Part shown: one piece after another, positions 1-50,314 of the stretch | Position numbering within the stretch: the stretch's first letter is position 1 | Layout of the letters: every line of letters starts with the position of its first letter | From: Lentisphaeria bacterium | GTDB lineage: Bacteria > Verrucomicrobiota > Lentisphaeria > Victivallales > UBA1829 | DNA: 50,314 nucleotides | Direction of reading: 5' to 3' | Assembly: GCA_017456495.1 (NCBI GenBank) | Contig: JAFTJI010000099.1 | Span: 1 to 50,314, forward strand | The notes under the pieces: model-generated | Databases searched by the model: none | The model's input: only the letters and a program-made list of their open reading frames with translations | Told to the model about the DNA's origin: nothing | Position numbers and translations under genes: made by a program

Positions 1-182
1 GTAATTTCAAAAGTCTTCAAAAATGTCAGAAAATTCTTGTTGCGATCTGTAAAATGGGGCGTTTTCGGTTTATCCTCCATAGCTTCAGCGAAGGAGGATG
101 GCAGCCACGCTCAACCTACCATTTTCAGCTCATCAACAATCTTTTTTCAGACAAATTTTGCCGGACTTTTGAAATTGCCTCT
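1..182. repeat. MITE-like palindromic repeat, copy 1
   Basis: The right end reads GACTTTTGAAATTGCCTC and the left end reads GTAATTTCAAAAGTC, so the termini are inverted repeats. The left terminus lies at or just beyond the window edge. The same sequence, reverse-complemented, begins at 50174. Between the ends is a shared block (ATTTTCAGCTCATCAACAAT and flanks) and a variable hairpin, here ATCCTCC/GGAGGAT. It carries no transposase, so it is non-autonomous or a structured intergenic repeat. The open frames crossing it are by-products of the repeat. Confidence 0.75.
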
Positions 183-330
183 AAAAATATTTATTTTTAC
201 CGGAGCTTGATATTCACAAGGCTCTTTCAAACGAGATAATCGAGCAGTTTACTTGCGTGATTTTCTGCTTTCTACTATTGCCTTCCGCTTTTTTTGCGAT
301 TCTTTTTGATCCTTAATGACAAATATATAC

Positions 331-358
331 TTGCATTTTTCAATAAAGCATGTATATT
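331..358 (+). promoter_or_regulatory. Promoter of the tRNA-Thr gene
   Basis: A TTGCAT -35 at 331-336 and a TATATT -10 at 353-358 are separated by 16 bp. The -10 ends 12 bp before the first base of the tRNA. Spacing and placement fit a sigma70-type promoter. Confidence 0.55.
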
Positions 359-370
359 AATACAATTCGA

Positions 371-446
371 GCCAATTTAGCTCAGTTGGTAGAGCAGCTC
401 ATTCGTAATGAGCAGGTCATCGGTTCAAGTCCGATAATTGGCTCCA
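371..446 (+). tRNA. tRNA-Thr, anticodon CGU
   Basis: This is a complete 76-nt cloverleaf with an encoded CCA end. The acceptor stem is GCCAATT (371-377) with AATTGGC (436-442), followed by T and CCA. The anticodon stem-loop is GCTCA-TTCGTAA-TGAGC, giving anticodon CGT, which reads ACG. The T arm contains GGTTCAAGTCC. The 3' part of the gene is the phage attachment site and is duplicated at 8071. It is not an amber suppressor. Confidence 0.95.
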
Positions 447-461
447 TTTTTTTGCCTTTTT
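395..461 (+). repeat. attL: 67-bp attachment repeat overlapping tRNA-Thr
   Basis: It is identical base for base to 8071-8137. It starts inside the tRNA-Thr D arm/anticodon stem region (CAGCTCATTCG) and ends in the T-rich stretch after the gene. This copy completes a functional tRNA, as is usual for tyrosine recombinases that integrate into tRNA 3' ends. Confidence 0.9.
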
Positions 462-536
462 CAAAACCTAACTTGTTTATAATCAACAATTTACAACTTT
501 TTCGCTTTTGCTTTTCCAAAAATCAAAAAAATGCCT

Positions 537-663
537 AAAATGCACGCAAAATGCAAAAACGACGCACGGATTACGGAAAAATTACGGAAAATTACGGAAA
601 ATTACGGAAAACAAAAAAGTTAATGATTAAAATTACGGAAAATTACGGAAAAAATTACGGAAA
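537..663 (+). repeat. ATTACGGAAA repeat cluster, left end of prophage (candidate integrase arm sites)
   Basis: Seven copies of ATTACGG followed by A-rich sequence start at 570, 581, 591, 601, 632, 642 and 654. They are preceded by a GCAAAATGCAAA block (546-557). The same two motifs, in the same order, occur beside the other att site (7987-8026). Short direct repeats at both ends of an integrated element are typical of arm-type integrase or excisionase binding sites. Replication iterons are an alternative. The small open frame over this stretch is only translated repeat. Confidence 0.6.
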
Positions 664-666
664 AAA

Positions 667-697
667 CAAAAAAAGCAAGTTTTTTATTGCCTTGCTT
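667..697 (-). terminator. Rho-independent terminator of the prophage late operon
   Basis: On the minus strand, AAGCAAG (691-697) pairs with CTTGCTT (673-679) across an 11-nt loop and is followed by TTTTTGTTTTTT. It lies 10 bp beyond the stop codon of the holin-like gene, closing the leftward operon. Confidence 0.75.
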
Positions 698-707
698 TTC
701 CTGATCT

Positions 708-962
708 TTATTTTTTATTGTGATAGTGATATTCTAAAATCTTGATTTTATTATCTATCATTTTTTCAACTTGCTAAGGGGTTAAAATATTAGCTTGCAC
801 TTTTGTTATCTATATTCTGATTGCAGATAAATCTTTCTGCATGTTTTGCAGATTCTATAAAAAGATATTGCCAAAATAGCAAACAATAAAAAGCAATGCC
901 GCGGATATGCCTCCCTTAGTAAGATATTCTATGAACTCTTTTGAATTTTTGATTTTATCCAT
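708..962 (-). CDS. Small membrane protein, holin-like, UAG-recoded
   Basis: This 84-residue frame runs from ATG at 962 to UAA at 708-710 with three in-frame UAGs (after LFL, after IRI and after LTP). Read with UAG as Gln, the protein starts MDKIKNSKEFIEYLTKGG. One hydrophobic segment follows (SAALLFIVCYFGNIFL, residues about 20-36), then a coiled-coil-like charged tail containing NMQKDLSAIRI and QQVEKMIDNKIKILEYHYHN. One membrane span plus a polar C-terminal helix, at the end of a tail gene block and just before a terminator, is typical of phage holins or other lysis accessory proteins. That role is inferred from size, topology and position. AAGG lies 9-10 bp before the ATG. Under the standard code no product longer than about 35 residues could be made. 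Confidence 0.8.
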
Positions 963-976
963 TTTGCTACACCTTG

Positions 977-1891
977 TTATTTATTATTGTTAAGCTAGTC
1001 AAGATATTTTTTTAACTCTATAAAACCTTGCTAATTCCATCTGCAATACTTTTTAGTGTGGATCGCTGATTTAAGAGAACAGCAGATTTTTTTATCAATG
1101 TAAACAGTAAAATCAATATCTTTCATAGCTTGTTTTTTTACTGCTGAATATTGATATACTGTTATCGGATATTTGCCTCTGTATTCTCCTATGTTTGCTG
1201 TAAATAGTTTTTTGTTTATCATTTGAGGTTTTAAGTTATCATAATTCAGAATATCAGATATTTTCAGATACTTTCTTGTATCAAGATCAATAGGGGTATT
1301 ATTATATGTAGGAACTATAGATTTTCCATTTACAGCCCCTAAAAAGGCTGTATTCTAATACATATAAATAAAATCATCTGATAAAAGCTAACTATTACAG
1401 AATGTATATATATCCTGACTCATTACTTGAACATCTTCAAACCTAGATAAATCAATATCGGAATATAGTACATAGATCTTGTTATAGTTTGATACATATT
1501 TTTTTATTGATTCAAGAGAAAAAGTAAAATAATCAAGATTAGTTACTTTCTAAAAAACTATATCAACATTTTTTTCAGCACTAACAGATAATAAACCTTG
1601 ATAATCTTTATTTTCTAATTTTTGCCAAAAATTACGGATAAATAATAAATCATCTGCAGTAACAGATATATTTTTATTTTCGAGGGATTTTCTAAAGTTC
1701 CTGAGCTATGATAACAGCTAATAATTATAAGATAATATATGATGTTCAAGATTGCAGATTTCCCCTAAAAAATCAATTCTATGATCTAATTCCGCGTTAT
1801 CTTGATTATGCCCCTGAATAATCTATTTTCCATAGCTTAAACTTAAAGCTAAATGTTTTTTACAGCATGTTAAACAATCCATATTTTTCAT
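977..1891 (-). CDS. Phage protein of unknown function, UAG-recoded, Cys-rich N-terminus
   Basis: The frame is 304 residues, ATG at 1891 to UAA at 977-979, with eight in-frame UAGs and about ten CAA/CAG codons. The start follows GGAGTGAATAAAA, which also holds the stop of the upstream gene. The N-terminus MKNMDCLTCCKKHLALSLSY has a CxxCC-KH cluster that could bind metal. The middle contains NKIYVLYSDIDLSRFED and LLSDDFIYMYQNTAFLG. The SDDF stretch loosely recalls glycosyltransferase-like phage proteins, but I cannot confirm a family. The only standard-code remnant of useful length is 63 residues near the C-terminus (1031-1222), so conventional gene calling would fragment this gene. It sits between the Cys/Trp-rich gene and the holin-like gene, in the same transcription unit. 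Confidence 0.8.
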
Positions 1892-1893
1892 TT

Positions 1894-3432
1894 TTATTCA
1901 CTCCATATATACTCAAGTCCTATAATATTTACTGTATCAGTTTCCATAAAGGTATCTATATTATCCCCGCCGTTTACCTGTCCATCTATAACCCAATTTC
2001 CCTATAACCAACCGTCATTATTACAAGTAGGTTTTGATCTTACATTATATAATGAATAGTGTGTATGTAATGGGAAATAATAAGTTTCCCCGAAATTCAG
2101 GGAAATCTAATACACTGATTCTGTAATATTGTTAATATTATTATTGTTTGGTTTCCAGTTCCACTTATTATTTTTATCAATAATTTTGAACTTTATTCCG
2201 ATTGCTTTTTCAGGTGTTTTTTCAGTTTTTTCAATGTAAAACTAACAAGCTCTGAAAATCCAACTCCCCAAAGTTACAGAACCGTAATAGTTATCATGCT
2301 TTCCGGATTGCCATTCTGCTTTCATACATAAACTATTAGAGTTCTAACAGATATTCTAGCTCCATCCTGTCCCCTTACGCTAATAATATAAATACTGCAT
2401 ATATCCATTATTTATTATATATGTAGGGTAAACCCCATAAAGGGATCTGTCTGCAACATGTTCCCTGATAAAAGCATTGATTTCCGATAATCCTGAATCT
2501 GCATTTAACTGCTACTAACAACTAACTGTAAAATAACCATTTTCATAATGTCCACCAGTTGAAACAAACTTTTCAAGTGTTATTTGATCGTTAGGAGCTG
2601 AATAGTTATAACATTCTACACCGTAATCTATTGGCTGATCTTCATACTTGTACTATTCTGTAATCATTCTTGAACCCTCAGGGCATGTTTCGCAACCTGA
2701 ATTACCGTATGTAGCACAATCAACCCAATAATCAGTATCATTCTCTAAACAATACTTATTATATTCTGTTATGTAACTCCACTTTGTTACGCCTATATTA
2801 GTCCACCAGCATTGCCCCTTGATTCCTAATACTATTTTGTATGATAATGAATACTGATCTAAAAATAAAGGCTTCCAGTAGCCCTATACACAATTACGCC
2901 CCTAACCAGTTAACTACATTCTGCCGTAATACTAATCAATAATCAAAGGATATTTACCGCTTGAATCTTTTTCTATTCCGCATTCTTTATAAAAAATCTA
3001 AGCAAAATCATCATAATTCTAATATGTTCCTGTAAGATTATACACTTGAATCTATACAGCCTCCCAACATGGAAAATACCATTCCTTGCATTCCGTCCAG
3101 TCCTAATTCCACTATTTGCACTATTCCCAATCAGATATATTTTTAACTGTAGCTGTCCCGCATAATCCTTTTTTAGATGATACTTTAATTTGTGTAGGAA
3201 TCGCATATTCCCAAGTTATCTAGCCGTTAGTAACTTGATACACCATAGTTTCAAAATACCAACTGCACTAGTTATAGGGTATCATAGTTTCACAATTCAA
3301 TGATCTATACTTGATTCCGAAAACGCCCCAACCGTTTAATATATCCCCATTACAAGGGCAATTCTAACAAGAGATTATCTAACCTTTATCATTAGAGATT
3401 ATCTAACCGTTTTTATTTTTCCATACTTGCAT
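1894..3432 (-). CDS. Cys/Trp/Tyr-rich phage structural protein, UAG-recoded
   Basis: The 512-residue frame runs from ATG at 3432 to UAA at 1894-1896 with 24 in-frame UAGs against 12 CAA/CAG codons, so two thirds of its glutamines would be UAG. No standard-code frame longer than 80 residues exists here, so it is invisible to ordinary annotation. The start has GGAG 8 bp upstream, in the GGAGTGA that also contains the stop of the previous gene. The protein is unusually rich in Cys, Trp, Tyr and Asn (for example KGQCWWTNIGVTKW and DYWVDCATYGNSGCETCPEG), suggesting a disulphide-stabilised extracellular or virion-tip protein. Near the N-terminus NGQIISNDKGQIISCQN repeats the QIIS motif with UAG at both Q positions. 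Its position next to a tail-fibre-like gene supports a tail or receptor-binding role, which is inference. Confidence 0.82.
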
Positions 3433-3439
3433 AAAAAAA

Positions 3440-5395
3440 TCACTCCTAACAGTTACCTATAGGGATTATTTTCAACTATCCATTCTGAATAGCTAAAACT
3501 CCATCACCTTCAGGAAGATTCAGAGATATTTTTAATTTTCCGTTAACTGATTCAAGTTTCAATGGAGCTGATACTTCTATTTTGTTCTATAAATAATCAG
3601 GCTAATTATCATCTTGATTTATTTTGACTTTATACAATCCCTAAACCCTGAAATCTAAACTTGTATTATTATCAGTTATCTTAACAGTTGAATCTGAACT
3701 TGTAAAATAAGATGGATTGATATTGATAGTCGTTGTTACCCCTATTTCCTATTGATTTTCAGGGTTAGGAACTTCTATAAATCCTATGTTGATACTATTA
3801 TTCTAACTTGATAATTTATCCTGTAAATATGCAGGGAAACAATCATTTTCATTGCTTTTCACTGTATAAGTATCTAAAAAATCAGAATCAACTATTCCCC
3901 ATGATACACCGCCTTTTGCAGTTCCAGTTAGTACATATTTGCTGTTTTCCGCTGTAGCCTATGGAGGGGTTGAAACATTAGGGATTCCGTTAGAATAATC
4001 CCATAACATTACAGCTTGCAAGGCGTTTTCCGATTTTCCCCCATTCCATAAAGATAAATTTCCGTTTTGTTTCTGAAAAACAAAATTGCCTGTATCACTT
4101 GATACTTGCTAATCAGCTTTCCATTTCACTTCTTTACCCTCTAAACCCTAACTGATCTATACATGATTAGCTAAACTTCCTATAACTTTAACTTGCTAAT
4201 CATCCTATGTTTTCCACATTAAACTACCGCTTGTATTCAGCAATTTTTGTTTTTTGCTTTTATCGTAACCGTTTATTTTATGGTACATGAAATAAGGCTT
4301 GATTTTAGTTGTAATTACGCCCTAATTATCAGTTGTTTCCTGTTTTCCCCCTATTAAAGATAAATTAGGGTAATCATCATCCCCCATAGCACTATGAAAC
4401 TAAAATTTATTCCCTAAATAATCGGGCTGATCTTGCTATGTTACTTTTACTTTATATGTATCAGAATTAGCATAAATAAGAGAATCTATATATTGTTCAA
4501 TCCATAAACCGCCCCCATTATCATATCTGATAGAACCTATTCTGTAATTATAGATTTTATTTTCTTTATCGTAAAAAGCAAGATCATTTTCAGTGATTAT
4601 TACAGCAGATTTTTCTTTTTCATTTACTGAACAATAGATAGAACTATCTGCAGATACAGATATATTAGTATCTGCTGTATAGATTATATCATCACCGATT
4701 TTTACAGCTCCCTGCATAACGAAAAATGAAAAATCTGAAAGAATCCAGTTATTTTTTACTGATCCATTATCAATACTTGTTTTTGCGAAAATTGCAAAAG
4801 GAGTTTTCAGCCCTGCATAACTTACTACAAAGTTACCTAATATTTCATTAGTTACTGTATATTGTTTATGTTCATTTTCAGCAGTAACTTTAACTGTTCC
4901 TAACGGGATTGAAAATACCCCTCTTGAACATGGTACATTATTAGTTAGTGAATCAGATTTTACAAAGTAAATATAAGGAGTATAAACAGGGTTTAATGAA
5001 TCCCCATTAAACAAAGGATTATATACCATTAACAATATAACATGATATTCCCCCTAATCAGAAAGTTTATCAAGAGATATTTTTTGATCTTGAATATAAC
5101 ATCTGTTTTGTGCCTAATCGTTTATTTGTATTCTTCCGTTTTGAACAGATAAAAAATCAGAATCATTCTCTGTAATAACAGATAACTTAAAAGGATATTT
5201 GATTTTTTGACTGCCGTTTTTTCCTGTTCCATTGTTAATACATGATATAGTGATTCCGCTTGTATTCTGATTGATCTTTATAGATTGATTATCACCGCTT
5301 AAACGCTGAGTTTTCAAATAATCTATAATCTGATTGATTGTTTTTACAGCGGAATCCTTAAAGGGCTGTCCTGATTGTAATTTAGTAGGTATCAT
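3440..5395 (-). CDS. Tail-fibre/baseplate-like phage protein, UAG-recoded
   Basis: The 651-residue frame runs from ATG at 5395 to UGA at 3440-3442 with 18 in-frame UAGs. Standard-code reading would split it into pieces of 93 (5114-5395) and 199 residues (4436-5035) plus debris. The N-terminus (MIPTKLQSGQPFKDSAVKTI, then NQIIDYLKTQ and NTSGITIS) resembles the start of many gut-phage fibre or hinge proteins. The rest is beta-rich. Two internal modules align: YKVKVTQQDQPDYLGNK (around 4410-4455) and YKVKINQDDNQPDYLQNK (around 3580-3640). The Gln before PDYL is CAG in the first and UAG in the second, direct evidence that UAG means Gln. It starts 7 bp after the stop of the previous gene, and its UGA stop lies inside the next gene's GGAGTGA. 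The fibre role is inferred from architecture and position. Confidence 0.85.
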
Positions 5396-5401
5396 ATATT
5401 A

Positions 5402-6166
5402 TCATTCTCCATATAAATCTTTATCCCAACCGTTAGAGTCACCGCTTTTTGTATAAACATTTTGTACTATCCAATGTTTTCCATCGTAACTAATAGAACT
5501 CTAATCATGTTTCCAGTTTCCAACATTCAAACCGAAAGTATTATCAGGTGATTTTATTGTATTGATACTTTTTTCTATTGCATTCCCTGCTGAATTAGCT
5601 GTGTTATATTTTGCTGTTTCAGTAACTACAAAAACAGCAAAATCATAATATTCTACACCTTGTTTTGTAGGTTTTTGCAATATTCCCCAATATTCCCCAT
5701 TTTCAGCCTGCTAAAGGGGTAATTCCCCTATTGATTTAATCCATGCGTATTTCCCCCTATCAGATACAGGAATAATTGTATCTTTAGCAGTAGTAGCCCA
5801 TGCAGGGAGTGTTACTTTCCCTAAACCTATTAAATAATGATTCCACATAGTCAAATAGTTAGGTAAACCCTATAAAGGTAACTGTATATTCCTAACTGAT
5901 AATGTAGCAGATTTTTTTCCGGTTACTGTATCTGTTCCAACATCATACTAATAACTATAAACTAAATCAACCTGCCATATATTAGCGTCCTTTTGAGATT
6001 TACTAATACTTGTTAAATATCCTTTATACTCTTGATAATAGTTTCCAATAACAAGAGAATTGATTTTAGAATCAATCTATGTTTCATTTCCGTATAAAGT
6101 TACATTGCAAACATTTTCTGTTTGATTTTTTGAAATATTGATACCTTGAAAAGCTGTATTTATCAT
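5402..6166 (-). CDS. Phage tail-associated protein, UAG-recoded
   Basis: The 254-residue frame starts at ATG 6166, overlapping the UGA of the preceding gene (ATGA), and ends at UGA 5402-5404. It has five in-frame UAGs (after YGNET, VYSY, NIQLP-L, GELPL and WKHD) against about ten CAA/CAG. The N-terminal part (MINTAFQGINISKNQTENVC) and later stretches such as SDRGKYAWIKSIGELPLQQ and SYDGKHWIVQNVYTKSGD look like a beta-rich virion protein; I do not recognise the family. ATGA coupling to the coiled-coil gene and 6-bp spacing to the fibre-like gene put it in the tail module. Confidence 0.8.
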
Positions 6167-7029
6167 ATCAACCCCGCTCCTACAATAATAGTTTTCATTT
6201 GAGATAGAATATTAGCTGTTTTAGCTGAATAATCTTTAATTTGAGTGTTTATTTTTGCTATATCCGTAAATACACCCCCACTTGCAAAACCGCCTCTAGC
6301 CGTTAAAGAATTAGTTTTTTCAGTATAATCTATTTTCAGCTGTGGCATATTATCAAGTTTGTTTTGCAGATTGTATAAAGTTTCAATTTTTTTCCTTTGC
6401 TCATCATTCAAAGTTACACCATATTGATTTTCATACTGAGCAATTTTCTTTTCTATATCTGCTGTTTTCCCTAATCCTTGTTTATGGTATATTTGCCATA
6501 AAATTTCCTGAGCTTCATTAGTGAATGCTGATTGTATCTGTACCCCTGCAAGTTCTTTCTTTTTTTGCATGATAATACTTATCTAACCCTAATCTATATT
6601 CAGCCCTTGTTTTTTAAGATCGTTAATGATTCTCAATCTTTCTATCTACTCTTTGCTTGCAGTCGCTTGTAATCTTGCAAGCTCTAACTAATTATCTAAA
6701 TCTTGCTTAATGTTTTTGTATTCTTTTTTACTCTGTAAATCCTTTAAGATACCTTTTTTAGCTAAAAGATTTTTAATCTAACTCTAATCTATATTCAACC
6801 CTTGTTTTTTAAGATCGAAAACTATTTTCTGATATTCAGCCTAATCTATTTTATCTTGTAAAAGTAACTGTTCTATAGTGATCTGATTCTATAAAGTATT
6901 ATTCTGATCTTGATAATATTTTTCTGATCTTTTTTTCAGCTTATCTATTTTCTGCTGAATTTTCAACTGTTCAAACTGAGCCTGAGCAATATTATACTAC
7001 ATTCTAACATTCAAAAACGCCCTAAACAT
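6163..7029 (-). CDS. Coiled-coil phage protein (tape-measure or internal virion protein-like), UAG-recoded
   Basis: The 288-residue frame runs from ATG at 7029 to UGA at 6163-6165 with nine in-frame UAGs. Only its last 135 residues are open under the standard code. It is almost entirely charged alpha-helix and coiled coil, with an internal repeat: DLKKQGLNIDQSQIKN and DLKKQGLNIDQGQISI, where both Q residues after NID and before I are UAG in each copy. Other UAGs fall at heptad-compatible surface positions (KIDQAEYQ, DNQLELARLQ, SKEQIERL). The C-terminus has a Gly-rich patch (RGGFASGGVF) and ends KTIIVGAGLI. Composition and position upstream of tail genes suggest a tape-measure fragment or internal/tail-tip coil. 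At 288 residues it is short for a tape measure and its N-terminus may be affected by the deletion that joined it to the integrase gene. Confidence 0.8.
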
Positions 7030-7092
7030 ATTCAAGCCTGTATTTTTCTTTTGTATCTTTTTGTTTTTGCTTTTTTAGAATCGTATCTTGTT

Positions 7093-7935
7093 TCAGTTAT
7101 ATAACCATTCATAATCAAGTATCGGCAATATAACATCATTGCCGGTTTTGTTTTGTTTCAGTTTTATCATTTTTGAATTAAAATCTATTTCGTTCCATTC
7201 AAGATTACAAAGATCACCTAATCTAAGCCCTGTATAGAATGCTAAACGGAATAAAGGAATAATTAAGCCACTTGTATCTTTATCTTTGCTACTAAGAATT
7301 AACTTTATTTCCTCTTCCGTGAAAATATCTCTTGTATTTTTTTCATGTTTAACTTTATCAACTGTAGTAAATGGGTTAATGGTGAAACTGCTATTCCTTA
7401 AAACAGAATCAAAAATCACTGAACAAAACATAATGATTCTATTAACAGAATGGGACGAAAGATTAGAGATAGTTTGTTTTTGTTTTATAATTTTGCCGTT
7501 CCTGATATATTCTGATTGATTATTATATCTTCCGTGTTCCTTGATATAATCAACATAACCGATAATATGATCTTCCGTTATCTCTGAGATATATTTAACT
7601 TTATCATTCTCTAAAAATGAACAAAAATCGAACCAATAAGCAAGATACTGTTTTTTTGTTTTCTCTGCAATGTTTTTTCTATTGCCTTTATTCAAGGCAA
7701 TATTTACCGCTGTCCTAATCTCTATATTCTCCGATCCTTTAATTTCGGTGATTCTGTTCCGGTGATACTCAATCGGATTAACAGCTTCATTTTCGTTTTT
7801 TAATTCTTCTTTTCTTTTTTGCTCAAACGCCTTTGCCTCTCTTTCTGTGGTACATCCTTCACATGTTCCGTAAAATCTTTTGCGATTAACCATAAATTCA
7901 TAATAGAATACATTTTTTTTCTTTTTGATTGCCAT
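7093..7935 (-). pseudogene. Truncated tyrosine integrase (XerD/lambda-Int type)
   Basis: The 280-residue frame starts at ATG 7935 with AAGGAGG eight bases upstream and ends at UGA. An arm-binding-like N-terminal domain (about residues 1-45) is followed by a SAM-like core-binding domain (about 90-200). The start of the catalytic domain is present, with the active-site Arg in FYTGLRLGDLCNLEW and the beta-hairpin Lys in KQNKTGNDVI. The chain stops right after ILDYEWLYN, so the HxxR box, the His/Trp and the nucleophilic Tyr are missing. It should not be able to recombine DNA. All six glutamines are CAA/CAG and no UAG is present, unlike the neighbouring late genes. The end probably marks the junction of an internal deletion in the prophage. 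Its position beside the right attachment repeat is normal for an integrase. Confidence 0.85.
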
Positions 7936-7969
7936 TTTTTAGCCTCCTTAAAGTGTTGATTTCAGGTAA

Positions 7970-7998
7970 AATATACACCCTCAGAATGCAAAATGCAA
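7970..7998 (-). promoter_or_regulatory. Promoter of the integrase gene
   Basis: On the minus strand a TTGCAT -35 (7993-7998) and TATATT -10 (7970-7975) are 17 bp apart and 35 bp upstream of the integrase ATG. The -35 lies inside the GCAAAATGCAAA block that is shared with the left end of the element, so integrase or a partner protein binding there could autoregulate. After the deletion this promoter may also read into the recoded genes. Confidence 0.55.
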
Positions 7999-8026
7999 AC
8001 AAAAATTACGGAAAAATTACGGAAAA
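7987..8026 (+). repeat. ATTACGGAAA repeats, right end of prophage (candidate integrase arm sites)
   Basis: Two copies of ATTACGGAAAA start at 8005 and 8016 and are preceded by GCAAAATGCAAA. This is the same composite as at 546-663. The two clusters lie just inside the two attachment repeats, as expected for P and P' arms. Confidence 0.6.
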
Positions 8027-8070
8027 TCTTTCATTTTTTAAGCGTTTTGAGTTCAAAATAGCCGTTTTTT

Positions 8071-8137
8071 CAGCTCATTCGTAATGAGCAGGTCATCGGT
8101 TCAAGTCCGATAATTGGCTCCATTTTTTTGCCTTTTT
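8071..8137 (+). repeat. attR: 67-bp attachment repeat (displaced tRNA-Thr 3' half)
   Basis: This is a perfect copy of 395-461 containing the anticodon arm, T arm, acceptor 3' strand and trailing T-run of tRNA-Thr, but no 5' half. It marks the right boundary of the element; host sequence resumes after it. Confidence 0.9.
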
Positions 8138-8213
8138 TTGGCTTTTTTCCATGTAAATACCTCCGAAATATCACTTTTCTTCCAACTTTTTTCCTTTTTT
8201 TTCTTTTAATGGG

Positions 8214-8242
8214 TTGTTTTTTTTGCCATTATGTCTTATATT
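8214..8242 (+). promoter_or_regulatory. Promoter of the prepilin-lyase-LamG operon
   Basis: A TTGTTT -35 (8214-8219) and TATATT -10 (8237-8242) are separated by 17 bp, about 95 bp before the first ATG. Just downstream, GGTGAACC (8249-8256) and GGGTTACC (8269-8276) form an imperfect inverted repeat that could be an operator. Confidence 0.4.
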
Positions 8243-8337
8243 AGGCTTGGTGAACCTGTTTTATGAGCGGGTTACCGGTAAAAAAAGGATCTTATTCAGT
8301 GCAACATAAATAACAGAAGAGAAGGAGTGGGATTTTT

Positions 8338-9090
8338 ATGGACAAAACGCAGAAAAAACATTTTACATTGATTGAACTGCTCGTGGTGATCGCCATCATC
8401 GCGATTCTGGCAGGTATGCTGCTGCCGGCTTTGAACAATGCAAGAGAACAGGGACGTGCAAAGGGTTGTTTGAACAATATCAAACAGACCGGAGCGGTTT
8501 GTCTGTTATATGCAAACGATTACGATGATGTTCTTCCCTTCAAGGGGCATACAGATTCCAAGACGGGGATCAATTACGGCGCATATTTTTCAAGCGGTTA
8601 CCATTGGCAGGATGCAATGTATAAGGCATATAATGGAAGTGTAAACAAAAATCTCTCCATGTGTCCGGCAACACTCACAAAATTTAAACCTACAGTCAAT
8701 ACAACCTATGGAATGAATAATTATCTGGCTGCCGGGACAATGATACATAGCAGTTATCATGCAAAATTCAATGTTCCGATCCGGAAAGTTTCTCAGTTGA
8801 GAGCAGCCTCTAAAAGTGGACTGATGGTCGAAAACAGAGGTCACGGCGGTTGGGGCGGTAATGAATCAGAAACCGCAACAGATGCAACCCGCACCCACTT
8901 TATCCATAAAGAACGGGCTAATGCTGTTTTTATCGATGGCCATGCAGAATCCAGAACATACTCCGGCATCCCTTCCTATGAATCGACCCTTTACACTGCA
9001 ATGAAAAAAGGGCAGTCTGAACGGCTCAATACTTACTTTCATATAGGCGAAGTTTTCAGTCATACAGCCACAGCTTACCCCGGATTGTAA
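8338..9090 (+). CDS. Prepilin-like secreted protein (H-X9-DG type)
   Basis: The 250-residue protein has a type IV prepilin-type leader: a short basic stretch, then [20 protein letters not shown] and [10 protein letters not shown], with cleavage expected before the Phe and Glu at +5. The globular part contains the CLNNIKQ segment and, near the C-terminus, [12 protein letters not shown], an exact H-X9-DG motif typical of this large family in Lentisphaerae, Planctomycetes and Verrucomicrobia. Its role is unproven. It should be processed by a prepilin peptidase and anchored in or exported across the inner membrane. The gene starts after GGAG, 24 bp upstream of the lyase gene, suggesting a partner role in handling the enzyme or its substrate. 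Confidence 0.88.
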
Positions 9091-9114
9091 TACCAACATA
9101 GAAGGACGTTTTAT

Positions 9115-11976
9115 ATGAAAAAATTTTTTGTGCTGCTGGCATCGGCAGTTTTAGCAGCAGTTACGGCGGCACCTGTTCCGCAGGATCAGAAACCGTCAAG
9201 TTACAAGTTTGATCTGACCGGAAAAGGCTTAAAAAAACTCTCCTCCGGTGCGTGGCTCTGGAAGATCCCGGCAAATAAGGAACAGCAGAAAATCGTCTTC
9301 GATCTTGATGCGCTCAAAATCATGCCAAATGATTTTGACGAGATCAGGGTCCTCATGAAAAACACAAAGGCGAATTCCGGGCTGATGGTCCGCATTACGG
9401 ATTATCCCTCCAAAGATCAGCTCCGCAGCTGGTATTCCAAGACGGATATTCCCCTGAACAAAGTGACCGATCTGCGCTTTGATCTGCGTTTGGATGATGA
9501 TGGCTGGTGGCACGGCACGAAGCCAAGAGGCGGACGGAAACTGGAGATTTCTCTCATTAAGAAATACCGCCGCACACCCGGTGAGCCCCCCGACCGGGAA
9601 ACAGAAATTTATGCGATCGAACTCATCCGCCGCAGTGCCGATATCTCTTTCGATGAAATCAAAGCAACGCTGGAAACCACATGGTTCAGCTATGTCTGGC
9701 GTTATGAACTGAATATTCTCAACCGGGAATCCTCCGAACGGAAGATCGACCTTGTCCTTGATACAAAAGGCCTCAAATATTTCAAGCCGAGTTGGACAAA
9801 AAAGAGTTTGAAACTCAAGCCCCGTGAAATGGTGACGATCCCCCTGGAACTTTCCATCAGCAAACGCGATGCCGCAAAGCTCCCGGTTCTTTACAGTGAA
9901 CGGGTTCTGCCGAAACTGATTTTCCCGGATGCCCCGGAAGTCTTCCCCCTCATGGGATACCGTCCCCGTTATGTCTGGGGAACGATCCCTCTGACAGAAA
10001 TCAAGTATCAGCTGGATCTTCCCAAAACGGAAGCTGACAGGAAAAAACTCATTGCCGAAGCAGACAGAGATGTTGCGAGACCATTCAGTGTTCCGCCGCA
10101 AGTCGTCCCGGCATACTGCGCTGTCTTCAAGCCCCGTGAAATGGAAGCTCTCAGCTTCTTCCGTGTCCGTGACCGGAAAACCGGAAAAGATATCAGCAAC
10201 CTGCCGAATGTGACAGCTTCTTACATTTACCATCACAATCAGCAGACATTCTCTGCTATCAAGCGGATGGGCCAGGCTTACAAGTTGACCGGCAACAAGG
10301 CTTATGCGGAAAAGATCCGGGATATTCTTCTGGAATATGCCTACTGGTTCCGGTTCCTGCCGCCTCAGGCGCCTTCCTCCACTTCCGGCGGATCACGTCT
10401 GACCTTTACGACCCTTGACCTCAGCTACTTCCTTGCTGACGGCGCAGAAGGTTACGCGGCAGTCAAAAACTCCGGAGTCTTCGGAAAACGGGATATAGAT
10501 CTCATCGAAGAAACCATTTTCCTGCCGCTGATGAAAGAACTTTATACTCATAATATTGAGTTCACCAACATGCAGCTGCACCATATTACAGCATACGGAA
10601 CTTCCGCAATCGTTCTGAACCGGGCACAGAACCTGTTCGGCGACGCACTTTACGGTGACCATGGGTTCCACAGTTTTCAGGACAAAGGTTTTACCGCTGA
10701 CGGTATGGCACTGGAAGGCGGGGTCTACCACTGGTACGGCGTTGTGCCCCTGCTGAAGTTTGCCGATAAAATGCGGGGAACCGGGATCGAACTCATCGGC
10801 AAAAAGTTCAAACCCATCTATGACTACGGAATCAACAACTCCCCCAACGGCGTTGCCGAAGCGACTCTCCGCAACACCTATGTTGAGGCTTGGAGACTCT
10901 TCAAAGATGAAAGATATCTGCCCACGCTGAAGTTGATCAAAAAGCTCCCCGAAGGCATTGATCCGAAAACCGTTCCCGATACTCTTGATCTGCCAAGCGC
11001 ACTCCAGAAAAACAACGGTTATGCTTGGCTCCGCGAAAGAAGCAAGTACGGTTTCCGAGCTGTTGCCATCAACTGGATCATGGGCTGGGATCGTCTGGAA
11101 CATGACCGCCTGAGCTATCGTCTGTTCGATGAAAAAGGGATGATCTCTCATGAAGTCCACCGTGTCGGCTACACCAATCCGGGCGCGGATATGGAAGCAA
11201 CCATCTCCCACAACACAATCGTTGTTGATGAAAAAGATGCAGCTCCCAATTCCTCAACGCTGGCAGTTTTCCTTGACAGAAAATCCATGCCGGCGTTCCT
11301 GATTACAGAAAATCCGGAATCCCGGCTCTACCCCGGCATTGATTTCTCCCGTGCCATGGCGATTTTCGACGGCATCATCTTTGTCGGTGACAAGGTTCAT
11401 GCCATCGACGGGAAAACCCATACCTTTGACTGGCCCTTCTACAATCCGTGGCAGCCCTGGACAAAGCCGGGAAAACTGGAATTCAACGTTCCCGGCAAGT
11501 TTGACAAACAGCTGAAGACCAGCTATAAACATGTAAAGAGTTCTTACTGTTCCCCTGCTGCAGACGGTTTGAAAGTGAACGTGGATATTCCGCAGTCCAC
11601 CGCCCTGCGCGGCTTTGATGTCCGCCTGAAACCGGATAGAAAGCTCTATCTGAACTTTGCGCTCCCGAACCAAACAACGGTTGCCAAGTTCATGATCGGA
11701 CGCGGTCACAATCCCAAACCGGGTCCCATGCTTCTGCTCCGTCAGACAGGAAAAGGTGCAGAGTTCGCCTGTGCGTTTGATATCGTGAAAAACGGCGCAA
11801 CGCCCCGGATCAAATCTGTCAGAAGCGTGCCGTTCACTCCGGCACACCCCCTCTCTGCAGTCTGGGAAGTCAAAGCGGATTCCGGAACCTACTACGTCAT
11901 CGTGAACAGAACCGGAAAAGAACTCAAATTCGGAAACATGAAAACAACCAATAAACTGGAGGTTATAAAGAAATGA
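9115..11976 (+). CDS. Secreted heparinase II/III-type polysaccharide lyase
   Basis: The 953-residue protein has a signal peptide (MKKFFVLLASAVLAAVTAAP). Residues about 30-270 form beta-type modules. A helical toroid follows (about 300-640), with LRVRDRKTGKDISNLP-like and MQLHHITAYGTSAIVLN stretches. The C-terminal beta-sandwich contains GADMEATISHNTIVVDEKD, typical of the heparinase II/III-like fold. Such enzymes cleave uronic-acid-containing glycans by beta-elimination in the periplasm or outside the cell. The exact substrate (glycosaminoglycan, alginate-like or other) cannot be told from sequence alone. The gene overlaps the next one by ATGA (11973-11976), so the two are translationally coupled. 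AAGGA lies before the ATG. Confidence 0.82.
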   Translation: MKKFFVLLASAVLAAVTAAPVPQDQKPSSYKFDLTGKGLKKLSSGAWLWKIPANKEQQKIVFDLDALKIMPNDFDEIRVLMKNTKANSGLMVRITDYPSKDQLRSWYSKTDIPLNKVTDLRFDLRLDDDGWWHGTKPRGGRKLEISLIKKYRRTPGEPPDRETEIYAIELIRRSADISFDEIKATLETTWFSYVWRYELNILNRESSERKIDLVLDTKGLKYFKPSWTKKSLKLKPREMVTIPLELSISKRDAAKLPVLYSERVLPKLIFPDAPEVFPLMGYRPRYVWGTIPLTEIKYQLDLPKTEADRKKLIAEADRDVARPFSVPPQVVPAYCAVFKPREMEALSFFRVRDRKTGKDISNLPNVTASYIYHHNQQTFSAIKRMGQAYKLTGNKAYAEKIRDILLEYAYWFRFLPPQAPSSTSGGSRLTFTTLDLSYFLADGAEGYAAVKNSGVFGKRDIDLIEETIFLPLMKELYTHNIEFTNMQLHHITAYGTSAIVLNRAQNLFGDALYGDHGFHSFQDKGFTADGMALEGGVYHWYGVVPLLKFADKMRGTGIELIGKKFKPIYDYGINNSPNGVAEATLRNTYVEAWRLFKDERYLPTLKLIKKLPEGIDPKTVPDTLDLPSALQKNNGYAWLRERSKYGFRAVAINWIMGWDRLEHDRLSYRLFDEKGMISHEVHRVGYTNPGADMEATISHNTIVVDEKDAAPNSSTLAVFLDRKSMPAFLITENPESRLYPGIDFSRAMAIFDGIIFVGDKVHAIDGKTHTFDWPFYNPWQPWTKPGKLEFNVPGKFDKQLKTSYKHVKSSYCSPAADGLKVNVDIPQSTALRGFDVRLKPDRKLYLNFALPNQTTVAKFMIGRGHNPKPGPMLLLRQTGKGAEFACAFDIVKNGATPRIKSVRSVPFTPAHPLSAVWEVKADSGTYYVIVNRTGKELKFGNMKTTNKLEVIKK

Positions 11977-13160
11977 AAAGATTGCTGATCGGTGCGATTG
12001 CGATCGCAACATTGGGAGTTCAGGCTGAACTCAAAGACAAGGTGTACAGATTCATGCCGCTGCAGAAAGATCTGACCGTTCTCTCTGCAAAGGGTGCGCC
12101 CACCAATGAGGCGAAATATAACAGAAAATCAACAGCATTGACCCCTGATTTCAAAGAAGCAGCTGTCAACGCCCCCCGCTTCTGGAATGGCGGTTTGCTC
12201 ATTGAACACGGAGGAAAAACGCTGGAACGCGGTGCAGTCAACTGCCTGCCTGCCGATGGAAAGATCTTCTCCGTTGCAGGAAAAAAAGTCGCCGGAGTTT
12301 ATAATCAGGAAGGGCTTGAATTTTTCGGAACATGGGAACTCAATCCCGTCAAACATCAGCCCATGCTGAGCGGTTCTTACACCTTCTCTTTCTATGCAAA
12401 AGGTTCCGGAACTCTTTCTGTAACTCCGATCCTGAAAGTCGGCGGCAAAGACAAAGCTCTGCCGGAACAGAAGTTTGCTCTGACCGGAAACTGGAACCGT
12501 TATTTCATGAAACTGGATGCCGGAGCAAGAAACAAACCGGCTCAGATGGCGGAAACCATCCGGGCAAAGTTCCAGGGTCAGAATGTTGTCATCTCCGCAC
12601 CCATGCTGGAAGGACCTTCTGTTTATCCCAATATCCATGCACCTACAACCTATGTCGCCCCCGGAAAATTCCGTGAAGCAGATAAACTTTCTCTGTCTGT
12701 CATGACTCCCGAACTCGGCAATGCAGGTGCGGTTGCATTCAACTGTACTCCGCAGGTGATTTGCGGCTGGTTCGATCTCTTCGCCACTGATGGAAGCTGG
12801 AGACCCCAGATCGCTCTCAGCTACAATATTTATCACAAACATGCTTACCGCTATCAGGTCATCTATCATGGAAAAACCTATAATTCCAGGAACATCGCTT
12901 TTGAAGCCGGAAAGACTTATCACTATGTTCTCAACTGGGACAAAGATAAGTTTGCTCTCTGGGTCGACGGTGTGAAAGTCATGGAACACAAGGTTGCAAG
13001 CAAGCCGCTGACCAAGAAAGATATCTGGATCGGCAGCCGTTCCATTCAGGCTTCTGCCAACGGTGCATTCAAAAACTTTGCTATTTTCAATCAGGCTCTT
13101 ACAGATGCAGAAATTCAGGAACTTGCAAAGAATCCTGATCTTTCCGCAAAACTCCGCTGA
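11973..13160 (+). CDS. Secreted LamG/concanavalin A-like glycan-binding protein
   Basis: The 395-residue protein has an N-terminal signal peptide (MKRLLIGAIAIATLGVQA). Residues about 60-210 look like a carbohydrate-binding-type beta domain (GSYTFSFYAKGSGTLSVTP). Residues about 220-390 form a LamG-like domain with the diagnostic KTYHYVLNWDKDKFALWVDG, DIWIGSR and FAIFNQALTDAEIQELA strings. No catalytic motif is evident. It is coupled to the lyase gene and followed by a strong terminator. It probably binds the polysaccharide or presents it to the lyase. Confidence 0.8.
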   Translation: MKRLLIGAIAIATLGVQAELKDKVYRFMPLQKDLTVLSAKGAPTNEAKYNRKSTALTPDFKEAAVNAPRFWNGGLLIEHGGKTLERGAVNCLPADGKIFSVAGKKVAGVYNQEGLEFFGTWELNPVKHQPMLSGSYTFSFYAKGSGTLSVTPILKVGGKDKALPEQKFALTGNWNRYFMKLDAGARNKPAQMAETIRAKFQGQNVVISAPMLEGPSVYPNIHAPTTYVAPGKFREADKLSLSVMTPELGNAGAVAFNCTPQVICGWFDLFATDGSWRPQIALSYNIYHKHAYRYQVIYHGKTYNSRNIAFEAGKTYHYVLNWDKDKFALWVDGVKVMEHKVASKPLTKKDIWIGSRSIQASANGAFKNFAIFNQALTDAEIQELAKNPDLSAKLR

Positions 13161-13183
13161 CGAAAATTCGGTTTGAACATGAC

Positions 13184-13212
13184 AAGCCCGCAGAACTTTC
13201 TGCGGGCTTTTT
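13184..13212 (+). terminator. Rho-independent terminator after the lyase operon
   Basis: AAGCCCGCAG (13184-13193) pairs with CTGCGGGCTT across a short loop and is followed by a T run. It lies about 23 bp after the LamG gene stop. Confidence 0.9.
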
Positions 13213-13238
13213 AACACTGATCCCGATAAATGTTGGTA

Positions 13239-13520
13239 TTTGGGGAAGCGGAAAAAACTTTTGAGGAAAGTCTTTTCCGCTTCCCCAAGCCCCATCACCT
13301 TTTTCAAACCTTTTTGCGGCATATCAATTTTTTGCAAACAAAAAATTAATATGCCATCTTAAAAAAGTTTGGAAATTATCAAATAACCTAAAGCGCTGTT
13401 CCCCATACAGGTGGGTAAATCCATCTGCTATTTCAACTTTAAGATGGCATTTCGATTTTTACATCGTAAAAATCGGAATGCCGCAAAAAGGTTTGGAAAA
13501 AAGGGGTGGAGTTTGAGGAG
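13239..13520. repeat. Composite host palindromic repeat
   Basis: Nested inverted repeats fill this gene-free stretch. GGGGAAGCGGAAAA (13242-13255) pairs with TTTTCCGCTTCCCC (about 13273-13286). CACCTTTTTCAAACCTTTTT plus GCGGCAT (about 13296-13323) pairs with ATGCCGC plus AAAAAGGTTTGG and AAAAAAGGGGTG (about 13480-13508). ATGCCATCTTAAA pairs with TTTAAGATGGCAT. The outer arm reappears inverted at 14954-14977, on the far side of the IS110 transposase gene. It looks like a mobile or regulatory palindromic repeat rather than a coding region. Confidence 0.65.
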
Positions 13521-13544
13521 GGGAAAAAGCACTTTCCTTGTATA

Positions 13545-13785
13545 TTACTCCCCAGTTATCAGATAGCAGCAGCTCCCTTTGGCGAGAATGGGATTGCCAC
13601 TCGTCGGAGCCAAAGGTGAAGAGCTGCTGCTTGACAAATGAAAAAGTTATGCTACGGTAACTTGTGTGTATTTTCGGTTGATCTCGAAAAAACACACGGA
13701 AGATGCAGTATGAGATCCTTTCCAGATCGTAAAGATCGTTTTTGAGGTAATACGCATCTTCCGTTACCGTGCTCTTCACAAAAGG
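13545..13785 (+). ncRNA. Candidate IS110 bridge RNA
   Basis: Three strong stem-loops lie in tandem upstream of the transposase. (1) AGCAGCAGCTC plus CCTTTGGC (13564-13583) pairs with GCCAAAGG plus GAGCTGCTGCT, around an internal loop at about 13584-13606. (2) GTGTGT (about 13663-13669) pairs with ACACAC (13691-13697). (3) CGGAAGATGC (13697-13706) pairs with GCATCTTCCG (13754-13763), around a large loop at 13707-13753. GGTAAC (13656-13661) also pairs with GTTACC (13763-13768), enclosing loops 2 and 3. Two long stems with big internal loops match the target- and donor-binding loops known for IS110 bridge RNAs. That function is inferred from position and fold only. Confidence 0.5.
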
Positions 13786-13873
13786 TCGTAAAAACCATCT
13801 TGAACTAAAAGTTCGTATAGTTGCAAGGATGACCAGTGAGGCACAACAGCAATATACAATGGAAGGGATTAAA

Positions 13874-14938
13874 ATGCAAATCCAAAATCAAAAATTATGG
13901 GTCGGAATTGATGTTGGCTCCAAGTCTTTTCATGCAGCATTGGATTTTCCGCAGCTGTTTGAAAACCAACCCATGCTCTCTGTGTCAGACTTGCCGGAGC
14001 GTGAATTTAAGTTGACTAATGCCGGTACAAAAAGTTTTTTAAGTTGGGTTCAAGCCCTGCAAAGTGATTTTTTTGCCTTGTATTCAGAAGATCCCTTTGA
14101 TGATTTGCCATTGCATATCGTAATGGAATCCACGGGGGTTTATTCGATTCAGTTGGAAAAAATGATTCTTGCCTTATTTCCCTATGCCAAGGTTGTTATT
14201 GCTAATCCTGAACCAATAAAGGCATTTTCTATCTCTTTGAATATCAAAAATAAAACCGATAAAATAGATGCACAGGTCATTGCCAGATACGGCCGCGAAC
14301 GCACACCTGTTGCTAAAAGAAAAATGTCGGCAGAAATGGAAAAATTGCGTTCTTATGCCCGAGCCAGATCTTTTTTGAAAGATCAGAGGATAGCGTTGGG
14401 GAATTATCACGACAATATCATTGATTCTCTGGCAAAAAGAATGTGCACAAATGTTGCTAAATCAATAGACAAGGAAATTGCCGGACTGGATCGGGAAATT
14501 GATAAGATTGTTTTAAGCGCTCCGGAAATCAAGCATGAAGTGGATATAATGACATCTATGCCAGGGATAGGTCAGGGAACAGCAGTAATGTTACTTGGGG
14601 AGTTAGGATCACTTAAAGATTATCCCACCCGCCAAAAGATAACAGCTATGAGTGGGTTGAATCCTGTAAGAAAGCTATCCGGAACAAGTGTAAATCAAAC
14701 TAAATTAAGTAAGAAAGGGTCTCCGCTTGTCAGAAGATTTCTTTATATGTGTTCCAAAACAGCAATGCCCCGCATCCCGGTATTACAGGATTTGTATAAT
14801 AGAGTGCTTGCTAAAGGTAATACCAGAATGCAGGCTCGTTGTGCTGTGATGAGAAAGATGTTATTAATTCTCCGGGGAATGGTCATAGCCGATAAAGAAT
14901 TTGATAAAAATTATCAAAATATTTCAAAATCGGCTTGA
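13874..14938 (+). CDS. IS110-family transposase (DEDD recombinase)
   Basis: I choose ATG 13874, which has GGAAGGG six bases upstream and gives 354 residues; an upstream extension to 13769 would overlap the structured leader. The N-terminal RuvC-like DEDD domain begins WVGIDVGSKSFHAALD, has the second acidic region at HIVMESTGVYS and the NKTDKIDAQVIARYG segment. The C-terminal Transposase_20 domain has MTSMPGIGQGTAVMLLGELG, AMSGLNP and the Ser-containing region GTSVNQTKLSKKGSPLVRRF. Length and both domains are intact, so the enzyme is probably functional. The protein and its bridge RNA would recombine donor and target DNA. Confidence 0.93.
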   Translation: MQIQNQKLWVGIDVGSKSFHAALDFPQLFENQPMLSVSDLPEREFKLTNAGTKSFLSWVQALQSDFFALYSEDPFDDLPLHIVMESTGVYSIQLEKMILALFPYAKVVIANPEPIKAFSISLNIKNKTDKIDAQVIARYGRERTPVAKRKMSAEMEKLRSYARARSFLKDQRIALGNYHDNIIDSLAKRMCTNVAKSIDKEIAGLDREIDKIVLSAPEIKHEVDIMTSMPGIGQGTAVMLLGELGSLKDYPTRQKITAMSGLNPVRKLSGTSVNQTKLSKKGSPLVRRFLYMCSKTAMPRIPVLQDLYNRVLAKGNTRMQARCAVMRKMLLILRGMVIADKEFDKNYQNISKSA

Positions 14939-14953
14939 CTTTAAGCAAACCAT

Positions 14954-14977
14954 CTCAAAAGTTTTTTCCGCTTCCCC
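14954..14977. repeat. Right arm of palindromic repeat flanking the IS110 element
   Basis: These 24 bp are the exact reverse complement of 13242-13265, and imperfect pairing extends a further dozen bases outward. This puts the IS110 element inside, or between two arms of, one host palindromic repeat. Confidence 0.7.
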
Positions 14978-15000
14978 AAAATTCCAATCTTTATCAGATC

Positions 15001-17235
15001 TTACAGAGAACACTCGTATTCTGCAAACAGATCTTTCTGCAGGAATGTCGAACCGTTCGGCAGAACAACACGACAGGGGACTCCGGCGGGGATCGTCAAC
15101 GCCAAACGGAATTTTCCGTTCTCTTTCTTCCAATCGACTGTCACTTTTCCGCTGGCAAGTTTGCTGCTTACCCGCAAAGAATCCAATTCCTGCGGCGCAA
15201 ACGGCTTGATCGTCAACGCAGAAAAACCGGGAGCGGTTTCATCCGGCACGATTCCGCCTAAATACTGGATCATCCACGCCGCAATGTCTCCATACATGAT
15301 GTGACAATGAGACGAAAAACCTTTCCACTGCTCCCACAGTGTTGTTGCACCGTGATTGATCCAGTTCACCCAGCCCGGATAGGCAGGCTGCATCAGGATC
15401 CGGTAGGCAGTCTCGCCATAGCCGTAATCGGAAAGAACACGCAAGATATATTTTGATCCGAGGATCCCGAAGTCGGACTTGTAATTCCGAGCGACAAAAA
15501 GATCGTTCAGACGTTTTGCGGTTTTGGCTGACTCCGACTCCGGACACAATCCCCAATAAAGGGCTGTTGCAAGGGCGGTAACGTCATCATCACGTTCAGG
15601 TGTATCTGCACATCCATAAAGACCTTCCCCGCGGTAAAACGCTTCATGAAACGCCTTTTTGATGGACTCCGCAAGTTCCGCAAAGGCAGCAGCATCCTCT
15701 GTCTTTCCAAGAAGCGCAGCCGTCTTTTTCATCATAACAGCATCGGCATAATAATAGCCGGTAGATGTGATCCGGGTATCAGTCATGCGCTGCAGATCTA
15801 CCGGACACCAGTCGCCAAGCCCGAAGGAAAGAATATGATCCGTCGCCATGGTGGAAAGATACTTCATATACTGCTTCATCCTGTCATAATTCTCTTCCAG
15901 AATGCGCGTTTTTCCGGTATAGACATAAATATACCACGGGATCAGCAGAAATGCACTGTCCCACGCCGGACCGTTCCCCCAGTTGAAGCCCCAGCCATTA
16001 CTCGGAATGATCGCAGGGAACTGTCCGCTGGGACGCTGTGCGTCGCCCATTGTCTGAAGCCAGTCATAATAAGAAGATTCCAGGTCATAGTGAAACAGCC
16101 CCATCTCTGCAGCCATAAGCGCATCCCCCGTCCAGCCGTTCTTTTCACGGTGCGGACAGTCCGTCGGGATCCCGGTGAAGTTGTCAATGAAACTCCAATG
16201 GGTATTTTCATGCAGTTTGTTCAGAACAGGATCGGAACTTTCAAACTCTGTAAGAAACTCAAAATCCGTATGTACAACGCACCCGGATATCTCCTTGATC
16301 TCTGCCACGCCTTCGATTTCGACCCGGACATAACGGAACCCATGATAAACAAAACGCGGCTCCCACTCTTCAATGCCAGCCCCTTTCAGAATATACTCAT
16401 CCGTCTGAAACCGGTCGGAGGTCACATAGGGTTCCAAATCTTTCCGGTCGATATTACATTGGTAATGATCCATCAGCTCAGAATAGATGAACTTGACTTT
16501 TGCTCCGGCTTCTCCCTGAACCTTGACGTTCACCCAGCCGGTAATGATCTGCCCGACATCATAAACCACCGCATCTTTGGGCGGACCGGGAACGACTTTG
16601 ACTGCCGGAAGCCGCTGCATCACCTTGCAGGCAGGCATGATCTGCTCCGTCAGGATCCCGCCGGGTCCCGGAACAATACGGGCTCTCTTCCAGCCGGAAT
16701 CATCAAAGCCGACACAGTTCCAGCCGGGCATCTCAAGTCTGGCATCATAAATTTCGCCTTCCCGCAACGCATCGAACCGGATCGGACCTTCCACGCCGGA
16801 ACACTTCCAGCCGGAATCAGAGACAACAACTGCAACACCGTCACAATCAAGTTCAAGGATCATTTTCGGATAATCGCGCCATGCCGCACGCTCAAAATAC
16901 CAGGTATTTTCCGTGCTGCAGTTGTACCAGCCGTTCCCGAGGATCACGCCGAAAACATTCTCTCCTTTCCGGAGCTTTGCGGTAAGATCATACCGCAAAT
17001 ATCTGGAACGTTTGTCATATTGAGTAACAACAGGCTGCAAAACGCCGTCATCAACTTTTTCGCCGTTGAGATAAAGTTCAGAATATCCCAGACCGCAGAA
17101 AAAAACTTCCGCCTTCCTGGGCAGCGTATCAAGAATAAAAGATTTCCGGAAAAAAGGAGCCGGTTTGACCGGTGATGTCCTGCCGACAGCCCCACCCGCT
17201 CCGATCCATTTACAATTTGCAAATAATTCAGCCAT
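15001..17235 (-). CDS. GH78 alpha-L-rhamnosidase
   Basis: The start is taken as ATG 17235, with AAGGAA seven bases upstream, giving 744 residues; the longer reading frame back to 17373 would run into the neighbouring gene. The N-terminal beta domain has FCGLGYSELYLNGEKVDDGV and the Bac_rhamnosid_N pattern. The catalytic (alpha/alpha)6 barrel has the GH78 signature DCPHREKNGWTGDALMAAEM (about residue 380), with acidic catalytic residues, and later PGWVNWINHGATTLWEQWKG. The C-terminal beta domain has LTIPAGVPCRVVLPNG. No signal peptide is visible, so it probably acts in the cytoplasm on imported rhamnosides. It is the last gene of the long minus-strand block, 40 bp after the small protein gene. 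Confidence 0.92.
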   Translation of the reverse strand: MAELFANCKWIGAGGAVGRTSPVKPAPFFRKSFILDTLPRKAEVFFCGLGYSELYLNGEKVDDGVLQPVVTQYDKRSRYLRYDLTAKLRKGENVFGVILGNGWYNCSTENTWYFERAAWRDYPKMILELDCDGVAVVVSDSGWKCSGVEGPIRFDALREGEIYDARLEMPGWNCVGFDDSGWKRARIVPGPGGILTEQIMPACKVMQRLPAVKVVPGPPKDAVVYDVGQIITGWVNVKVQGEAGAKVKFIYSELMDHYQCNIDRKDLEPYVTSDRFQTDEYILKGAGIEEWEPRFVYHGFRYVRVEIEGVAEIKEISGCVVHTDFEFLTEFESSDPVLNKLHENTHWSFIDNFTGIPTDCPHREKNGWTGDALMAAEMGLFHYDLESSYYDWLQTMGDAQRPSGQFPAIIPSNGWGFNWGNGPAWDSAFLLIPWYIYVYTGKTRILEENYDRMKQYMKYLSTMATDHILSFGLGDWCPVDLQRMTDTRITSTGYYYADAVMMKKTAALLGKTEDAAAFAELAESIKKAFHEAFYRGEGLYGCADTPERDDDVTALATALYWGLCPESESAKTAKRLNDLFVARNYKSDFGILGSKYILRVLSDYGYGETAYRILMQPAYPGWVNWINHGATTLWEQWKGFSSHCHIMYGDIAAWMIQYLGGIVPDETAPGFSALTIKPFAPQELDSLRVSSKLASGKVTVDWKKENGKFRLALTIPAGVPCRVVLPNGSTFLQKDLFAEYECSL

Positions 17236-17275
17236 GTTATTTCCTTTCAAAAAAAAAGAATCAGCGGGATATTCC

Positions 17276-17524
17276 TCACTGATTCCAATTTTCAGATGCT
17301 TTCCGCACCATATCGTGAAACTCTTCACGGGAAACATCTTCCAGACGTTTCCCTTTCCTTGCGAGCTGCTCATTCACCTTGATCGCCGTCTCCGACATCC
17401 GTTCATGAGTCTCTTCACTTCCACCCGCAAGGACAAAGTTTTCTCCTTTTGTCAAGCGTTTATGCCCGTCTCCGCCGTCAAGACCGAGACCGAGCATCAT
17501 CGCTTTTTTATCACCCTCCGGCAT
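17276..17524 (-). CDS. Small hydrophilic protein downstream of the secretins
   Basis: The protein is 82 residues, with ATG at 17524 just 3 bp after the stop of the secretin gene, so it is very likely co-transcribed. It starts MPEGDKKAMMLGLGLDGGDG, has a Gly/Lys-rich first half and a helical second half (RKGKRLEDVSREEFHDMVRK). There is no signal peptide or membrane segment. I do not recognise the family. The tight spacing suggests a cytoplasmic accessory of the pilus/secretin system, which is an inference. Confidence 0.7.
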   Translation of the reverse strand: MPEGDKKAMMLGLGLDGGDGHKRLTKGENFVLAGGSEETHERMSETAIKVNEQLARKGKRLEDVSREEFHDMVRKASENWNQ

Positions 17525-17526
17525 GA

Positions 17527-20100
17527 TTACTGACGGAACGGCGGCAGACCGCGCATTTCACGTTCGCGGACAGGGGAACCGTCCGGGTTGATCATACGGC
17601 AGGTCATAAAGATCAAAAGGTTTTTCTTTTCAGAAACACGTGCCTTGGACTGGAACAGACGTCCGATCAGCGGAATATCTCCGAGAAGCGGATACTGGTC
17701 ATCAAGAGAGTTGGAGGTGTCATAAACAACTCCGCCAAGGATGATCGTTTCTCCGTCGTCGCAGGAAACCAATGTCTGAACAACACGGTCTTCAAAAATC
17801 GGCATACGGATGATGTTTGTGAAGGTTTCTGAAACGTTTTCTTCAACAGAAACTGTCACAGGGTAACTGTAGTCGACCCAACCCACATGTTCGCGGACGT
17901 TCGGCTTCAGAGGAAGTGTGATCGTTCTTCTGTTGGCATCAATTTTCGGCTGAACATCAAGACGGACACCCATTTCATCTTCTTCCAGTTCAGGAATGGA
18001 GGATGTAAACAGAGGAACGCTTCTTCCGCCGGATGCAATGGTACCGACTTCTGCTTCTTCCCAGTCTGTCGGGAAGTACTTCTTGGTAACCATTTTGATG
18101 GTTGCAGGATAGTTGTTTGTAGTGGTGATTCTGGGGCAGAACAACACATCCGCAGAGTCGGACTGGTCAATCGCTCTGACAGCTCCGCTGATAGACAAAC
18201 CATTGTCATAGTTGGTGTACTGAGCACTGAACAGACCATCCATCACAGTTCGGTTGCCGATGTCATTCACATTACGGACAAGGTTGGCAGAGTTGGGACC
18301 GAACTGCAACTGGCGGCTGCCATACTGAACAGGGGCCTTGCTGTAGTAGTAAGTCTGGTTACCTGTCGCAGCAACAGTCTGTCCGGGAGAAACTGTCCCG
18401 AGATATTGATATTTACCGCCGGATCTCGAATATACGTTGGCAGTAGCGGAAGAACCCAACCCCAAATCTTCAGAGGTAAGAGTAATGTTCTGACCGCCTA
18501 CAACAAATTGACTTCCGGTCGGGACGTCATTCTTTGTATTGGAAGCCTGACGGGAAACCTGATACTGGAAACCGAGCTCTTCAATATCATTCATAGAAAC
18601 TTCCATGAACTTTGTTTCGACCAGAATCTGAGCCTCAGACTTATCATGATCGTCAAGATACGCCTTGATCTTCTTGATATTTTCCGGAGTATGAGTGACA
18701 ATCAGACGACCGGAAATATATTTGACCCCGGTATTATCGCCAAAGACAATTCCAAGTTCACTGAAACAATCCTTGAGAGAACCTTTTTCGATCAAACTGT
18801 CATAAGTTGTCTTTTCAATCGTGAAGATATGAGTTTCATGCTCGTCGAGAGGTGCACCCCGCGGAGCAATCACAACAGCATGATCTTCGATCTTGTACTT
18901 CAAGCCGCTCATATTACAGATGGACTGAATAACATCTCTGAGAGAAACGTTACCGGTAAGAATGGTGATCGTCTTTTCTTCATCGGTGTTTTCAGCTGCA
19001 CTGCCGCCCTCTCCCGTTGTTGCAACCTGACCATTGTAAGGAAGGTAAACAATGTTCACCCCCATATTATTGTTCATTTCATAACTGCGGGTCTGAAGTG
19101 ATTTCAAAACTTCTGTAAGAAGTTCATTTTCGAACTCAAGAGAAGGAATGATGATGGAGTCAAGTCTTTCATTGATGGACTGTGCAGCCTTATCCTTGAT
19201 GATAACATTTCCTTCAGCAGGTTTCAATGCTTGAGGAGCAGTGTGACTTTCACGGGGGATCAGAGGAATGACAGGAGTCCAGATCGCTTCAGAAATATAC
19301 TGCTGACGTGCGACATTTCTGCGACGCTGACCAGCCTGGATCAACTTTCTGTTTGTCTTTCTGATCGCCATGATCGCTTCGGTGTTGAAGGGATCCATGG
19401 AAAGAACCTGTTCATATTTATTACGGGCAAGAGCCCACTGACCTTCAGCAAACAAAGCGTCTGCCTGACGCATGATAAGATCAATGGAGAAAGCTCTGCC
19501 TTGCGTTTCCGGTACAACCACCTCTTCCTTTGTTCCGGCGACATACTCAGCGGAACTCTTCATGCGCTGGAACTTGGCAATAGCATCCTGCATTCTCTTC
19601 TTGCTTGCAGGCCAAATCGCAGCAGCTTTCGTACATTTTGCAATAGCTTCGTCAAAGCGTTTCAGATCAGCAGAGGTAAGAGCTTCATTGTAAAGCTGCT
19701 CCGCCCAGTAGAAATAACATCTGGCGATTGCTTCCTTACATCCTCTGATCTTCCGCTGAACATCAGCGTTGCGCGGTGAAATCTTTTCAAATTTTGCAAG
19801 TGCGGCAAGATAATAAGCAATTGCCTTTTCATAAGAAGCTTTCTTATTGGACTCAACAGCATTTCTGACAAGTTCATCGGCTGAAAGCTTCTGATCTGCT
19901 GCTGACAGCCCGATACCTTCATAATAAAGTGTTGTCACATTGCCTTCATCTGCAAAGTTTGTCGCCCGGGGAGCAGCATTATCATCCAGCTTGCTCTTCG
20001 GAAGAGTCTTCACCTGAGCGTGAAGCTGGATCGCTCCGGACAAAACCAACAGACCAAGTGTTGACGCGACATAACGTCCGGCTGTACTGGATATGCGCAT
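17527..20100 (-). CDS. Secretin (PilQ/GspD-like), paralogue 2
   Basis: I choose ATG 20100, which follows AAGGAG by six bases and starts a clean signal peptide (MRISSTAGRYVASTLGLLVL, then SGAIQLHAQ), giving 857 residues; upstream GTG/ATG codons to 20145 overlap the previous gene. Tetratricopeptide-like helices fill residues about 70-260 (YLAALAKFEKISPRNADVQ, QWALARNKYEQVLSMDPFN). N-domains follow with ILTGNVSLRDVIQSICNMSG and ILVETKFMEVSMNDIEELGF. The secretin barrel comes next and ends with VSCDDGETIILGGVVYD, YPLLGDIPLIGRLF and NLLIFMTCRMI, the classical secretin C-terminus. It should form an outer-membrane channel for a pilus or type II-like system. It lies directly downstream of a second, longer secretin. 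Confidence 0.92.
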   Translation of the reverse strand: MRISSTAGRYVASTLGLLVLSGAIQLHAQVKTLPKSKLDDNAAPRATNFADEGNVTTLYYEGIGLSAADQKLSADELVRNAVESNKKASYEKAIAYYLAALAKFEKISPRNADVQRKIRGCKEAIARCYFYWAEQLYNEALTSADLKRFDEAIAKCTKAAAIWPASKKRMQDAIAKFQRMKSSAEYVAGTKEEVVVPETQGRAFSIDLIMRQADALFAEGQWALARNKYEQVLSMDPFNTEAIMAIRKTNRKLIQAGQRRRNVARQQYISEAIWTPVIPLIPRESHTAPQALKPAEGNVIIKDKAAQSINERLDSIIIPSLEFENELLTEVLKSLQTRSYEMNNNMGVNIVYLPYNGQVATTGEGGSAAENTDEEKTITILTGNVSLRDVIQSICNMSGLKYKIEDHAVVIAPRGAPLDEHETHIFTIEKTTYDSLIEKGSLKDCFSELGIVFGDNTGVKYISGRLIVTHTPENIKKIKAYLDDHDKSEAQILVETKFMEVSMNDIEELGFQYQVSRQASNTKNDVPTGSQFVVGGQNITLTSEDLGLGSSATANVYSRSGGKYQYLGTVSPGQTVAATGNQTYYYSKAPVQYGSRQLQFGPNSANLVRNVNDIGNRTVMDGLFSAQYTNYDNGLSISGAVRAIDQSDSADVLFCPRITTTNNYPATIKMVTKKYFPTDWEEAEVGTIASGGRSVPLFTSSIPELEEDEMGVRLDVQPKIDANRRTITLPLKPNVREHVGWVDYSYPVTVSVEENVSETFTNIIRMPIFEDRVVQTLVSCDDGETIILGGVVYDTSNSLDDQYPLLGDIPLIGRLFQSKARVSEKKNLLIFMTCRMINPDGSPVREREMRGLPPFRQ

Positions 20101-20141
20101 TGTACTCTCCTTGGATTCGATATATTTCTTCATCATCTTAA

Positions 20142-23100
20142 TCACCTGTTAAAGTCAAATCTGCCTTTATCAGGAACTGCATTGACAGGTACACCATTGT
20201 AACCGATCAAGCGCGGTGTGACAAAGATAAGCAGGTTTTGTTTCACAGAACGGGAAGCTTTGTTGGAGAACAGTGTTCCAACAAGCGGAATCTCTCCCAG
20301 GAACGGATATTTATCGTCTCTCTTCATGCTCTGTTCCTGAAGAACACCGCCGAGAACAACGGTATCACCATCGTAAATCTTCAGCTGGGTGGAGAGAGAA
20401 CGCTCTGAAATTTCAGGCATCTTCATCTTTGCAGCATAGACGTTGCTGGTGGAACTGACAGAACGGATACTTCCGATAATAAACTGGTAGTCATAATCTG
20501 TCCAGCCCACAAGTGCCGTAATACTCGGAGAAAGAACCAGTGTGATCGTTCTCAAGTTGGTGCTGACGGTCGGTGTCACTGTAAAGTTTGTACCGATCGG
20601 CTGTGCATCGCCCATTTCAGGAACAGGCGGTGTATATTCAAAGGTGTTGTTACCTTCTTCCAACTCTGCTTCTTCCCAGTCTTCAGGGAAGTACATCTGC
20701 TGAACCATCTGGATCGTTGCGGCAGAACCGGACTTCGCAAGAACCTTCGGAGCGGCAATCACTTCACCGCGGGCAGACTGGTCAACCGCATGAACCGTAA
20801 GGAACATATTGTAAGCACCATCTTTTCCGAAGTTTGGAATGATGTTCAGATTGTTGATCAGGTTCAATGCACCGATCGCATCTTCTGTACTGAAGTTACC
20901 GCCGGATCCGCCTCCGCCGGTATGACGAACCAGAACCTGGTTGATTACAGCCTCTCCAAGCTGGAATGTTTCGGCAGAACCGAATGTACTGTCAGTCTGT
21001 GTTGCATTACCAAACAAAAACTCAGGGTCAGTATTGTTGTGGGTCAGGGTCCAGTCAAAACCGAGTTCTTCCAGATCGGTCACTGAGATTTCAATGATCT
21101 TGGCTTCAACAAGAACCAATTCCGTTTCAACGTCGATCTTCTCCAGAAGTGTTGCAATCGTGCGCAAATTTTCAGGAGTGTTCTTGACTGTCAATTTGTT
21201 GGAAATCTTGCTGTAACTGATACCGGAGCCTTCTCCAAAAGGAATACCGCATTCGATAAAGAAGTTTTTCAACGCATCAGAACCGGCAGTTGTAGTACCG
21301 GCATCAGCATTTCCTGCCGCAGGTTTGGCGGATGCGGCTGGTTTGGCGCCCTTGTTGTCATCATCTCCAAACGGATTGTCGTTTCCTTCCTCCGCAAGAA
21401 GATTTTTGGTTTCACCGGTTCCGACTCCGGTAATCGTATCATACAAGGTGTTGGACATAGTAAAAGTCTGAACCCTCATATCATCCAGAGTACTGTCGCC
21501 GATCACAACCCCCTGATGCGTGATCTTATACTTCAATCCGGCGTACATACAGACGTAACGGATCAACTCCCCAATCGGGAGAGGTCCCATTTTCAGCGTA
21601 ACAAATTTGTCATCCTTGAACTGGGGATAGAAAATGGAGATACCTTTCTTTTCAGGGTCAAGCTCACGGCTTCTGCGCTGAATCAAAGCAAACACATCAG
21701 AGACGTTTTCATCTTCAAAGTCAGCTCCGGGATAAGAAATATCCTGCAGTTTTCTGTAAATAGACGCACGTTCTGTTGTGGTTTCATCCTGAACCGGAGT
21801 TTCATCCAGGGGGTCTTCAGTTGTCTGCCGGGAGGGAAGCACCCATTTCCATTCAACTTCATTGATACGTTCCAGAATTTCATTTTCACGGCGCATCCAC
21901 GCGGTATCAACGATCTTGCGGTAAATTTTACCCAGCATGATGTTTGCCTGTTCGTTGAACGGATCGAGGATATAAACCTGCTCATAGGTATCACGCGCCT
22001 TGGAATACATTTTATTTCTGTAATACGTTTCACCCTTGATCAGGAGCTTCTGAATATTGCTGCGGCGGTCTGACAGATCCTGAGCTTCTTCGATGCTGGC
22101 AAGAGATGTTGCACCGATAAATTCTTCAGATTTTACAAGCTTGTTGCAGGCTGTCTCAAACTCTGCCAGAGTCTTTGACGGTACCGGCAATTCTGCTTTG
22201 GCTTCAACAATACGGTTCAGGACTCCGCGGGCAATAGCAAGAGCCTGCTTCGGATCCTTCGGAGCCAATTCGGCAGCTCTGACATAACCGGCACGAATCT
22301 CCATTACATATGCCATTTCCCACTGGCGGAGGATTTCACGACGGAGAGCGATCAGCTGGCTCCGTAATTCAAGCATTTTGGGAGAATCACTGAATTTCTG
22401 ATCCTTAAGAAGCTTTGATGCGTCCACCCACTTTGCGTAAGCACGCTTGAAACTCTTCTGTTTCAAAAGCTTCACAGCATCCTGACAGAGCGGATTGATC
22501 TTTTTCAGGATAAAAGCTTCTCTTCTTGCACTTTCCTGAGCACTCTTAAGTCCCCAACGCGCCGTCGGGGAAGAAAGCTGTTTCTGGGCAGCTGCCTTCA
22601 GTGTCAGAACCTCAGACTTCATAAAGGGAAACTGAACTGCAATTTTATCAGCTTTATTTGAGATATATTTAAAGTGTGCAATCGCACGCTGCTCACAATA
22701 AGAAGGATCTTTTTCAGACTCATTCTTTGCGCTTTTGGGATTATTGCGAACGAAAAGCAAACGTTCTGCTTCAGAATAAACCTTTCTCAAATCATTAGCC
22801 ATAAAATTTGCCCATCTTGTCTGAATCTCAGACCGAAGCTGGGCAATCATGCTTTTCTGGGCAGTCACCTGAGATGATGCAAGAAACTTCTGAGTCGCAA
22901 AAACTTTATCAATTTCATTACATTTCAACAACGCCTGTTCATACTTTCCGGCACGGAAAAGAGAGATAGCCTCATTCATCAGAGGTCCTACAAGCCCAGC
23001 CATCTTTGCATCTGACGCCTCGATTGCAGCCCGGTTTTCAGCAGAATGCACCGGGAGAGGTGCGCCTGCAGAAAGGGCAAAAACAGCAACCGCAAACAGA

Positions 23101-23153
23101 CCAATCGGACGAGCCGTTGACCACATTGTCTTTGTTGTTTTTCTTCTGTTCAT
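20142..23153 (-). CDS. Secretin (PilQ/GspD-like, Amuc_1098-like), paralogue 1
   Basis: The start is taken as ATG 23153, with GGAG nine bases upstream, giving 1003 residues. A signal peptide (GLFAVAVFALSAGAPLPVHS) is followed by a long helical/TPR region (about 30-430, including MYSKARDTYEQVYILDPFNE). Secretin N-domains follow (MGPLPIGELIRYVCMYAGLK; LVEAKIIEISVTDLEELGFD). A low-complexity Ala/Lys insert (about 610-630) and a GGGGSGG loop near 740 are present. The secretin core ends YPFLGEIPLVGTLFSNKASR and NLLIFVTPRLI. Secretins with large N-terminal TPR regions are known in the PVC group. Two complete secretins in tandem suggest either a mixed channel or two separate machines. Confidence 0.92.
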   Translation of the reverse strand: MNRRKTTKTMWSTARPIGLFAVAVFALSAGAPLPVHSAENRAAIEASDAKMAGLVGPLMNEAISLFRAGKYEQALLKCNEIDKVFATQKFLASSQVTAQKSMIAQLRSEIQTRWANFMANDLRKVYSEAERLLFVRNNPKSAKNESEKDPSYCEQRAIAHFKYISNKADKIAVQFPFMKSEVLTLKAAAQKQLSSPTARWGLKSAQESARREAFILKKINPLCQDAVKLLKQKSFKRAYAKWVDASKLLKDQKFSDSPKMLELRSQLIALRREILRQWEMAYVMEIRAGYVRAAELAPKDPKQALAIARGVLNRIVEAKAELPVPSKTLAEFETACNKLVKSEEFIGATSLASIEEAQDLSDRRSNIQKLLIKGETYYRNKMYSKARDTYEQVYILDPFNEQANIMLGKIYRKIVDTAWMRRENEILERINEVEWKWVLPSRQTTEDPLDETPVQDETTTERASIYRKLQDISYPGADFEDENVSDVFALIQRRSRELDPEKKGISIFYPQFKDDKFVTLKMGPLPIGELIRYVCMYAGLKYKITHQGVVIGDSTLDDMRVQTFTMSNTLYDTITGVGTGETKNLLAEEGNDNPFGDDDNKGAKPAASAKPAAGNADAGTTTAGSDALKNFFIECGIPFGEGSGISYSKISNKLTVKNTPENLRTIATLLEKIDVETELVLVEAKIIEISVTDLEELGFDWTLTHNNTDPEFLFGNATQTDSTFGSAETFQLGEAVINQVLVRHTGGGGSGGNFSTEDAIGALNLINNLNIIPNFGKDGAYNMFLTVHAVDQSARGEVIAAPKVLAKSGSAATIQMVQQMYFPEDWEEAELEEGNNTFEYTPPVPEMGDAQPIGTNFTVTPTVSTNLRTITLVLSPSITALVGWTDYDYQFIIGSIRSVSSTSNVYAAKMKMPEISERSLSTQLKIYDGDTVVLGGVLQEQSMKRDDKYPFLGEIPLVGTLFSNKASRSVKQNLLIFVTPRLIGYNGVPVNAVPDKGRFDFNR

Positions 23154-23180
23154 CTGTTTTATCTCCAAAATTGCTTATTA

Positions 23181-24491
23181 TTATTTAAAGTTGGGAAGTG
23201 CTCCGGGATTTTCTCCTTCAGGAGCAGGCTCATTGCCATACTCACTGCGAGTCTTGATATCAAAATAAACAGCAGCTTTCAAGTTCTTCTGCTGAACTTT
23301 TGCTTTCAAACGGTCTTCTGCAGCTTTCGCTTCAGGATCGCGGTCCGCAGAGACAGTCGCAAAAACATCGACCCCGGTATCTGCATTTCCGATCTTGAAC
23401 TCAGCACCAATTTTCACAACAATACCATTGAGTTCCTTATTAAATGACGGAACAAGATTTTCAGGCAGCTGACATTCAAAAACGATCTCTTTCTTGGGAT
23501 CAATAAAATCCTGATCTACCGTCGCTGAGAAAAGCTCTCCGGTATCGACCCGCTTCAGGATAACAGTGGAAATATTCACCCGTGCACCGTCTTTATCCCC
23601 GAATTTCGGAATAATACGTTCCACCTTATAGGTATGACCATCTGTTCCAATTTTCTTGTATTCACGACCAACACGGGCTCTGACAGTTTTAGAACTCTTT
23701 TTCTCGTTAACTTTTCCTTTTGAGTTCTTTTTCCGTGTAATCGTTGTAGAAGCAAGCTGAACGGTCCATTTTTCAGGATGTTTTTCATCATTGTCATTAA
23801 TAAAACGGGTAACACGGATTCCGATCGGAGTCTCCTTGATCTCTTTGACAAAAAGCTTTGTTGCATAGGAAGGACGGCTCTTTGGGTTGTTGATCATGGT
23901 TCCGAGACGGAACTCTTCCAAATTGCTGAAGCCATCTTTGTCCAGGTCTCCCGCTGCATCGTTGGGGTTCTGGGGATTAAGCCCGACCTTCTTTTCTTCA
24001 TCATCCGGAATACCATCGTTATCACTATCTTTCAGAGACTGAGCTGCTTCAGATGTATTGAAAAGTTCCGGAGGGACATAATTTAGAGGCGCATTACAGG
24101 AAGAACATTTTTTCTTTCCGATTTCCTTCTCATTTGTGGGGAAGTCTGTAACAGGAATCAAATGCTGCTGTCCATCAACAGGACATCTTGCCAGTCTGGG
24201 AGGTGCAAGCAAGTCGATCTCTGAATACATCTGTTTTGCATCCTTGGAACCTTTTGCTGCAGGAGTCGTTTTAAGAGAAATATCTCCGGACATTTTCCCG
24301 AACAGCTTGGAAGCATCATATTTTTCTTCTGTGAAAACAATTTTCTTATAATCTTTCCGCGGAGGAGGAATCATCGTATCCGCGGGTTGTTCTTCTGCAA
24401 TAGAAAGAACCTGAACTCCAAAAAGAAGGAGAAAAATCAGAAGAAGAAAAATAAATATAAATTTTTCATAATGTTTTTTCAGCATCTTCAT
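23181..24491 (-). CDS. Membrane-anchored protein with zinc-ribbon-like and calcium-binding repeats (Amuc_1099 position)
   Basis: The 436-residue protein has one N-terminal membrane anchor (FIFIFLLLIFLLLFGVQVLS). After a periplasmic linker comes a CPVDG...KKCSSC pattern (about residues 100-135) that could bind zinc. Two thrombospondin-3/dockerin-like calcium loops follow (DSDNDGIPDDEEKKVGLNP and GDLDKDGFSNLEEFRLGT, about 150-195). The rest is beta-rich (FIDPKKEIVFECQLPENLVP). It sits between the PilO-like and secretin genes, the place of Amuc_1099 in Akkermansia. It is probably a periplasmic linker between the inner-membrane platform and the secretin, like PilP/GspC; that role is inferred from position. 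Confidence 0.75.
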   Translation of the reverse strand: MKMLKKHYEKFIFIFLLLIFLLLFGVQVLSIAEEQPADTMIPPPRKDYKKIVFTEEKYDASKLFGKMSGDISLKTTPAAKGSKDAKQMYSEIDLLAPPRLARCPVDGQQHLIPVTDFPTNEKEIGKKKCSSCNAPLNYVPPELFNTSEAAQSLKDSDNDGIPDDEEKKVGLNPQNPNDAAGDLDKDGFSNLEEFRLGTMINNPKSRPSYATKLFVKEIKETPIGIRVTRFINDNDEKHPEKWTVQLASTTITRKKNSKGKVNEKKSSKTVRARVGREYKKIGTDGHTYKVERIIPKFGDKDGARVNISTVILKRVDTGELFSATVDQDFIDPKKEIVFECQLPENLVPSFNKELNGIVVKIGAEFKIGNADTGVDVFATVSADRDPEAKAAEDRLKAKVQQKNLKAAVYFDIKTRSEYGNEPAPEGENPGALPNFK

Positions 24492-24506
24492 AATATTCTG
24501 AACTCC

Positions 24507-25781
24507 TCATTTCTGCGATTCAATCTTTTTACGCTGAATTATATCATCTGCATAGATAATGTAATCCACAACGATGATACACTCAACAGAAGGATCCTTA
24601 CCGATCACTGTCAAGCCATAGTTATCGGAAATTTTTCCTTCATTACTCACACTGGAAACATTTTCATCGAAGATCTTCTTGATATTTTCACCTTTTTCGC
24701 CATCAACATCCCGAAGCAGGCGGACATCGCGGACATTGTAAATCCGGTTATCTTTATGTGCGCTTGCCAGGCTGTTCAAAAATCCTCTGATACTGTCCAT
24801 TGATCCCCGGACTTTGATCTCATAAGTGTAATAAATATAGGATCCGCGCTTTTCACCTTCAAGCGGGTCGGTCTGAGCTGTTCCACCCGGCATAGACTGA
24901 TTGTTATTCTGAGCTGCAGAAGCTGCGAGACGAAGATATTCGACCTTTGCAATCTTGGCAGCAGTCATTCTCTTGTAAATATCCTGCCGGATCTGAATCT
25001 GGCGGTAAGCAAGCCACAACTGGTTAATACTCAGATTGTCGTAAGCAATCAGCAGTTCCTTGATCTGCTTTTCCTGATTTTCAGGCTCGACGATATCTTT
25101 GAATCCCGGAATGATTGCTCCCCATTCGGTGTTATTTCCTTCCAGAATATTTCTCAAATTTCCAAGCCGGTCTGTTACAGGCAAACCAAGAGCTTCAAGG
25201 AGACATTTGTATTCATTTCCGGGAATTCTGCGATATTCAACGTACTCCTTCCGGACATATTTATAGAAATTCTCGCATGCCGCATCAAAGCGTTTTTTCA
25301 ATTCAGGATCTACGACAGATTTCTTTTCACCGTCAACTTCGGTCTCTTTCGTATAATAACGAGCCATGAACTTATCAAAGATATTCCGGTCTTTTCCTTC
25401 GGAGTTATCAGCTTTCTCTTCGTCCGGCAAACCATCATGGAATTCTTTAAAAGCCTTCAGCAGAGCTTCCTCGGTAGTTCCAAGCTCTGTTGCAAAAACT
25501 CTCAGAGCTTTCCGGTGGATCTTTCCATAACGGCTCTGGACTTCATAAAGACGCCGTTTAAGCTCTTTGATATCATTCTGGATCGCATTCAGATTATCTG
25601 TGCCATAAGAGGGTTTTTTCTGACTGTTTCCACGGATTTCTTCCATATAAAGAGAAATTTCGGATTTGGCATTCAAATAACCAATGTATGTCTGAATATC
25701 AATCACTGTAACTGCCAAAGCTACAACAATCGTTAAAACGACAAAACATAAAAGCGGAATATTTTTTTTCAAATAGTTCAT
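24507..25781 (-). CDS. PilO-like inner-membrane protein (Amuc_1100 position)
   Basis: The 424-residue protein has a single N-terminal membrane span (IPLLCFVVLTIVVALAVTVI) followed by a coiled coil (about 45-110, NAIQNDIKELKRRLYEVQSR). A helical region and a C-terminal ferredoxin-like portion follow (GSYIYYTYEIKVRGSMDSIR, then GFLNSLASAH). This is the layout of PilO/GspM-type proteins and of the Akkermansia Amuc_1100 family: membrane helix, coil, then the R-G-x-x-D-S-I-R-G-F-L-N-x-L segment. It probably pairs with the PilN part of the preceding gene product to form the inner-membrane alignment complex. The genes are 4 bp apart. Confidence 0.78.
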   Translation of the reverse strand: MNYLKKNIPLLCFVVLTIVVALAVTVIDIQTYIGYLNAKSEISLYMEEIRGNSQKKPSYGTDNLNAIQNDIKELKRRLYEVQSRYGKIHRKALRVFATELGTTEEALLKAFKEFHDGLPDEEKADNSEGKDRNIFDKFMARYYTKETEVDGEKKSVVDPELKKRFDAACENFYKYVRKEYVEYRRIPGNEYKCLLEALGLPVTDRLGNLRNILEGNNTEWGAIIPGFKDIVEPENQEKQIKELLIAYDNLSINQLWLAYRQIQIRQDIYKRMTAAKIAKVEYLRLAASAAQNNNQSMPGGTAQTDPLEGEKRGSYIYYTYEIKVRGSMDSIRGFLNSLASAHKDNRIYNVRDVRLLRDVDGEKGENIKKIFDENVSSVSNEGKISDNYGLTVIGKDPSVECIIVVDYIIYADDIIQRKKIESQK

Positions 25782-25784
25782 TAT

Positions 25785-27611
25785 TTAAAAACTCCTCACT
25801 TTTTCAAACGGCTCTTTTAATTTGGCTTCAATAGTGAATTCTGCGATATTATGCCCGATCGTATCGTAGACTCTGTCCAACCGCAGAATGTCATTATCCG
25901 TGAAAGGCTCAAAAACTCCGCAGGTTTCAAGATATTTACGTAATTCTTTATAAACAGCTTCGCGTTCATCAACAGAAGTTGCTCCTGCCGCATTATGAAC
26001 CTTGATAGAAGGCTTGCTGACAATAATATAGCCTTTGATCTCAATATAATTGACTTTTTCAGGACCGGCAGGAAGATTGCTGCCGGAAGAAGTCGGAAGA
26101 GATCCGAAAGAGCCATTTGCAGCATTATCAGTTTTCGACTGGGGCAAATCTGAAATTCCCTTGATAGAGGTAAACCAGACACCCTTGGGGAGACCGCGAT
26201 TCAGCGTCGTGTTAAATTGGATCGCTGAAATAATATTGTACCATCTGTTACGGTTTTTGATCAATTCTACCGCTGCAGTTTCATAATCTCCCATAACACC
26301 GGAAAGTTCACCGTTTGCTTTCTGAACTTTCTCAGCTTGTTCCTTGATCGTTATATTTTTGGAAAGAACAAAATCCCGGATCTGCTCCTGATCATTTTTC
26401 TGTTGCCAGAAGTTCCAGTAAATCACAAACACACAGAACAACAGAGCCAGACAGGAAAGATAAAAGAAGGGAATCTTTTTCTTCATTTCTTCCTGGGCTT
26501 TGCGTTCCGGAGGCTGCAGAGAAATCTCAACCGGACAAACAACTGCATTACGCAAAGACAGCCCGACGACCTCAGAAAAGAGGTGTGCAACAGATGCCAA
26601 TTCTTCCTTGTTGACAGAAGGAGAAACGGCAATAACCTGGAACGGGTTGAAATATTCTACAGGAATATGCAATTTTTCAGAAAAGAAATGCGTTGTATAA
26701 GTCATGACGGAACTTCCACCTGTCAAATAAAGCTTTTCCGGTTTTCTTCCTCCGCCGGCACGGTAAACATTGATCGTCCGGATAATTTCACCATGAAGAC
26801 GGGTCATCACATTGCGAATGATCTTTGATACGGTCGAGGCAACAACGGATTCCGGTTCTTCGTAAGCACCGCCGAGTCCGACGAAGCCATGACGGATCTT
26901 CAATTCTTCTGCTTCTTCATAAGAGATATTGAACTCTTTGCTGATCTGCTGGGTAATCGCATGACCGGCAGTCAAAAAGGTTCTGACAAAGAACTTTCCC
27001 CGATCCATAAAGATCAATGTTGAAGAACGTCCGCCGATGTTGAGCACCATTTCACACTGAGCTGCACCGACGCCGTTGAAGTTGCAGGCGTTGTAACTGG
27101 CAGTTGCAGCGATTTCAACGTTACGGACTTTTTTCTTGAGACCTTCCATACAGCGCATGTAAGTTTCAGCATCGCTGCTTTTCACGATCGCAAACATTGC
27201 CTCGACCTGAGCATTTTCTGTATCTGTGCAGATAACCTGAGAGTCGTATGCGATCTCCTGCTCATCGAACGGAATATTCTGTTTGGCTTCAAATTCAAGC
27301 AGACGCTGAATCTTTTCCGGATCATCAGTCATTGCCGGAACTTTGACAAAACGGATGAAAGCATTCTGTCCGGAAATAGCAAGATACACATCTTTTGCAA
27401 GGAAACCGTTTGCCAGGATCAGGTTCCGGATCGTTTCAAGGATCTTGTCTTTTGCCTCCGGATTATCGCTGGAAACATCCCCCAAACCATTTTCCATACA
27501 AGCATATTTTTCAAGCAGAATAGCCCCTTCACGAGGCTGAGAAAATTCCGCAGCTTTGACGCTGTCGCTGCCAATATCAACGCATAAAACACGTGTATCT
27601 TTCAGAGCCAT
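25785..27611 (-). CDS. pilM: PilM-PilN fusion protein
   Basis: The protein is 608 residues. Residues 1-350 are an actin-like PilM domain with phosphate-1 motif CVDIGSDSVKAAEFSQ, phosphate-2 region VLNIGGRSSTLIFMDRGKFF and the adenosine motif KLYLTGGSSVMTY. After a basic linker (QPPERKAQEEMKKKIPFF), one membrane span (YLSCLALLFCVFVIYWNFW, about 380-400) leads into a periplasmic coil and a ferredoxin-like domain, which is the architecture of PilN. PilM and PilN are separate proteins in classical type IV pilus operons, so this is a fusion tying the cytoplasmic ring to the inner-membrane platform. The start overlaps the stop of the preceding gene (TAATG). Confidence 0.85.
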   Translation of the reverse strand: MALKDTRVLCVDIGSDSVKAAEFSQPREGAILLEKYACMENGLGDVSSDNPEAKDKILETIRNLILANGFLAKDVYLAISGQNAFIRFVKVPAMTDDPEKIQRLLEFEAKQNIPFDEQEIAYDSQVICTDTENAQVEAMFAIVKSSDAETYMRCMEGLKKKVRNVEIAATASYNACNFNGVGAAQCEMVLNIGGRSSTLIFMDRGKFFVRTFLTAGHAITQQISKEFNISYEEAEELKIRHGFVGLGGAYEEPESVVASTVSKIIRNVMTRLHGEIIRTINVYRAGGGRKPEKLYLTGGSSVMTYTTHFFSEKLHIPVEYFNPFQVIAVSPSVNKEELASVAHLFSEVVGLSLRNAVVCPVEISLQPPERKAQEEMKKKIPFFYLSCLALLFCVFVIYWNFWQQKNDQEQIRDFVLSKNITIKEQAEKVQKANGELSGVMGDYETAAVELIKNRNRWYNIISAIQFNTTLNRGLPKGVWFTSIKGISDLPQSKTDNAANGSFGSLPTSSGSNLPAGPEKVNYIEIKGYIIVSKPSIKVHNAAGATSVDEREAVYKELRKYLETCGVFEPFTDNDILRLDRVYDTIGHNIAEFTIEAKLKEPFEKVRSF

Positions 27612-28300
27612 TATCTTTTTCCTTCCATCATACTTTTCGGCAGATCAAAATAATCTGTATCAATCCACTGCCACGGAGATTTATCTTTAGGCAGGATGCC
27701 GTTTTCAACTCTCATAACACGGAATCTTGATCCGTGATACTGTTCAAAAAGCCTTGCAATTTCTGCAACACTTTTGTTCTTCGTCTGTGCATAACCTGTC
27801 GCAATCACCTGATTATTACTTCCACGCCGGAAAACGACAGCGGCATACACATTTGCATCAAGAGAACGATTGTCAAACTTCGTAAATGATGTGTATTTTG
27901 TCAGAACAACGGGGGGAATATGGAAAAGAATATAATGCGTTTTCTTGTCTCCGGGAACAGAATAAAGAACCTGTTTTCCCGTAAACATGACTACATTTCC
28001 GTATCCTTTTCCTTTTTTTGCCGGAAGAAGAACGATCAGCTCAGCACTGAGATCATCCTCCCAAACCACATTGGTTCCTGCAGAAGAGGGAGTATAAGAA
28101 ATCAGGAACTGAAGCCACCTTGCGTTATCGTTGCCCTTGTCAAGCTTCCCGTAAGAACGGGTTGTCGTGAAAACCGGAGCCTTGACAAATTCCCGGTTGA
28201 TCTTGATCGAACTCTTATTAATAGTAAAACTCTGTGCCATGAGAGAAAAGCTCCCAAGCACACATACGAGAATCAATAATTTCAACGGTAAATTTGTCAT
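27611..28300 (-). CDS. Secreted protein of the pilus operon (Amuc_1102 position)
   Basis: The 229-residue protein has a signal peptide (LPLKLLILVCVLGSFSLMAQ). The mature part is beta-rich (SFTINKSSIKINREFVKAPV; RWLQFLISYTPSSAGTNVVW) and ends with a KSPWQWIDTDYFDLPKSM segment. I recognise no catalytic motif. It lies 20 bp after secG and overlaps pilM by one base, matching the position of Amuc_1102 in Akkermansia. It is probably a periplasmic assembly partner of the pilus machinery. Confidence 0.72.
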   Translation of the reverse strand: MTNLPLKLLILVCVLGSFSLMAQSFTINKSSIKINREFVKAPVFTTTRSYGKLDKGNDNARWLQFLISYTPSSAGTNVVWEDDLSAELIVLLPAKKGKGYGNVVMFTGKQVLYSVPGDKKTHYILFHIPPVVLTKYTSFTKFDNRSLDANVYAAVVFRRGSNNQVIATGYAQTKNKSVAEIARLFEQYHGSRFRVMRVENGILPKDKSPWQWIDTDYFDLPKSMMEGKR

Positions 28301-28320
28301 ATCAGCATCCCTGATTCTGA

Positions 28321-28779
28321 TTATTTTGCAACTTTTTTAGCGGCAGGTTTTGCGGGCTTAGCTGCGGGTTTCGCAACAGGCTTTGTTGCAGGTTTAGCTG
28401 CGGGTTTCGCAACAGGCTTTGTTGCGGGCTTAGCTGCGGGTTTTGTAACAGGAGCAACTGCAGGAGCAGACTGAGGTGCAGTTTTCGCTGCGTCTTCGGT
28501 GACCGCAAGGGCTGCACTGCTGTCAGCCGTACTGGAAGCAGATGCTTTTCTGCCGGAAACAGCTGCCAATGCCAGTGTTACAACGAAGAAAATTGCGATC
28601 AGAACCACCGTCAGTTTTGACAAATGATTCATTGTCTGTGCACCAAACACAGTTTCACCGGCTCCGCCGAATGCAGATCCCAATCCGCCGCCCTTTGACG
28701 GCTGAACAAGTACAAGACAAATCAACAAAATTGCAATAATAACCGCAATAGTGTAAAGAATTACGCTCAAAACGCCCAT
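28321..28779 (-). CDS. secG: SecG preprotein translocase subunit with Ala/Lys/Pro tail
   Basis: The 152-residue protein begins with two membrane spans typical of SecG (VILYTIAVIIAILLICLVLV and KLTVVLIAIFFVVTLALAAV). Between them lies the conserved VQPSKGGGLGSAFGG loop. SecG proteins are usually 75-110 residues; the extra 70 or so here are a low-complexity tail rich in A, K, P, T and V with a 12-residue tandem repeat. SecG assists SecYE in protein export across the inner membrane. It is the first gene of the pilus operon, with its own promoter upstream, linking export capacity to assembly of the envelope complex. Confidence 0.92.
   Translation of the reverse strand: MGVLSVILYTIAVIIAILLICLVLVQPSKGGGLGSAFGGAGETVFGAQTMNHLSKLTVVLIAIFFVVTLALAAVSGRKASASSTADSSAALAVTEDAAKTAPQSAPAVAPVTKPAAKPATKPVAKPAAKPATKPVAKPAAKPAKPAAKKVAK
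28361..28432. repeat. 36-bp tandem repeat inside secG
   Basis: Two adjacent 36-bp copies (28361-28396 and 28397-28432) differ at only two positions and encode the 12-residue unit AKPATKPVAKPA. Related degenerate units flank them. Such repeats can change copy number by slippage without breaking the frame. Confidence 0.85.
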
Positions 28780-28822
28780 TTTTCTTACCTTTCGTTAGTT
28801 AATGACAATATTTTCACCTGAT

Positions 28823-28851
28823 ACAATAATCTATATTTCACTATTTTTCAA
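28823..28851 (-). promoter_or_regulatory. Promoter of the secG-pilus operon
   Basis: On the minus strand a TTGAAA -35 (28846-28851) and TATTGT -10 (28823-28828) are 17 bp apart, about 44 bp before the secG ATG. Genes downstream are separated by 40 bp or less, so this may drive transcription through to the rhamnosidase. Confidence 0.5.
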
Positions 28852-28920
28852 CCCCAAAGATCATAAAATAAGGTTTTTTTTTGTAAATATTTCTTATTTT
28901 CAGCACTTGACAAGCTCTTA

Positions 28921-29682
28921 TTACGCATTTTCCAGTAATTTTTGAAGGACCAAAACCAACAAAAATCCGCCGATCATGGAAAAAGTCGCCTGTTTTTCAA
29001 AACCATGAGAGTGCGTTTCCGGAATCATCTCATCACTGATCACATAAAGCATCGTCCCTCCGGCAAATGACAGAAAGAACGGCATCAGCATGCTTGTCAC
29101 TTTTATCAAGCCGAACCCAAGCCCCATGCCCAACATGCTGATCACGCCGATCCCCACCGAAATCAGAAGTGTCCGCTTGATGGTCACTCCAATCGCAAGA
29201 AGCGGTGCAACGATCACCATCGCTTCCGGAATATTCTGCAGCGCAATACTGCCCGTAACAGTCAGGATATCTCCGGTATTTTCTGTTCCGAAACTGACCC
29301 CGGCAGCCAGCCCTTCCGGGAATTTATGGATGGCAATCGCAGAAATGAACAGCAAAACTTTTCCGGTTCCGGCATTGTGAGTGTGTTCTTCCTGATCCAG
29401 TCCGGCAAGTTTATGCAGATGCGGAGTGATCCTGTCAAGGATACTGACCAGGGTTGCCCCTGCCAGCACACCGCAGACTGTCATAGCAAGAGAATATTTC
29501 CCCTCAGACTCCATTGCGGGGAGGATCAAACCTACAATTGCCGCAGCCAGCATGATTCCGGAGGCACAGCCCAGAATCAAGTCATTATATTTATGCGGGA
29601 TCTTCCGGATCAGAACGCCGAAAGCGGTTCCTGCAACAGAGGAGATTCCGACAGCGGCAGCTGTTATAAGAAAAAGACTCAT
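28921..29682 (-). CDS. ZIP-family divalent metal transporter
   Basis: The 253-residue protein has eight predicted membrane segments. The metal-site motifs of ZIP transporters are present: HKFPEGLAAGVSFG in TM4 (about residues 118-131) and LQNIPEAMVIVAPL in TM5. The loop before TM4 contains His residues (EEHTHNAGTG). It would import zinc or a similar divalent metal across the inner membrane. Its start codon overlaps the stop of the pseudopilin gene by one base (TGATG), so the two are co-transcribed, an unexpected pairing. ZupT-like is the closest description. Confidence 0.88.
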   Translation of the reverse strand: MSLFLITAAAVGISSVAGTAFGVLIRKIPHKYNDLILGCASGIMLAAAIVGLILPAMESEGKYSLAMTVCGVLAGATLVSILDRITPHLHKLAGLDQEEHTHNAGTGKVLLFISAIAIHKFPEGLAAGVSFGTENTGDILTVTGSIALQNIPEAMVIVAPLLAIGVTIKRTLLISVGIGVISMLGMGLGFGLIKVTSMLMPFFLSFAGGTMLYVISDEMIPETHSHGFEKQATFSMIGGFLLVLVLQKLLENA

Positions 29683-30290
29683 CAGTCCTCCGCTCTTTTG
29701 AAATTGGTGATATCGTCCACTTTACCGAAATGCTTTCTGTAAGCACCTCCGGCATCGTTCCGTTTTCCGCAATTCGGGATATCTGTCGCGCCGAACTTGC
29801 TTGCGGCATCATCGCCCAGCAGTTTATTTGCTCCGCCGGACCCCAGGTCAAATTTATTCTTATTGAACACGCCGGGATATACATATATAACAGGAGAGCC
29901 CCAGCCGTCAAGAATAAGAATATCATCCCCCTTCCGGACGATATTTACCCCTTTGATCCCGGTGATCTCATCACTGCTGTTGTAGGAAACATCATCAAAG
30001 AAGGCAATCAAACTTCCCTTATCATCTTTGCTGTCTTTAACCGGGATCCTGAACACAGCCTGCCCGATTTCTTTATCAGGTTTTCCATTCAAAGCAGGAT
30101 AGCTGCCGTACTTATTTTTATACTGCTCCAATGCCATTTCCAGCATTTTGATCGTGGTCTGAGTCTGAACTTCGCGATTTCTGTTCTTAACATAAGCTGT
30201 AACGCCGAGAGAGATCCCGGCAAGGATGCCGATAATTGCGACAACGGTCAAAATTTCAACTAGAGAGAAGTAAGAGAGTTTCCGTTTCAT
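29682..30290 (-). CDS. GspG-like type II secretion pseudopilin
   Basis: The 202-residue protein has a prepilin leader (MKRKLSYFSLVEILTVVAII, then GILAGISLGVTAYV) with Glu at +5 after the cleavage point. The major-pseudopilin pattern QTTIKMLEMALEQYKNKYGS and YP follows. The C-terminal part contains GWGSPVIYVYPGVFN, the W-G-x-P-x-x-Y region typical of GspG. It differs from the H-X9-DG proteins in this window and is a better candidate structural pseudopilin for the secretin machine encoded nearby. Its own promoter lies at 30323-30351. Confidence 0.85.
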   Translation of the reverse strand: MKRKLSYFSLVEILTVVAIIGILAGISLGVTAYVKNRNREVQTQTTIKMLEMALEQYKNKYGSYPALNGKPDKEIGQAVFRIPVKDSKDDKGSLIAFFDDVSYNSSDEITGIKGVNIVRKGDDILILDGWGSPVIYVYPGVFNKNKFDLGSGGANKLLGDDAASKFGATDIPNCGKRNDAGGAYRKHFGKVDDITNFKRAED

Positions 30291-30322
30291 AATAAAATCC
30301 TTTCCTGCTGTATTTCTGTTGT

Positions 30323-30351
30323 AACATAACAGCAGAATGCAGCGGTGTCAA
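30323..30351 (-). promoter_or_regulatory. Promoter of the pseudopilin-ZIP operon
   Basis: TTGACA (30346-30351) and TATGTT (30323-30328) are spaced 17 bp on the minus strand, about 33 bp before the ATG. A CTGCTGTTATGTTACAACAG near-palindrome covers the -10 and could be an operator. Confidence 0.65.
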
Positions 30352-30360
30352 GTCCGGAAT

Positions 30361-30395
30361 AAAAAAAAAGACGATCCCGGAGTTGGAATCGTCTT
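30361..30395 (-). terminator. Rho-independent terminator after the lipoprotein gene
   Basis: On the minus strand AAGACGAT pairs with ATCGTCTT (30368-30375 with 30388-30395), followed by a run of nine T. It is 20 bp beyond the lipoprotein stop and just upstream of the pseudopilin promoter. Confidence 0.9.
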
Positions 30396-30414
30396 GAAAA
30401 GCGGCAAGTTTCAA

Positions 30415-30804
30415 TTACTTGACAGCGTTCCCGGAGATGTCGATGGTCTTGACAGTGAACGGGAAGATCCAGAAATCGCTTCTGCAGGAAGTAAGATCTG
30501 TAATGGAGGTTGCATCCAGAGAAGCGGCTTTCTTGGTGATCATGCGGGTGGCATTTTCAATTTTCACGGTATCTCTGAAAACAACACACTGACCAATCTT
30601 TGCAGTATTACCGGTAAAGACGGGCAGAAGGTTCAGGAAGTAAACGCCCCAGACCTGTCCGTTCAAATGTGCAATAGAGGTTGCATTCGGATTTTCTGTC
30701 AGGCGGAGATTGTTGAGTTGGGGAGCTGTTTCCACAGAGGAACAAGCAGTGAATCCGGCAAGCATAGCAGCAGCCGCGAGAACCATGATTGTTTTCTTAA
30801 GCAT
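30415..30804 (-). CDS. Small lipoprotein of unknown function
   Basis: The 129-residue protein has a lipoprotein signal peptide with lipobox FTAC (MLKKTIMVLAAAAMLAGFTA then CSS), so it should be lipidated at Cys21. The mature part has WGVYFLNLLPVFTGNTAKIG and ends TDLTSCRSDFWIFPFTVKTI. I do not recognise a family with confidence. It is monocistronic, with its own terminator. A perfect palindrome lies 53 bp upstream. Confidence 0.8.
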   Translation of the reverse strand: MLKKTIMVLAAAAMLAGFTACSSVETAPQLNNLRLTENPNATSIAHLNGQVWGVYFLNLLPVFTGNTAKIGQCVVFRDTVKIENATRMITKKAASLDATSITDLTSCRSDFWIFPFTVKTIDISGNAVK

Positions 30805-30856
30805 CTTTTTATCCTTTATGTTTTGTTGATGTTTGCTGATACTAATTTACATCCAT

Positions 30857-30871
30857 TTGAAGATTCTTCAA
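30857..30871. promoter_or_regulatory. Perfect 15-bp palindrome upstream of the lipoprotein gene
   Basis: TTGAAGATTCTTCAA is a perfect inverted repeat around a central T, in the intergenic region between der and the lipoprotein gene. A homodimeric regulator binding here is possible. No obvious -10 box is positioned by it, so this is weak. Confidence 0.3.
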
Positions 30872-30900
30872 GTGAACTTTGAAAAAAAACTTCCGTTTTC

Positions 30901-32397
30901 TCACTCTTCCGTCTTTTTCACGCCGCGCTTCTTGGAATCCGGACGCAAATAAACAGTTGTCTTTTTCGCTTTCAGCTTGACACCGCGGTTTTTCCCCTGT
31001 TTTTTAACAGTTGCTTTGTGTTCGATAAACACCAGTTCCCGCCGTTCCCGTGCCCGGAACTCAAGACGGATCGGCATCCCGGTGAAACCAAAGGCTTTCC
31101 GGATGTAATTTTCAAGATAAACTTTGTAGTTATCCGCCAAAAGTTTGGGATCGTTCACAAAAAGCGCGATGGTCGGCGGAGGGTTCTTGATCATCGTTCC
31201 GTAATAAATCTTGAACGCCTTTGTTCCCTTGATGGGGGCACTGTAACGGTTTTCCGCATCTTCCAGAATACGGTTCACCATGGCAGTAGAGACCTTGATG
31301 GACATCTGAGCCCGGACTTCTGCGATCGCAGAGTAGAGCAGTTTCACGTTGTAACCGCTGATGGCGCAGGTGAAAACCACCGGAGCATAGACAAGTTTCG
31401 GCAGGGTATAGCGGATCTCGTTCAGGACATCCTGCTGTTTCAAACCGGAACAGGTATCCCACTTATTAGCAACGATAATACAGGGTTTTCCGGCATCGCC
31501 GATCATCTTCGCGATCGTCTTATCCTGAGCCGTTGCCCCGAACTGGTCGGACGTAACAAGGAAAAGAACGATATCGCATTTTTCCACAGCTTCGGAAGCG
31601 CGCATCATACTGTAACGCTCGACTGCGCTGTCGACTTTGGATTTCCGGCGGAGTCCGGCGGTGTCGATCAGGGTCGCGGGGACATCTTCATCACCGCAGG
31701 GCAAGGTAAAATCGACGTCGATGGAGTCACGGGTCGTACCTGCGACATCGCTGACGATCACGCGCTCTGCCCCGAGCATTTTGTTGACGAGAGAAGATTT
31801 TCCCGCGTTGGGTCTTCCCACGACAGCGATCCGGAGCCGGGGCTCATTTTCAGCTGTTTCCGAAGCATTTTTGGCAAACTCAGCCAAGGCTCCGTCAAGC
31901 AGATTCTGGATCCCTTTCCGGTGCAAACTGGAGACGGGATAAACTTTCTTGAATCCGAGTTTATGAAACTCTTCCACGCCCTCGTTTCTGCCGAAATCAT
32001 CCACTTTGTTGACGACCAGAATGATATTCCGTCCGGTTGCACGGAGGCGCGCCGCGATCTCCTGATCCAGCGGAGTCAAACCGTCGTTGACATCTGTAAC
32101 AAACAAAATCGTATCAGCTTCTTCGATAGCAGTTTCCACCTGTTTTTCGATGGAGGTATCCCAGAAACCGACACCTTTTTTCTCTCCGGAGTACATGGCG
32201 AGCCCGCCTGTATCAACCAGCTGATAACGTTTTCCATTATAAACACCCGTTGTGGAAACTCTGTCACGGGTCACACCGCTGTCAAAGTGAACAATTGCGT
32301 GCCGCCGTTTCAGTATTGCATTGAAAAGAGAAGATTTTCCCACATTCGGACGCCCGACAATGACGAGTGTCGGGAGACTCTTTCTGTTTTCTTCCAT
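30901..32397 (-). CDS. der: Ribosome-assembly GTPase Der (EngA)
   Basis: The 498-residue protein has two tandem G domains followed by a KH-like C-terminal domain, the unique layout of Der. The first G1 is GRPNVGKSSLFN (about residue 15), with DTGGLA and NKVD; the second is GRPNAGKSSLVN (about 193), with DTAGLRRKSKV and NKWD. The KH-like region starts about residue 390 (APIKGTKAFKIYYGTMIKNP). A Lys/Arg-rich tail (KKQGKNRGVKLKAKKTTVYL) extends past the core. Der acts in maturation of the 50S subunit. It lies 36 bp downstream of an ABC permease gene. Confidence 0.97.
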   Translation of the reverse strand: MEENRKSLPTLVIVGRPNVGKSSLFNAILKRRHAIVHFDSGVTRDRVSTTGVYNGKRYQLVDTGGLAMYSGEKKGVGFWDTSIEKQVETAIEEADTILFVTDVNDGLTPLDQEIAARLRATGRNIILVVNKVDDFGRNEGVEEFHKLGFKKVYPVSSLHRKGIQNLLDGALAEFAKNASETAENEPRLRIAVVGRPNAGKSSLVNKMLGAERVIVSDVAGTTRDSIDVDFTLPCGDEDVPATLIDTAGLRRKSKVDSAVERYSMMRASEAVEKCDIVLFLVTSDQFGATAQDKTIAKMIGDAGKPCIIVANKWDTCSGLKQQDVLNEIRYTLPKLVYAPVVFTCAISGYNVKLLYSAIAEVRAQMSIKVSTAMVNRILEDAENRYSAPIKGTKAFKIYYGTMIKNPPPTIALFVNDPKLLADNYKVYLENYIRKAFGFTGMPIRLEFRARERRELVFIEHKATVKKQGKNRGVKLKAKKTTVYLRPDSKKRGVKKTEE

Positions 32398-32433
32398 ATC
32401 GTTAAATAACCTTTCAAAATCGAATTGACCGGA

Positions 32434-33465
32434 TCAATTGATCGCATCTTTCGCGACTTCTCTGTCGTGGAAAAGAGCAACCGCGAGAACGGACCAGGCT
32501 CCGGCATAGAGCGTACAGTAAATGAAAGACCAGACAATATAGGACAGAGGAACCTGTGTGTGAGATGCCAGAGCATCCGCCATCCAGAAATACTGCCAGT
32601 CCGGAAGGAACAGCCGCGCAATTCCTCCGCATATCGTTTTGAACACAGATGCCACTGATTCTGCAGTCTCAACAGGCAGCCAGGAGAACAACGCATCAGG
32701 TGCTGAACTCTGTGTCCAGTTCTTGGAAATAAATTTTGAAATCAGCCCGAGGAGGAACAGCAGGGAACAGATCGTCAGATTGGTAACGATCCCTACACGG
32801 GTCGCAAGAGCTGCAGCAATCGCACCCATGATCCAGACAGCCGGGAACAGCAGCAGGATCGCTGCAATATACTGCATGGGCGGAACAAAACCTTCATCAT
32901 CCGGGGTACCGCGGATAATAAAAACCGCAATGGAAAACAGGGGAACCGCAATGGTCATAAAGACCGCTGCATAAGAGGTAAAGCAGACGCCCTTCAAATA
33001 GTTGTAAACCCCTGCAGCTGCGCAGCAGAGAGCCAGAAGAATAAAGTAAGCCGACATCACAGGAAGGTCGATCCGGAACTGATCTTTTGCAATCATGATC
33101 GCGGTAAATCCGGCAGAACCGAGCAGAAGGGTGAACATTGTCAAAGCAGCCATAAGCCCGGTAAGCTTGGCAAGAATAAAGCTCCAGCGTGTCACAGGTT
33201 TGGAAAGAAGAAGCAGAACCGTTCCGTTCCGCATTTCACGGGTAATGGTATGACTCGAACAGAGTGTCGCTGTAACCAATCCCAACACCAGCGTGATCGC
33301 CATGGCACTGTCGACAACCAGCTTGACCTGTTCACGGAAAACATACATGGTAAAAGTGGGAAGGATCCCGATCATACAGACACCGATCAGGAGCAGCAGA
33401 AAGAAGACAGGTTCGCGCACGCACTCCCTGAAAGTGTTCTGGACAAGACGAAAATAGATATTCAT
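32434..33465 (-). CDS. ABC-2-type transporter permease
   Basis: The 343-residue protein begins MNIYFRLVQNTFRECVREPV, followed by hydrophobic segments with the ABC-2 pattern TITREMRNGTVLLLLSKPVT. About six membrane spans are visible. No ATPase gene is adjacent: the neighbour upstream is divergent and der lies downstream, so its partner must be elsewhere. A large periplasmic segment (about 240-310, RLFLPDWQYFWMADALASH) is present. Substrate unknown. Confidence 0.82.
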   Translation of the reverse strand: MNIYFRLVQNTFRECVREPVFFLLLLIGVCMIGILPTFTMYVFREQVKLVVDSAMAITLVLGLVTATLCSSHTITREMRNGTVLLLLSKPVTRWSFILAKLTGLMAALTMFTLLLGSAGFTAIMIAKDQFRIDLPVMSAYFILLALCCAAAGVYNYLKGVCFTSYAAVFMTIAVPLFSIAVFIIRGTPDDEGFVPPMQYIAAILLLFPAVWIMGAIAAALATRVGIVTNLTICSLLFLLGLISKFISKNWTQSSAPDALFSWLPVETAESVASVFKTICGGIARLFLPDWQYFWMADALASHTQVPLSYIVWSFIYCTLYAGAWSVLAVALFHDREVAKDAIN

Positions 33466-33574
33466 TGCAAAAATTCCTCAGTTTTTTTTCATTTTTTTTC
33501 AATTTTTCATTTGCCGAAATGCAAAGATGGTATATTTTATATGTTCATTGCGAAAAATGCAAATCGGAGAAGCC

Positions 33575-34483
33575 ATGAATAACCAACTTTTTCAAAAAAA
33601 AATGCCATCTTTTAACAAAATAGACCGTTTCGACGGCTCTTTCGTTCCTTCCGCAATCATTTTTATGAGCGGATCGGGGACCAATGCCGTAAAATTACTG
33701 GAATCACCCGACTGCGGGAAATTATGGAAATGTTCTGCAATCGTCACCGACAGAGTCAAGGGCTGCCGCGCTAAAGAAATCGCGGAACGTTTCAACGTGC
33801 CCTATATCCTCCATGACATTTTCCAGTTTTACAGGGACCACGGCGCAGAAACCATCTCTGTCGCAACAGAACGCGGAATGGAACTGCGGAACCTCTGGAC
33901 CGATGAATTACGGAAAAAAATCGCTGATGTCCCCCACGATTTCGGACTGCTTGCGGGGTTCGTCCCCCTCTCCAATATCGTGGCAGATTTCCCGTGTCTC
34001 AATGTTCATCCCGGCGATTTGACCATAGAAAAGGACGGTGTCAGGCTTCTTGCAGGGCTTCACTCCGGTCCGGTGGAAACTGCGATCCTGGAAAAACATC
34101 CGGCTCTCCGGAGCAGTGTTATCATCGCAACGCCCTATATCCCCGGCGAAAAAAATGTCGATGCCGGTTTTGTCCTCGGAATCTCGGATCCGGTGGCAGT
34201 CGAACTTCCGGAAGGCGTTACTGTTGAGCAGCTTCAGGCTTGCAAAAAAAGCCGGGTAAAAGGTCGGGATGATCTCCTCGGAAAAATCGCAGATGAACAT
34301 ATTGACCGTCTGAAAGAAGGCGGTGACTGGAAACTCTTCCCTGCTGTAACAAAGGCATTCACACAAGGAAGATATGCGTATTCAGAAAACAATACTCTTC
34401 TGTGGAAATGCGACGACGGTATTTTCCGGGAAGTCAAAACGGTCCTCTTTGAAAACGGTGAAATGACTCCGGTATTTCTCTAA
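33575..34483 (+). CDS. Formyltransferase-family protein (PurN-like)
   Basis: I choose ATG 33575, with GGAGA five bases upstream, giving 302 residues rather than the longer frame from 33527. The N-terminal Rossmann part begins AIIFMSGSGTNAVKLLES, like the GSGTN phosphate-binding start of GAR formyltransferase (PurN). VTDRVKGCRAKEIAERFNVP matches the next helix. LLAGFVPLSN and LNVHPGDLTI correspond to the AGFMRIL and NIHPSLLP regions. The catalytic Asn-His pair is present in LNVHPGD. It is about 100 residues longer than PurN, with insertions, so the substrate may differ. It is transcribed divergently from the ABC permease. Confidence 0.7.
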   Translation: MNNQLFQKKMPSFNKIDRFDGSFVPSAIIFMSGSGTNAVKLLESPDCGKLWKCSAIVTDRVKGCRAKEIAERFNVPYILHDIFQFYRDHGAETISVATERGMELRNLWTDELRKKIADVPHDFGLLAGFVPLSNIVADFPCLNVHPGDLTIEKDGVRLLAGLHSGPVETAILEKHPALRSSVIIATPYIPGEKNVDAGFVLGISDPVAVELPEGVTVEQLQACKKSRVKGRDDLLGKIADEHIDRLKEGGDWKLFPAVTKAFTQGRYAYSENNTLLWKCDDGIFREVKTVLFENGEMTPVFL

Positions 34484-34533
34484 CTGCCTGATAGCCCCAC
34501 AGTACGGAAAACAACACCGTTACTGCACATAAA

Positions 34534-34577
34534 AAAGTGGAATGTCACCCATCATTTCGAGTGACATTCCGCTTTGA
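34534..34577 (-). terminator. Rho-independent terminator after the zinc-ribbon gene
   Basis: GCGGAATGTCAC and GTGACATTCC(A)C pair across a 15-nt loop; on the minus strand the stem is followed by TTTTTT. It sits between two convergent genes and may act on both. Confidence 0.75.
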
Positions 34578-34660
34578 TTATGACCGGGTTATAACTGTTC
34601 GACAACTGTCTGTCCGGGAAACAGCTTTTCCGGCAAGATTGACGACCTTATTATCAAGGA

Positions 34661-35062
34661 TTAAAGCAAAGACTTGCACTTCTTACTTATTATGGAAGCT
34701 GTGACATCAAGATCCGGTGTCGTAACCTCTTCCACTTCGCTCTTTTCCTCTTCTTCCTCTTCTTCGTCTTCATCTTCTTCGTACTCGACGTCACCCTCGC
34801 TGTCGAAATAGGTCTTTGTCAATTTTTCCAATGTTCTCTGCATATCAGCATCCTGATAACAATACACTGCACCTCCGGCAACACCGGCAACCAGCAAAGC
34901 GATCACACTCCAGATAATGATTTTTTTCGCAGGACTTTTCTTGATAACTGTTTCAGGGGAAACAAGGAAATTTTCATTACAGACAGGACACTTGATTTCT
35001 GTGTCTTTCATTTCTGCTGTAATTTCGATAGATTTCTGACAATGTGTGCAACGAGTTTTCAT
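34661..35062 (-). CDS. Zinc-ribbon membrane protein with acidic tail
   Basis: I choose ATG 35062 over the in-frame GTG at 35071 because AAAGG lies at a good distance, giving 133 residues. The N-terminus has two CxxC knuckles (CTHCQKS and CPVCNENF), a zinc-ribbon as in MJ0042-type proteins. It is followed by a basic stretch and one membrane span (IIIWSVIALLVAGVAGGAVY). The rest is highly acidic (EYEEDEDEEEEEEEKSEVEE). Topology suggests a cytoplasmic zinc ribbon and an exported acidic tail. Function unknown. Confidence 0.8.
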   Translation of the reverse strand: MKTRCTHCQKSIEITAEMKDTEIKCPVCNENFLVSPETVIKKSPAKKIIIWSVIALLVAGVAGGAVYCYQDADMQRTLEKLTKTYFDSEGDVEYEEDEDEEEEEEEKSEVEEVTTPDLDVTASIISKKCKSLL

Positions 35063-35155
35063 GATTTTCACCTTTTCCTTTCGGTTTTATTTTGTTGTTT
35101 CTGTTATAGAAGAAAAACTACAGGTAAAAATCTGACAGAGGGAAATAAAAAAAAA

Positions 35156-37470
35156 TCAAATTTGCAGATACTTCCGGTACTCCGATTCCTTCAGATCTAC
35201 AACCTGACCGACAAACGGCTGCAATATCGCCACAATATCCCGATGATCCTCCTCCGAATACTCCTCAATCGAATACCGGATATCAGGATTCTCAGGATCA
35301 AACGTCCCCACATTATCCGTCGCAGATTTGATTTGATTCGGATAAAAAGCAACAACTTCATCACCGTTTTTGGATTGCATTACACCATCATATCCATTAC
35401 GTTCAAGCCAGGAACGAAATTCATGTTCACCATAAAAATCACGCAGCAATCTGTATGGAATTTCAACAGTGAGATCTCTTCTTGAAAAGCCTCGATCCTG
35501 AAAATACAAATGTGTTGCCAAAAGCTGTAAATCTGTATTTGAACCGGGATTGTAAATGCGTTCAGAAAAACCATATTCAATCCATGTATGTCCATTTTCT
35601 TCATGCTTTACAGGATCTGCTTCAATAACAATTTCATCGGAATTTGAACTTTTCCGGATAGAAAATTTTTTGTTGTGATACACATCGATAAACATTCTGG
35701 CATATTTATCAAGCGTGATTTCTCCTGCAAAATCCCCATTTTTATCATAGGTACTCAAAGTAAAATCTTTAAGTAATTCAGGAAATAACTTCACAGCATT
35801 AACAATTTCAACAGAATTTACTTCGTCTCCTAAAACTGGTTTTCCATTCCAATAATACAGACTTTCAGAGAAATAAAATGGATTTTTAATACTCAAATAA
35901 AACGGGTAAACATTCTTTCCATAATATCCAGCTTCTCCTTCACTTGCTTTGCCATTTCCAAAAGTAAAATAAAAGCCACGTCCAAAAAATCCATTATCAC
36001 CACTTCCTGATCCGCGATATTTATCAGAAAAAACAGCTTCACCGGAAGGCTCTGAAAACATATCCCAATTTGTCCCATGATAAACCACCATTGGATCACC
36101 ATTTTCATCCACAACCTTGCTTTTGCCAAACCACTTTTTAAACTGCAAAGTTTCCGTTTGCGGCTTGACTTTTAAGCCAACATCGGCTATATTACGCATG
36201 ACGGAATCAAATGCGTATCTGTTGGGGAATTGCACCCCTTCAGCATTAAGTATTGATTCCGCTTTTTTTTGTGCATAAAGAACACTTGGTATTCCATTTT
36301 TTTCTTTTTCAACAGCATTTTTTGCTAACTTTGAAAATGCATTTGCACGACCTTGCGCTGAAGTCATAATATGAGCATCTATTTTATTTTGCTCTGAACG
36401 ACCATTCAATAAAATCGGCACAACAACAGCATCACCGTTTTTATCTGTCAATTCAAGAATGACTACAACACTTGTATCCGGATGAGTTTCTGAAGTAATT
36501 ACCATCAAAGGATTTTCAAGTTTTTCAGGAATCTGTTTGATCAATTCTCCCAAATCATGATTATGATCCTTCTCTGTTTTCTTTGGTAAATAAATACTCT
36601 CAATATGTTTTGCTGTTGTCATTATCGGCAATTTGGAAAAACCCATGTCAATAAAAATTTGCGGTGTATCACGCATAAAAACAGACCCATTGCCTGAATA
36701 TGTATGATTTAAAACAGCATCAACACTGTTAGAAAATGGAATTTGATAAAAAACTTTACCGTTTTCCTCCATTTTTCCCTGTTCATCAACAGAATACCGG
36801 ATCCCGTTACCTCCGTTTAAGTCCGTTCCCGTCCGTAATTCTCCGTCATTTTCCGTTCCATCACTTGAATTTTCCGGAATCAATGATATACTATGATCGG
36901 TCAACATTCCGGTCGCGGACGCTCCTCTTTGAGCGAATTTACGGCGTTTGTTGACTTTTTTATTGCTGTAAAAAGACTTGAAATCACCCCTGTTTCCAGT
37001 TGATAAGGTATAAACTGTTTTACCAATTTTATACTTATAAACTTTATTACGCCGTTTTTTCCCCTTTTTATTTTTTGTTATTTCAATTGCCGGCGTTTCT
37101 GCTAAGGCTAGGAGAAATTGAAAAATCTCGCTTGACAAAATCAATTAGTTGTTGTATTGTAAGGCTGCGGTCGGCTGATGGATCAACAACCCCAAGACTG
37201 TAATCTTGTGTTTGTCCCACGTACAGAGACCGCTTTTTTATGCTTATATCCTTGAAATACGCCCTGTTATCTGCTGCAGTATCATCAAGTTTGATTGCCG
37301 CTATATAATGTTCTCCATTAATATCTAAAAGCGCAGCATAAACAAACTGCCCCTTAAGATCTTTGCGTTTTTCCTTATGGTAAAATCAGTTTCCCTGAAA
37401 ATCTGTCCCTTTTGCGTGTCCCGCCATAGCTCTTTGAGCGGCGGCGGAAGGGTAAATTGTCACGACACGG
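35156..37470 (-). pseudogene. Decayed phage polyvalent protein with MuF-C-like and ADP-ribosyltransferase-like domains
   Basis: The main frame (35156-37144, up to 662 residues) has no proper start: a UAA precedes it. The preceding ~300 bp encode more of the same protein in another frame (RVVTIYPSAAAQRAMAGHAK; DLKGQFVYAALLDINGEHYI), interrupted by UGA at 37386-37388 where Trp might be expected, and frameshifted at about 37080-37144. The main frame holds an internal region (SVLYAQKKAESILNAEGVQF) like MuF C-terminal domains of phage head proteins. It then has an ART-PolyVal-type domain with VVYHGTNWDMF (about residue 353) and GRGFYFTFG (about 393), and the phage-typical GTFDPENPDIRYSIEE. It looks like a remnant of a mobile element beside tmRNA, a common integration site. 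Domain names are from memory of the families; the disruption is seen directly. Confidence 0.7.
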
Positions 37471-37574
37471 GGTAGCGAGATAGAGAGAGATTTTTGAGAG
37501 AAATTGAGGGTTTTCTCTCAAATATACTTTGCAACTGACATCTCTGTTTAAAATAAAAAAAATTACACAATCCT

Positions 37575-37798
37575 GACTCTCGCAAGGGAGAAAACTTCAC
37601 GGGCAGCGCAAGCTGACCTCTTCACAAGTGTAATGGAGCGTAAGCGGAATGAAACGTCTTCACAAGCAAGGCGTTGCCTGAGTTTTAGTGAAAAGCGGCT
37701 GTCGCCGCGTGAAGATGTGAAGAGCTTTTGCGATTGCCGCTTATGCGGCAAGTTGCCCAAAGCGTGAAGTGAAGCCTTGCGGCTTCGTTCACCAAAAA
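37575..37798. repeat. Array of mini-hairpins next to tmRNA
   Basis: This 220-bp gene-free stretch contains at least seven short tandem hairpins with different sequences: CTCTCGCAAGGGAG, GCAGCGCAAGCTGAC, ATGGAGCGTAAGCGGAAT, AAGGCGTTGCCT, GCGGCTGTCGCCGC, GCCGCTTATGCGGC and GAAGCCTTGCGGCTTC. CTTCAC/GTGAAG spacers recur between them. No coding frame here is convincing. Confidence 0.6.
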
Positions 37799-37801
37799 TA
37801 A

Positions 37802-37822
37802 AAGCCGCCCTTTTGGCGGCTT
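37802..37822 (-). terminator. Rho-independent terminator of tmRNA
   Basis: AAGCCGCC (minus strand, from 37822) pairs with GGCGGCTT across AAAAG, then TTTATTTTT. It starts 8 bp after the tmRNA 3' end. Confidence 0.9.
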
Positions 37823-37829
37823 GAATTTT

Positions 37830-38185
37830 TGGTGGAGACGGCGGGAGTCGAACCCGCGTCCTGTGACAGCTTTCCGATGGCATCAACATGCTTTCTCCAT
37901 CTTTATCGTTTTTTCGTCTCGCGGCTGAGCCAATGGATAGGCGGCTTTGCGACTATACTGTCTGAATCTCACTGATTTAACAACAGTCCGATCAAATCAG
38001 CCAGGACTCTGACGACGTCTCAACTTCCCTTAGAGTCCGTCAGGGAGGAGACGTCACTGCAACTTAGGCAGCGAGAGCGTACTCTTCGTTCGCTTGTATT
38101 TTTTGACAGAAGTTTAACGAGGCCAACTGTCATCCTCGGCATGCAGCTGTCGGTCTACTCGTCCAGTCGAAACCATGACGTCCCC
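37830..38185 (-). ncRNA. ssrA: tmRNA (SsrA)
   Basis: On the minus strand the RNA starts GGGGACGTCATGGTTTCGAC at 38185 and ends with the T arm GGTTCGACTCC, CGTCTCCA and CCA at 37830. GGGGACG pairs with CGTCTCC to form the acceptor stem, giving a 356-nt one-piece tmRNA with an encoded CCA. The tag reading frame (38093 down to 38064) encodes ANEEYALAA followed by UAA; one or two residues may precede it. It frees stalled ribosomes and tags products for proteolysis. In a host of an amber-recoded phage it would be a natural opponent of stalled UAG reading. Confidence 0.96.
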
Positions 38186-38305
38186 AGCTATTTTACAGAT
38201 AATACGCCATAATATATCATAATCTTTCAAAAACTCAATCGTTTCTTGCAATTTTTTTTCGATTTTTACAAAAAAAATCAGAAGTTTGACAAGATATCAT
38301 CAGCA

Positions 38306-41300
38306 TCAATGTGCTGCAATCGTTCGCAATTCAGGCATTTCGAGTAAACCATACGGAACCGTTGTCCGGTCGGAAGAGACATACAGTTTATACTGGTAAG
38401 GTCCTGTGCGAACCGGATAGGCTTCCCCATGATAAAAGGGTCCCAGGGCATTGCGGCGGTGTCCGAAAACACAGATCTCCAACCTGCATTTTCCGGGGAT
38501 CATCAGGCAGTACGGCGGGGCATAAAGCAACTGCATTTCGCCGGAATCAACTCTGATTCCAAGCATCGTTCCGCGCCATAGACGGAAATTCAGCAGCAAT
38601 GATTCTGCCGGTTCGTCAAGATCGAAAAAGTAACTGATATTTCCGGCGTAATTACAGAGAGCCTGCGGTCTGAGATCGCCGCAATTCACCGTTTCCGGAA
38701 GAGTGGTGATCAATGATTCGTTGCGAACTCCGAATTTTCCGGAAATAAAGATCGTTTCCAAACCGCGCTGACCGCAATGGTATGTTGAACGCAGAAGCAG
38801 AGTATTTTTGCCATCCCGGAACAGATTGCGGGCAAGCGGAATGCCCTGAAGGACATCTTCCATCCAGAAACTCTCCGGAATATTGCTGAGCAAGGTTCCG
38901 TTGAACTCGATCTCATAAAGTTCCGGATGTTCCATCAGGAGGCGGCAATCATGTTGGGGAACAGAGGCGCAAGAGAAAGTATATTCCAATTCGATCTTCA
39001 GTTCCGGATATTGTTTTTCGGGATCATTCAGCCACGGTTGAACCATTAACCCGCCACGAGGCGGCTCACCCAGCTTTTCGCGCAAATCGTCGTCCAGCAG
39101 CAGGATATATCTGTTTTCGCAGAAGAGCTCACCATTCACACGGCACAGCGCGTGATCCAGCACGAGTTTATTTTCTTCCGACAGAGTGTAAGGAATATTC
39201 TGAGACGGAAGTGTTTTCAGAAAAGCTGTTTCCGGCAATTCCGGCTTTACTGTCAGGGGCGAAACCGCTTCTTTTGTGACGATGAAAAATCGGGAACCGA
39301 TCGCCGCCAGAGAGGTGGTAAAGGAGAGATACTCCCCGATTCGTTCCGAAGTGACCGGATATTTTTTTCCGCTTTGGAGATCAAGCTCATAGACTTGTCC
39401 GGCGTTTTCCGGGATCCGCACGCGGAGTCTGACATCCTTATAAGCCTTTGACCGATCCCTGACCAGCGGTGCGTTGCGGATATCGGTAGTAAATTCCATT
39501 GAGGTATTGACCAGAAAAACCGCCCAGGAACCATCGTCAAATCTGGAAAGATGGTACAACGTTTCCGGAATTTCCCTGTCTTGATTGTCCGTAATGGAGA
39601 CCCGGCGGTAGTGTTTTCCAATAAGTTCCGCGGCATTTTCCCAGGTGACTTGAGTGAAGTTCCGGTAGATCTGCGCCGCCCGGTCAGAGGGCTGAGCATC
39701 CACAAATTCAGGAGCTTTGCCAAGATAAAATACTTTTTCAGGGATTTCTGCCAGGAGGTCGAGGGTTGTCGACCGGATCGTTTTGAGAGCCGGGAGAAGA
39801 ACCATTTTATAATCGGCACAGCCAACTTTCAATTCGCCGTCATTGACTTTTCCGATCCGGGAGATGATTTCTTCGTCGCCGAAGTCAAAATCCAGATTTT
39901 CCCGGAGCAGCAGATTTGTCAGATCCGTAAAATCTCTGTCCAGTTGTAAAATTCTGGGAGAATCGAACCCGTCCAGCACTTTGCAGCCGGGTTTGACCTT
40001 GCGTCCTCCACTGTCAGCCGGATTTTTGATCATGACACCCCAGAGTGATTCGAGAGGATGGATCACAAGCAGATCCCGAACTTCCTCCCCGCCGGAAAGC
40101 AGCGCGCCCAGACGGGCAAAGTAATCCTCAATGGCTTTATATTCCCGGAACCAGGGAGAATGACTGGAAATGCTTGCCGGATAATCCCGTTTGCCTTCCG
40201 CCTCCATGGAGTACCAGATCAAATGATGACAGCGGCGGTTGATCCCGAGCGCAAACTGCCAGTCAGCCAACGCTTTGTGACCGGACAGGGGAAAATCCCA
40301 TCCGGTGCAGGCGTAAGTTTCCGTGAGCCGTTCCCGTTTTCCGAACTGACGCGCACTGGAAACACACTGTTTGACCGCATTGAAAACATTCCAGTGTTCA
40401 GTCAGGACATCGACGGCAGGCAGCTGCATGTGTTCGTAAAAGCGCATTGCACTGCCGATGTAAAGCGTTTGTGTTGAGAGAAGATCCTCCCCGAGCAGAT
40501 GACCGGTGAAGATCATATTGTTTGCCGCACACCACTTTCCGATCGTTCCGCTGAAGGCTTCGGAAAAGAGAGCCGACAGAAGATCGAAATAGTCGTGGCG
40601 CGCCCGGGAGACTTCGGATTCGGTATCAAAGAAAAGTTCCGGCAGGTGTTCGATCAGATCATAGCCGTACCGCTCCTGGAATTTTTCGGGGAGATCGTCG
40701 GTCCACGGCATCCGGTCGGAAGCATCGCCATGAATATAACATGGTTCATCGGAAAAGATCCCCGGAACACTTTTTCCGAATTTATTACCGCACTCTTTTT
40801 TGTAAACTTCGTGAGTGACTTCAACAAATTTTTCAACGGCGGCAGGATTGAGGGTGTCCAGATAGGTCTCTCCGTTGTACCAGGAGGAACGCGCCATATA
40901 TTCGCGGTAGAAGGAAAAAACTTGCACACCTTCCGGGGGCTGTTCGTTCTCCTGCAGCAGTTTTTTCGCTTCAAGTTTTGCGCCGTTATATTTCAGAGCG
41001 AACCGGGCGATGAGTTTTGTATTTTCGGGGATAGACTCACCCGGACAGAATTTCAAGTGACGCGCCTTGAATCTGTCATCGGCAGTGACAGCCCCGCCTG
41101 CAGCTCCGCTTGGCCAGCGGTCCTCATCATAAAGCCAGGCATCCATGTGCAGTTTTTCCGCTTCATCAATGCAGCTGTGAATACATTCGAACCACTTTTT
41201 GCCCAGATAGGGAGTTCTCAATCCGGTACGGGAGTGCATGAAGAAGCCGCCAAATCCCATTTGGTGCATTTCCCGGATCTGCTGACGGAGTTTTTCCGGC

Positions 41301-41383
41301 TCCAATGCAGCGTTCCAAGCCCAGAAAGGAGTTCCCCGGAATCTGTTTTCCGGATGATCAAATTGCTGTAAAGTTTTCTTCAT
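38306..41383 (-). CDS. GH106-like alpha-L-rhamnosidase
   Basis: The 1025-residue protein has no obvious signal peptide (MKKTLQQFDHPENRFRGTPF). The N-terminal catalytic barrel begins PFWAWNAALEPEKLRQQIRE, with MGFGGFFMHSRTGLRTPYLG and AWLYDEDRWPSGAAGGAVTA, the characteristic opening of GH106 and related proteins. EPCYIHGDASDRMPWTDDLP and HLLGEDLLSTQTLYIGSAM follow, with acidic residues in the cleft. C-terminal beta domains resemble GH2-type sandwich domains (LLLRSTYHCGQRGLETIFIS). It is the last gene in the glycan cluster and, with the GH78 enzyme at 15001, points to rhamnose-containing substrates. Function is by family resemblance. Confidence 0.75.
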   Translation of the reverse strand: MKKTLQQFDHPENRFRGTPFWAWNAALEPEKLRQQIREMHQMGFGGFFMHSRTGLRTPYLGKKWFECIHSCIDEAEKLHMDAWLYDEDRWPSGAAGGAVTADDRFKARHLKFCPGESIPENTKLIARFALKYNGAKLEAKKLLQENEQPPEGVQVFSFYREYMARSSWYNGETYLDTLNPAAVEKFVEVTHEVYKKECGNKFGKSVPGIFSDEPCYIHGDASDRMPWTDDLPEKFQERYGYDLIEHLPELFFDTESEVSRARHDYFDLLSALFSEAFSGTIGKWCAANNMIFTGHLLGEDLLSTQTLYIGSAMRFYEHMQLPAVDVLTEHWNVFNAVKQCVSSARQFGKRERLTETYACTGWDFPLSGHKALADWQFALGINRRCHHLIWYSMEAEGKRDYPASISSHSPWFREYKAIEDYFARLGALLSGGEEVRDLLVIHPLESLWGVMIKNPADSGGRKVKPGCKVLDGFDSPRILQLDRDFTDLTNLLLRENLDFDFGDEEIISRIGKVNDGELKVGCADYKMVLLPALKTIRSTTLDLLAEIPEKVFYLGKAPEFVDAQPSDRAAQIYRNFTQVTWENAAELIGKHYRRVSITDNQDREIPETLYHLSRFDDGSWAVFLVNTSMEFTTDIRNAPLVRDRSKAYKDVRLRVRIPENAGQVYELDLQSGKKYPVTSERIGEYLSFTTSLAAIGSRFFIVTKEAVSPLTVKPELPETAFLKTLPSQNIPYTLSEENKLVLDHALCRVNGELFCENRYILLLDDDLREKLGEPPRGGLMVQPWLNDPEKQYPELKIELEYTFSCASVPQHDCRLLMEHPELYEIEFNGTLLSNIPESFWMEDVLQGIPLARNLFRDGKNTLLLRSTYHCGQRGLETIFISGKFGVRNESLITTLPETVNCGDLRPQALCNYAGNISYFFDLDEPAESLLLNFRLWRGTMLGIRVDSGEMQLLYAPPYCLMIPGKCRLEICVFGHRRNALGPFYHGEAYPVRTGPYQYKLYVSSDRTTVPYGLLEMPELRTIAAH

Positions 41384-41483
41384 ATTTCCGTCCGTACCGT
41401 TTCAAAGTTTTTCGCGTTTTCAACACAGCATTAATATATCGTTCCCGGGGAAAATATCAAGAAAAATTTCTGGAAAAATCTGT

Positions 41484-42158
41484 TTACCGGCAGGCACAGG
41501 AACCATCAATGGTACAGCCGTTGCTGAAGACATCGGTATTGGTATAGGCTTTCCAGTACTGCGTTATATTGGCGGTTCGGTCTCCGACATGACCATCGGC
41601 ATAAGAGGACACCGTTTTGCTCCCTGAGTGACGGAACGCGGCAGCCTGGGTAACAGATTCCTCATTATCAGTAATCATCTGATAGGAAGTTTTTGAGGCG
41701 GTATCACCATAGACCAGAGCCTGAGAGGGCTGTTTGATGTAAGTCTGTTTGTTCCGCGGCAGCATTCTGTGCAGGAGATAAGTATTTGTTCCGTAGTGAG
41801 TATATGTCCATTGAGTCAGAGGCTGCGGGGCGGTCGGACAGATGAAACTTTTATATTTCTTTTCAAAATCCGGATTGGCAGGGGTCAGATAGGTCGTATC
41901 GCGGGCACCCATATAACCGTTGATGATATACCACCACGGCTTATCCCATTTATTGTCGGCATAACCGGACAGCAGCCATCCGTCATATTCTCCGGAATAC
42001 ATGTTGAATCCGATCATCATCTGTTTGAGGTTGTTGGTACAGTTACTTTTTCTGCCGCTTTCCCGTGCGTTGTTGAGTGCGGGAAGAAGCATTCCGGCGA
42101 GGATTGCGATAATGGCAATTACAACAAGGAGTTCGATCAGAGTAAAATGTTTTCTCAT
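41484..42158 (-). CDS. Prepilin-like secreted protein, second copy
   Basis: The 224-residue protein has the same leader as the 8338 protein ([20 protein letters not shown] then [11 protein letters not shown]). [21 protein letters not shown] segment and a C-terminal [20 protein letters not shown] follow, a near H-X9-DG motif with one extra residue. It ends with [10 protein letters not shown], a Cys pair that could form a disulphide. It lies between the large enzyme gene (22 bp upstream) and the GH106-like gene (100 bp downstream). Confidence 0.86.
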
Positions 42159-42180
42159 TTTTCAAGAGATCCTTTCTGAC

Positions 42181-45100
42181 TTATTTCAAAACAAATATGT
42201 GATATTTTTCCGGTGTCTTTCCGCCTGCGATCCCGGGGGTCAGCTGCATCCAGTAAGTCGGGAATTTCTGTGGATTATCCGTATCCATAATCAGGAAGTT
42301 GAATCCGAACATCAATCCCTTCTGCGGTTTCATGGGAGCCATTTTTGACCACGGAAGAGTGATCTCATAGGTCGTTGTTTTCTGCGTTTCATTCCGTGTG
42401 ATCACCGGCTTGACCGTTGAAAAATCTGCTTTGGCAGTTCCATTGATATGACAGAACATGACCGGTTTTCCGCCGGCGAGACCTGCAGTCAGGAAGAAGT
42501 CGTCACCGAACAGACCGCGTTTTCCCTTCAGCAGTTTTTCTCTGGCATCCAGATTCGGATCGAACGCAAACTGCAGGGAGTCACCCGCCCAGAGAGCATC
42601 TTCCGATGTATGCCGGTTTGTATGGATCTCATCACGGACGACGATTGTCATATAAAGATTTTTTTCATCATATCCCATATAAAGTTTTGCGGAGCAATCT
42701 TCCGGACCGCTCCAGACACCCCGTCCAGCCATATCGGGAATATTCAGATAAAGTTCACCGTTGCTGAGATCCACAACCGGTTTTCCGGAAGTCAGTTGTG
42801 ACTTTGAACTGATCCGCGGGATCCCATGAATATGGAACGCATCCGTTTTTCTGTAAACCTGTTTTTGAGCGGAGATATTTTCGACTGTAAATTCCACGCC
42901 CGAAAGGTTTGCCGCATCCTGATTTTTCAGCGGGATCTGCAGTTTCAGGATCCCATTGCCTTGCACGGTGTAATTTTTCCGGAAATCAGCAAAACGGTTC
43001 TTCATGGAAAGAGTTCCATTCACCGGAACAGAGAAAAGATTTTTCACCAGGACTTCCATGAGATCCGCTCTCTTCAGGATCATTTCAACTCTGACTGCCG
43101 GAAGTTCAACAACTGCTTCACGCAGAATCTTTTCCAGCTCTGCGAGTTCCTCAGTTGTCTGCAGATAGACCGGTGCGGAATCCAGTTGAAGTCTCAGACT
43201 TCCATCTGAAACAACGGGAGAAACCGCATTCCCCTGCATATCCAGCATCGTCAGGTTCCGGGGGACTTTCTTCAGGGTGACTCCGGCTTTTCCAACGCCT
43301 GTTCCGCCATGCCACAAGGGAATGATCCGGATGTCCCCGTTATCAAAAATATAACAGGGGATGTTGGAATGGAGCGACATAACTTTCACGCATTTTGCGT
43401 TTGCCAGGATCCGCGCCGTTGCTGCATAAACTGCCGCCTTCGGACGGGGAAAGCGGTCATACCACATTCCCCAGTCGAATTCATCTCCCAACCGCCAGCG
43501 TTTCCACATAAAATAGAGATAGTGCTGCACCTCCGGAATACTCTTCACCGTAATATAATCCCGGGCGATATTTTCCGCCATATCCACTGCATAATGGCTG
43601 TCAACGGGAAGAGACTGCACGATGTTGAACCCTTTTTCGTCAATGGAAATGAACTTGTTTTTTCCTTTTGAGCGGGCGATCCGCAGGGCTTCCAGCATGA
43701 TGTCACGGATCATGCCGGTTTCGGAGTTGATGGGTTTATAGCCGGGACCGAACGTGCAAGGGTTGGTGTACTGGTCGATTCCCAGTCCATCCAGATAATC
43801 AGAGAGTTTGTGATTGTACCAGAGATCCCGCAGGACAGGATAGCGGGGCAAAACTCTGCCGTCACCGCCGGAACAGCCGATTCCGGCAAGAGTGTTTTCC
43901 GGCGCAACCTCACGCATGACTCGGGAACAGTTTTTGATCCGGCGGATATAATATTCGTATTCATAATAATTGCGTTGTTTCAACAGGTCGATCTCTCCAA
44001 TGATCGCCCAATGTTTGATTCTGCCGCGATACCGGGCGAACAATGCACGTTCAAATTTCATGGCATTTTCCAGAAAAGCATCACTGAACGGAAACTCTTT
44101 CCGGGCTTTCCGTTCGTTGATCTCTTTCAAAAAGCGGAACGGCACATTGTGGGTTGAAATTTCGATTCCGCCGATGGGTTCGATCCCGGCGCGTTCAAGA
44201 GCTTCCAGATCCCGGTCGGCTTGTTCCCAGTTGTAGGTTCCGTTGAACTCTTCCACTGAGGACCAGCTGATGAAAAGCCCCTTGCTTCCATTCGCAAGCC
44301 GTTCCATTGCAGTCGCATACTGCGCATTGTGCGCCATGAATGTAACTCCGAAAAACGGATCTTTCTTTTTCTTGAATCTGGAAACCATCGCAAAGGAAAC
44401 GATGTCTGTTTTCTTCTCTTTCAGAGAGTTCCATTGCAGATGAACACTGTAAAAACCGAGCCGTTCCGGACGGGGAAATTCAATTTTGTGATTGGAAATA
44501 TTTTTCGCCGGAAGTTCCAGATTCCGCGTAAATTTCTGAACGATGTTTCCTCTGATGTCCCGAAGTGAACAGTCCAATGTCAAAGTCTGTTTTTTCAGAG
44601 TAAAGTTCTGGAACTGCAGCATGGCAAACGGGGTTTCATCCGGGTAGAAAAGCCCCTGTCTGTCATCGTTCCAGGCATAAACAAGCCTGATGTGATCATC
44701 ACGCGGTGTCAGAGGTTCCAGTTTGAGCTCTTTGAAGATCACTTCACCGTCTTTGGAAGATTTTCCGCTGATCCCGACAGATGCGGAGATCTCTCCGGTA
44801 TTTGACGGTGCAGAAAAATAACATTCAAATTTCTGGAATCCGTCTTTTGTGCCGCAAGGTTTGCAATGAACCTGGAACGGCTTCCCTTTTGCTGTATAGA
44901 CCGGACGAACCAGCACGTTCATGACCGGAAAGATCCCGGCAGGAGCTTTCACCAGTGCGGAATAACGGAAATTTCCGGTTACGTTTGCCGCGATCCCCAT
45001 CACCCGCTGCTGAGTCAATCCGCGCTGACCGGCTTTGATGCGGAAGGTCACACTGTCCGCAGAGGACTTGAACGGAGCGGCATCCGGCAGCCATGTGACA

Positions 45101-45774
45101 GGTGTCCAGCCGGAAGTCAGAATGGATTTTCCGGAGGGAGTGCCAAGATCTGCGACAGGCGGCTTATTTACTGTTTTTTTTTTAGCCTCCGGCTTGTCTG
45201 AATCAACCGGAGGAATGCCATCAGCTTTTGATTTCAATGGAGTTACGCTGACATCATCGAACCAGACAGTTCCCTGTGCTTTCGGGTCCATGTGAAGATA
45301 GATCTTTGCCATCGGTCCGGCGTTGGCAGGGAGTTCGATCACCGGGGAAACATATTCCATCCAGCCGGTTTCGACTTTATTCTTCCCGCGATCATAAGTT
45401 GAGATCGCCCACAGACTCTTTTTCACATTCTGGACTTCAAGATAGGCAGCGGAGTAAGTATAACCGAGATTTTTTGTTTTTACCATCAGCCTGATCTGAA
45501 GATATTTACATCCGGCAGGGATCACAAAGTTATGATAAACGATTGCCCGTTTTCCCTTTTCCCCCTGCAATTTCAGAGATGCCTTTCCACCTCCGGCTGT
45601 AATGGAAGTATCAGAGACAGGATGAACAGTATTTTTCAACCAGGAAGGAACGAGCCATTCCGCCGTTCCGTTTTCCATAGATCCGTTTTTCAGAAGATTT
45701 TCTGCAGAAAGCGGACAAAATGCTGCCATTGTCAGGACTGTGCCCGATAGAATTTTTACAAAAGAGTTTCGCAT
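42181..45774 (-). CDS. Large secreted modular glycoside hydrolase-like protein (clan A barrel plus CBM9-like domain)
   Basis: The 1197-residue protein has a signal peptide (MRNSFVKILSGTVLTMAAFC then PLSA). Residues about 25-185 form a beta-sandwich carbohydrate-binding module (NLLKNGSMENGTAEWLVPSW; WFDDVSVTPL), probably followed by a second. A (beta/alpha)8 barrel occupies about 460-780: FGVTFMAHNAQYATAMERLA, WSSVEEFNGTYNWEQADRDL and GIEPIGGIEI. Candidate acid/base Glu is in HWAIIGEIDLL and nucleophile Glu in FISIDEKGFN, as in clan A hydrolases (GH39/GH42-like). The C-terminus (about 1040-1197) is CBM9-like (DALWAGDSLQFAFDPNLDAR; TTTYEITLPWSKM). It probably acts on polysaccharide outside the inner membrane; substrate unknown. 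Confidence 0.75.
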   Translation of the reverse strand: MRNSFVKILSGTVLTMAAFCPLSAENLLKNGSMENGTAEWLVPSWLKNTVHPVSDTSITAGGGKASLKLQGEKGKRAIVYHNFVIPAGCKYLQIRLMVKTKNLGYTYSAAYLEVQNVKKSLWAISTYDRGKNKVETGWMEYVSPVIELPANAGPMAKIYLHMDPKAQGTVWFDDVSVTPLKSKADGIPPVDSDKPEAKKKTVNKPPVADLGTPSGKSILTSGWTPVTWLPDAAPFKSSADSVTFRIKAGQRGLTQQRVMGIAANVTGNFRYSALVKAPAGIFPVMNVLVRPVYTAKGKPFQVHCKPCGTKDGFQKFECYFSAPSNTGEISASVGISGKSSKDGEVIFKELKLEPLTPRDDHIRLVYAWNDDRQGLFYPDETPFAMLQFQNFTLKKQTLTLDCSLRDIRGNIVQKFTRNLELPAKNISNHKIEFPRPERLGFYSVHLQWNSLKEKKTDIVSFAMVSRFKKKKDPFFGVTFMAHNAQYATAMERLANGSKGLFISWSSVEEFNGTYNWEQADRDLEALERAGIEPIGGIEISTHNVPFRFLKEINERKARKEFPFSDAFLENAMKFERALFARYRGRIKHWAIIGEIDLLKQRNYYEYEYYIRRIKNCSRVMREVAPENTLAGIGCSGGDGRVLPRYPVLRDLWYNHKLSDYLDGLGIDQYTNPCTFGPGYKPINSETGMIRDIMLEALRIARSKGKNKFISIDEKGFNIVQSLPVDSHYAVDMAENIARDYITVKSIPEVQHYLYFMWKRWRLGDEFDWGMWYDRFPRPKAAVYAATARILANAKCVKVMSLHSNIPCYIFDNGDIRIIPLWHGGTGVGKAGVTLKKVPRNLTMLDMQGNAVSPVVSDGSLRLQLDSAPVYLQTTEELAELEKILREAVVELPAVRVEMILKRADLMEVLVKNLFSVPVNGTLSMKNRFADFRKNYTVQGNGILKLQIPLKNQDAANLSGVEFTVENISAQKQVYRKTDAFHIHGIPRISSKSQLTSGKPVVDLSNGELYLNIPDMAGRGVWSGPEDCSAKLYMGYDEKNLYMTIVVRDEIHTNRHTSEDALWAGDSLQFAFDPNLDAREKLLKGKRGLFGDDFFLTAGLAGGKPVMFCHINGTAKADFSTVKPVITRNETQKTTTYEITLPWSKMAPMKPQKGLMFGFNFLIMDTDNPQKFPTYWMQLTPGIAGGKTPEKYHIFVLK

Positions 45775-45786
45775 ATCTGAAATCCT

Positions 45787-46539
45787 TTATTGGGGTGTTG
45801 AGGAGTCATAGTACCAGCCTTCACGGAGGGACGGATGCGGCAGGAGCCAGAGTTCATTACTGCTCAACGCTGTAACACCGAGAACTTTCTGAGTTGCACG
45901 GACGGAACCATCAAGGAATGCACCGTTCAATGCACGGGCATGCGCACCGTATTGTCCGAAACTGAATTTGCTGATCTCATTCATAACATAAATATTATCC
46001 TTAGTCCGGCTCGGATGTTTCCAGTTGTCTGAAAACACAAGCATCTCACCGGCAAAGCGGTTTACCTGAGTCAACGACATGAACCCGCGGGAATTGTTCC
46101 ACCAGTGGTTGAGCCCCGCATAGTTGATATAACCGTAACTGAGGGCGACTTTGAAGTTAACATAAACCTGTCCGATCAGCTTGCTGTCGCTGGGGCAGAT
46201 GAAATATTTTCTGGAGGGAGTCGTCTGCTGGTAGTCCGCATCTCCGGAACCGGGCAGATACCCATTGTTGAACAGCCAGCTGGGCCAGGGTTCTCCGGTG
46301 CATTTATTTCCTTTATAATAATACTCGCCGTAACGGGGAATCACAAAGTTATTGTTATCCATAGCGTACATGTTCCATCCGAGAGAAAGCTGTTTGAGGT
46401 TATTGGTACAGCTTGCAGATCGTCCTTTCTCTCTTGCCTGATTGAGTGCGGGGAGCAGCATTCCGGCAAGAATCGCAATGATGGCGATCACAACCAGAAG
46501 TTCGATCAGCGTAAACGCGGTCTTTCTCATGTTTTTCAT
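45787..46539 (-). CDS. Prepilin-like secreted protein, third copy (H-X9-DG)
   Basis: The 250-residue protein has a prepilin leader ([20 protein letters not shown] then [13 protein letters not shown]), [20 protein letters not shown] and an exact [12 protein letters not shown] motif near the C-terminus. GGAGG lies at good spacing before the ATG. It is sandwiched between two large enzyme genes, 12 bp before the next and 42 bp after the previous, so all three are co-transcribed. Confidence 0.87.
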
Positions 46540-46581
46540 TTTGTACCTCCAGATTATCCTGTCGTTATAATATGATTATCA

Positions 46582-49533
46582 TCAGTAAACTTCGATTTCC
46601 GTCAATGCACGGCGGGGTTCGCCAGGAGTAAACTTGAACCCATCCAGACGGATCTTCTTCGCTTTCACAGACGGGAACGTGATTTCGATCCGGCTTCCGT
46701 TTCTGCTGACAACGGACTTCAATTTCGCAAAACCTTTGCCGTCATGATAAGAGATGTCTGCTCCTGTCAGACGGGCTTTTCCGTTCATGGAAATTTTTGT
46801 GTAGAGAACGACTTTGGAAACCGTTTCTTCTTTGGGAAGAGTGATTTCGATCCACGGTTTCTTGTCGTTGTAAGCCGGACCCCAGATCATAAACTCAGAA
46901 GAGTGATCCGTCACACCGTCAAAGAGGAAATAGAAGGTTCTCATCTTGTACATGTAGATCGTGAACCATGATCTCAAGTCGGAAGAACCTTTGATCTCTG
47001 CAACATGGGCAGGACGTTTTCCCTGATCGTACTGACGGTAGATGCGGAAATAGTCGATTTCACCGAGCGCGACTTTGTTTCGGGGCTTCTTCCGGTCAGC
47101 TTTCATTTTTGCGATCCGGTTCCGGATGGATTTCAAATCTTCCACACTGTCGGCTTTTGCCTTGGATGTCAGATAAACATGAGTTTCAGCAGGTCCGAAG
47201 TGATCCCTGAACGTCCCGTTTTTCAGTTTGACGGAGCGTTTTTCTCCGAGAACATGCAGTTCACCGGGGAGGTTTCCTGAAACGGTAAAGTCAGCAGAGA
47301 AGCTCTTCAAAGAGGTGTTGACCGCAATCAGGATATATTCTCCCTTCCAGAATTTCAAGCCAGCCTGAAAATGTTCTGCTCCTTTGGGAGTTTCCACTTT
47401 GACAGCTCCGGGGATCGTATTTTCCAGAACTAGATCTTTCAACTGCTTCAGTTCCAGACCGACGGCATCGGGGGCAACGGTCAGAGAAGAGTGCAGTCTT
47501 GATTCCGCAAAGTTATAAAGCTGGAACCCTTTGCAGTTATGGATCAGAGCCTGCCAGATCTCTGCGCGGTAATCATCGAAAGTGGGAGCCGCATTTCCCC
47601 ACAGGAACACCTGCGGAACGAGCCATGCAGGTTTGCCAAGGGTCGCAGCGGTCTTCATCCAATCGGCAATCGCCCAGCGCGGCTTTTCTGTGGTCCCGTC
47701 TGCCATATAGCGGATATAACAGTCCGGAATAAGGATGTCGCATCCTTCATAGAACTGCTGCATTCCGTGGATTCCCCAGTTCAGCATCAGATTGGGATGA
47801 TAAGGATCCATTTCCTGCATAACTTCATGAGCCTGAACGAACCACTGGGGATTATTTCCGCCGCGGCTTTCCGGTTCATCGGCAAAATACCATGCCAGCA
47901 GAGAGGGATTTTTACTCATCGCGGGAATATATTTTTCCAGATGTTTTTTCTGTTCCGGGAGCAGTCTTCCGACACGGGTGGAGTGGGCAAAGATCTTCCA
48001 TTCATGACTTCCGTTAAACTCCTGATAGGGAAACACAATGCTTTTCAGTCCCATATCAGCATAATTTTTCAAATTTCTGTGAAACGCTTCCAATGATTTT
48101 GCCCCGATCCCGTAGTTCAGCTGGGAGTTGAATGCCGGAGTTTTCGGGTCATAGGGCTGGAAAATAAACCATCCGTAAGGAAGGTAACGTTTGCCATCGA
48201 CATGGGTGATCCCCTGAGCATCGAGGTAGACTTCTCCGGGCTGATAGGGCAGTTTCCGGATTCTGACACTCTGCTTATATTCCTTTCCCGCAGTGACTTC
48301 CAGAAAATAGGAGCCGTCTGCAAGATCTTTTCCCGGGAACTTGACTTTTACCGGAAGGGATTTTCCGGAGTATCTCTTTGTGAAAAACAGTTTTCCGTTC
48401 TGATCCTTCAGGGAAACATTGACCGTTTCAGCTTTGATCCCGTCAAGAGCGACCTCTGCTTCAATGGTCTTGTCTGTCATCGTTGCATAAAGATTGTTTC
48501 TGTATGCCGGACGGATCAGTTTCAGAACGATAGGCTGATAGTGGATCGCCGTCGGAACAAGGGTTTGTTTCAACAGATGTCCTGCCGGGGACCAGTAGGC
48601 GATGGAAAGGAAATATTTTCCGTTTTGGATATCAACGAGGGGAATTTTGACCCGTACAAATTTTCCATTCTGAAGATTGACCTGTTTGGAATTGGAAGCA
48701 AGACAGCGGAATTCGGAATCAAGCAGTTCATATTTTACGTTCACGATCCTGAAATTTCCGGACATATTGATCAAATCGGCGGAAACTTCATGAACGATTT
48801 TCTTCTGTTTGTTCAAACGGGTTTTTCCGGCGATATTATCCACAGCAAACTGAAACTCTTGCGGATCGACTTCCGGAAGAGAAAACTCATGATAAACAGC
48901 CGGCTGGGAAGAGCCTTTCACTTTAGCCCAGGAGGTGATCTCCATTCCCTTTCCGGCATGTCTGTTCCGGTTGATGTTGAACCGCCATTTCGTTTTGGTT
49001 CCGGGATTGAGGGAGGCGATCGGAACAGAACATTCCACCACCCAGCGGTCAGCATGACGTTTCGTTTTTACAACGGCATTGCTTTTCCACTGGAAGAAGG
49101 GAGTGTAAATGCTCCTTCCGGTGTTGTCATCACCGAAATAGACTTCCTGGATCTTCCCTGTGGGATCGACCAGGATCTTGTGATAGAAAAGCAGAGCCGG
49201 ATCGTGAACCATCTGAATTTCGACAGTATCGTTCATCCAGAACATCTCGGAAGTCCGGTTGAGGGACCGGATGGAGAGCTTGTTCATGAATGGTTCAAAC
49301 GCTTCGATCAGAAAATAAAGATTCTCTCTGTCATAAGCCGCTTTGAATCGGGTCTGAGCCTTGGGAACCGCATTTGTTTTGTAGGTGGTAAAACCGCTGT
49401 TCCAGGCAAGTTTTGTCCAAACCGGATCGTCACCGGAACCATTGACCACCGGAGCTTTCTCTGCAAAAGCGATTTCTGCAGAAAAAACGGTCAGGCTCAA
49501 AAACGATAAAAAAAGACAGAGAGACTTTTTCAT
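46582..49533 (-). CDS. Large secreted glycoside hydrolase-like protein (CBM9-like, barrel, discoidin-like)
   Basis: The 983-residue protein has a signal peptide (MKKSLCLFLSFLSLTVFSAE). A CBM9-like domain occupies about 20-220 (KAPVVNGSGDDPVWTKLAWN; VEIQMVHDPALLFYHKILVD; WRFNINRNRH). Beta-sandwich linkers (about 230-430) lead to a (beta/alpha)8 barrel (about 430-720) with GLKSIVFPYQEFNGSHEW, the acidic AWYFADEPESRGG and LMLNWGIHGMQQFYEGCDIL. The C-terminus (about 850-983) looks discoidin/F5-8-like (KPWIEITLPKEETVSKVVLY). AAGGAG lies before the ATG. Second gene of the operon, 10 bp after the small secreted protein. Hydrolase function is inferred from architecture. Confidence 0.72.
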   Translation of the reverse strand: MKKSLCLFLSFLSLTVFSAEIAFAEKAPVVNGSGDDPVWTKLAWNSGFTTYKTNAVPKAQTRFKAAYDRENLYFLIEAFEPFMNKLSIRSLNRTSEMFWMNDTVEIQMVHDPALLFYHKILVDPTGKIQEVYFGDDNTGRSIYTPFFQWKSNAVVKTKRHADRWVVECSVPIASLNPGTKTKWRFNINRNRHAGKGMEITSWAKVKGSSQPAVYHEFSLPEVDPQEFQFAVDNIAGKTRLNKQKKIVHEVSADLINMSGNFRIVNVKYELLDSEFRCLASNSKQVNLQNGKFVRVKIPLVDIQNGKYFLSIAYWSPAGHLLKQTLVPTAIHYQPIVLKLIRPAYRNNLYATMTDKTIEAEVALDGIKAETVNVSLKDQNGKLFFTKRYSGKSLPVKVKFPGKDLADGSYFLEVTAGKEYKQSVRIRKLPYQPGEVYLDAQGITHVDGKRYLPYGWFIFQPYDPKTPAFNSQLNYGIGAKSLEAFHRNLKNYADMGLKSIVFPYQEFNGSHEWKIFAHSTRVGRLLPEQKKHLEKYIPAMSKNPSLLAWYFADEPESRGGNNPQWFVQAHEVMQEMDPYHPNLMLNWGIHGMQQFYEGCDILIPDCYIRYMADGTTEKPRWAIADWMKTAATLGKPAWLVPQVFLWGNAAPTFDDYRAEIWQALIHNCKGFQLYNFAESRLHSSLTVAPDAVGLELKQLKDLVLENTIPGAVKVETPKGAEHFQAGLKFWKGEYILIAVNTSLKSFSADFTVSGNLPGELHVLGEKRSVKLKNGTFRDHFGPAETHVYLTSKAKADSVEDLKSIRNRIAKMKADRKKPRNKVALGEIDYFRIYRQYDQGKRPAHVAEIKGSSDLRSWFTIYMYKMRTFYFLFDGVTDHSSEFMIWGPAYNDKKPWIEITLPKEETVSKVVLYTKISMNGKARLTGADISYHDGKGFAKLKSVVSRNGSRIEITFPSVKAKKIRLDGFKFTPGEPRRALTEIEVY

Positions 49534-49543
49534 GAGTTTCTCC

Positions 49544-49993
49544 TTAGCGTTTCAGCGTGAATAAAATATTTTCATTCACCATTTTGCTGATGACTTTATT
49601 GTTCTTGTCCCGTGCTTCAAACATAATGTACAGAGACATTCTGTAGTCTCCTGCGGGCCAGTTTTTGGTATCTTTCACAAGCACATAATCTGCGGGGATT
49701 TTCCAGATCCAGTTCATGATAAAAACGCTGCTCCACTCTTTCATTTTGTGGGGAGTGATCTTGTTTCCGGTAACTTTGGCAAAGTCAGAGGGAAGATTCG
49801 GAACATAAGCCACCAGTCTCCATGCCTTGGGCACATAACCTTCCGGACATTTCCATGCAAGTTTAATCTTCAGCGGAGTACCAGCCTGGATCACCGCCGG
49901 AACAGCAACAGGCTGAAGTGAAAATGCTTTTTCTTTTCCATACAGCCCCATGACTGCGCAACACAAGATAAGACCGATCATCATTCTTTTCAT
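49544..49993 (-). CDS. Small secreted protein, first gene of the glycan operon
   Basis: I choose ATG 49993, with GGAGG seven bases upstream, giving 149 residues and a clean signal peptide (MKRMMIGLILCCAVMGLYGK); an in-frame extension to 50035 lacks this. The mature protein is beta-rich (SLQPVAVPAVIQAGTPLKIK; DYRMSLYIMFEARDKNNKVI), like a single Ig-type sandwich domain. No family recognised. It is the first gene behind the promoter at 50087-50115. Confidence 0.75.
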   Translation of the reverse strand: MKRMMIGLILCCAVMGLYGKEKAFSLQPVAVPAVIQAGTPLKIKLAWKCPEGYVPKAWRLVAYVPNLPSDFAKVTGNKITPHKMKEWSSVFIMNWIWKIPADYVLVKDTKNWPAGDYRMSLYIMFEARDKNNKVISKMVNENILFTLKR

Positions 49994-50051
49994 GACTGAA
50001 CCTCCATTTTCAGATTTGGTACTTTTTTCTGTCATATAACATCTTAAGAGA

Positions 50052-50070
50052 ATCTTGACCCACTCAAGAT
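50052..50070. promoter_or_regulatory. Operator 1, palindrome downstream of the -10 box
   Basis: ATCTTGACCCACTCAAGAT is a palindrome with perfect 7-bp arms around CCCAC. It lies about 10-30 bp downstream of the expected transcription start (near 50080), where a bound repressor would block elongation or open-complex escape. Confidence 0.75.
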
Positions 50071-50086
50071 TTTATCTTTCCAGCAT

Positions 50087-50115
50087 ATTATATCACAAAT
50101 TAAAAATATTGTCAA
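50087..50115 (-). promoter_or_regulatory. Consensus sigma70 promoter of the glycan operon
   Basis: On the minus strand a perfect TTGACA (50110-50115) and perfect TATAAT (50087-50092) are 17 bp apart. A promoter this strong normally needs repression; two operator copies flank it. Confidence 0.9.
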
Positions 50116-50142
50116 TTATTTTTGAAATATTTTTTTAATATT

Positions 50143-50157
50143 TCTTGACCCACTCAA
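50143..50157. promoter_or_regulatory. Operator 2, upstream copy
   Basis: TCTTGACCCACTCAA is identical over 15 bp to operator 1, in the same orientation, with centres about 89 bp apart. The distal arm is less perfect, so this is probably an auxiliary site for looping. Confidence 0.7.
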
Positions 50158-50173
50158 AAATCGTGTTATATTA

Positions 50174-50314
50174 AGAGGTAATTTCAAAAGTCCGGCAAAA
50201 TTTGGCTGAAAAAAGATTGTTGATGAGCTGAAAATGGTAGTTTGAGTGTGGCTACCCGCAGGGTAACCACCGAAAACGCTCCATTTTACAGGGCGCAACA
50301 AGGATTTTCTGACA
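50174..50314. repeat. MITE-like palindromic repeat, copy 2 (inverted, cut by window edge)
   Basis: It begins AGAGGTAATTTCAAAAGTC and continues as the reverse complement of copy 1 (1-182). The internal variable hairpin here is GTGGCTACCC/GGGTAACCAC, different in sequence from that of copy 1 but in the same place. It lies 17 bp from operator 2 of the glycan operon. Confidence 0.75.

What the first reader, a model, noticed from the sequence alone, without database searches (positions are those of the whole stretch)
708..7029. Amber-recoded prophage genes: six consecutive frames readable only with UAG as a sense codon
Reading the minus strand by hand gives six adjacent frames (84, 304, 512, 651, 254 and 288 residues) with 3, 8, 24, 18, 5 and 9 in-frame UAGs, 67 in all. 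Each ends at UAA or UGA, has a plausible start, and is packed within 15 bp of its neighbour, often with stop/ribosome-site or ATGA overlaps. Conventional annotation sees only scraps here. Code-15 (UAG to Gln) phages are known from gut metagenomes. An integrated copy in a Lentisphaerae-like chromosome that otherwise uses the standard code appears unusual.
Basis: partly seen in the sequence, partly recalled or inferred. Interest (0 to 1): 0.95.

Follow-up and report, generated by a model that had tools for sequence, protein, structure and literature searches.

The report
Phage relic reading UAG as glutamate
A 7.7-kb stretch in a Lentisphaerota-type bacterial chromosome, likely the remnant of an integrated phage, carries six genes that are open only if the stop codon UAG is read as an amino acid, and alignment with standard-code relatives indicates that this amino acid was likely glutamate rather than the glutamine assumed for other recoded phages, which would be a new viral genetic code.

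Summary
In detail: six minus-strand frames (84, 304, 512, 651, 254, 288 codons) hold 67 UAG and no in-frame UAA or UGA. They lie between perfect 67-bp repeats, the 3' part of tRNA-Thr(CGU) and its copy. It is a prophage relic: the integrase lacks its C-terminal part, and only the C-terminal 288 codons of the tape-measure gene remain, probably joined by one deletion. The same tail genes stand in the same order in standard-code prophage-like stretches of related genomes. In relatives whose DNA I read, UAG columns (43 of 67 covered) carry Glu 98 and Gln 8 of 268 residues, whereas the same test returns Gln for CAA+CAG and Glu for GAA+GAG. Two UAGs sit where relatives have Glu in 25 of 26 and 31 of 34. 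A second recoded relic, in a host of another family, agrees (Glu 86, Gln 14 of 380). Both integrases lack UAG; no CUA tRNA was found in either host assembly. Against: protein-database homologues are mixed, CAG columns alone are a tie in the window, and the known-Gln control was uninformative. Recoded prophages in standard-code hosts are known; UAG=Glu in a phage was not found in my searches. The tRNA is unseen; no protein evidence exists.

The parts
371..446 (+). host tRNA-Thr(CGU), integration target
   Evidence: ARAGORN; Rfam tRNA
395..461 (+). attL: 3' part of the tRNA plus downstream bases, 67-bp repeat
   Evidence: 100% identical to 8071-8137
578..674 (.). ATTACGGAAA repeats inside the left end; possible integrase arm-type sites (inferred)
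   Evidence: family D1
708..962 (-). 84-codon frame, 3 UAG, predicted small membrane protein, perhaps holin-like (inferred)
   Evidence: weak PHROG matches only, best E 0.0048
977..1891 (-). g304: 304 codons, 8 UAG; conserved protein of unknown function
   Evidence: 22 homologues; L054
1894..3432 (-). g512: 512 codons, 24 UAG
   Evidence: 4 homologues; L054, 22%
3440..5395 (-). g651: 651 codons, 18 UAG; tail-module protein with conserved N-terminal domain
   Evidence: (19 listed, the first being the window's own frame)
5402..6166 (-). g254: 254 codons, 5 UAG; next to tape measure; UAG codons 30 (6077-6079) and 99 (5870-5872) at Glu-conserved columns
6163..7029 (-). C-terminal 288 codons of a tape-measure gene, 9 UAG; codon 128 (6646-6648) at a Glu column
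   Evidence: relatives are 583-715 aa
7020..7120 (.). probable deletion junction between integrase and tape measure (limits set by the homology on each side)
7093..7935 (-). tyrosine integrase, 280 aa, no UAG, C-terminal catalytic part missing
   Evidence: Pfam PF00589 positions 3-73 of 172
8002..8027 (.). ATTACGGAAA repeats inside the right end
8071..8137 (+). attR: copy of the tRNA 3' part

Best explanation
The element at 462-8137 is most likely a prophage relic whose integrase and tape-measure genes were both cut by one internal deletion; its six remaining late genes are open only with UAG as sense, and UAG was most likely read as glutamate, probably by a phage tRNA(CUA) that would have been lost in that deletion. 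Shown: open frames, att repeats, truncated integrase and tape measure, tail-gene order shared with standard-code prophage-like stretches, no UAG in the integrase, and Glu rather than Gln at UAG columns of relatives, here and in a second recoded relic (G323:C7, about 36.2-54.1 kb). Inferred: the tRNA, its charging with Glu, and its role: integration genes free of UAG can be made in a lysogen, while virion genes full of UAG would wait until the suppressor tRNA is expressed. In the present host each relic frame would be expected to stop at its first UAG.
For:: 67 UAG, 0 UAA/UGA; first set of standard-code relatives; 10 of 10 sense classes recovered in the window, UAG gives Glu 20.1, Gln 7.3; raw Glu 31, Gln 2 of 84; UAG v Gln codons p 1e-4, UAG v Glu codons p 0.71; g254 codon 30 Glu in 25 of 26, codon 99 in 31 of 34, tape-measure codon 128 in 9 of 13, no Gln at these three., equal masking, 36 relatives: UAG Glu 28.9, Asp 13.4, Gln 12.3 (Glu top in 1982 of 2000 bootstraps); CAA+CAG gives Gln, GAA+GAG gives Glu. 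Glu stays first with two matrices, without the three best columns, and with one relative per column. Second relic: 45 columns, 380 residues, Glu 22.5, Asp 11.9, Gln 7.1; 8 of 8 sense classes recovered; one column Glu in 18 of 18; of 53 g254 places in 137 genomes only the window's has UAG. Integrase: 26 Glu codons, no UAG; the G323 recombinase: 41, none.
Against: Closest database homologue of g512 (P0020, 74%) has Gln at 11 and Glu at 9 of 21 UAG columns, P0021 six of each of 24; with database homologues g651 alone slightly favours Gln. In one search CAG columns of the window alone are a tie (Gln 5.3, Glu 5.2; raw Glu 37, Gln 14 of 221), so the test is weak on small classes. Per gene Glu is first in 3 of 5 window genes and 4 of 6 G323 genes; three of five g254 UAG columns are not Glu columns. 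With few relatives the G323 set put Asp first and misread its Gln codons as Lys by a hair. Known-Gln control phAss-1 was uninformative. No CUA tRNA and no peptide seen.
Confidence: 0.82

Rival explanations
1. Ordinary code 15: UAG = Gln, as in crAss-like phages; the Glu excess reflects tolerant Glu sites that turned into UAG.
For: Table 15 is the assignment used and validated in two Crassvirales phages (passage of PMC11210395). P0020 has Gln at 11 of 21 UAG columns. phAss-1 Gln codons themselves gave Gln and Glu nearly tied.
Against: Under this code CAG and UAG are synonymous, so relatives should show Gln at UAG columns; they show 8 of 268 and 14 of 380. Columns at least half conserved as Gln in relatives have UAG 0 of 9, those conserved as Glu 4 of 23.
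Confidence: 0.09
2. UAG is decoded ambiguously as Glu and Gln, for example by an imperfectly selective synthetase.
For: UAG columns match both Gln and Glu in P0020 (11 and 9 of 21) while Gln and Glu codons hardly exchange (1 of 38).
Against: Gln is rare at UAG columns in relatives whose DNA I read. The host has a GlnRS.
Confidence: 0.06
3. The frames are decaying pseudogenes and the UAGs are random nonsense mutations.
For: The element is a deleted relic.
Against: Decay would also give UAA and UGA; there are none in 2093 codons against 67 UAG. GAA (79) outnumbers GAG (13), so decay of Glu codons would yield mostly UAA.
Confidence: 0.01
4. The host itself is moving towards UAG as a sense codon and the phage follows it.
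For: UAG ends only 4 of about 165 long host ORFs, and the prfA in this assembly has an in-frame UGA about 20 codons before its end.
Against: No CUA tRNA among the 41 host tRNA genes. In six 20-kb stretches coding density is 0.825-0.942 with the standard code and 0.829-0.942 with UAG sense. UAG does end four ORFs.
Confidence: 0.02

Closest known systems
Code-15 phages (crAss-like phages, phAss-1; UAG = Gln)
   Same: Late genes dense in UAG, standard-code host, tailed-phage genes.
   Different: Here relatives have Glu at UAG columns; no Gln-type tRNA(CUA) found; Lentisphaerota host; integrated relic.
Recoded prophages in standard-code hosts (Borges 2022, known to me through a passage of PMC10746230)
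   Same: Integrated, host standard code, integrase without UAG.
   Different: Codon meaning Glu; relic only; that paper was not readable here.
Eukaryotic nuclear codes with UAG = Glu (Blastocrithidia, listing of PMC12153298; peritrich ciliates, recalled)
   Same: UAG = Glu.
   Different: There UAA is Glu too; here UAA is used only as terminator; a phage, not a nucleus.
Standard-code tail modules in the same bacterial order (L143-L147, L054)
   Same: Tape measure, g254 and g651 N-terminal domain in one order (L143-L147); L054 has g304 and g512 homologues.
   Different: No in-frame UAG in the matched genes; GC 44-59% of the stretches against 27-33% here.

Membership tests
Stop-recoded tailed phage (UAG sense) | Phage genes open only with UAG sense | tested here: met
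Stop-recoded tailed phage (UAG sense) | Host uses the standard code | tested here: met
   RF1 and GlnRS genes, UAG as terminator in 4 of about 165 ORFs
Stop-recoded tailed phage (UAG sense) | Suppressor tRNA(CUA) in the phage genome | tested here: inconclusive
   none in the relic nor in G323:C7, but most of the phage genome is deleted; known recoded phages can lack one (passages of PMC7886860 and PMC10607447)
NCBI code 15 (UAG = Gln) | Gln at UAG columns of standard-code relatives | tested here: not met
   Gln 8 of 268 and 14 of 380; Glu 98 and 86; database homologues mixed
UAG = Glu code | UAG columns not distinguishable from Glu columns | tested here: met
   permutation p 0.71 (window), 0.16 (G323)
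UAG = Glu code | Glu-charged tRNA(CUA) or Glu in peptides | not testable with these tools
   no tRNA found, no proteomics
Prophage | att repeats at a tRNA with an integrase inside | tested here: met
Prophage | Complete, able to excise | tested here: not met
   integrase and tape measure truncated, no head genes between

The most novel reading that the evidence does not exclude
Temperate phages of Lentisphaerota use a viral genetic code not described before, UAG = glutamate, seen in two largely different recoded relics in two host families, with integrases kept free of UAG so that virion genes wait for a glutamate-charged amber tRNA.
Probability: 0.76. Interest if true: 0.92.

Novelty: new variant of a known kind. 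Interest (0 to 1): 0.84.

Why it matters
UAG-recoded phages are annotated with table 15 (Gln). If amber recoding can also mean Glu, the predicted proteins of such phages are wrong at many charged residues, and the assignment should be tested case by case. It would show that amber recoding in phages has more than one tRNA origin (Gln CUG and Glu CUC are each one base from CUA) and would help to ask why phages recode: the amino acid may vary while the use of UAG in late genes stays.

Tried and rejected
Code 15 at face value: rejected. Intact recoded relatives: viral-contig scans with g651 and g304 confirmed none; g254 gave two relatives and the G323 domain one, all without in-frame UAG in the matched part and without tRNA; the phages collection gave no match for g651 or P0024. 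Known-Gln control phAss-1: relatives with any in-frame stop dropped (18 columns, 40 residues: Lys 1.3, Gln 1.2, Glu -0.6), three near-duplicates dropped (88 residues: all residues below zero; its Gln codons gave Gln 15.0, Glu 14.6): uninformative. Lak-A1 was fetched as a control and dropped: 3 of 10 ORFs had a Pfam match. Host without GlnRS: rejected. Empty site in the same genus: G010 has the right flank at 93% but no tRNA beside it; not shown. Codon usage alone did not decide between Gln and Glu. DUF1353 gene of G323 against phages was not pursued. A plasmid search with the prfA stretch found nothing.

Full report
Observation. The six frames exist as described, with 67 UAG and no in-frame UAA or UGA, and end in UAA or UGA. 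UAG is the only stop whose reassignment opens the region: the longest run is 652 codons with UAG sense, 205 otherwise, and at most 261 in 200 shuffles.

Element. Perfect 67-bp repeats lie at 395-461 and 8071-8137; the left one is the 3' part of tRNA-Thr(CGU). The flank from 8187 on matches a same-genus genome, G010 (93% over the stretch), so the contig is chromosomal. The bacterial family holds G012, whose contig C79 has the length (24,894 bp) of MWCA01000079.1, Lentisphaerae bacterium ADurb.Bin242, and is taken to be that record. Repeats of ATTACGGAAA stand inside both ends, as arm-type integrase sites might (inferred).

Relic. The 12 integrase relatives examined are 425-654 aa from stop to stop and go on for 142-363 aa beyond the match, with the catalytic motifs; the window's protein ends at 280 aa (motif names recalled). 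The 288-codon frame aligns with the C-terminus of five tape-measure-like proteins of 583-715 aa. Something between was therefore lost, most simply in one deletion. The order tape measure, g254, g651 N-terminal domain recurs in five standard-code stretches from four genomes of the same order (L143-L147); that these are prophages is inferred from gene content.

Which residue, database homologues. At 50 UAG columns the spectrum fits Glu better than Gln (15.1 v 11.3), and E/(E+Q) is 0.67, against 0.33 at Gln codons and 0.73 at Glu codons. g651 alone slightly favours Gln. The database may itself write UAG as Q: it lists a protein identical to the window's 651-residue frame with Q at all 18 UAG.

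Which residue, DNA read. I then used relatives whose DNA I could read and whose matched parts carry no in-frame UAG. In the first set all ten sense classes tried in the window were named correctly, and UAG came out as Glu (20.1; Gln 7.3; raw Glu 31, Gln 2 of 84). A search of 137 genomes of the order found g254 in 46; of 53 places listed only the window's has UAG. With 34 relatives, codon 30 is Glu in 25 of 26 and codon 99 in 31 of 34, Gln in none; the other three g254 UAG columns are not Glu columns. Ten of the relatives are alike and were down-weighted. The last run masked every tested codon class alike (36 relatives, 43 of 67 UAG columns covered): UAG gives Glu 28.9, Asp 13.4, Gln 12.3 (raw Glu 98, Gln 8 of 268); CAA+CAG gives Gln 27.1, Glu 15.8; GAA+GAG gives Glu; CAG alone is a tie, with raw Glu 37 and Gln 14 of 221. 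Glu stays first with two matrices, without the three best columns, and with one relative per column; by gene it is first in three of five, while g512 (one relative) gives Thr 3.2, Glu 2.6 and g651 (two columns) is flat.

Second relic. A search of 387 genomes of the phylum with g304 gave 7 with a match, two of them with in-frame UAG: the window and G323:C7, in another family of the order. There the 15 frames I took hold 95 UAG and no UAA/UGA in 3706 codons, beside a recombinase (serine type by my reading, no family search) without UAG. I saw no terminase, capsid or tape measure in its translations (by eye). Three of its proteins share a domain that is found in 50 of 137 genomes; among the places listed only these three carry UAG. 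Against 35 of the 37 sequences given, its 45 covered UAG columns give Glu 22.5, Asp 11.9, Gln 7.1 (raw 86, 41, 14 of 380); all eight sense classes tried were named correctly; one column is Glu in 18 of 18. With the first few relatives Asp had come first and Gln codons were called Lys by 13.7 to 13.3. No CUA tRNA was found among its host's 42 tRNA matches. The same host has a g254 place without in-frame stops on C32. The one similarity I found between the relics is about 85 residues of g304 at 40%.

Results against. P0020, the closest homologue of g512, has Gln at 11 and Glu at 9 of 21 UAG columns. If these are real Gln, UAG exchanges with both residues while the two hardly exchange with each other (1 of 38), which no single meaning explains; if they are UAG written as Q, the pattern is synonymous for Glu. 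Its DNA is not held. The phAss-1 control was uninformative.

Mechanism. With UAG = Glu, UAG is the second Glu codon of the relic (GAA 79, UAG 67, GAG 13). The integrase has 26 Glu codons and no UAG; at the late genes' share of 42% the chance is about 7e-7 (my arithmetic). This fits the published idea that recoding holds back late genes (passages of PMC10746230 and PMC11210395). The decoder is inferred: a phage tRNA(CUA), one base from tRNA-Glu(CUC); none is left in either relic. None of the 41 host tRNA genes is CUA (the 42nd match is the attR copy; the assembly is 90.85% complete). The host has GlnRS and an RF1 gene.

Literature. Ten searches; those aimed at UAG with glutamate or glutamic acid and phage, at tRNA-Glu (111), at Codetta with phage (131) and at recoded Lentisphaerae prophages (112, no paper) listed no report of UAG = Glu in a phage by title or abstract. 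I saw listings, and passages of six papers (PMC10746230, PMC10607447, PMC11210395, PMC12386605, PMC7886860, PMC8629427). The library lacks most subscription papers; Borges 2022 is not held.

Noticed in passing
L082/L083 = G323:C7, about 36.2-54.1 kb: Second UAG-recoded phage remnant, in a host of another family of the order, with a recombinase free of UAG; collagen-like repeats have G-UAG-Q-G.
   Followed up: yes
L050 (G000:C200:5207-6274): The host's prfA (RF1) has an in-frame UGA about 20 codons before its end in this assembly; real lesion or assembly error is open.
   Followed up: partly
window 8200-50314 and other G000 stretches: UAG is a rare terminator in this host: 4 of about 165 long ORFs, a few counted twice; same-genus stretches had 3 of 19.
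   Followed up: partly
window 8338-9090: Prepilin-like gene (start of a large family): DNA of its 5' part recurs at over 100 places in the three genomes of the genus.
   Followed up: no
L145 and L146: Nearly identical standard-code tail modules in two species (G015, G016).
   Followed up: no
L189-L195: IMG/VR relatives of a phAss-1 protein carry in-frame UGA (1-9 per contig in the matched parts), suggesting UGA recoding next to UAG recoding in that group.
   Followed up: no
window 35156-37144: A 662-aa ORF in a stretch of lower GC (0.36-0.38) than its surroundings.
   Followed up: no
window 37830-38185: tmRNA gene (Rfam RF00023, 152 bits).
   Followed up: no
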